Of a stretch of 32,803 nucleotides of DNA, positions 1-32,803 are shown piece by piece. The notes beneath the pieces are model-generated. The model did not search any database, had not been told where the DNA came from, and saw only the letters and a program-made list of their open reading frames with translations. Position numbers and translations under genes: made by a program. The DNA comes from Bacteroidales bacterium (GTDB taxonomy: Bacteria > Bacteroidota > Bacteroidia > Bacteroidales > Paludibacteraceae): contig JAAYQF010000069.1 in the NCBI GenBank assembly GCA_012519425.1, positions 1 to 32,803 on the forward strand, given 5' to 3'. Numbering within the stretch: position 1 is the stretch's first letter; every line of letters starts with the position of its first letter.

Positions 1-590
1 AACCCTGCTATGCGTCTTTGCTCGATGGCATGTGAACTCACTTCCATAAAAGCATACTGACAGCCGGCGTCTACCATTTGATGCAACAAAGTATTCAGCG
101 TCAGTGCGTCCGGAGTGGTGTGCGTAGTTTCTATAGCTTTATCATCCACGTAATTACATACAGTAGAGAGCAAACCTGCTTTATAGCCAATTTCTTTAAA
201 TAGTTGATACAAAAGCGTGGCGACCGTTGTCTTTCCATTGGTACCGGTCACACCAACTAAAATCAATTTTTCGGAAGGGTGTCCGAACCATGTAGATGCC
301 ATGTATCCCAAGGCTTCCGCACTATCGGGAACCTGCACGTAAGTGACGTTTTTATGTAGTTTTACGGGCATCCGTTCGCATACGACGGCTGTTGCGCCCT
401 TTTCAATGGCAGCATTTATATAGTCATGCCCGTCCAGTGTCGTACCTACAGTTGCAACGAACAAATAGCCGGGTGCAAGTTTGCGCGAATCGAATTCGAT
501 ACCGCTTAGTTTTATGTCCGGATTACCTTCTAATCGAAGTATCTCAATATCAACCAATAAATCACTTAATAACATAGAATTGGTTTTCAT
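1..590 (-). CDS. murE: UDP-N-acetylmuramyl-tripeptide synthetase MurE, 5' part
   Basis: MurE adds the third stem-peptide residue (usually meso-diaminopimelate in this phylum) to UDP-MurNAc-L-Ala-D-Glu in the cytoplasm. The visible 196 residues start MKTNSMLLSDLL and show the Mur ligase N-terminal domain, then the ATP-binding loop GVTGTNGKTT near residues 113-122 and the substrate-loop region with TTHTTPDAL. EVSSHAIEQRR follows near the window edge, so the gene runs on past base 1 and is partial. The start at 590 lies 2 bp after the stop of the upstream transpeptidase gene, which supports cotranscription in the division and cell wall cluster. A second in-frame ATG lies five codons in; the upstream one was preferred because of the tight packing. 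The identity of the third amino acid cannot be read because the specificity motif is outside the window. Confidence 0.95.
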   Translation of the reverse strand, partial: MKTNSMLLSDLLVDIEILRLEGNPDIKLSGIEFDSRKLAPGYLFVATVGTTLDGHDYINAAIEKGATAVVCERMPVKLHKNVTYVQVPDSAEALGYMASTWFGHPSEKLILVGVTGTNGKTTVATLLYQLFKEIGYKAGLLSTVCNYVDDKAIETTHTTPDALTLNTLLHQMVDAGCQYAFMEVSSHAIEQRRIAG

Positions 591-592
591 TT

Positions 593-2728
593 TTATTCTA
601 AAAATAATTCAATCGTACTGCCTTCCGACAGCTCAGTTCCGGGTGTAAGGCTTTGTGCAATGACCTCACCCAAACCCCTTAATTTCACTTGTAAGCCAAG
701 ATTGTTCAATAAATAAACAGCATCTTTGGCGCCCATCCCGCAAACATCGGGAACAACCTCACTTTTTGTCACATCTATACCCTGACTTAAAACATCTTTT
801 TTACCGTGCTGTACGATAGTTTGTGATTCAATATTTTGCAACGGAATATTGAGATTTGTTGCCACCGTTTTCAACGCCGCCGGGTTCCCATATTTTATAT
901 CGGGAAAATACGGCTGTTGGTTCAATGTGTCAGTCTTCAGATAATCAGGATGATGACTGGACTTATGGATCATGGTGCGTTCGGCAATAGTTTTAAATGC
1001 ACTTCCGGCCATTCTTCCTCCCGAAGGAATTCCCTGGGGGGCGGTCAACAGCACAATGGCTGAATACTGCGGATTATCGGCAGGAAAATAGCCACAAAAC
1101 GATACATTATGATAGGTTTGTCCGGCTCTATAGCCCAAACCGCCTTGCGAAATTTGTGCGGTGCCGGTTTTGCCGGCTATGCGTACGATATCGGATTTTA
1201 CACTTTTCGCAGTGCCGTATTTGCCTTCGATGACGCCTAACATGATTTCCTGCACATCTTTTAAAGTGCTGGGTTTACAGATGGATTCTTTAAGTACTTC
1301 AGGCTCATATTGTTTGATGATTTCATCATGCCTTTTGATAGACTTCACAAAGATGGGATTCATCATTCTACCGTTATTGGCAATGGCATTGTAAAGTGTA
1401 AGTGTATAAATGGGTGGGATTTTTGTCTCGTAGCCGATGGACATCCATGCCAAAGATGTTTTATACCACAGCTTCTTGTCCTTTTTAGGATGCTTGACCC
1501 AGGGTTTGGCAACTCCCTTCATTTGGATGGGCAAAGAATCGTTGAGTCTGAGGTCGTACAATTTTTCGACATATCTTTCCGGACGACTTCCAAAACTTTT
1601 CATCACCATTTTTGCGGTGCCCACGTTTGAAGATGCGTGAATAATTTCATCCACATGCAAAGTATCGTATCCGCCACGGTGGTAATTATGATCCTTCAAA
1701 ACGCGGTTGGCAACTGGCAATACTCCTCCATCAATATCGAAATTATCCGATTTTTTTACTTTTCCCTCATCCAACACGGCGATTAAAGATGCGATTTTAA
1801 AAGTTGAACCGGGTTCCATTCTGTTTGTAAGCGCATGATTCACCCCCTCATAATACTCGCCCGTTCTTTCATTGCAATCGAGATTGACCATCGCTTTTAT
1901 CTCTCCGGTTTTAACTTCCATCACAACAGCACAAGCAGATTGCGGAGCATATTCATTGGCCACGTCGCGCAGCGCCTTCTCAGCAATATCCTGAATTTCA
2001 ACATCAAGGGTGGTATAAATATCCAATCCGTCAATGGGTTCCACATCCACCGTTTCCAAATACCTATTGGCTACTTTTTGCCGGGTCGAAATACCGGGTG
2101 TCCCTAATAATTGTTCGTTGAACGAACCTTCTATGCCGCTTCTTCCTCCCAATGACTCGTCGGGATACACATCACCGATGGTGCGGGAAGCTAAAGAGCC
2201 AAAAGGCTTTACCCTGCGAACAAATTCACGCTCATACAACCCACCGCGGACCCTTCCCAGCCGAAACAACGGAAGCTTCCTCAATTCTTTGAGTTGAGAA
2301 TAAGATATTCTATGCGGGTAAAGTTGAAAACTCCTTTTTTTATCACGATATGCCCTCTGCAAAGCTCTTTTGTATTGAGCAGGTGTTTTGTCGCCAAAAA
2401 ACCGGGAGAGCGACAAAGACAAAGAATCTAAATTGTCGTAAAACAACTTGCCGGAGTTGATGCGCAACGACTCGGCACCCATATCCATAAAAACGGTATA
2501 AGTCGGTATGGAACTGGCAAGCAAACGACCGTCGGCAGCATAAATATTACCCCGCTTGGGCCTTACCATGATATCACTCATTTTTTGTTTATCAGCAAGC
2601 TCCATCCATTGTTCCCGTTCAAAATACTGGATTTGAATGATTTTGTAAATCACCCCAATAAACAAGAGGGATATAATAAAGTAAACCACTCCAAATCTGA
2701 GGACAATATTTCTGCGTTGATCTGTCAT
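593..2728 (-). CDS. ftsI: FtsI-type penicillin-binding protein with C-terminal PASTA domain
   Basis: This is a class B penicillin-binding protein, the septal peptidoglycan transpeptidase acting with FtsW in the periplasm. The 711 residues show a single N-terminal membrane helix (about 10-32), a dimerisation domain with the RGNIYAADGRLLA motif (59-71), and the transpeptidase domain. Its catalytic motifs are SxxK at Ser308-Lys311 (EPGSTFK), SxN at 366-368 (ASSNVG) and KTG at 520-522 (AGKTGTAQ). A PASTA domain follows at roughly 650-711. The PASTA tail is usual for the Bacteroidota orthologue but absent from enterobacterial FtsI. The gene lies between ftsL (7-bp gap) and murE (2-bp gap). FtsI is favoured over an elongation PBP because of this cluster position. 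Confidence 0.93.
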   Translation of the reverse strand: MTDQRRNIVLRFGVVYFIISLLFIGVIYKIIQIQYFEREQWMELADKQKMSDIMVRPKRGNIYAADGRLLASSIPTYTVFMDMGAESLRINSGKLFYDNLDSLSLSLSRFFGDKTPAQYKRALQRAYRDKKRSFQLYPHRISYSQLKELRKLPLFRLGRVRGGLYEREFVRRVKPFGSLASRTIGDVYPDESLGGRSGIEGSFNEQLLGTPGISTRQKVANRYLETVDVEPIDGLDIYTTLDVEIQDIAEKALRDVANEYAPQSACAVVMEVKTGEIKAMVNLDCNERTGEYYEGVNHALTNRMEPGSTFKIASLIAVLDEGKVKKSDNFDIDGGVLPVANRVLKDHNYHRGGYDTLHVDEIIHASSNVGTAKMVMKSFGSRPERYVEKLYDLRLNDSLPIQMKGVAKPWVKHPKKDKKLWYKTSLAWMSIGYETKIPPIYTLTLYNAIANNGRMMNPIFVKSIKRHDEIIKQYEPEVLKESICKPSTLKDVQEIMLGVIEGKYGTAKSVKSDIVRIAGKTGTAQISQGGLGYRAGQTYHNVSFCGYFPADNPQYSAIVLLTAPQGIPSGGRMAGSAFKTIAERTMIHKSSHHPDYLKTDTLNQQPYFPDIKYGNPAALKTVATNLNIPLQNIESQTIVQHGKKDVLSQGIDVTKSEVVPDVCGMGAKDAVYLLNNLGLQVKLRGLGEVIAQSLTPGTELSEGSTIELFLE

Positions 2729-2735
2729 ATACCTA

Positions 2736-3119
2736 TCATTGTTGCTCGTGTTGCTCGATGATAATGGGGGGCGTATCGCCGGGTTTTAATTTCATATTTT
2801 TGTTTTCCAGCAATTTCAAAATATTCGATTGACGGGTAATTCCCATTAATTCAGCTGAAATGGTCAAGGATTCATATTTTACATCCTGAACTTCTTTCTT
2901 CAGCTCAGCAATTCGCTTGATCTGTTTTTCGCTTGTATAGCGGTTGTCAATGTAGAAGACGCTGAGAATCACCAGTAATATTATCAGCAGATACTGCTTT
3001 CTGATAAACTTCTTAGTAAATATGTTCCCGTTCAAAACATCACGAATGCTACTCGACCTGAAGTCGGAGAAGTCCTCGCTGTTGCGAATTTTATCGATGA
3101 TTTTTTTGAATATTGACAT
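2736..3119 (-). CDS. ftsL: FtsL-like cell division protein
   Basis: This 127-residue bitopic protein has a cytoplasmic N-terminus of about 40 residues rich in charge, one membrane helix near residues 43-58 (YLLIILLVILSVFYI) and a heptad-like periplasmic stretch (KQIKRIAELKKEVQDVKYESLTISAEL) typical of FtsL/DivIC coiled coils. It should connect FtsQ and FtsB with the septal transpeptidase. Primary sequence is weakly conserved in this family, so the call rests mainly on topology, size and position between rsmH (22-bp gap) and the PBP gene, the standard place for ftsL. In this phylum it is often annotated only as an FtsL-like (S-adenosyl-methyltransferase-associated) protein. Confidence 0.8.
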   Translation of the reverse strand: MSIFKKIIDKIRNSEDFSDFRSSSIRDVLNGNIFTKKFIRKQYLLIILLVILSVFYIDNRYTSEKQIKRIAELKKEVQDVKYESLTISAELMGITRQSNILKLLENKNMKLKPGDTPPIIIEQHEQQ

Positions 3120-3141
3120 TTAAAATCTGTTTTATTGACCA

Positions 3142-4053
3142 TTAATTATTTAAAGTAGCAATCCTTAACTTCGCACTCCGTGCCCTTGGGTTGCTTGCGA
3201 TTTCCTCTTTATCAGGTACGATAACCCTGTTGTTCACTGCTTTCAGTGGTGCCGATACATTGCCGTAAAAATCTTTTTCCGGTTTACCTTCAAAATTTCC
3301 GGTACGTATAAAATTCTTCACCAGCCTGTCTTCCAACGAATGATAGGTTAGTATGACCAGTCGTCCGTCTTCATTCAGCAAATCAACACTTTGCTTCAAC
3401 AATGCCTTGAGCGCTTCCATTTCCTGATTCACCTCTATGCGCAAAGCCTGAAACACTTTCGTCAGTTCTTTTTTCTCTTTTCCTTTTGGAAACAAAGTTT
3501 GCATCAGGTTTACGAAAGGTGAAATCTTGTCGAATGGCTCGTTGTTGCGTTCATTCACAACAGCCTGTGCAATTGCCCTTGCATTTCTTAGTTCTCCGTA
3601 GAAATAAAACACATCGGCCAATTGTTCCTCCGTATAAGTATTCAGAATATCGGCAGCTTTCAGGCGCGATTTCCTGTTCATACGCATATCCAAACAGCCA
3701 TCAAACCGAAATGAAAATCCCCGTTCAGCTTCATCAAAATGATGAAAAGAGACACCTAAGTCAGCCAGGATACCGTCAACCTTCTCAAACCCGTAGTAAT
3801 TCAGAAAGTTTTTAAGGTATTTAAAATTGCTGTGCACGGGTATCAACCTCTTATCCTCAAAGGCATTTTGCAATGCAACTTCATCCTGGTCAAAAGCCAA
3901 TAATTTACCTTTTTTATTCAGTCGAAGAATGATTTCCTTTGCGTGACCTCCACCGCCGAAGGTGCAATCAACATAAACGCCCTCAGGCTTGATGTTCAGC
4001 CCGTTGATAGTTTCAGCGAGAAGTGCAGGAACATGAAAAACGGGTGTTTGCAT
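3142..4053 (-). CDS. rsmH: 16S rRNA (cytosine(1402)-N(4))-methyltransferase RsmH
   Basis: RsmH (MraW) methylates N4 of C1402 in the decoding centre of 16S rRNA using S-adenosylmethionine. The 303 residues match the usual length. The N-terminus has HVPALLAETINGL and then the SAM-binding motif YVDCTFGGGGHAKEIL (about 28-43). GILADLGVSFHHFDEAERGFSF and MRMNR follow, then the conserved C-terminal segment LVILTYHSLEDRLVKNF and NPRARSAKLRIA. It follows mraZ with a 4-bp gap, the almost universal mraZ-rsmH order, so it is expected to share the MraZ-regulated promoter. Confidence 0.97.
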   Translation of the reverse strand: MQTPVFHVPALLAETINGLNIKPEGVYVDCTFGGGGHAKEIILRLNKKGKLLAFDQDEVALQNAFEDKRLIPVHSNFKYLKNFLNYYGFEKVDGILADLGVSFHHFDEAERGFSFRFDGCLDMRMNRKSRLKAADILNTYTEEQLADVFYFYGELRNARAIAQAVVNERNNEPFDKISPFVNLMQTLFPKGKEKKELTKVFQALRIEVNQEMEALKALLKQSVDLLNEDGRLVILTYHSLEDRLVKNFIRTGNFEGKPEKDFYGNVSAPLKAVNNRVIVPDKEEIASNPRARSAKLRIATLNN

Positions 4054-4057
4054 ACAA

Positions 4058-4510
4058 TTATTTTTTCGTCATTTTTTCCTTGAGCAAAGCAGCAAAATCG
4101 GCAGCAGACAAGCTTGATTGTTCATATTTGGCTTTGCTCCATACTGCAAACCTATCGATCATGCCTACAAAAAGCACTTCTGAATTTTCTATTTCGATAG
4201 CCTGCAAGTGTTTTTTGGTGATCAGAACACGCCCCTGACTGTCGATATCGAGCCATTCGGCTTCCGACACAAACTGCATCAACAGCAACTGATCGACGGG
4301 ATCCCATTCATCGAGCTTAGACTTAAACTCTTCCAGTTTGGCATTCCACACCGGAACGGGATAAATGATCAAACAGGCGTTTTCAGCATCTTTGCGCATG
4401 ACAACCTGCTCCCTGTGTGTGTCCGGAAGCAGTCTCCTGTAAGTGGAAGGAATAAAAACCCTGCCTTTTGCATCAGCTTTCAGCTCGTATTTTCCAATAA
4501 AAGTGGACAT
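4058..4510 (-). CDS. mraZ: Transcriptional regulator MraZ
   Basis: MraZ is a small DNA-binding protein with two SpoVT/AbrB-like repeats. In the bacteria where it has been studied it binds tandem TGGGN boxes upstream of its own operon. The 150 residues start MSTFIGKYELKADAKGRVFIPSTYRRLL and hold the second repeat near DIDSQGRVLITKKHLQAI. Length and both repeats look intact. It is the first gene of the division cluster, and two perfectly spaced TGGGG boxes lie 53-67 bp upstream of its start, so autoregulation is likely here. Confidence 0.96.
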   Translation of the reverse strand: MSTFIGKYELKADAKGRVFIPSTYRRLLPDTHREQVVMRKDAENACLIIYPVPVWNAKLEEFKSKLDEWDPVDQLLLMQFVSEAEWLDIDSQGRVLITKKHLQAIEIENSEVLFVGMIDRFAVWSKAKYEQSSLSAADFAALLKEKMTKK

Positions 4511-4537
4511 TAATTTCAGTTTTCAGTTTGAAAGGGT

Positions 4538-4545
4538 AAAAGTAT
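4538..4545 (-). promoter_or_regulatory. Probable -7 box of the mraZ operon
   Basis: On the minus strand this reads TACTTTTA, one base off the Bacteroidota TAnnTTTG -7 consensus. It sits about 28 bp before the mraZ ATG. No clear TTTG -33 box is seen, but the expected -33 position falls on the MraZ boxes. The assignment is tentative. Confidence 0.4.
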
Positions 4546-4562
4546 AAAAAGATTTCCGAATT

Positions 4563-4577
4563 CCCCACATTTCCCCA
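4563..4577 (-). promoter_or_regulatory. Tandem MraZ-binding boxes
   Basis: On the minus strand this reads TGGGG, five bases, TGGGG: two TGGGN boxes with exactly 5-bp spacing, the arrangement known for MraZ operators in other phyla. They lie just upstream of mraZ and overlap the expected -33 region of the putative promoter, which suggests autorepression. Only two boxes with correct spacing were found. Confidence 0.7.
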
Positions 4578-4617
4578 CAAAATAGTTATCAACAAGTTTT
4601 TAAAGGTCAAACAAAGG

Positions 4618-4649
4618 GTTTTAAACGAGTTATAAACAGAGTTTTAAAC
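4618..4649. repeat. Three phased GTTWTAAAC repeats upstream of mraZ
   Basis: GTTTTAAAC occurs at 4618-4626 and 4641-4649, with GTTATAAAC between them at 4629-4637. The start-to-start distances are 11 and 12 bp, close to one helical turn, and the two outer units are perfect palindromes apart from the end base pairing. The function is unknown. They could be a regulator site, or a phased A/T-rich upstream element. The rest of the 4514-4877 gap has no convincing gene. Confidence 0.5.
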
Positions 4650-4845
4650 AGGCTTATCAGCCACAAACAAATTAATCACAATTGATTACCAAATGGTTAC
4701 CTAAAAACGTGAGATAATATGGGAAAAGTGGGGGTGGATTTATTTTAAGCGGGGTATGTAGTGGTGTTGAAAAATTAAGAAAAAGCAAAATATCACCTCT
4801 TAGCTTCAAAAAAAACGGCATACATTTTCTTTCCCAAAAAAACCT

Positions 4846-4853
4846 TACTTTTG
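4846..4853 (+). promoter_or_regulatory. -7 box of the acyltransferase gene
   Basis: TACTTTTG fits TAnnTTTG and ends 24 bp before the ATG at 4878. An in-frame TTG at 4851 overlaps this box, so it is an unlikely start. The -33 element is poorly defined. Confidence 0.6.
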
Positions 4854-4877
4854 TCATTTCAAATTCTTTCAATCCGT

Positions 4878-5705
4878 ATGGACAAAAAAAATATTATTCA
4901 AATTGACATTGATCAGGTGCTCAAGACCAAAGCACCAAACACTAAAATACCAAAATTTGTCGCCAACTATCTCAAAAAAATAGTGCACCAGGACGATTTC
5001 AATCTTTTCTTCAGGACTTATCCGGGTGTAAGGAATATTGAATTTATTGAGAAAGGTCTGGAGTTTTTAGAAGTTACCACCTCGGTAGAGGGCAGGGAAA
5101 ATCTTCCTCCCAAAGATGGGAGATACATATTTGTCAGCAACCATCCATTGGGAGGATTGGATGGCATGATCCTCGGCTATTTGATTGGTAAGGAGTACGA
5201 TGAAAAAATACGTTTTTTTGCTAATGATCTGATCATGTACTTAGAACCCCTAAGCGAACTTTTTATACCGATTAATAAGTTGGGGGCTGCTCAATCAAGA
5301 GAAAGTGCTGAGATGATGCGTGAATTGTACAAATCTGATAATCACTTAATTAATTTCCCTGCAGGTATATGTTCCAGAAAAATTAAGGGTAAAATTGTTG
5401 ATTTGGAATGGAAGAAAAGTTTTGTTAGTAAAGCTATTGAGTACCAGCGTGATGTGGTGCCTATTTATTTTCATGGCAGGAACTCTGATTTTTTCTACAA
5501 CCTGGCCAATCTGCGCAAATTCCTTGGTATCAAGTTTAATATAGAGATGATGTATTTGGCTGATGAGATGTTTAAGCAAAGGGGCAATCATTTCACTGTC
5601 AAAATCGGGAAACCGATACCCTGGCAGACTTTCGACAAATCAAAAACACCATTTGAATGGGCACAATGGGTAAGAGAACAATGCTATAAAATCAAACAAT
5701 CATAA
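4878..5705 (+). CDS. PlsC-type acyltransferase (possible glycine-lipid or phospholipid acyltransferase)
   Basis: This membrane-associated O-acyltransferase has 275 residues. It shows the acceptor motif SNHPLGGLDG, a variant of the NHx4D active site of glycerophosphate acyltransferases, and then FPAGICSRK in place of the FPEGTRS substrate-binding block and a VVPIYFHGRNS segment. Long uncharged membrane helices are absent, as in soluble or peripheral members. The family in Bacteroides includes GlsA, which O-acylates N-acyl glycine to make glycine lipids; the motifs fit it, but the usual N-acyltransferase partner is not adjacent, so the substrate is left open. The ATG at 4878 was chosen over the upstream TTG because the promoter box overlaps the latter. 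Its 3' end overlaps the convergent rimM gene by 6 bp. Confidence 0.75.
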   Translation: MDKKNIIQIDIDQVLKTKAPNTKIPKFVANYLKKIVHQDDFNLFFRTYPGVRNIEFIEKGLEFLEVTTSVEGRENLPPKDGRYIFVSNHPLGGLDGMILGYLIGKEYDEKIRFFANDLIMYLEPLSELFIPINKLGAAQSRESAEMMRELYKSDNHLINFPAGICSRKIKGKIVDLEWKKSFVSKAIEYQRDVVPIYFHGRNSDFFYNLANLRKFLGIKFNIEMMYLADEMFKQRGNHFTVKIGKPIPWQTFDKSKTPFEWAQWVREQCYKIKQS

Positions 5706-6218
5706 GTCGAGCAAGCCTTCAGGGAGCTTCACAACAATTTCTTTCAAATCGTGGTTAATTTCACGGATGTAATCGTCCGCAACGGGAATTAGTAACTCGC
5801 TATCCTCTTTTTCTACAACATACAGGACGTTGGCCGTGGAGCGATCAATGTCGGTGATCACGCCAACTTTGCCTTGCAAGACATCAGTCAACTGAAATCC
5901 AACGAAGTATTCCAGGCTTAAATTTAAATGTTCATCAGTTGCAAGGACTGATTGATTGACATAAATGGCAAGTCCGTCGAAAGCACGGGCTTCATCTTCA
6001 CTTTCAATTCCTTCCAGCGTCAGAAACCCGGTTGAATCACTCCTGATGCGATACTCGCTTACCTTAAAGGGTACCAATATGCCATCTATCTCAAAAATAA
6101 AAAAAGGCAAGTCATCAACCTCAAAAATATCGACCGTATAGGTAAACGACATTTCACCATGAATGCCGTGAGGCTTGATGACTTTACCGATTTCTATCAA
6201 ATTGTCTTTGTGCAGCAT
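5700..6218 (-). CDS. rimM: Ribosome maturation factor RimM
   Basis: RimM binds ribosomal protein S19 and helps 16S rRNA 3' domain maturation in 30S assembly. The 172 residues from MLHKDNLIEIGKV show the N-terminal RimM beta-barrel motif IGKVIKPHGIHGEMSF and the C-terminal PRC-barrel with VGVITDIDRSTANVLYVV and LLIPVADDYIREI, at the usual family length. Longer in-frame extensions (to 6395) were rejected because they run into a TATTTTTG promoter box and a structured repeat and add non-conserved sequence. In many genomes rimM sits with rpsP and trmD, but not here. Confidence 0.93.
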   Translation of the reverse strand: MLHKDNLIEIGKVIKPHGIHGEMSFTYTVDIFEVDDLPFFIFEIDGILVPFKVSEYRIRSDSTGFLTLEGIESEDEARAFDGLAIYVNQSVLATDEHLNLSLEYFVGFQLTDVLQGKVGVITDIDRSTANVLYVVEKEDSELLIPVADDYIREINHDLKEIVVKLPEGLLDL

Positions 6219-6253
6219 AAGGGTATTTGATAAAATGATTGAAACTCGTCCTG

Positions 6254-6261
6254 CAAAAATA
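6254..6261 (-). promoter_or_regulatory. -7 box of rimM
   Basis: The minus strand reads TATTTTTG, matching TAnnTTTG, 35 bp before the chosen ATG at 6218. It falls inside the longer in-frame extension and so supports the shorter start. No well-spaced TTTG -33 box was found. Confidence 0.5.
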
Positions 6262-6299
6262 ACATTCTTCTTCATTTTTTTGTTTTGATACAAAAAAAC

Positions 6300-6416
6300 G
6301 AAGCAAAAAAAAATCAAGACTGCGCCCGCTTCGCTCGAAAAATTAGCGCTCGAACAGTTAAATCGTCCAAACTCGCAACTTCGTTGCTCAAACAAGGACG
6401 ATTCTTAACGCTGTTC
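6300..6416. repeat. Structured intergenic repeat, copy 1
   Basis: This roughly 117-bp element begins with an A-run and a GCTTCGCTCGAAAAATTAGC-type block, then folds. The arm 6352-6368 pairs with 6396-6416 (17 bp with two 2-nt bulges), and an inner hairpin GCAAC-TTC-GTTGC lies at 6375-6387. A second copy is at 7420-7536. The shared block is clear, but the hairpin arms differ while pairing is kept. Confidence 0.7.
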
Positions 6417-6473
6417 TCACTTATTTTTCGGCTCACCGGACGAGGTCTTCGGTCGCGCTACTCAATCATTCTC

Positions 6474-6543
6474 AAACCCGACCCCGGAACCCGCACCCTG
6501 GAAGTCGCAACCCGTGCAAATCCGCTCAATCCGCATCATCCGT
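6474..6543. repeat. Degenerate heptamer and nonamer repeat tract
   Basis: Six consecutive 7-bp units of the AACCCGC type (for example ACCCCGG, AACCCGC, ACCCTGG, AACCCGT) cover 6474-6515. Three 9-10-bp units ending in ATCCGC or ATCCGT follow to 6543. The tract lies just downstream of the stop of the barrel gene at 6568. It contains CGACCCCGGAAC, which also occurs in the tract at 30291-30521. Confidence 0.6.
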
Positions 6544-6567
6544 GTGCTGCTTCTTTCAGAGGTACTA

Positions 6568-7200
6568 TTATAAATGATAAACTACAGCAGCAGTCAATTG
6601 ATTTCTATGCAACACAATAGGGTCGGTTGTATTCATATCCAACATACCCCAGTCGTATCCAACTCTCAACTCAAATTTATCGTAGCGGGCACCTGCTCCC
6701 AAACCCAATTTAAGGTCAAAACGTGATATGTCACCCTTATCGTCATTATTAAAATCATCGTAATGATTTATGGTAGCCTTTACTTCATTACCTAATACTG
6801 TAGTTTTAGTCACGGTTTGCTGGGCAAGACCGAAATTGATGGTCGGACCGGCAAATGCAAATATTTTTAGTGATGGGGCAACCTCAAAAGAATATTGAGC
6901 TTGAACCGGTACATCTACAAAGTGACCACTGTAGGTACTTGTTCCTAAAGCACCATTGTCAGTACTCTTGAGTAACAAAGTGTATAACACTCCAAATCTC
7001 AAATCCAGATTCTGCATCAAATTATACTCCGATACAGGTCCTACCACAAAACCATTCACTGCGTCGGATGCATCTACTCCCAAGGTTGTGTTTTTTGTAA
7101 CTTCATTGACATTTGCATAACCTGCTTGAATACCCACTTGTGCAGATAAATTTACTGCCAGTGCTAATAACAATACCGAAACAATTGATTTAATTTTCAT
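6568..7200 (-). CDS. Small outer-membrane beta-barrel protein
   Basis: This 210-residue secreted protein has a signal peptide (MKIKSIVSVLLLALAVNLSAQ, cleavage after about residue 21). Alternating hydrophobic strands follow, as in OmpX/OmpW/PorT-like 8-stranded barrels: VGIQAGYANV, LDLRFGVLYTLL, VDVPVQAQYSFEV, LKIFAFAGPTINFGL, LKLGLGAGARYDKFELRVGYDWGML and the closing QLTAAVVYHL. It probably sits in the outer membrane; its ligand or role is not known. It has its own promoter (-7 box at 7271-7278) and is monocistronic. It is bracketed by two copies of the structured repeat, at 6300-6416 and 7420-7536. The most likely family label is 'porin family / outer membrane beta-barrel protein'. Confidence 0.85.
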   Translation of the reverse strand: MKIKSIVSVLLLALAVNLSAQVGIQAGYANVNEVTKNTTLGVDASDAVNGFVVGPVSEYNLMQNLDLRFGVLYTLLLKSTDNGALGTSTYSGHFVDVPVQAQYSFEVAPSLKIFAFAGPTINFGLAQQTVTKTTVLGNEVKATINHYDDFNNDDKGDISRFDLKLGLGAGARYDKFELRVGYDWGMLDMNTTDPIVLHRNQLTAAVVYHL

Positions 7201-7270
7201 TGAATAAAATTTTTAAATGATTAAAACTAATTAAATGTATATTTATCGAATAAGTATTCGAAAAACTGCG

Positions 7271-7278
7271 CAAAGGTA
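7271..7278 (-). promoter_or_regulatory. -7 box of the barrel protein gene
   Basis: The minus strand reads TACCTTTG followed by CGC, the most typical Bacteroidota -7 box. It lies about 70 bp before the ATG at 7200. A GTTG about 25 bp upstream could be the -33 element. Confidence 0.7.
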
Positions 7279-7316
7279 CTAATAACAATTAAATTTATCA
7301 ACTGAATTTTATCTTT

Positions 7317-7340
7317 TTTCGCACTGCAAAAAGTGCGAAA
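7317..7340. repeat. Perfect 9-bp inverted repeat
   Basis: TTTCGCACT, six bases, AGTGCGAAA. The arms are perfect and neither side is followed by a proper U-run on the transcribed strand, so a terminator is less likely than a binding site for a dimeric regulator. It lies about 40 bp upstream of the -7 box of the minus-strand barrel gene, in the divergent region shared with the esterase gene. Confidence 0.5.
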
Positions 7341-7419
7341 TGTGCTTTTGATCGTACTTTTATATAAAATCGTGTTTAACAGATGATTAACTTTTTTAAG
7401 ATTAAACCAAATAACGAAT

Positions 7420-7536
7420 CAAAAAAAAGATTAAGACCTTGCCTGCTTCGCTCAAAAAACTTGCGCTCGATTGACTAAATCCTTCAAACTCACTGCTCCG
7501 TCAGTTGACGGAGTAGGTGAATGATTAGTTAAAATC
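7420..7536. repeat. Structured intergenic repeat, copy 2
   Basis: Related to the element at 6300-6416: an A-run, then GCTTCGCTCAAAAAACTTGC, then a long imperfect stem (7469-7486 with 7518-7536). This stem is capped by a perfect hairpin CTCCGTCA-GT-TGACGGAG at 7496-7513. The rest of the 7201-7642 gap holds the barrel promoter, the inverted repeat at 7317 and the esterase promoter, with no further gene seen. Confidence 0.65.
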
Positions 7537-7599
7537 AATATTTTTTTACACTTTTTGAATTTTTCTCGAAAATATACTTTATTATATTATTTTATATAT

Positions 7600-7607
7600 T
7601 ACCTTTG
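7600..7607 (+). promoter_or_regulatory. -7 box of the secreted esterase gene
   Basis: TACCTTTG ends 2 bp before the first in-frame ATG at 7610. The transcript should start about at or after that ATG, so translation must begin at the next one (7643), directly before a good signal peptide. Confidence 0.75.
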
Positions 7608-7642
7608 CGATGTATAAATTTTTTAATAAAACACATTATAAT

Positions 7643-9232
7643 ATGAAAAAAATATATTTTATAGTAACGTATATTCTGATAGTACTTGTTGCTTCAAGTA
7701 ATATTCAAGCCCAAAATTTTACAAGTATATTAACTTCTACTCGTCCCTGGGGAAAAGGAGATATTGTCATTTCTTTAACGCCGGATCATACTGATTGGCT
7801 GTATGATTTAGGAGAAAATGCTGTAATTAATGTTGGACTAACCAATACAGCAACACAAAACGTAACAATCAATTATGAAATTAGGCAGGAGCTAATGGAT
7901 CCTGTATTGCAGCAAGGAACCGTGCAGATTACCAATGGAGCAGCGGCAACGCTCCAAGTCAATGCAATGACTGAACCGGGATTCCTGAGATGTAAATTTT
8001 GGGCGAATATTGACGGTGTAAACCAAGAAGAAATAGTAACATTAGGGTTTGCACCTTTTTCAATCCTGCCTACGATAACAAAACCCGAGTCCGATGATTT
8101 TATGGATTTTTGGACCAACACCATAAACAATGCTCGTGCTGTATCGCCAAACTATATATTGACTCATTTACCGGATAAAAGTGATGCAAATACCGATGTT
8201 TATCAGCTGGAATTGGATAATTATCAAGAAGGCAAAAAATTTTACTCAGTAGTGAATGTCCCTAAAGCTCCCGGTGAATATCCGGCTTTGATTCAATTTC
8301 CCGGTGCCGGAGTCTATCCAAGTTTTTGGGGAAAAGGTACATCTGCTTCCAAAAATATTATCGTGATAGACGTATATATCCACGAATATCCCGTTACTAT
8401 GGAATCGGCTTACTACGCAAACTTAGACACTACGGTTCTTGCAGGATATGCATTTTTGAAAAAAGAAGATACCAGAGACACGTACTACTACAAAAAAGTA
8501 ATAACCGGGTGTATCAAAACAATAGATTGGCTTTTTCAATATTCTAAATTTGATGGGAAAACCTTAATTGCTTCCGGTTCCAGTCAGGGAGGGGCGCTTT
8601 CTATTATGGTCACTGCTTTGGATAAGCGAATTAAATCCTTTACAGCTTTATATCCTGCTCTGTCTGACCAAACAGGTTTTCTGTATGGTAGAGCCGGAGG
8701 ATGGCCCCAATACTTTCGCTGGTTCAAGCCCGAATATGTTTCCTCATATAATGTAAATGCCGGGGAAATCACTAAATATTATGATACAGTTAACTTTGCT
8801 CAATACATCACTGTTCCGGGATATTTTTCATGGGGATACAATGATGAGGTAACTCCGCCAACAAGCGTTTATGCCTGCTATAACCAAATCAACACTCCAA
8901 AAGAGACTTTGATCATTCTCAATGGAGAACATGCAAGTTATCCGGAAGTGTACAATTCTAATAATGCCTGGCAAGACCAGGAACTAACCAGGCTGAAAAA
9001 CGAAACAGGAACACAAAACCCTACAAGTCAGGATATTAAACATTATATAAATATAGAAGGAAATAATATTTACCTGCAGTTTGAAGATAGCAATACTAAT
9101 TTAAAAATTTACAATATTTCAGGACAACAAGCTTATTCTCAGCTAATTAATAGTCAGAGTATAGCTATACAATTGCCGAAAGGAATTTATTTTTTAACAG
9201 TAAACAATAAGTCTATAAAGTTCATCATTTAA
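7643..9232 (+). CDS. Secreted acetyl xylan esterase-like hydrolase (CE7) with type IX sorting domain
   Basis: This secreted alpha/beta-hydrolase of the AXE1 (CE7) family probably deacetylates xylan-type or other acetylated glycans. From the ATG at 7643 it has 529 residues. They include a signal peptide (MKKIYFIVTYILIVLVASS), an N-terminal immunoglobulin-like domain to about residue 140 and the hydrolase domain. The domain contains DTYYYKKV, the nucleophile elbow SGSSQGG (Ser about 314), Asp in GYNDEVTP and His in NGEHASY. A C-terminal domain of about 65 residues (NLKIYNISGQQ...LPKGIYFLTVNNKSIKFII) matches the type A sorting signal of type IX secretion, so the protein should cross the outer membrane by that route. 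The gene stands alone with its own promoter and a terminator-like hairpin. True substrate preference cannot be read. Confidence 0.88.
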   Translation: MKKIYFIVTYILIVLVASSNIQAQNFTSILTSTRPWGKGDIVISLTPDHTDWLYDLGENAVINVGLTNTATQNVTINYEIRQELMDPVLQQGTVQITNGAAATLQVNAMTEPGFLRCKFWANIDGVNQEEIVTLGFAPFSILPTITKPESDDFMDFWTNTINNARAVSPNYILTHLPDKSDANTDVYQLELDNYQEGKKFYSVVNVPKAPGEYPALIQFPGAGVYPSFWGKGTSASKNIIVIDVYIHEYPVTMESAYYANLDTTVLAGYAFLKKEDTRDTYYYKKVITGCIKTIDWLFQYSKFDGKTLIASGSSQGGALSIMVTALDKRIKSFTALYPALSDQTGFLYGRAGGWPQYFRWFKPEYVSSYNVNAGEITKYYDTVNFAQYITVPGYFSWGYNDEVTPPTSVYACYNQINTPKETLIILNGEHASYPEVYNSNNAWQDQELTRLKNETGTQNPTSQDIKHYINIEGNNIYLQFEDSNTNLKIYNISGQQAYSQLINSQSIAIQLPKGIYFLTVNNKSIKFII

Positions 9233-9281
9233 ATCAATAATTAACTTTACGACTACGAGACGACAATTTGTCAAATCATTG

Positions 9282-9316
9282 GGGGCTGTTCAAAAGTAGG
9301 GACAGCCCCGCGTATT
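9282..9316 (+). terminator. Probable terminator of the esterase gene
   Basis: GGGGCTGT (9282-9289) pairs perfectly with ACAGCCCC (9302-9309) across a 12-base loop, followed after five bases by a run of six T. It lies 50 bp past the esterase stop. The stem sequence is the same as the IS-end-like word at 9368, so it may have been built from insertion sequence debris. Confidence 0.55.
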
Positions 9317-9364
9317 TTTTCTTCATACATAAAACATCCCAAGGCGTTGCCATTAGGCCGGTAA

Positions 9365-9381
9365 CATTGGGGCTGTCTCAA
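9365..9381. repeat. IS-end-like word
   Basis: ATTGGGGCTGTCTCAAA repeats the start of the hairpin at 9280 (ATTGGGGGCTGTTCAAA). GGGGCTGTCTCAAAA resembles terminal inverted repeats of some transposons in this phylum. No transposase remains between the two copies (about 85 bp), so this is at most a relic or a short non-autonomous element. Confidence 0.3.
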
Positions 9382-9420
9382 AACTGGTATTCAATCACAA
9401 AAAACAAAACACCAAATTAT

Positions 9421-9453
9421 TTTGACATATTTCCTTGTTTTTGATTACCTTTG
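9421..9453 (+). promoter_or_regulatory. Promoter of the phenylacetate-CoA ligase operon
   Basis: TTTG (9421-9424), 21 bp, TACCTTTG (9446-9453): a near-ideal Bacteroidota -33/-7 pair. It lies downstream of the first possible in-frame start at 9435, which therefore cannot be used. Confidence 0.75.
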
Positions 9454-9521
9454 CGCGAAAAGAAAATAAGCAAAACCAAAAGTTTCCATCAGGGAACTTG
9501 GACAGCTTGAGATTACGATAT

Positions 9522-10829
9522 ATGATTTGGAACGAATTTATTGAAACAGCAGACAAAGAAAGACTGAAAGAAATTCAGAATGAGCGTTTTATCAAGATGA
9601 TTGAACGCATTTACTATAATGTGCCTTTTTACAGGAGGAAATTCAATGAAGCAGGCATTGAGCTCTGTGATATCAAGAGTATAGACCAATTGAAGGACTT
9701 GCCCTTTACAGAAAAGACTGATTTACGAGATAACTATCCTTTCGGATTGTTTACCGTTCCGCAAAATCAGATCATCAGGCTGCACGCTTCCAGCGGAACC
9801 ACCGGTAAACCCACGGTAGTGGGATATACCCGCAGCGATTTACACCTGTGGAGTGAAGTAGTGGCACGTTCGCTTTCAATGGCGAATATCGGACAAGATG
9901 ATGTCATCCAGGTGGCTTATGGATATGGTCTGTTCACCGGTGGTTTGGGTGTACACTACGGTGCTGAAAAAGTAGGTGCTTCCGTGATTCCCATCTCCGG
10001 AGGAAACACCAAAAAGCAATTGCAACTGATGGTTGATTTCGGCTCAACTGCCATTGCGTGCACGCCTTCTTACGCGGCACATTTGGGTGAAAGCCTGATT
10101 TCAGCAGGCATTGATAGAAAAAACATCAAGCTGAAAGCCGGTATTTTTGGTGCTGAGCCGTGGACCAACGAATTGCGCAAACAGGTTGAAAATCTGCTAT
10201 CTATCAAAGCCTATGACATATACGGTTTAAGCGAAATTATCGGTCCGGGCGTTTCCATGGAATGTGAATCTCAGAACGGCATGCACATTTACGAAGATCA
10301 CTTCATCCCTGAAATCATTGATCCGGACACTTTGGAAGTCCTGCCTTACGGCGAATTGGGTGAATTGGTGTTTACAACCATCACCAAAGAGGCTATGCCC
10401 CTGTTGCGCTACAGAACCCACGATTTGACCCGCTTACATCTTGAAAAGTGTGATTGCGGACGTACCTTGGTACGGATGGATAAATGTGTGGGCAGAAGTG
10501 ACGATATGTTGATCATTCGCGGTGTAAATGTGTTCCCATCACAAATTGAAGCCGTATTACTGGAAATGAGCGAAGCCAGTCCACATTACCAATTAGTGGT
10601 AAATCGCGAAAACAACTTAGACACCCTGGAAGTTAACGTAGAATTAGACGATCATTTCTGGTCAGACGAAATCAGGACTTTAGAAAATTTAAAGAAACGC
10701 ATCGAACACAATATTGCCAGCACCCTGGGTGTTTCCGCCAAAGTTAATTTAGTGGAACCTTTCTCCATCGCCCGTTCGGAAGGAAAAGCCCAAAGAGTAA
10801 TTGATAACCGTAAAAAAAATCAATCATGA
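9522..10829 (+). CDS. paaK: Phenylacetate--CoA ligase family enzyme
   Basis: This adenylate-forming enzyme activates phenylacetate or related aryl acids to the CoA thioester with ATP. From the ATG at 9522 it has 435 residues, the family length. It starts [19 protein letters not shown], has the nucleotide-binding loop [14 protein letters not shown] (88-100), then [15 protein letters not shown] and [12 protein letters not shown]. The C-terminal lid follows with [20 protein letters not shown]. The next gene encodes an ACT-domain protein and overlaps by 4 bp (ATGA), a pairing seen repeatedly in anaerobes near indolepyruvate oxidoreductase genes. In such fermenters the enzyme probably handles aryl acetates derived from aromatic amino acids; the direction and exact substrate are inferred. 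Confidence 0.88.
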
Positions 10830-11251
10830 TCATCAAACAATTATCCGTTTTTTTAGAAAACAAAACAGGAAGGCTCACCGAGATGACTAAAATTTTGAGT
10901 GAGCAAAATATTAATATTTCAGCTTTTAGCATGGCAGAAACCGCTGATTATGGTATTATCAGATGTATTGTTACCAAACCTGAAGAAGCCATCAAAGTCT
11001 TGAAAGAAAGCAGATTTTCTGTAAATATGACCGATGTGGTTTGCCTGACCGTTCCTCATGAACCCGGAGGGCTGTACAAAGCATTGAAAATTCTTTCTGA
11101 AAACAATGTCGCTGTAGAGTACATGTATGCTTTTGCTTTTAACAATGCCGCAACTGTGGTCATACGTTCCGAATCCAATGAACAAACAGTTAAAGTGCTG
11201 AGAGCTAACAAAATGAAATTATTAAACGCCAGTGACATTTATCAGATATAG
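10826..11251 (+). CDS. Tandem ACT-domain protein
   Basis: This 141-residue cytoplasmic protein consists of two ACT regulatory domains: residues 3-70 ([37 protein letters not shown]) and 72-140 ([31 protein letters not shown]). ACT pairs bind amino acids and usually give allosteric control. Its start overlaps the ligase stop (ATGA), which implies translational coupling and suggests it binds an aromatic or branched amino acid and modulates the pathway. No catalytic domain is present. A direct effect on the ligase is a guess from coupling. Confidence 0.85.
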
Positions 11252-11261
11252 ATAAACACAT

Positions 11262-11291
11262 ATTGACTGCAATACAATGGCAATAATTTCG
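11262..11291 (+). promoter_or_regulatory. Possible aminotransferase promoter
   Basis: ATTG (11262-11265), 18 bp, TAATTTCG (11284-11291). Each element has one mismatch to TTTG / TAnnTTTG. It would give an internal promoter in the 148-bp gap before the aminotransferase gene. Confidence 0.3.
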
Positions 11292-11399
11292 CACGAAAAA
11301 AGTGTGGCGGTAATTTGCTGCTCTCACTGAAACATCAAAATGCAAATTGAAAGTTATAGAAGTAAATTGTCGAATAACTAATATAAAACACAATATAAA

Positions 11400-12602
11400 G
11401 TGGTTCGTTTTTCAAAATCAATAAATAACCTCCGTTCGTCGGAGATCCGCGACTTAATGAGTTTAGCCATTAAACCTGACATGATATTGTTCTCAGGTGG
11501 TATGCCGGATAACAATCTATTTCCATTACAGGAGATTGACGATATCTACAACAACCTGACTGAAGAAGAAAAACAAATCGCCATGCAATATGGTCCGACC
11601 AGCGGTATTCCTGAACTACTGGGTACTTTACAAGAATTTCTTCGCAAAAAAGGATTACCTGTAGATAACAACAAGCTGATGATCACAACCGGATCCTTGC
11701 AGGCTATTAATATCTTGACAAAGACTTTTATTGACCCGGGAGATACCATAGTTGTCGAGAATCCCTGCTTTATTGGCGCTATTTCCGCCTTTAAATCTTA
11801 CGAAGCTGAAATTATTTCCGTGCCTTTGAAAGCAAACGGGATCGATTTAGACCAATTAAGGGCAGCCGTCAATGATGAAAAACAAAAACCCAAATTTGTT
11901 TATCTAACGCCCAATTTTCACAATCCCGCCGGAACGCTTTACTCTGTTGAAACCAAACTGGCGTTAATTGATATTTTAAAAGACAAAAACATCCCTTTGA
12001 TTGAAGATGACGCTTACAGCGATTTGTATTTCTACGAAGAAGACAAGCCTCATCTGACCACCATCAAAGCCATGGATCCTAAAGGCATAGATGTTTGCTA
12101 CACAGGATCTTTCTCCAAAATATTGGGACCGGGCCTACGCCTGGGATGGATGCTGGTCCCCGAGCCTATCTACCAAAAAGCCGAATTGATCAAACAAGCC
12201 ATAGACGCCTGTTCGCCGAGCTTCACGCAAATGTTGGCGCATAAATTTGTGTCAAGCGGTGCAGTTTACGACTACATAGAAACCGTACGTAAAGAATATA
12301 AAATACGTGCTGAAGCCATGGTAACCTGCCTGCGCAAACATCTTCCACAGGAAATCACTTTCACTGCACCAAGAGGTGGGTTTTACATCTGGTTGGATTT
12401 ACCAAAACACATCGACTCAACAGAGGTTCTGAAACGTGCCATCGATAAAGGCGTAGTTTTCGTTTCCGGAAAAACCTTTGACCCTCACGGTATTCTCAAC
12501 AACAAAATGCGATTATCGTATTGCAATACTTCAGTAGAAAAAATCCGGGAAGGAATTCCATTGGTGGCAGAGGCAATACGGGAAATTGAAGATTTTAATT
12601 AA
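11400..12602 (+). CDS. PLP-dependent aminotransferase, class I/II
   Basis: This fold-type I aminotransferase of the 2-aminoadipate/aromatic (LysN, MocR-related) group has 400 residues. The PLP-site residues are visible: NFHNPAG (Asn175), the DDAYSDLY block (Asp203/204, Tyr206), Lys240 in YTGSFSKILGPGLRLGW with Arg247, and RGGFYIWL near the C-terminus. It has no N-terminal DNA-binding domain, so it is not a MocR regulator. The start is GTG at 11400: an in-frame stop lies seven codons upstream and the next ATG would cut into SEIRDLM, which is conserved. Downstream of the ligase and ACT genes, it probably converts aromatic or branched amino acids to 2-oxo acids; substrate not proven. Confidence 0.87.
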   Translation: MVRFSKSINNLRSSEIRDLMSLAIKPDMILFSGGMPDNNLFPLQEIDDIYNNLTEEEKQIAMQYGPTSGIPELLGTLQEFLRKKGLPVDNNKLMITTGSLQAINILTKTFIDPGDTIVVENPCFIGAISAFKSYEAEIISVPLKANGIDLDQLRAAVNDEKQKPKFVYLTPNFHNPAGTLYSVETKLALIDILKDKNIPLIEDDAYSDLYFYEEDKPHLTTIKAMDPKGIDVCYTGSFSKILGPGLRLGWMLVPEPIYQKAELIKQAIDACSPSFTQMLAHKFVSSGAVYDYIETVRKEYKIRAEAMVTCLRKHLPQEITFTAPRGGFYIWLDLPKHIDSTEVLKRAIDKGVVFVSGKTFDPHGILNNKMRLSYCNTSVEKIREGIPLVAEAIREIEDFN

Positions 12603-12706
12603 AAGATAGAAAAAGAGGGTTAATACTCCTTCTGTTTATAACTATTTTTAATACTAATACAAATTGATTCATTCAATTTTGTATTGTGTATCCTATTTAT
12701 TTTGAG

Positions 12707-12714
12707 TAATTTTG
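12707..12714 (+). promoter_or_regulatory. -7 box of the methylmalonyl-CoA operon
   Basis: TAATTTTG followed by CG fits TAnnTTTG. A TTTG at 12678-12681 lies 25 bp upstream, slightly far for a -33 box. The leader to the ATG at 12837 would be about 115 bases. Confidence 0.5.
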
Positions 12715-12836
12715 CGAGAAATTTAAAATAAAGAAATTTTTCTTTAATAATTCTTTCTAAAACACATTGGAAACACAAACTTGATTTCATTTTTACAAAG
12801 TTATAGTTCCATTCATTCATTTCATCATATCAGCAT

Positions 12837-13247
12837 ATGAAAATTACACACATTGAGCATTTAGGTATCGCCGTTAAGAGTTTAGAAGAAGCCATTCCGT
12901 TTTACGAAGAAGTATTAGGGCTTAAGTGTTATGCCATTGAAGAAGTAGCCGAGCAAAAGGTAAAAACCGCATTTTTCATGGTTGGACAAACAAAAATTGA
13001 GTTATTGGAATCCACTGATCCTGAGGGACCTGTCGGAAAATTCATCGAAAAGCGTGGAGAAGGTGTTCATCACCTCGCTTTTGCTGTTGAAGGCTTACAA
13101 GAAAATCTCAATTATCTGGAGGGAAAGGGAGTCAGATTGATTAACAAGACTCCAAGAAAAGGGGCTGAAGGTCTCAATATCGCATTTTTGCACCCGAAAT
13201 CAACTTTTGGGGTACTGACTGAGCTGTGTGAAAAGCCCAAACAATAA
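12837..13247 (+). CDS. mce: Methylmalonyl-CoA epimerase
   Basis: It interconverts (2R)- and (2S)-methylmalonyl-CoA between the B12-dependent mutase and the decarboxylase. The 136 residues form a vicinal-oxygen-chelate (glyoxalase-like) fold. Metal ligands are visible in HIEHLGIAVKSLEEAIPFYEEVLG (His near 8), in EGVHHLAFAVE and in the terminal FGVLTELCE glutamate. The length equals the family's. It is the first gene of the operon, 39 bp before the carboxyltransferase subunit, so the organism probably makes propionate from succinate. Confidence 0.95.
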   Translation: MKITHIEHLGIAVKSLEEAIPFYEEVLGLKCYAIEEVAEQKVKTAFFMVGQTKIELLESTDPEGPVGKFIEKRGEGVHHLAFAVEGLQENLNYLEGKGVRLINKTPRKGAEGLNIAFLHPKSTFGVLTELCEKPKQ

Positions 13248-13286
13248 TGACAATCAAAACAACAATATAACAGCGTTACATATCAT

Positions 13287-14846
13287 ATGGAAAACAAAGA
13301 AAAAATTAAAAATCTAATTGACTTGCGTGCTCAGGCCAAATTGGGTGGCGGTGAAAAAAGAATTGCAGCTCAGCACGCAAAAGGTAAATTTACGGCACGC
13401 GAACGCATTGACATGCTGCTTGATGAAGGTAGTTTCGAAGAATTAGACATGTTCGTAACCCACCGATGCAATAATTTTGGTATTGAAAAAGAAAAATACT
13501 TAGGCGATGGTGTTGTTACCGGACACGGCACTATTGACGGCCGTACGGTGTATGTATTTGCACAAGACTTTACCGTATTCGGCGGATCTTTGTCTGAAAC
13601 CATGGCATTGAAAATTTGTAAAGTGATGGACATGGCCATGAATATGGGTTGCCCGGTAATCGGCATCAATGACTCAGGAGGTGCACGTATCCAGGAAGGC
13701 GTAACTTCTTTAGCCGGTTATGCTGAAATTTTCGAGCGTAACATTCTTGCTTCAGGCGTGATACCACAAATTTCAGCGATTTTCGGTCCATGTGCCGGTG
13801 GTGCGGTTTATTCCCCTGCCCTGACGGATTTCATCATGATGACTGAACAAAATTCGTATATGTTCGTGACCGGACCCAAGGTAGTAAAATCCGTTACCGG
13901 AGAAGACATTTCTATTGAAGATTTGGGAGGAGCCGATGTACACGCCGGAAAATCGGGAGTATCTCATTTCAAAGTAGAAAGTGAAGAAGAAGGACTGCTG
14001 TTGATCCGCAAGTTGCTTTCTTATCTTCCTCAAAATAATTTGGAAGAGGCTCCCATCTTTAGCAGCAATGACCCCATTGACCGCTTAGAAGACAGTCTGA
14101 ACGAAATCATTCCGGACAATCCGAATCATCCCTATGACATGAAAAATGTGATCCATGCCATAGTTGATAATGGTGAGTTTTTGGAAGTTCACAGAAATTA
14201 CGCACGCAACATCATCGTGGGATTCTCGCGCTTCAATGGCACATCTGTAGGTATAGTTGCCAACCAGCCCAATTTTCTGGCAGGTGTGCTGGATTGCGAC
14301 TCTTCCAGGAAGGCAGCGCGTTTTGTACGCTTCTGTGATGCGTTTAATATTCCCATCCTTACCTTGGTTGATGTTCCCGGTTTCTTACCCGGTTCGGGAC
14401 AAGAATATGCAGGTATCATTACACACGGTGCCAAATTGATGTTTGCCTACGGCGAAGCTACCGTACCTAAAGTGACGGTTACCCTCAGAAAATCATATGG
14501 TGGTGCCCATGATGTAATGAGTTGCAAGCAGTTGCGCGGAGACTTCAACTACGCCTGGCCTACTGCCGAAATTGCTGTGATGGGTGCTGCAGGTGCCGTG
14601 GAAGTCCTGGAAGGACGTAATATTAAGTCCATGAACGACCCGGAAGAAAAAGCAAAATACATAGCTGAAAAGGTAGCCGACTATAATGAGAAATTTGCTA
14701 ATCCTTATCAAGCGGCAGCTTACGGTTATATTGATGATGTGATCGAACCGAGAAACACCCGCTTCCGCGTGATCCGTGCTTTCCAGGCTTTACAAACCAA
14801 GAAAGTTGTCAACCCACTGAAGAAGCATTCCAATATTCCACTGTAA
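13287..14846 (+). CDS. mmdA: Methylmalonyl-CoA decarboxylase, carboxyltransferase (alpha) subunit
   Basis: It transfers the carboxyl group of (S)-methylmalonyl-CoA to the biotin of the carrier subunit, releasing propionyl-CoA. The 519 residues match the two-crotonase-fold carboxyltransferase family: [18 protein letters not shown], then [22 protein letters not shown] (oxyanion region), [17 protein letters not shown], and in the second half [12 protein letters not shown] and [11 protein letters not shown]. The sequence alone cannot separate it from propionyl-CoA carboxylase beta. The downstream membrane subunits make the sodium-pumping decarboxylase the better call. Confidence 0.93.
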
Positions 14847-14870
14847 TCGTTTGAGAATGAAAAACAAGCC

Positions 14871-14918
14871 TGTGATTTCCATAATTCATCGATTTGAATT
14901 ATGGAAATACAGATCACA
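14871..14918 (+). other. Intra-operon stem-loop between mmdA and the gamma subunit gene
   Basis: A perfect 13-bp stem (14875-14887 with 14896-14908, 8-base loop) is extended by TGTG/CACA beyond a 6-base bulge. It has no U-run, so it is not a plain terminator. It could stabilise or process the mRNA and set subunit ratios. Confidence 0.55.
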
Positions 14919-14939
14919 ATATAAAAATAATAATAAGGT

Positions 14940-15290
14940 ATGAGTTTAATAACAATACAAATGGGCGACATCTTACTGATGACTGTTGTCGGTATCTTAG
15001 TAGTTTTCATTGCATTGGCAATTTTGGTTTTTGCCTTTATTGGTTTTGGAAAACTCAGCAACAAATCTTTCAGTTTGAAACGTAAAAAAACAGTAACAGA
15101 TACAGAAACGGTTGCAACAGAAAAAAAGATTATCAGCGGACCGGAAGTAGCAGCCATCGCCATGGCATTGCATCTTTTTCTGAGTGATGAACACGATGAG
15201 GAAAGCAACGTAATAACTATCAAACGCATAGAAAGACGTTATTCCCCGTGGAATTCAAAAATATACGGTATGAGAAATTTAATTCGGTAA
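14940..15290 (+). CDS. mmdD: Sodium-pump decarboxylase gamma subunit (OadG/MmdD-like)
   Basis: This small membrane-anchoring subunit of the decarboxylase has 116 residues. A single membrane helix (about residues 12-35, LLMTVVGILVVFIALAILVF) is followed by a charged linker and a conserved tail, SGPEVAAIAMALHLFL and IKRIERRYSPWNSKIYGMRNL. The tail is typical of Bacteroidota members, which are longer than the roughly 80-residue proteobacterial OadG. It should link the carboxyltransferase and the beta subunit. Position between mmdA and the biotin carrier gene supports the call. Confidence 0.88.
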   Translation: MSLITIQMGDILLMTVVGILVVFIALAILVFAFIGFGKLSNKSFSLKRKKTVTDTETVATEKKIISGPEVAAIAMALHLFLSDEHDEESNVITIKRIERRYSPWNSKIYGMRNLIR

Positions 15291-15309
15291 AAAATAACAG
15301 CATAAAGTA

Positions 15310-15759
15310 ATGAAAAAATTTAAATTCACCATCGGTGGTAGTAGCTATTCAGTGAACGTCAAGGGAATAGAAAACAATGTTGCCGAAATAGAAGTTAACG
15401 GTACTCCCTACGACATCGAAATAGAGCAAGAGATCAAAACATCTAAAACTCCTGTAGTATTGGTCAGAAAGGAAGTGAAAACCAAACATGGGGACGAAAG
15501 GATGAGAGAAAACCTCCATCCCGTCTCAGAAGAGAAGAGACCAAGTTCCAAAACCATCAAATCACCGCTTCCCGGGAATATATTGAAAGTCAATGTAAAT
15601 GCCGGGGACAGTTTTAAAGACGGAGACATATTGATGGTGATTGAGTCTATGAAAATGGAAAACAACATTTTAGCCGAGCACGACGGCAAAATAACCAGGG
15701 TTCACGCTGCTGTTGGAAAGGCTGTATTGCAAGATGAAGTATTATTTGAAATTGAATAG
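15310..15759 (+). CDS. mmdC: Biotin carboxyl carrier subunit of methylmalonyl-CoA decarboxylase
   Basis: It carries CO2 on biotin from the carboxyltransferase to the membrane decarboxylase. The 149 residues include a C-terminal biotinyl domain (about 80-149) with the biotinylation site ESMKMENN (Lys115). The N-terminal half (FKFTIGGSSYSVNVKGIENNVAEIEVNGTPYDIEIE) is a small beta domain, and the linker (41-80) is charged rather than the Ala/Pro-rich type common in other decarboxylases. Its stop is 4 bp before the start of the beta subunit. Confidence 0.94.
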   Translation: MKKFKFTIGGSSYSVNVKGIENNVAEIEVNGTPYDIEIEQEIKTSKTPVVLVRKEVKTKHGDERMRENLHPVSEEKRPSSKTIKSPLPGNILKVNVNAGDSFKDGDILMVIESMKMENNILAEHDGKITRVHAAVGKAVLQDEVLFEIE

Positions 15760-15763
15760 ACCC

Positions 15764-16996
15764 ATGAATAGAAAAATCAAAAGATTCACTTTTACACTTC
15801 TGCTGATCAGTCTGTTCAGTGTTATGCAGGTTTTTGGCCAAAATAGCGGAACAGGCAATGCTATTTTGGAAAGTCTGAATACATTCTGGGCGAGTACCGG
15901 ATTCGCTAATTTCGCTTTCAAGAATTTATCCATGATCGCCGTTGGGATCATCTTTATCATCCTTGCTGTCAAAAAGGGCTGGGAGCCACTATTGCTCGTG
16001 CCCATAGGCTTCGGGATGATAGTGGGTAATATCCCTTTTACAACAGGTTATGAAATTGGCATTTATGAAGAAGGTTCGGTATTGAACATCTTGTATTCGG
16101 GTGTAGTAAAGGGATGGTATCCTCCGCTTGTCTTTTTAGGCATCGGTGCCATGACCGATTTTTCGTCTTTGATATCCAATCCCAAATTGATGCTCTTGGG
16201 TGCTGCAGCACAAATAGGCATCTTCCTGACTTTCTTAGGAGCTTTTGCTATAGGTTTTACACCCCAGCAAGCAGGTGCAATTGGAATTATTGGCGGAGCT
16301 GACGGTCCGACTGCCATTTTCCTGGCTTCCAAATTAGCTCCTGAAATGATTGGAACCATTGCTGTTACCGCCTATTCGTACATGGCTTTGATCCCTTTAT
16401 TGCAACCACCGGTAATGAGGCTGCTGACCACCAAAAAAGAAAGAGTCATCCGAATGAAACCACCACGTGCGGTTTCCAAAACAGAAAAAATTGCATTTCC
16501 GATCATTGGTTTGATACTGACAGCTTTCATCTCTCCGAGTGCATTACCATTGTTAGGTATGTTATTTTTGGGTAACCTCTTGAAAGAATCAACAGTTACT
16601 GAAAGATTAGCGGAAACAGCGCGGTTTGCTCTGATCAATAGCATCACGATTATATTAGGGTTTACTGTTGGTGCATCTACACAAGCAGACCGGTTTATCA
16701 CCTGGGATTCTTTGAAGATTTTTGGATTGGGAGCACTGTCTTTTATCATTGCAACGGCTTCCGGTGTTTTATTCGCTAAAATCATGAATCTCTTCCTGAA
16801 AGAAGGCAATAAAGTAAATCCGCTGATAGGCTCTGCAGGAGTTTCTGCCGTTCCGGCTGCTGCACGTGTTTCACAGGAACAGGGACTTCAGGCCGACAGA
16901 ACCAATCACCTGCTTATGCATGCCATGGCGCCCAATGTTGCCGGTGTTATAGGATCAGCGGTTGCCGCAGGTATCCTGCTAAGCTTGCTGACTTAA
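15764..16996 (+). CDS. mmdB: Sodium-ion-translocating decarboxylase beta subunit
   Basis: This integral membrane subunit decarboxylates carboxybiotin and pumps Na+ outward. It has 410 residues from the ATG at 15764, with many helices. The ion-site motif GIIGGADGPTAIFLASK is present, with Asp180 equivalent to the essential Asp of OadB, as are ALIPLLQPPVM and the C-terminal NVAGVIGSAVAAG. An N-terminal hydrophobic stretch of about 25 residues ending VFGQ precedes the conserved part. The start was set 4 bp after the carrier stop; an upstream in-frame start at 15713 would overlap the carrier gene by 47 bp. With mce, mmdA, mmdD and mmdC it completes the operon. Confidence 0.95.
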   Translation: MNRKIKRFTFTLLLISLFSVMQVFGQNSGTGNAILESLNTFWASTGFANFAFKNLSMIAVGIIFIILAVKKGWEPLLLVPIGFGMIVGNIPFTTGYEIGIYEEGSVLNILYSGVVKGWYPPLVFLGIGAMTDFSSLISNPKLMLLGAAAQIGIFLTFLGAFAIGFTPQQAGAIGIIGGADGPTAIFLASKLAPEMIGTIAVTAYSYMALIPLLQPPVMRLLTTKKERVIRMKPPRAVSKTEKIAFPIIGLILTAFISPSALPLLGMLFLGNLLKESTVTERLAETARFALINSITIILGFTVGASTQADRFITWDSLKIFGLGALSFIIATASGVLFAKIMNLFLKEGNKVNPLIGSAGVSAVPAAARVSQEQGLQADRTNHLLMHAMAPNVAGVIGSAVAAGILLSLLT

Positions 16997-17038
16997 CAAG
17001 AACAGTTGAAGCTGAACACAATAAAACCAAACATTACT

Positions 17039-19174
17039 ATGAATCATACTGATAATTACGAAATTGCCCTGAGTTTTGCCCTGCAAACCAACAGGAATGT
17101 TTTCTTAACAGGCAAGGCAGGAACCGGTAAAACAACTTTCCTGCATCATCTCAGGGGACTGACAAATAAACAAACTGCAGTAGTAGCACCCACCGGCGTT
17201 GCAGCCATCAATGCCGGTGGTGTTACTTTGCACTCACTCTTCCAATTGCCCTTCACTCCTTTTATTCCTACTGCTGAAGGCATCAAAAACTTATTGGAAA
17301 AAGGTAAAATTCGTAGTGCAAAACGTAAAATTTTGCAAGAACTGGAATTGCTCATCATCGATGAAATCAGCATGGTGAGAGCAGATACCCTGGATGCAGT
17401 CGATGGTTTACTGCGACACCTGCGTTACAGACACAGGGAGCCCTTTGGGGGTGTGCAAGTCATCTTCATCGGCGATATGTTCCAACTATCACCTGTCATC
17501 AATGATGAAGAATGGAAATTGTTATCTCCGTATTATCAGTCCCCGTACTTTTTTCACAGCCACGCCATTTCACAAAATCAACCGGTGTATATTGAACTGG
17601 AAAAAGTATATCGTCAGGAAGACATGCAATTCGTCAATATTTTAAATGAAGTCAGGAATAATCGCCTGACAAACAAAAGTTTGGAGGCATTGCAAAGTCG
17701 CTACAATCCAACTTTCATTCCGCCGGCAGATGATACCTATATTACTTTAACCACCCACAATTACAAGGCGGACCGCATCAATGCGGAAGAACTGGATAAA
17801 CTGCCGGACAAGACGTCCCTCTTCAAGGCAACTATAGAAGGAGAATTTTACGAAAATAACTACCCCACTGATGAAAACTTAGTCTTGAAAAAAGGCGCCA
17901 AAGTGATGTTGATTAAAAACGATACCGAAACACCAAGACGTTTCTATAACGGTAAAATCGGCACCATCACTGCCATAGAAGAAGATACCATCACCCTTGA
18001 ATGTCCGGAAGACGACAACACCATAGAAGTTAAACGCATGGAATGGGAAAATATCCGTTATCAGGTAGATGATAAAACCAAGCAGATTGAGGAAAATGTG
18101 ATAGGAAAATTCATCCAGTTTCCCTTGCGGTTAGCCTGGGCAATAACCATCCATAAAAGTCAGGGCCTGACTTTCGACAAAGCGGTGATCGATGCCGGAC
18201 AAGCTTTCACTGCCGGACAGGTGTATGTTGCTTTAAGCCGTTGCAGAACTTTGGAAGGCATGGTGTTGTTGAGCAAGATCAATCCTTTCAGCATTGAAAA
18301 CGACCCCCTGATCCTGGAGCACGAGAAGCAAAAACTATTGCCGGACAAATTAGAGCAAGAGTTGGAACGCTCACAACATACTTTCAGAATATTTATTTTG
18401 AAGCTCCTCTTCGATTTTAATGAGAAGTTCAGACAATTCAACCGTTTGAAAAAATCCATGGATGAGATGGCTACTTCCTTCAATGAGGAGACCCTGCCCT
18501 ATTTAAAGAATATCGGCAAACAACTTGAAGAACTGGATGAAGTATCGACTAAATTCAGCAGGCAATTGGACAGATTATTCCAACACTTTCCCATTAATGA
18601 AGCATACCTCACAGAACGCATTGAAGCCGCTTGTTCCTTCTTCCTTGAGAAGATAGACATACTCATTAAAACCATTGCAGATTCGCCTGCCACGACTGAT
18701 AGCAGAGAAAACGCCAAGGTCTATAATGAAGGGATGAAAAGCCTGCACGAAAATCTGTCTTTGCAGCAATACATCATGAGAAAAATACGGCATCCCTTTG
18801 TTGCAGAGCAATATTTCAATCTCAAGAATAAATTTGTGGTGCCCGATGTAAAGATCAATGCTTATTCTAAAACGAAAGCATCTAAAACAAAAGCGATAAC
18901 CGTCAAATATCCAAACTTGTACTTCAGATTGTTGGAATTGCGCAACCAAATATCCGACAACGACAATATTCCCGTGTATCTCATAGCTGCCAACAAAACC
19001 TTGGTAGAAATGGCTGATTCGCTGCCCCTTACTGAAAAAGAATTGTTACAGATCCACGGCTTCGGAAAAATCAAAGTCAAAAAGTTTGGTCCGTACTTTT
19101 TGGATATCATCAAAGAGTTCTGCGAAGACCATCAATTGAGAACGAACGCAGAGGGGCGATTGATATTGGATTAA
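17039..19174 (+). CDS. PIF1-like helicase with HRDC-type C-terminus
   Basis: This superfamily 1 DNA helicase of the PIF1/RecD-like group has 711 residues. It has Walker A GKAGTGKTTFLH, then APTGVAAINAGGVTLHSLFQLPF, Walker B LLIIDEISMV, GDMFQLSPV and the late motif WAITIHKSQGLTFDKAVID with YVALSRCRTLEGMVLLS. A long charged middle follows (about 435-620). The C-terminal block of about 75 residues (YFRLLELRNQISDNDNIPVYLIAANKTL...LLQIHGFGKIKVKKFG) is an HRDC-like nucleic acid-binding domain. It probably unwinds DNA or G4 structures in replication or repair. The ATG at 17039 fits better than a TTG 11 codons upstream. It follows mmdB by 42 bp and may be read through from it. Confidence 0.88.
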   Translation: MNHTDNYEIALSFALQTNRNVFLTGKAGTGKTTFLHHLRGLTNKQTAVVAPTGVAAINAGGVTLHSLFQLPFTPFIPTAEGIKNLLEKGKIRSAKRKILQELELLIIDEISMVRADTLDAVDGLLRHLRYRHREPFGGVQVIFIGDMFQLSPVINDEEWKLLSPYYQSPYFFHSHAISQNQPVYIELEKVYRQEDMQFVNILNEVRNNRLTNKSLEALQSRYNPTFIPPADDTYITLTTHNYKADRINAEELDKLPDKTSLFKATIEGEFYENNYPTDENLVLKKGAKVMLIKNDTETPRRFYNGKIGTITAIEEDTITLECPEDDNTIEVKRMEWENIRYQVDDKTKQIEENVIGKFIQFPLRLAWAITIHKSQGLTFDKAVIDAGQAFTAGQVYVALSRCRTLEGMVLLSKINPFSIENDPLILEHEKQKLLPDKLEQELERSQHTFRIFILKLLFDFNEKFRQFNRLKKSMDEMATSFNEETLPYLKNIGKQLEELDEVSTKFSRQLDRLFQHFPINEAYLTERIEAACSFFLEKIDILIKTIADSPATTDSRENAKVYNEGMKSLHENLSLQQYIMRKIRHPFVAEQYFNLKNKFVVPDVKINAYSKTKASKTKAITVKYPNLYFRLLELRNQISDNDNIPVYLIAANKTLVEMADSLPLTEKELLQIHGFGKIKVKKFGPYFLDIIKEFCEDHQLRTNAEGRLILD

Positions 19175-19202
19175 AGGGCATGCAAGGCGGTAGAAAAAAA
19201 TA

Positions 19203-19226
19203 CTAAGGGTGTGCTAACACCGTTAG
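19203..19226 (+). other. Stem-loop before the first DUF4249 gene
   Basis: CTAAGGGTGT pairs with ACACCGTTAG (9 of 10) over a GCTA loop, 13 bp before the ATG at 19239. No U-run follows. It might hinder initiation or weakly terminate the helicase transcript. No TAnnTTTG box was found in this 64-bp gap. Confidence 0.4.
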
Positions 19227-19238
19227 AACAAAAACACC

Positions 19239-20225
19239 ATGAACATGAAGAGCAAAACACTTCCATTATTTATTTTGTCAGTTTGCCTTTTTGCATGTAC
19301 AAATGACATCCGAAACACAGCAGTAGATTTGTCTGAAGGCTTTTGCCCGGAGGTGGCAGTAAGTGCATTTTTAAATCCCGATTCCTTAATAAGCATAAGC
19401 TGCACATCAACTCAGGTCGCCTTTTCCAAAGAACCCATCTCCGCACCTACCATAGAAAAAGCTGTTTTTGAAGATCTTTCAAATGGTCTGTCTTACCCGT
19501 TAATAAAAATGAATACTGATCATGTGGTTACATTAAATATCCCTGACATAAAACCGCTAAAATCGAATATATACCAACTAAAAATAAAGACTACTGACCC
19601 TGTCCGGATTATTTCAGTTATCGATACAATGCCTGCGCACGAAGTAAATATCACCGACATCAGCATTTCGCCGATACGCAAAACCACGTCTTATTTAGGT
19701 TCCGTGAGTTTTATTCCGAATGCGGAAAATCTTACAAATTATTATGAATTAATTGCCTGGCAGCAAAACACGGACGGCGGGTCATTGGCTTCAAATAATC
19801 CTTTCAATCAATTAAGTCTAAAGACAAATGACAAGTTAATCACACGAGAAGGATATTATCCCAATATTTTTTTGCTTGAAGCAGCTTACCCACAATCTCT
19901 ACTTTTCAAACTTGACAAACAGCAGCATCAAAACATATCAATAAATTTCGAATATAATGCGGGTGAAGAATATCATGCCGGATCAACTTCCACCTGGGAT
20001 CATAACATTAAAGTTCAATTGCGTACAGTATCCCATGCTTATTTTCAATACAAAACATCCCTCTATAAACAAAAATATGCTGCGGAAGGGGATTTGTTGT
20101 ATGGGATGGCATCTCCCGTACGGGTTTATAGCAATGTAAAAGGTGGATACGGTATCTTGGGAACTTATTGTAAAACAGATACAACTATTCACGTTGAGGG
20201 TAGGACGAATATTGAAAAGGAATGA
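19239..20225 (+). CDS. DUF4249-type lipoprotein, module 1
   Basis: This probable outer-membrane lipoprotein has 328 residues. A signal peptide ends in a lipobox with Cys20 (VCLFAC). The mature part is rich in beta strands and follows the pattern of the DUF4249 family: FCPEVAVSAFLNPDSLISISCTSTQVAF, then VEKAVFEDL-like segments and YYELIAWQ. These proteins are found beside TonB-dependent receptors in Bacteroidota, but no function is established. It precedes the receptor gene by 6 bp, so the two are coexpressed. Family assignment is from overall pattern and context, with a paralogue at 23643. Confidence 0.72.
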   Translation: MNMKSKTLPLFILSVCLFACTNDIRNTAVDLSEGFCPEVAVSAFLNPDSLISISCTSTQVAFSKEPISAPTIEKAVFEDLSNGLSYPLIKMNTDHVVTLNIPDIKPLKSNIYQLKIKTTDPVRIISVIDTMPAHEVNITDISISPIRKTTSYLGSVSFIPNAENLTNYYELIAWQQNTDGGSLASNNPFNQLSLKTNDKLITREGYYPNIFLLEAAYPQSLLFKLDKQQHQNISINFEYNAGEEYHAGSTSTWDHNIKVQLRTVSHAYFQYKTSLYKQKYAAEGDLLYGMASPVRVYSNVKGGYGILGTYCKTDTTIHVEGRTNIEKE

Positions 20226-20231
20226 ACTTGC

Positions 20232-22535
20232 ATGCAATATAGGATTTTACAAATAGTGAGTTTTTTTCTTTTTCTCGGGATGCCAATGTATGCCCAAAAC
20301 CAAAGACTAATATTCGGAACAGTGTATGATGAAACAACTTCCGAAACAATTATCGGAGCAAGTATTCTTGATAAAAAATCGGGAAAGGGAACGACTACGG
20401 ATAACCATGGGCGTTATTCACTTTGGATACCTTCTGATTGTGACTCTGCGCTACTCGAAGTTTCTTATTTGGGGTATGTTAGTCAACGCATGATACCATC
20501 TTGCGACGTTTCAGAGATAAACTGGAAATTACATGAATCTTCTTTCTACTTAAAAGAAGTGGAAGTTAATATTAAACGCGCTAAAACTCTTGATCCGACA
20601 CCATCTACATTTAAAATCAGCAAAACAGAATTAGATGTATTACCCGGCCTTGCCGGTGAAAAAGATTTAGTCAGATATTTTCAGTTGACACCCGGAGTAC
20701 AGCAAGCCGGAGATGGCAATACAGGATTATTCATCCGTGGAGGAAGCAACGATCAAAACCTATTTTTGTTGGATGATATGCCACTCTATCACATTCATCA
20801 TTTAGGAAATATCGTATCTACATTCAATACAGACATTATCAAAAGTGCTGAATTATTTCTGGGAGCTTTTCCTGCTGAATATGGTGGTCGTTTATCATCC
20901 ATCGTGGATGTTCGGACAAAAGACGGCGATATGCATCGTCATCATCAAAGTATAACCCTTGGTCTGCTGACCTCTAAAATACACCTTGACGGACCTATCA
21001 TCAAAGAAAAAGCATCTTATGTGGCTTCATTCAGGATCAATACCATGCCAATTTTTAAGTGGTTTTTTGATACTAACATGGGGTTCTTGATGTACGATGC
21101 TAATCTAAAACTCAATTATATCCTTTCCACTAAAAGTAGATTGTATTTTAGTTTTTATACCGGTGAAGATGCGATGAATTATGATGTTGACGGAACAGAG
21201 GAAAGTTTCACATCAAAGATTGCTACCACATGGGGTAACAGAGCCATTTCTCTTCGATTGAATCAAACTCTTTCCCCTCAACTGCAATTAAATCTTATTG
21301 GAGGGCATTCAACATACCATTACGGAGAGAAAAGTATGCTGAATTTTTACAACCCCGACAAGGTTCTTGAGGGACACTATAAGAGCAATTTCATGTCAAG
21401 CATCTCTGACAATTTCTTTATTGCCAAAGGGAAGTATTCACTCAGCAATATTATGCGGATACAGGCTGGTTATAATTTCTATTACCACGTTTATAATCCG
21501 GGTAAAAGTGTAGTAAAACAATCAGGTTTAGACTTAAATGAAGTCAATTTTTCCATGGGTTATCCCCGAACAAATGCTCATGAACATAGTATTTTTACCG
21601 ATATTACCATTGATAACTTACATGGTTTTGGTTTAAATATGGGTATCAGAGAAAATGTCATCTTCACAGAAGGCATTACTTTTCATGATTTACAACCCAG
21701 ATTATTGCTGACACGTAAAATAACAGATGAGTTAGCTTTGAGAGCTTCTGTTTCTCGTATGTGGCAACCGTTTCATCTTATATCCAATAATGGGGCAGGT
21801 ATTCCTGCCGATTATCGAATTCCGGCAATGCCGGACGCTCCTCCTGCTATTAGTAATCAGACTTCAATTGCTGTCAATTACAAGCCTGAACAAAGCAACT
21901 ATGAGTTTTCCGCTGAGGCTTATTATAAAAAAATGGAGAACCTGGTTGACTTAAAAGAAGGTGTAACTTATACAACCGATTTTGCCCCGTGGGAAAAAAT
22001 TTTAGCTGTTGATGGTGACGGTAAATCCAAAGGCATTGATATGCTGGTGCGAAAAGTTAGCGGACTATCAACCGGGTGGATTGGAGTATCATTGGCTCAG
22101 GCAAAAAGACAATTTGTTGATTTGAACGGTGGAGAAGAATTCCCGTATAAATATGACAGGTTGTTGGATGTCGGATGTTTGTTCCAACAACAACTAACCT
22201 CAAGGTTTATTGTTTCGGCGACCTGGGTCTTTGGCACCGGACTCCCGTATAATATTCCCCGTTCACAATTTGTCGATCTTGAAGGAAACAACGTACTTCT
22301 ATATGGTAAAATGAATGAGTTCCGTCAGAAAACATATCACAGATTGGATATCGGAGTCAGTTACAAAACTAAAAAACTAAAATATGAAAGTGTTTGGGAC
22401 TTCAGCATAATTAACCTTTATAATAGGAGAAATCCATATATGTATCGTGTGAGCAGTTCAATGCATGGAGTAAAACTATACGAGTTTAGTCTGTTTCCCT
22501 TTTTACCTTCACTGAGCTACAGCATAAGGTTTTGA
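20232..22535 (+). CDS. TonB-dependent receptor, module 1
   Basis: This outer-membrane active transporter has 767 residues. The signal peptide ends near MYAQ (22). A CarboxypepD_reg-like domain follows (about 26-110: IFGTVYDETTSETIIGASILD...GTTTDNHGRYSLWIP), then the plug (about 130-235 with LTPGVQQAGDGNTGLFIRGGSNDQNLFLLDDMPL and GAFPAEYGGRLSSIVDVRTKDG), then a barrel ending in Phe (SLSYSIRF), a normal outer-membrane insertion signal. No SusD partner, sigma factor or FecR-type gene is adjacent; the partner is the DUF4249 lipoprotein. The substrate is unknown. It is a clear paralogue of the receptor at 24600. Confidence 0.9.
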   Translation: MQYRILQIVSFFLFLGMPMYAQNQRLIFGTVYDETTSETIIGASILDKKSGKGTTTDNHGRYSLWIPSDCDSALLEVSYLGYVSQRMIPSCDVSEINWKLHESSFYLKEVEVNIKRAKTLDPTPSTFKISKTELDVLPGLAGEKDLVRYFQLTPGVQQAGDGNTGLFIRGGSNDQNLFLLDDMPLYHIHHLGNIVSTFNTDIIKSAELFLGAFPAEYGGRLSSIVDVRTKDGDMHRHHQSITLGLLTSKIHLDGPIIKEKASYVASFRINTMPIFKWFFDTNMGFLMYDANLKLNYILSTKSRLYFSFYTGEDAMNYDVDGTEESFTSKIATTWGNRAISLRLNQTLSPQLQLNLIGGHSTYHYGEKSMLNFYNPDKVLEGHYKSNFMSSISDNFFIAKGKYSLSNIMRIQAGYNFYYHVYNPGKSVVKQSGLDLNEVNFSMGYPRTNAHEHSIFTDITIDNLHGFGLNMGIRENVIFTEGITFHDLQPRLLLTRKITDELALRASVSRMWQPFHLISNNGAGIPADYRIPAMPDAPPAISNQTSIAVNYKPEQSNYEFSAEAYYKKMENLVDLKEGVTYTTDFAPWEKILAVDGDGKSKGIDMLVRKVSGLSTGWIGVSLAQAKRQFVDLNGGEEFPYKYDRLLDVGCLFQQQLTSRFIVSATWVFGTGLPYNIPRSQFVDLEGNNVLLYGKMNEFRQKTYHRLDIGVSYKTKKLKYESVWDFSIINLYNRRNPYMYRVSSSMHGVKLYEFSLFPFLPSLSYSIRF

Positions 22536-22780
22536 ATAGGCAGGGTCGTATTGCCATATCAACGTAGTTTCCTCCAATTTATCTTAAATCTCAGATATAG
22601 TTACGCGTGGTAATTTTCGGTTTCGAAATTTATCGGAATGGCAAAATCAGTTGCAAGGCGAAAGTGATTTCTGAAAAACAGAAAAAGTTTGTTGATGTTG
22701 TAAAATAACGCAAAAGGTAAAAAAAAGAGCCCGCACCTCAATATTGTACGATTTGCATACCTCTTGAAAAACTTTTTGAA

Positions 22781-22788
22781 TACATTTG
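22781..22788 (+). promoter_or_regulatory. -7 box of module 2
   Basis: TACATTTG followed by CG fits TAnnTTTG. TTTG at 22752-22755 is 25 bp upstream. It would start a leader of about 185 bases before the barrel gene at 22981. The remainder of 22536-22780 shows no gene or repeat. Confidence 0.55.
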
Positions 22789-22827
22789 CGCTCCGATTGA
22801 AATCAACTGATCTTACAATATAATGTT

Positions 22828-22884
22828 ATGACTAAGAATTTGTCTTATCTGATTGAAAAAGCCGTCTTACAAAAGACCTTGTAA
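22828..22884 (+). CDS. Candidate 18-residue leader peptide
   Basis: An ATG in the leader of module 2 opens an 18-codon frame (MTKNLSYLIEKAVLQKTL) that stops inside the right arm of the hairpin at 22861-22890. A ribosome on its last codons would block that hairpin, the geometry of leader-peptide control. It could be chance; there is no conservation evidence here. Confidence 0.25.
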   Translation: MTKNLSYLIEKAVLQKTL

Positions 22885-22890
22885 GGCGGC
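22861..22890. other. Strong hairpin in the module 2 leader
   Basis: GCCGTCTTACAA pairs with TTGTAAGGCGGC (12 bp with one G-U) over a 6-base loop. On the minus strand it is followed by TTTTTC, as in an intrinsic terminator, but no minus-strand gene ends here. On the plus strand no U-run follows. A second short hairpin (AACAAC/GTTGTT) lies at 22891-22910. Confidence 0.6.
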
Positions 22891-22980
22891 AACAACCAAA
22901 AAATGTTGTTAATCCTATCACAAGAAGAAGAACAACAAAATTATAAAAAGTGATTCCCGGTCTCCCCCAAAATATCAAAT

Positions 22981-23640
22981 ATGCAATCCAAAAAACTTTT
23001 ATTCTGTTTAATGCTTATTTTTCTGTATCCTCTCTCCACCTATGGTCAAAATTCATTTTTAACCGACAAGATAACATGTAAATTGGGCATTACCCCCATG
23101 AATGCAATTTCTTTTTTTGAATTTAATGGGAGCCAATATGCCAGGAGAGAAAAAAAACCACATTTTCAACTACAATTTGCTTATAAACTCAATAAAATAA
23201 TTGATTTGGGGGTTTATCTCGGCTATTCAAAACTGTATCATGAAATAGATTTACCTTACGATGCTGAAAAAGGATACTACGCTTTAACGTCCGACGATGG
23301 TATCCGGCATATATTTAACCATTACCCATACTATCAGTGTGACAGTCATGCTTTTGCTTATGGTTTGAAATCCGACATTCACCTGCTCCCGATTTTTTCA
23401 AATAAGCGTATTGATCGGTTGGATGTATATCTGATACCATCGATCGGGCTTGTTTCCGAAAATTACCGCGACGTCAATAACAAGGTCATTAAAAAACCCG
23501 AATTTTTGGCTTATGGTGTGGGCGTAGGTACAAGTTATTATTTTATACGGCATCTCGGTGTGTTTGGTGAATATCATTTTGGACATTTTTATAACCTGAG
23601 TAAGTTGAGATGGCAGGCTGGTATTGTTTATAAATTCTGA
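22981..23640 (+). CDS. Small outer-membrane beta-barrel protein, module 2
   Basis: This 219-residue protein has a signal peptide (MQSKKLLFCLMLIFLYPLSTYGQ) and alternating strand patterns with aromatic girdles: HFQLQFAYKLNKIIDLGVYLGYSKLY, HAFAYGLKSDIHLLPI, LDVYLIPSIGLV, FLAYGVGVGTSYYFIRHLGVFGEYHFGHFYNL. It closes with WQAGIVYKF, a terminal Phe signal. It probably forms an 8-10-stranded barrel. It has no close match to the barrel protein at 6568. Its stop is 2 bp before the DUF4249 gene, so it belongs to the same operon, while module 1 has no such gene. Function unknown. Confidence 0.78.
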   Translation: MQSKKLLFCLMLIFLYPLSTYGQNSFLTDKITCKLGITPMNAISFFEFNGSQYARREKKPHFQLQFAYKLNKIIDLGVYLGYSKLYHEIDLPYDAEKGYYALTSDDGIRHIFNHYPYYQCDSHAFAYGLKSDIHLLPIFSNKRIDRLDVYLIPSIGLVSENYRDVNNKVIKKPEFLAYGVGVGTSYYFIRHLGVFGEYHFGHFYNLSKLRWQAGIVYKF

Positions 23641-23642
23641 TC

Positions 23643-24557
23643 ATGTTAAAATTTAATCATTATACCCGGCTTTTTATACCGGTTTTTAGTATCCTGACAC
23701 TTATATCCTGTCATACCTTAGTCGAAGACGAATTTCCGGATTTTGAAGCAGTGCTGGTAATGAACGGGATCTTACAAGCTGACAGCACCTTCCGGGTTCA
23801 GATAAGTCTGGCCGCCAATCTATCCGACACCATGCCCGACTTTGTCGACAACGCGTTGGTAATCATAGAAGATCAAAAGCAAGCTGTTGACACCTTAACA
23901 TATACAGATGAGGGTTGGTATGTAAGTCCGCGTACCGTAAAAGCGGGATATAGCTATACTTGCAGGGTTAACATCCCCGGCTTTAATACCATGATGGCTC
24001 ACACTACTGTTCCTCTTCCTACCGAAATCGATTCGGTTATTTTCACTGATTTAGCTAGTCGGGGTCAGGAAGGTGAAAAAATATCTTCAGTAGCTTTCCG
24101 CCTTCATAACAACGTGGAAACCGAAATGTTTTGGGAAGTGAAGTTCAAAAAACGATGGTTTAGATCGTTGTATGATTGGGATGTAGAAGACTGGACAGAA
24201 AGATCACAAGTAGATGAGGCTTATATTTTTATGAAAGCAGAACAGGACTCGGTACTGCTTAGTGAACCCAATCCCTTGACAGTGTTTTCTAATCGTAAAA
24301 TGAAAAGTGACCGACATTGGATAAAGTTTTATTTCAGTGAAAATTATTTCTCATTTGGCGGAACCGACACCTTATTTCTCGAATTGCTTAATATCGATGA
24401 GTCTTATTATCATTATCATAAACAGTATTATATCTACGATTCAGCCGGTTGGGGTGGTCTCGGCAGCTCTCCGCAACGATACCCGCTTTATTCCAATATT
24501 ACAAATGGATTGGGGATATTCACGGGAATGTCGGTAAGCAGGAAAGAATTGAAATAG
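23643..24557 (+). CDS. DUF4249-type lipoprotein, module 2
   Basis: This 304-residue probable lipoprotein has a lipobox LISC (Cys24) followed by an acidic stretch (VEDEFPDFE) that resembles surface-export signals of Bacteroidota lipoproteins. The body has the DUF4249 pattern: VLVMNGILQADSTFRVQISLAANLSD, DNALVIIEDQ, GWYVSPRTVKAGYSYTCRVNIPGF and a C-terminal aromatic segment with ESYYHYHKQYYIYD. The last part (LYSNITNGLGIFTGMSVSRKEL) matches the usual family ending. It sits between the barrel gene and the receptor gene and should act with them at the outer membrane. Confidence 0.8.
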   Translation: MLKFNHYTRLFIPVFSILTLISCHTLVEDEFPDFEAVLVMNGILQADSTFRVQISLAANLSDTMPDFVDNALVIIEDQKQAVDTLTYTDEGWYVSPRTVKAGYSYTCRVNIPGFNTMMAHTTVPLPTEIDSVIFTDLASRGQEGEKISSVAFRLHNNVETEMFWEVKFKKRWFRSLYDWDVEDWTERSQVDEAYIFMKAEQDSVLLSEPNPLTVFSNRKMKSDRHWIKFYFSENYFSFGGTDTLFLELLNIDESYYHYHKQYYIYDSAGWGGLGSSPQRYPLYSNITNGLGIFTGMSVSRKELK

Positions 24558-24559
24558 GA

Positions 24560-24594
24560 GATAGTGGTTGGTGGATAGTGATTAGTGGATAGCG
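24560..24594. repeat. Five degenerate heptamers between lipoprotein and receptor genes
   Basis: Consecutive 7-mers GATAGTG, GTTGGTG, GATAGTG, ATTAGTG and GATAGCG start 2 bp after a stop codon. Their complements (CACTATC, CACCAAC) match words of the long tract at 30291-30521. The tract also supplies a GTG at 24585 in frame with the receptor, which is probably not used. Confidence 0.65.
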
Positions 24595-24599
24595 GAAAA

Positions 24600-26984
24600 A
24601 TGAAAATCAAACACGTATATTTTTTACTCTTCTTAATAATAGTTCAGTATAACCGGGCTGCAGAGGTTCAGCTTTCGGGTTTTGTTCGTGATGCTCAAAA
24701 CGGAGAGCTACTCATTGGAGCCAACGTTTTAATCAGTGATCAGCAAAGCGGGACCACAACCGACAACCGGGGATATTTCAGTCTGAAAGCAAGTACGCCC
24801 TGCAAACTCAATATTTCGTACATCGGTTATAAAACCGCTGAACTAAGCATTATTTCGTCCCGTGACAGCCTGCTCAATGTCAGCCTCGAAACCGATAATA
24901 ACTTGCGAGAGGTCACCGTGACAGCCTTTCGCGAGAGGCATTTTGAAAAAACACGATTTTTATCTAAAGATTTGATGCAGATCCCCACACTGGGAGGGAA
25001 ACCGGATGTAATAAAATCATTGCAACTGATACCCGGCGTGCAAACACAGTCGGAAGGAATGAGCCTGATGATGGTACGTGGTGGTGAGCCGGGGCAAAAT
25101 CAGTATTTATTGGATAATGTGCCACTTATCTATGTGAATCACCTTGGTGGATTCCTTTCTGTTTTTAATCCGGATATGATTAACTCGGTGAATTTTTACA
25201 AAGGGAACTTCCCTGCACGACAAGGCGGTAAATTATCGTCAATCGTGGACATCACACAACGTGAAGGTAACATATCTAAACATCAGGGTTCTTTCAGTGT
25301 AGGCATCACCGATCTTTCATTTACATTTGAAGGTCCTTTGGCTAATAAAAAACTCAGCTATATAGTGACTGCCCGCAAAACCGTAACAGATGCACTACTC
25401 GGCTTAATAAGCGTTTTGGCTAAAGAGAATGATGCAATTGTCGCTTACGGCTTTCATGACATCAATGCCAAACTAAACTGGAAACCCGATGATCGCAACA
25501 ACCTGAGTCTGAACTTATACCAAGGTGACGATTACCTGAATTATTGGACCAAACCCTGGAAAATGACAAATGACGAACGCAGTCACTTCAACCAACAATG
25601 GGGTAACTGGTTAATTTCAGGTCGCTGGAACCGGGTGATCACCCCCAGGATTTATGCTGAAAATATTCTCTCTTACAGTCGTTACCGCAATAAAACAGGA
25701 CAGGACTACAGTTATAAGGAAGACGGCGTGATAAAGGAAATCAATTCTCTGAACAGAGCTTCTGTCAACGACTTCTCTCTTCGTTCAGCATGGAAATATG
25801 CATTCCTGAAAAACTGGAATATCGAGTTCGGCGGACAAATAAGCAATCTTATTTATGAGCCCAATTACAACTACCTTTCTACTTCTTCCACGCCCGCTAT
25901 AGGCGATAAATTCAAAGCGGTTGAATCCGCTGTATACATGGATAACAAAATCAACCTGATTCCGGGACTACTGATACAACCGTCGTTTCGTTTAAGCAGT
26001 TTCAGCAACAGTGGTAAAAGCTACATTGAGCCGGAGCCGCGCATGAACATTTCATACTCGCCCAATCAGAATCAAAGTTTCAACCTGAATTACATGCGTG
26101 TAAGCCAAAGTTCACATTTGGTTTTTGCCCAATCGGAATTATTGAAAAAGGAAGTGTGGTTGCCTGCTACGGCGATATTACCACCGGAAATTTCAAATCA
26201 GTATGCCTTTTCGTGGAATGGGCAATTTGCCGGAGGAAAATTTTCAGTGGAAGCGGGTGTATATTACAAACAAATGAATCATCTTGTTACACTAAAAGAA
26301 GGATACGAAAACATGATCAATATCACGGCTGTAGAAAACAAGATTGAAAGCAATGGAAAAGGGACGGCATATGGTGCTGAGTTGATGTTGAAAAAGAACA
26401 CCGGAAAATGGACTGGTTCTTTAGGTTATGCCTGGTCTTATGCCAATCGCACATTTGCCAACATCAACAACGGAGATAAATACGAGTATGATTTTAACCG
26501 GCCACATAATGTGACTTTAACCGTGAATCGCGAACTACCCAAAAACTGGGCTATGAACGTGATATGGATTTTCCAGAGCGGGATGCCCTATACACCGGCT
26601 TTAGGGAAATATTACACTTTGAATCCTGAAACACAGAAACCCGCGATTGAAATCATTTACGGAGATAAAAATTCGGCACGCATGCAACCCTATCATCGTC
26701 TTGATCTGGGATTTAGTCATACGATAACGAATCGCAAAGGAAATAAAGCCGTGTGGACATATTCCATTTATAATGCCTACAACCGCATCAACCCATTTGG
26801 TTATTATTATGATGATGATAAAAATCGTGATAATTTTACAGATTACACGCGGCCGTTGCAATTATATAAAATCGGACTGTTCTCCATCATCCCAAGTATT
26901 TCATACAAAGTATATTTTGATTACAATAAACAGTCTAAAAAACAGCCAAAAGAAAAGAAAAAACACAATTGGTTGTATTTTTAA
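24600..26984 (+). CDS. TonB-dependent receptor, module 2, with basic C-terminal tail
   Basis: This outer-membrane TonB-dependent receptor has 794 residues from the ATG at 24600. The signal peptide runs to about residue 21. A CarboxypepD_reg-like domain follows (LSGFVRDAQNGELLIGANVLISDQ), then the plug with LIPGVQTQSEGMSLMMVRGGEPGQNQYLLDN and NFPARQGGKLSSIVDITQREG. The barrel's expected last strand, IIPSISYKVYF, is followed by about 21 extra residues rich in Lys (NKQSKKQPKEKKKHNW) that end in LYF. The paralogue at 20232 ends without such a tail. Upstream GTG at 24585 was rejected as part of the heptamer tract. No SusD partner is present; the DUF4249 lipoprotein is the likely partner. Confidence 0.9.
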   Translation: MKIKHVYFLLFLIIVQYNRAAEVQLSGFVRDAQNGELLIGANVLISDQQSGTTTDNRGYFSLKASTPCKLNISYIGYKTAELSIISSRDSLLNVSLETDNNLREVTVTAFRERHFEKTRFLSKDLMQIPTLGGKPDVIKSLQLIPGVQTQSEGMSLMMVRGGEPGQNQYLLDNVPLIYVNHLGGFLSVFNPDMINSVNFYKGNFPARQGGKLSSIVDITQREGNISKHQGSFSVGITDLSFTFEGPLANKKLSYIVTARKTVTDALLGLISVLAKENDAIVAYGFHDINAKLNWKPDDRNNLSLNLYQGDDYLNYWTKPWKMTNDERSHFNQQWGNWLISGRWNRVITPRIYAENILSYSRYRNKTGQDYSYKEDGVIKEINSLNRASVNDFSLRSAWKYAFLKNWNIEFGGQISNLIYEPNYNYLSTSSTPAIGDKFKAVESAVYMDNKINLIPGLLIQPSFRLSSFSNSGKSYIEPEPRMNISYSPNQNQSFNLNYMRVSQSSHLVFAQSELLKKEVWLPATAILPPEISNQYAFSWNGQFAGGKFSVEAGVYYKQMNHLVTLKEGYENMINITAVENKIESNGKGTAYGAELMLKKNTGKWTGSLGYAWSYANRTFANINNGDKYEYDFNRPHNVTLTVNRELPKNWAMNVIWIFQSGMPYTPALGKYYTLNPETQKPAIEIIYGDKNSARMQPYHRLDLGFSHTITNRKGNKAVWTYSIYNAYNRINPFGYYYDDDKNRDNFTDYTRPLQLYKIGLFSIIPSISYKVYFDYNKQSKKQPKEKKKHNWLYF

Positions 26985-27025
26985 GCAGCGACTGACTGGT
27001 GAATGATGAAAAATCTTTGGTAGTA

Positions 27026-28042
27026 TCACCACAAGTCCACAAACCTTCTCTTTCCCCTCAAATAATAATTCACAATGATGCTTTTGGAGGTAATCTCAGG
27101 AATATGGGGATTGATGGCTGCCTGGAGATTGGCAAGGCGTTTTTGTTTGAATCGGGGTCGCATCTTTCGGTAAGCTATTCTGGCTTTGAGGACTGCCCTG
27201 GCATTCTTAGGTTTACCGGTAATTAACAATTGAAAGGCTGCCAGATAATCCATAAAAAAACGAATTGTCAACACGGGAGAAAGTTCGGATGGATGCAAAT
27301 TTTTATAAAGCATCAAGAGGTTATTTCTGAAATTCAGATAGGTTTTTTGAGGATGTTCGGCCTGCAAAGTGCCACCTCCTACATGGTAAATTTTACTTTG
27401 AGGTATGCACACAACGCGATGATTCCGATTTCTCAATCGCCAGCACAAATCTATTTCCTCCATATGGGCAAAAAAAGCAGCATCAAAACCACCCACTTGA
27501 TGAAAGGTTTTGGCTCTGATCACCAGACAGGCACCGGTTGCCCAAAACACATCGATGATGGCATCATATTGTCCTTTGTCTTCTTCAAGATGTGACAAAA
27601 TACGTCCTCTGCAAAAAGGATAGCCTAAATAATCCATGAAACCTCCCGCTGCACCGGCATGTTCAAAATAATTCCGGTTGTTGTAGGAAAGAACTTTCGG
27701 CTGACAGGCAACCACATCCGGATGATGTTCCAAATAATCAATCATGGGCGACAACCAACCCTCCGTCACTTCCACATCCGAATTTAAGATCACATAATAG
27801 TCTGCCTCAATTTGTGCCAATGCCCGATTATACCCCCCGGCAAAACCGTAGTTTTGGTCAAACTGAATAAGCCTGATTTCCTTGAATTTTTCCTTCAATA
27901 AGCTTATGGAATCGTCTGTGGAACCATTGTCTGCCACAATGATAGTTGCCAAAGATGCCGGCGTATGCTTCTGCAAAATGGGCAGAAACTGCTCCATATA
28001 ATGCGCGCCATTCCAATTCAATATAACAACAGCAACCTTCAT
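27026..28042 (-). CDS. Family 2 glycosyltransferase
   Basis: This GT-A fold glycosyltransferase probably adds a sugar to a surface polysaccharide or lipid-linked glycan at the inner membrane face. The 338 residues start MKVAVVILNWNGAHYMEQFLP and include VADNGSTDDSISLL, the nucleotide-binding VILNSDVEV (DxD-like) and FFAHMEEIDLCWRLRNRNHRV, the conserved acidic ED/EEID site. A C-terminal hydrophobic or basic segment may bind the membrane. It resembles rhamnosyltransferase-type enzymes, but the sugar cannot be predicted. It follows the acyltransferase gene by 30 bp. Confidence 0.9.
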   Translation of the reverse strand: MKVAVVILNWNGAHYMEQFLPILQKHTPASLATIIVADNGSTDDSISLLKEKFKEIRLIQFDQNYGFAGGYNRALAQIEADYYVILNSDVEVTEGWLSPMIDYLEHHPDVVACQPKVLSYNNRNYFEHAGAAGGFMDYLGYPFCRGRILSHLEEDKGQYDAIIDVFWATGACLVIRAKTFHQVGGFDAAFFAHMEEIDLCWRLRNRNHRVVCIPQSKIYHVGGGTLQAEHPQKTYLNFRNNLLMLYKNLHPSELSPVLTIRFFMDYLAAFQLLITGKPKNARAVLKARIAYRKMRPRFKQKRLANLQAAINPHIPEITSKSIIVNYYLRGKRRFVDLW

Positions 28043-28072
28043 ATTCCTAATGGTTTAACACCCACTTAATTC

Positions 28073-28957
28073 TCAACTATTGTTTTTTTTTGCATGTTTC
28101 CACCGATTATGCGACCACAACCAAAACTCAGGACGAACGATGATGCTCTCTTCGAGGTAGCGCATAAAGGTTTCAGTGATTTCATGTTCTTCCGTTGCAA
28201 GAGGGTCAACGGCAATAGGTTTAACAATCGAATGATAATAACCTCTTTTAATCCTTTGAATATCTAAATAAAAAACCGGATAATGGTATTTTTTAGCCAA
28301 CTGCTCGGTGCCTAAAAAAACCGGTGTATCCTGATTGAGAAATTGCATGCGGTGTCGAATGAATCTGGCTTTCGGACTTTGATCCGAAATCATTGGGAAA
28401 ATACCCATTTTGCCGGTTTCTCTCATCTCTGCCAATTTTCGGAGCAGGCCGTTTCTTTCAACACATATGGCTCCATGACGACTTCTCAGCCTGATCATCA
28501 TCTTATCGTAATGCTTGTTCCTCAGCTTTTGATAAACAGGATAAATGCGTACAGGTACATCAGAAGGAATGTGCAAACTAAAAATTGTTGCCCATTCCCA
28601 ATTGCAATAATGTCCGATCATCGCCATGACGATCTCTTTCTCTTGAGCGTGATTGTACAACAACTCAAGGTTTTCAATTGTCATCCTTTTGCTTATTTCC
28701 TCAGGAGACGCATGTAACTGCCAGATGATCTCCATACACAGATCACAGAAATAATGATAAAATTTCTTTTCCAGTTTGATAATTTCCGTCTGCGTATAAT
28801 TCGGAAAAGCATGCGTCAGGTTCTTTCTGACAACCTTTCGCCTGTATCTTACCAGATAGTAAACAACAGGAAACATCAAGTCCGACAATACATACAAAGC
28901 CCCTAATGGAAGCCATGCGATTGTCCAGATCAAACCATAAATCAAATAAAAAGACAT
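28073..28957 (-). CDS. Lipid A biosynthesis acyltransferase (LpxL/HtrB-like)
   Basis: It transfers an acyl chain to a lipid A precursor or related lipid at the inner membrane. The 294 residues have an N-terminal membrane helix (LIYGLIWTIAWLPLGALYVLSDLMF) and the RRKVVRKNLTHAFPN block. The catalytic Hx4E-type motif is MIGHYCNWEWATIF, followed by YQKLRNKHYDKMMIRLRSRHG and FPMISDQSPK, and VRPEFWLWSHNRWK near the end. This matches the LpxL family in length and motif order. It lies between the small acidic protein gene (18-bp gap) and the glycosyltransferase, so an envelope assembly operon is likely. It is not related to the PlsC-type protein at 4878. Confidence 0.9.
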   Translation of the reverse strand: MSFYLIYGLIWTIAWLPLGALYVLSDLMFPVVYYLVRYRRKVVRKNLTHAFPNYTQTEIIKLEKKFYHYFCDLCMEIIWQLHASPEEISKRMTIENLELLYNHAQEKEIVMAMIGHYCNWEWATIFSLHIPSDVPVRIYPVYQKLRNKHYDKMMIRLRSRHGAICVERNGLLRKLAEMRETGKMGIFPMISDQSPKARFIRHRMQFLNQDTPVFLGTEQLAKKYHYPVFYLDIQRIKRGYYHSIVKPIAVDPLATEEHEITETFMRYLEESIIVRPEFWLWSHNRWKHAKKNNS

Positions 28958-28975
28958 AGAGTACGCAGCTATTGC

Positions 28976-29296
28976 CTATTCGTAAACGCCGATAGATTTA
29001 CCATATTCATACTCACCTTCCAGGATATGACTGATTTCTTCCTCGGAGATGTTCATAGCATCTTCTTTGATGCATTTTTTCAGATACACAAACATATCTT
29101 CCTCATCAATAAATGCTTCTTCGGCAGTATCTTCTTCAATTAAACCTTGTTCGTCGTAAAACTCATAAATGACATCCAGCACATATTCAATTTTTTCCTC
29201 TGTGATGGTTTCCTTCAAATCGGCCGGCAAGTTTTGGAAGATAAATTTGACAGCCTCAACATCGTCATAAAACAATAAATCGTCTTCTGTTTTCAT
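28976..29296 (-). CDS. Small acidic protein of unknown function
   Basis: This 106-residue, strongly acidic protein (about 32 Asp/Glu, many in DDV, EED and EEE runs) shows no signal peptide or membrane segment and a predicted all-helical character. Two similar halves can be seen: EEKIEYVLDVIYEFYDEQGLIE and EEEISHILEGEYEYGKSIG. It is probably a soluble adaptor or a conserved uncharacterised Bacteroidota protein. It is the first gene of an operon with the lipid A-type acyltransferase and the glycosyltransferase, with a TATCTTTG box 95 bp upstream. No function is claimed. Confidence 0.75.
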   Translation of the reverse strand: MKTEDDLLFYDDVEAVKFIFQNLPADLKETITEEKIEYVLDVIYEFYDEQGLIEEDTAEEAFIDEEDMFVYLKKCIKEDAMNISEEEISHILEGEYEYGKSIGVYE

Positions 29297-29390
29297 CTGT
29301 TTATTTTTTATTTTTTAGTTGTCGTATAGGACTCTCAATGAAAATTAACCCTTCAGGATAAAATATCCCATAAAGATGTAATTCAAATGT

Positions 29391-29398
29391 CAAAGATA
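29391..29398 (-). promoter_or_regulatory. -7 box of the acidic protein-acyltransferase operon
   Basis: The minus strand reads TATCTTTG, 95 bp before the ATG at 29296. No convincing TTTG -33 box was found. Confidence 0.5.
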
Positions 29399-29486
29399 TG
29401 GGTTTATTCTGACGAAACAGCGTAATTTCACAAGAATTTTAATGAAAATACTGCTTAAACAAATCTCATGGTTTAAAATAAAACCT

Positions 29487-29653
29487 TATATTTGGGAGGT
29501 CGATTTATAGTTCACACACGTGAATCCGTTTCGAGAGAAGCCTTTGGAAGCGGTGTTGTATTTATCTGTGCTTGTCACTGATTGTATCAGCATCAAAAAA
29601 AGAATTTTATTAGCATAAAAATATTATTGAACCCCTTATAATTAAAGACTCCA
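29487..29653 (+). ncRNA. Candidate structured leader or small RNA before the MBL gene
   Basis: A TATATTTG box (29487-29494) is followed by three consecutive hairpins: TTCAC/GTGAA at 29511-29524, a 7-bp stem at 29526-29553 and CTGAT/ATCAG at 29578-29590. A-rich sequence follows up to the ATG at 29654. It could be a long 5' leader with regulatory structure or an independent small RNA. It matches no RNA family I can name. Confidence 0.35.
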
Positions 29654-30289
29654 ATGACAATTAAATTGTTTACTTTCAATCCCGTACAAGTGAACACCTA
29701 TGTTTTGCACGACGAAACCGGTGAAGCAATCGTGATCGATGCCGGATGTTTTAACACACAAGAAAAGCGGCTGCTGCAAAGCTACATAGACGATAACCGA
29801 CTGAAATTGGTACGGGTATTAAACACACATTTACACTTTGATCATCAGTTTGGCAACAAATTTTTGTTCGATGCCTATGGATTGAAACCCGAAGCCCACC
29901 GGGCTGACGAGTTTTTGTTGGAGTATGTAAAGGCCGGCAATGTAGTATATGGTTTTCCCTTTTCGGAAAATGCCCAGCCATTGGGAGCATATCTACAGGA
30001 AGATCAATTGATTAAATTTGGAAACACCGTCCTGAAAACCATCCATGTACCCGGTCACAGTCCGGGACATGTGGTTTTTTATAACGAAAGAGAAAAAGTG
30101 TTGTTTGCAGGGGATGTTTTATTCAACGGCTCCATCGGCCGCACCGACTTGGAGCAAGGTGACTATGCCACCCTGATCAGAAACATTCAGGAAAAATTGA
30201 TGACATTACCCGATGACACAATAGTATATCCCGGTCATGGTCCAAGCACAAGCATCGGAGAAGAAAGAAAATACAACCCGTTTTTATGA
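29654..30289 (+). CDS. MBL-fold metallo-hydrolase (glyoxalase II-like)
   Basis: This cytoplasmic metallo-beta-lactamase-fold hydrolase has 211 residues. The metal-binding motif is HLHFDHQ (HxHxDH), with further ligands in VPGHSPGHVVF, FAGDVLFNGSIGRTDL and the C-terminal YPGHGPSTSIGEE. This is the pattern of glyoxalase II-like or persulfide dioxygenase-like enzymes, here the short form common in anaerobes that lack the C-terminal domain of classic glyoxalase II. Substrate unknown; a thioester or sulfur-containing metabolite is most likely. It may have a structured leader upstream, and a heptamer repeat tract begins 2 bp after its stop. Confidence 0.9.
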   Translation: MTIKLFTFNPVQVNTYVLHDETGEAIVIDAGCFNTQEKRLLQSYIDDNRLKLVRVLNTHLHFDHQFGNKFLFDAYGLKPEAHRADEFLLEYVKAGNVVYGFPFSENAQPLGAYLQEDQLIKFGNTVLKTIHVPGHSPGHVVFYNEREKVLFAGDVLFNGSIGRTDLEQGDYATLIRNIQEKLMTLPDDTIVYPGHGPSTSIGEERKYNPFL

Positions 30290-30290
30290 A

Positions 30291-30521
30291 AACAAAGAGC
30301 AAAGACAAAAGACAAAAGAATAAAGACGAAGAACTAAGAACGAAGAACGAAGCCAAAAGCCAAGAGCTAAAAGCCAAAAGCTAAACTCGCGACCCCGGAA
30401 CACGGAACTCGTAACTTCCCTAACTTCTTTAACTTCTTCTAACTTCCAAAAACTACCAACTACTATCTACCAACTCCCAACTACTAAAACCAACTTCCCT
30501 AACTTCTTTAACTTCCAAAAA
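30291..30521. repeat. Long degenerate heptamer tract filling a convergent gap
   Basis: About 231 bp between the convergent stops of the MBL and nadD genes consist almost wholly of 6-10-bp units, mostly 7-mers. They fall in blocks: AAG-ending (ACAAAAG, AACGAAG, CCAAAAG) at 30291-30380, AAC-ending (CCGGAAC, TACCAAC, TACTATC) at 30395-30481, and 9-10-mers (TTCCCTAAC, TTCTTTAAC). A 24-bp exact direct repeat is at 30413-30436 and 30492-30515. No terminator hairpin was found here. Confidence 0.8.
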
Positions 30522-31100
30522 TCATCGTTCATAAACCCTCTTCTCTGCAATATATTCCACCACCTTCGGATGCAGCCATGCCGACACATCTTCTCCTTTT
30601 CTGATCATCTCTCTGATTTGGGTGGAAGAAATATCGTAAAGCGGAGTGTCTAACAACTGCATTTGGGGATATTGAGCAGCCACTGTAGAAAAATCATATC
30701 CTTTTCTGGGATAAACCAACACAGGATAAGTATCTAAAATCTGTTGATACTCTTTCCATTGGTCGAATATTACGGCATTATCGCTTCCTATCACCAGCAA
30801 AAACCGGTGTTGGGGATGGAGTTCGGTCAGTTTTTTTAATGTATCCACGGTATAGGAAGGTACGGGCATGGTAAACTCCACATCTGAAACTTTTATGCGA
30901 GGATTGTCACCAACCGCAGCTGCCACCATTTCCATACGAGTATATTCATCGGGTTGATGTTCCACATCTTTTAACGGATTAGACGGAGTAACTACAAGCC
31001 ACACTTCATCTGCCAACTTTTTGTCAAGCACATACTCAGCTAATTTCTGATGACCCAGATGAATGGGATTAAAGGATCCGGAATAAATAGCTATTTGCAT
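30522..31100 (-). CDS. nadD: Nicotinate-nucleotide adenylyltransferase NadD
   Basis: It adenylates nicotinate mononucleotide to deamido-NAD in NAD biosynthesis. The 192 residues begin MQIAIYSGSFNPIHLGHQKLAEYVL with the GSFNPxHxGH nucleotidyltransferase motif. VTPSNPLKD, MPVPSYTVDTLKKL and the C-terminal ISSTQIREMIRKGE (SxTxIR) follow. Length is usual. It is transcribed divergently from pepT. Its own -7 box (TACTTTTG, 31126-31133 on the minus strand) lies inside the pepT promoter spacer. Confidence 0.96.
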   Translation of the reverse strand: MQIAIYSGSFNPIHLGHQKLAEYVLDKKLADEVWLVVTPSNPLKDVEHQPDEYTRMEMVAAAVGDNPRIKVSDVEFTMPVPSYTVDTLKKLTELHPQHRFLLVIGSDNAVIFDQWKEYQQILDTYPVLVYPRKGYDFSTVAAQYPQMQLLDTPLYDISSTQIREMIRKGEDVSAWLHPKVVEYIAEKRVYER

Positions 31101-31121
31101 AAGATTGAACTGATGATTTAC

Positions 31122-31152
31122 TTTGCAAAAGTATCAAAATTCTTTATCTTTG
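31122..31152 (+). promoter_or_regulatory. pepT promoter
   Basis: TTTG (31122-31125), 19 bp, TATCTTTG (31145-31152): the best-spaced Bacteroidota promoter in the window, 43 bp before the pepT ATG. Confidence 0.8.
31126..31133 (-). promoter_or_regulatory. nadD -7 box overlapping the pepT promoter
   Basis: The minus strand reads TACTTTTG, 25 bp before the nadD ATG at 31100. It lies in the spacer between the pepT -33 and -7 boxes, so polymerase binding to the two should be mutually exclusive. Confidence 0.55.
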
Positions 31153-31195
31153 TTCTCTTTCAAATTTTGTTTAAACACATATAAGTAAAATACAA

Positions 31196-32416
31196 ATGAA
31201 TATTACTCAACGATTTTTAAAATACGTCAGTTTTCATACTACTTCGGATGAAAACACAGGGTTGACACCCAGCACGCCGGGACAAATGGTTTTTTCCAAA
31301 TACTTAGCTGAAGAATTGGCAGCTATCGGCATGACAGAGATCAGTTTGGATGACAAGGGTTATCTGATGGCTACACTGCCTGCAAATTGTGATAAGGATG
31401 TTCCGACCATCGGCTTCATCGCGCACGTGGACACCAGTCCGGAGATGTCAGGGGAAAACATTCAAGCACGCATAGTCGAAAATTATGACGGGAAGGATAT
31501 TCTGCTGAACAAAAAAGAACAAATAGTTCTTGAAACTTCTGTTTTTCCTGAAATTTTGCAATACAAAGGTCAGGATATCATTGTTACAGACGGTACCACA
31601 CTTTTGGGAGCTGATGATAAAGCCGGTATTGCTGAAATAGTTACAGCTATGGAATATCTGATCGCACATCCCGAGATCAAGCATGGTAAAGTGAGGGTTG
31701 CTTTTACACCGGACGAGGAAATCGGTCAGGGTGCTCATCATTTTGACGTAAAGAAATTTGGCGCCGAATGGGCTTATACCATGGATGGCGGTCAAGTAGG
31801 CGAATTGGAATACGAGAACTTCAATGCTGCTTCTGCGAAAGTAACCTTTAACGGACTAAATGTACATCCGGGGTATGCAAAAGGTAAAATGATTAATTCC
31901 ATCTTGATCGCCAATAAATATATTGCTATGCTTCCTGCAGATGAAACTCCCGCTGAAACAGAAGGTTATGAGGGTTTTTACCATTTGCTTGCCATAGAAG
32001 GTGGTATTGAAAAAACCTCCTTGACCTACATCATCCGCGACCATGACCATGAGCAGTTCTTGTTCAGAAAAAAAAACATGCAGGAATTGGTGGAAAAAAT
32101 TAACACCACCTATGGACCGGGTACGGCAACCATCGAATTGAAAGACCAATATTATAATATGCGTGAAAAGGTAGAACCGGTAATGCACATTGTTGACAGA
32201 GCCGCTGAGGCCATGAAAGAAGTGGGTATTACACCCATCATCAAGCCCATACGCGGCGGAACGGATGGTTCCCAGCTTTCTTTCAAGAGACTTCCCTGCC
32301 CCAATATCTTTGCAGGCGGACATAATTTCCATGGCAGGTTTGAATACCTTCCCATAGAATCCATGGAAAAAGCCACACAGGTTATCATTCACATCATTAA
32401 AAACTTAGCAAAATAA
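31196..32416 (+). CDS. pepT: Peptidase T (tripeptide aminopeptidase)
   Basis: This cytosolic zinc aminopeptidase of family M20B removes the N-terminal residue of tripeptides. The 406 residues match the family length. Metal ligands and catalytic residues are visible in [63 protein letters not shown] and [31 protein letters not shown] near the C-terminus. It precedes gcvT by 7 bp, an order I recognise from other Bacteroidota. It probably helps use peptides as carbon and nitrogen sources. Confidence 0.97.
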
Positions 32417-32423
32417 AACAGAT

Positions 32424-32803
32424 ATGAACTTCACTCCTTTTATTAATATTCACAAGGCACTGGGTGCCAAACTACACGAATATGCAGGTTATGAAATGCC
32501 CATAGAATATTCGGGTATCACCGATGAACACCTGACTGTTAGAAATGCTGTCGGCGTATTTGACGTTTCGCATATGGGCGAGATTTGGGTGAAAGGTCCG
32601 AAAGCGCTGGAATTTCTGCAGCGGATGACCACCAATGATTTAAGTGTTTTACCCATAGGCAAGGCACAATACACTTGTTTGCCCAACGGCAAAGGCGGTA
32701 TTTTAGATGATATTTTAATTTATCATTATGAAGTCAATAAATACCTCTTGGTAGTCAATGCCGCCAACACGGAAAAAGACTGGAAATGGCTGAACGACAA
32801 CAA
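32424..32803 (+). CDS. gcvT: Glycine cleavage system T protein (aminomethyltransferase), 5' part
   Basis: GcvT releases ammonia from the aminomethyl group on lipoyl-GcvH and passes the methylene to tetrahydrofolate. The 126 visible residues start [29 protein letters not shown] and contain [23 protein letters not shown], the conserved N-terminal folate-binding region. [13 protein letters not shown] and the [14 protein letters not shown] block follow. The frame stays open to the window edge, so the gene is truncated only by the window. It follows pepT by 7 bp and is probably cotranscribed with it. Confidence 0.96.

Follow-up and report, generated by a model that had tools for sequence, protein, structure and literature searches.

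Heptamer repeats are over-represented in many bacterial genomes and, as of 2015, had been little studied (PMC4692102). According to the available text of one report, direct repeats of the heptamer TAACTGA occur in intergenic DNA of Beggiatoaceae, Cyanobacteria and five Bacteroidetes, in some genomes mixed with other heptamers; indels between a pair of Cyanothece strains come mainly in steps of seven, and in a Beggiatoa genome most of the repeats lie a short distance upstream of start codons and with a single orientation (PMC4679880). The GGGNATC heptamer arrays of Xanthomonas and Nostoc are dispersed and over-represented in non-coding DNA, and 83% of them lie in matching gene contexts in a pair of Xanthomonas species, with differing lengths; the portion of that source at hand also mentions three heptanucleotides for Calothrix (PMC4692102).

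Here we analyse a 32,803-nucleotide stretch of a Bacteroidales genome (the window), in which a heptamer tract occupies the gap between two convergent genes. As with TAACTGA, known from Bacteroidetes among others, the repeats are intergenic and direct; in contrast to those single-word repeats, for which the available text describes no ordered layout, ours are built of several blocks in order (PMC4679880). The word TAACTGA itself occurs on neither strand of the window tract. Like the GGGNATC arrays, the tracts are dispersed through non-coding DNA at sites kept between species, with varying length, whereas GGGNATC is, in the text available, a G-rich single word with G-quadruplex evidence and here there are several words and no such unit (PMC4692102). 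In the window tract, four runs of 3-4 G stand on the minus strand, 18-55 bases apart and not in four consecutive heptamers, and none on the plus strand. Borg tandem repeats share fast evolution and an A-rich strand with the present family, but they are described, in the accessible part of the report, as having perfect units, as lying within genes in 43-65% of cases and as reportedly of independent origins, unlike the family found here (PMC9879509). Within the general class of heptanucleotide short tandem repeats of bacteria, the window tract has the characteristic head-to-tail units of about 7 bp. The Calothrix heptanucleotides, which we take to be the cyanobacterial STRR, are likewise 7-bp words repeated in tandem in a bacterium (the comparison is by description only), and we know of no ordered composite among them; the likeness to cyanobacterial heptamer repeats drawn in the initial annotation is reasonable. 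Intergenic heptamer repeats are thus known in themselves, but for an ordered multi-block layout the listings of our open-access literature searches show no earlier report.

The window tract and its copies in the genome

The stop-to-stop gap (30290-30521) measures 232 bp, one base more than the 30291-30521 given in the initial annotation, and the heptamer tract fills its whole length (Table 1). Identity at lag 7 is 0.584, whereas 1000 dinucleotide shuffles have a mean of 0.310 and not one attains the observed value (z 8.9); the periodicity claimed for the entire gap is real. Identity is high at lags 14, 21 and 28 too (0.511, 0.443 and 0.424), declining with distance. The units are mainly 7-mers and 9-mers, with period-7 rows returned by a tandem repeat finder. 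The drift from one word family to another along the tract agrees with what had been described, and the 24-bp exact direct repeat (AACTTCCCTAACTTCTTTAACTTC) is present at 30413-30436 and 30492-30515. The flanking nucleotidyltransferase gene is probably nadD.

Table 1. Parts of the heptamer tract and the genes that flank it in the window
Feature	Coordinates	Strand	Evidence
Entire tract, a copy of the dispersed family, A-rich (+) orientation	30290..30521	+	lag-7 z 8.9; BLAST matches in own genome
Block P, AAAGACA / AAAGAGC purine 7-mers	30290..30325	+	sequence, tandem repeats, block count
Block Q, ACGAAGA 7-mers	30326..30352	+	sequence, tandem repeats, block count
Block S, AAGCCAA / AAAGCTA 7-mers	30350..30385	+	sequence, tandem repeats, block count
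Block X, core CTCGCGACCCCGGAACACGGAACTCG	30385..30411	+	within 52-bp exact match to C40:5569, same genome
Block N, TAACTTCNN 9-mers	30412..30450	+	sequence, tandem repeats, direct repeat, block count
Block Y, AACTACC / AACTACT 7-mers	30451..30491	+	sequence, tandem repeats, block count
Second N block, carries copy 2 of the 24-bp exact repeat	30492..30521	+	direct-repeat search
Flanking metallo-beta-lactamase-fold hydrolase gene	29654..30289	+	PF00753, E 6.6e-35
Flanking nucleotidyltransferase gene	30522..31100	-	PF01467, E 5.7e-21

Two other repeats were noted in the window. A second short heptamer tract, with unit GATAGTGATTAGTG, occupies the 42-bp gap of two co-directional genes at 24558-24599, and a tandem repeat at 6475-6514 has a 14-bp unit, AACCCGCACCCCGG (2 x 7), that resembles X words.

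The window tract is one copy of a dispersed intergenic repeat family and is not private to one convergent gap. Searched by BLAST against its own genome (2.39 Mb), it gives 85 matches at E up to 1, a count that takes in the self match and overlapping pieces, with 40 of 123 candidates scored. We sampled 731 kb of this genome, consisting of 14 contigs, the window included, that were picked among tract-matching ones and not at random; genes were called by a simple script (90% coding). Lag-7 tracts in this sample number 51 in intergenic and 2 in coding DNA, the many copies and intergenic over-representation of the general heptanucleotide class, while the best lag between 4 and 30 that is not a multiple of 7, lag 9, gives 13 and 3. 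Among the 317 gaps that measure 47 bp or more, 37 contain a lag-7 tract, against 0, 0, 0, 1 and 1 in five shuffled sets; the same gaps give 9 at lag 8, 21 at lag 9 and none at lags 5, 6, 10 and 11. The intergenic lag-7 peak that the initial annotation proposed to look for genome-wide is therefore present in the sampled 731 kb.

Tracts, here taken as lag 7, 8 or 9 in gaps of at least 30 bp, are found in 35 of the 249 co-directional gaps, in 7 of the 61 divergent ones and in 4 of the 33 convergent ones; with frequencies so nearly equal, convergent gaps are not favoured. The convergent hydrolase/nadD pair is itself old, and is retained in 22 of 29 relatives with gaps of -44 to 73 bp; beyond the sister pair, the next relatives stand at about 72% NadD identity. 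Both observations leave the suggested role as a spacer between convergent genes unsupported. In a distant member of the genus (L094) the gap after nadD is 23 bp long and resembles two or three P words; it is possible that this is a tract seed.

Block order and comparison with a sister species

Tracts were compared in the genome of the window (G000) and in its sister species, Bacteroidetes bacterium ADurb.Bin174 (G005), of whose roughly 2.9 Mb the tests of proximity and orientation covered 1.17 Mb; the median identity of orthologs is 94% (289 genes in the samples). Eight word classes recur in nearly one order, namely O (TTTAATG), R (TTGTTGAA), P (AAAGACA), Q (ACGAAGA), S (AAGCCAA), X (CGGAACAC), N (TAACTTCNN) and Y (AACTACT), as derived from the 59 orientable tracts among 108, with the two species pooled and orientation assigned from word content, independently of block order. 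Six pairwise relations are always kept: block N follows P (34/34) and X (31/31), Y follows P (26/26) and X (23/23), and X follows Q (25/25) and S (8/8). Exceptions occur for N before Y (28/33), P/Q (22/28), P/X (23/24), O/P (5/8), R/P (6/12) and R/Q (6/8). Because the order had been read from these first data, we retested it on 377 kb of fresh sister contigs, in which 14 of 23 tracts could be oriented: 68 of 71 block pairs agree and all three exceptions are P/Q, in a test that is not fully independent since the fresh loci may include orthologs of earlier ones. Many of the un-orientable tracts (49 of the 108 and 9 of the 23) we take to be weak or AT-rich stretches.

The proposal of the initial annotation that the tract grew by repeated local duplication with mutation holds in part. 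Pooled over 81 tracts, unit identity falls from 0.544 at lag 7 through 0.499, 0.430, 0.409 and 0.368 to 0.351 at lag 42, then to 0.327 at lag 49 and about 0.305 at lags 63 and 70, a decay that copying of units from close neighbours, followed by drift, should produce. A purely local origin, in contrast, does not account for the same order at dozens of loci, which is most simply explained if a composite was copied around the genome.

The tracts occupy shared sites in the two species. In an earlier sample of 176 conserved gene pairs, 19 had a tract in both species, 17 of them distinct (two being one locus twice), and 7 in one species only; by eye, two of these seven have sister-only X words and five are noise or borderline. 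Since 11 of the 17 sister partners in this ortholog set had been chosen for their tract pattern, we recounted on whole G005 contigs, where 178 conserved gaps comprise 14 with a tract in both species, 2 in the own genome only and 4 in the sister only, all six of the latter kinds being borderline, at or near threshold or noise. Strand skew is conserved in 16 of the 17 orthologous tract pairs. Lengths diverge (e.g., 388 vs 215 and 295 vs 187 bp), whereas identity over aligned columns is 70-92% in the tracts against 84-100% in flanks long enough to align (81% in one flank of 16 bp); as the former is not far below the latter, change has been mostly in length and blocks. The initial annotation proposed to look for unit-number changes at this locus between close strains; between the sister species, the unit content of the tracts does change, in length and in block make-up. 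Mean local alignment scores are 0.45 for orthologous tracts and 0.31 for other loci, but the ortholog is the top match in only 6 of 17 cases, and in the other 11 a higher score belongs to one of the set's 16 remaining sister tracts; orthologous likeness persists but is often swamped by likeness to other loci.

A repeat resembling a MITE, its ends of the GGCTGTCTCA / TGAGACACC type, was also observed, in the gaps opposite G000 C138:20914 (L048) and C53:61607 (L052) and at C129:40904. Repeats of the same type lie at G005 C23:8595 and C23:14308, and some copies enclose X-type heptamer words.

The joint X and N pattern, searched over a collection of genome contigs from 84,980 species in a scan that may omit records of the own genome, gives 34 stretches, all from Bacteroidetes bacterium ADurb.Bin174. 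Some match to the window tract at E up to 0.001 is present in 28 of 60 genomes, the own one included and with at most 13 candidates scored per genome; among the matches listed, those outside G000 and G005 cover part of the tract only. Two genomes of the same genus, G004 and G023, have dispersed heptamer words of their own, partly different. In contigs mostly chosen because they held a match, intergenic lag-7 tracts number 8 in G004, 6 in G023, 3 in G059, which belongs to another family, and 1 in G002; lag 9 gives 7 in G004 and lag 10 gives 3 in G059, so that lag 7 does not stand alone there. Generality across the order is weak: a stretch from each of 20 further genomes within it (248 kb in all, two of the stretches consisting of the letter N only) yielded a single real lag-7 tract and no prominent lag. 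A control, 50 kb of E. coli K-12, had no lag-7 tract, a single one at lag 18 and another at lag 21.

A universal word vocabulary, considered for viral contigs, is unsupported by scrambled-control counts and by a test for partner blocks. Three copies of TAACTTCNN occur in 42 viral stretches (L175-L216) against 13 in the scrambled control, and three copies of AACTACT in 13 against 0, but AAAGACA x3 gives 3 against 9. By a loose test, one of the 42 TAACTTCNN stretches has a possible P block and the remaining 41 are without other blocks.

Origin of the tracts and alternative readings

We think it somewhat likely that the tracts form a dispersed composite tandem-repeat family, indifferent to orientation, that is rewritten by gain and loss of units and by copying between loci and is probably non-functional. 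An ancestral composite P-Q-S-X-N-Y, sometimes preceded by O and R, would have spread to many intergenic sites before the own and sister species split. Each copy would then have been rewritten as 7-mer and 9-mer units were gained and lost through replication slippage or unequal pairing, and blocks may have been copied between loci by gene conversion or template switching. The tracts would persist as tolerated, selfish or neutral DNA, lost only where genes would break.

Block copying between loci is likely, with support in the own genome and no significant effect in the sister. Different loci have in common exact blocks of 41-54 bp with weak periodicity, among them the 52 bp shared by the window and C40:5569. 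In the own genome, tract pairs less than 30 kb apart, a limit chosen after near pairs had been observed, share longer blocks than distant pairs (23.3 vs 18.2, p 0.0035) and have higher alignment scores (49.2 vs 36.1, p 0.0012), and the best partner is a near one in 13 of 28 tracts, against an expectation of 1.9; with eight further loci added, the p values are 0.0087 and 0.0040 and near best partners 8 of 31 against 1.7. Among 40 sister tracts the effect is not significant (p 0.17 for blocks and 0.13 for scores; near partner in 4 of 36 against 1.95), nor is it in the 14 new ones alone (p 0.56 and 0.21; 5 of 13 against 2.15). A spreading burst just before the split could itself explain much of the likeness between loci. 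A search for an inserted copy with clean target-site marks found none. The depletion of self-complementary 7-mers (282 vs 435) was set aside as evidence because tandem repetition alone leaves fewer distinct 7-mers.

Selection is another possible reason for the shared sites and order. The tracts might be functional arrays, for example sites for a heptad-reading protein or RNA factor with their order under selection, and the retention of sites, strand skew and block order between species despite changes of length and blocks is what such arrays would display; we nevertheless regard this as unlikely. Counts of sense to antisense tracts relative to co-directional genes are 15:11, 10:10 and 7:1 in three samples, the last of them (the new G005 contigs) leaning to sense, and when pooled (32:22, p 0.22) they amount to no significant orientation bias, nor to the one forward orientation upstream of start codons described for TAACTGA in Beggiatoa; the window copy lies between two stops. 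Nor is there significant bias towards a gap class. The window tract has no RNA structure in excess of shuffles on either strand, a search of 30200-30620 against Rfam gave no match at E up to 1, and a terminator search of the tract found none. A Bacteroidota-type promoter pattern was counted over 81 tracts at 18 against 14.1 in shuffles on one strand and 6 against 4.9 on the other, not clearly above shuffles, and promoter arrays were rejected on these counts. The lack of significant orientation bias, together with promoter patterns not clearly above shuffle level, favours tolerated, neutral or selfish DNA over a regulatory array, a preference that we hold with moderate confidence; in the absence of significant orientation or gap-class bias, the tracts are most likely tolerated, selfish or neutral.

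There is also a slim chance that the order of the blocks amounts to a genuine syntax, maintained through selection or through a rewriting process dedicated to it. If so, an enzyme system or heptad-reading factor of the genus would rebuild the tracts from a shared stock of words, and place, orientation and order, but not the exact letters, would be inherited at conserved intergenic sites.

Independent origin of each tract by local slippage and drift, with shared words reflecting a common mutational bias, would suit the greater similarity of units to their near neighbours, the occurrence of recent homogeneous runs (e.g., repeated GAAGTTAGA in L021) and the partly different words of lag-7 tracts in other genomes of the genus. 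It is quite improbable, however, because a nearly fixed order recurring at dozens of loci in both species and the long exact blocks shared across loci, being only weakly periodic, point to common descent or copying.

In the sister, the two genes that flank the window tract sit on separate contigs, each with a tract at its 3' side, and bases 2-20 past the hydrolase stop are identical in G005 and the window, although P words are common. Most simply, the window tract is older than the species split and was later broken within. That the tracts are recombination sites driving genome rearrangement is suggested by this locus and by the frequency of tracts at broken and conserved neighbour pairs (11/61 vs 14/166, p 0.055), but once gaps are restricted to 47 bp and above, the difference is not significant (11/50 vs 14/94, p 0.36), and the comparison included sister loci selected for tracts, a possible bias. 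A reciprocal exchange with the former neighbour of nadD's new neighbour was looked for in the own genome and none was found. We consider a driving role very unlikely.

That the window tract is the passenger of a classical mobile element, a MITE or insertion sequence remnant, is hardly credible: X-type words do lie next to a MITE-like repeat that ends in GGTGTCTCA / GGCTGTCTCA in the two gaps with sister-only words (opposite C138:20914 and C53:61607), but the tract lacks the inverted repeats of a MITE or REP-type element (0 found), TGTCTCA or its complement stands within 250 bp of 4 of the 33 X-word clusters listed for both samples, so that the MITE is not a general carrier, and a plasmid origin was rejected because no plasmid match to the tract was found.

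Tract similarity is a poor guide to orthology in this pair of species. Since a close species pair carries ordered multi-word copies at shared sites, the making and change of 7-bp repeats could become directly measurable.
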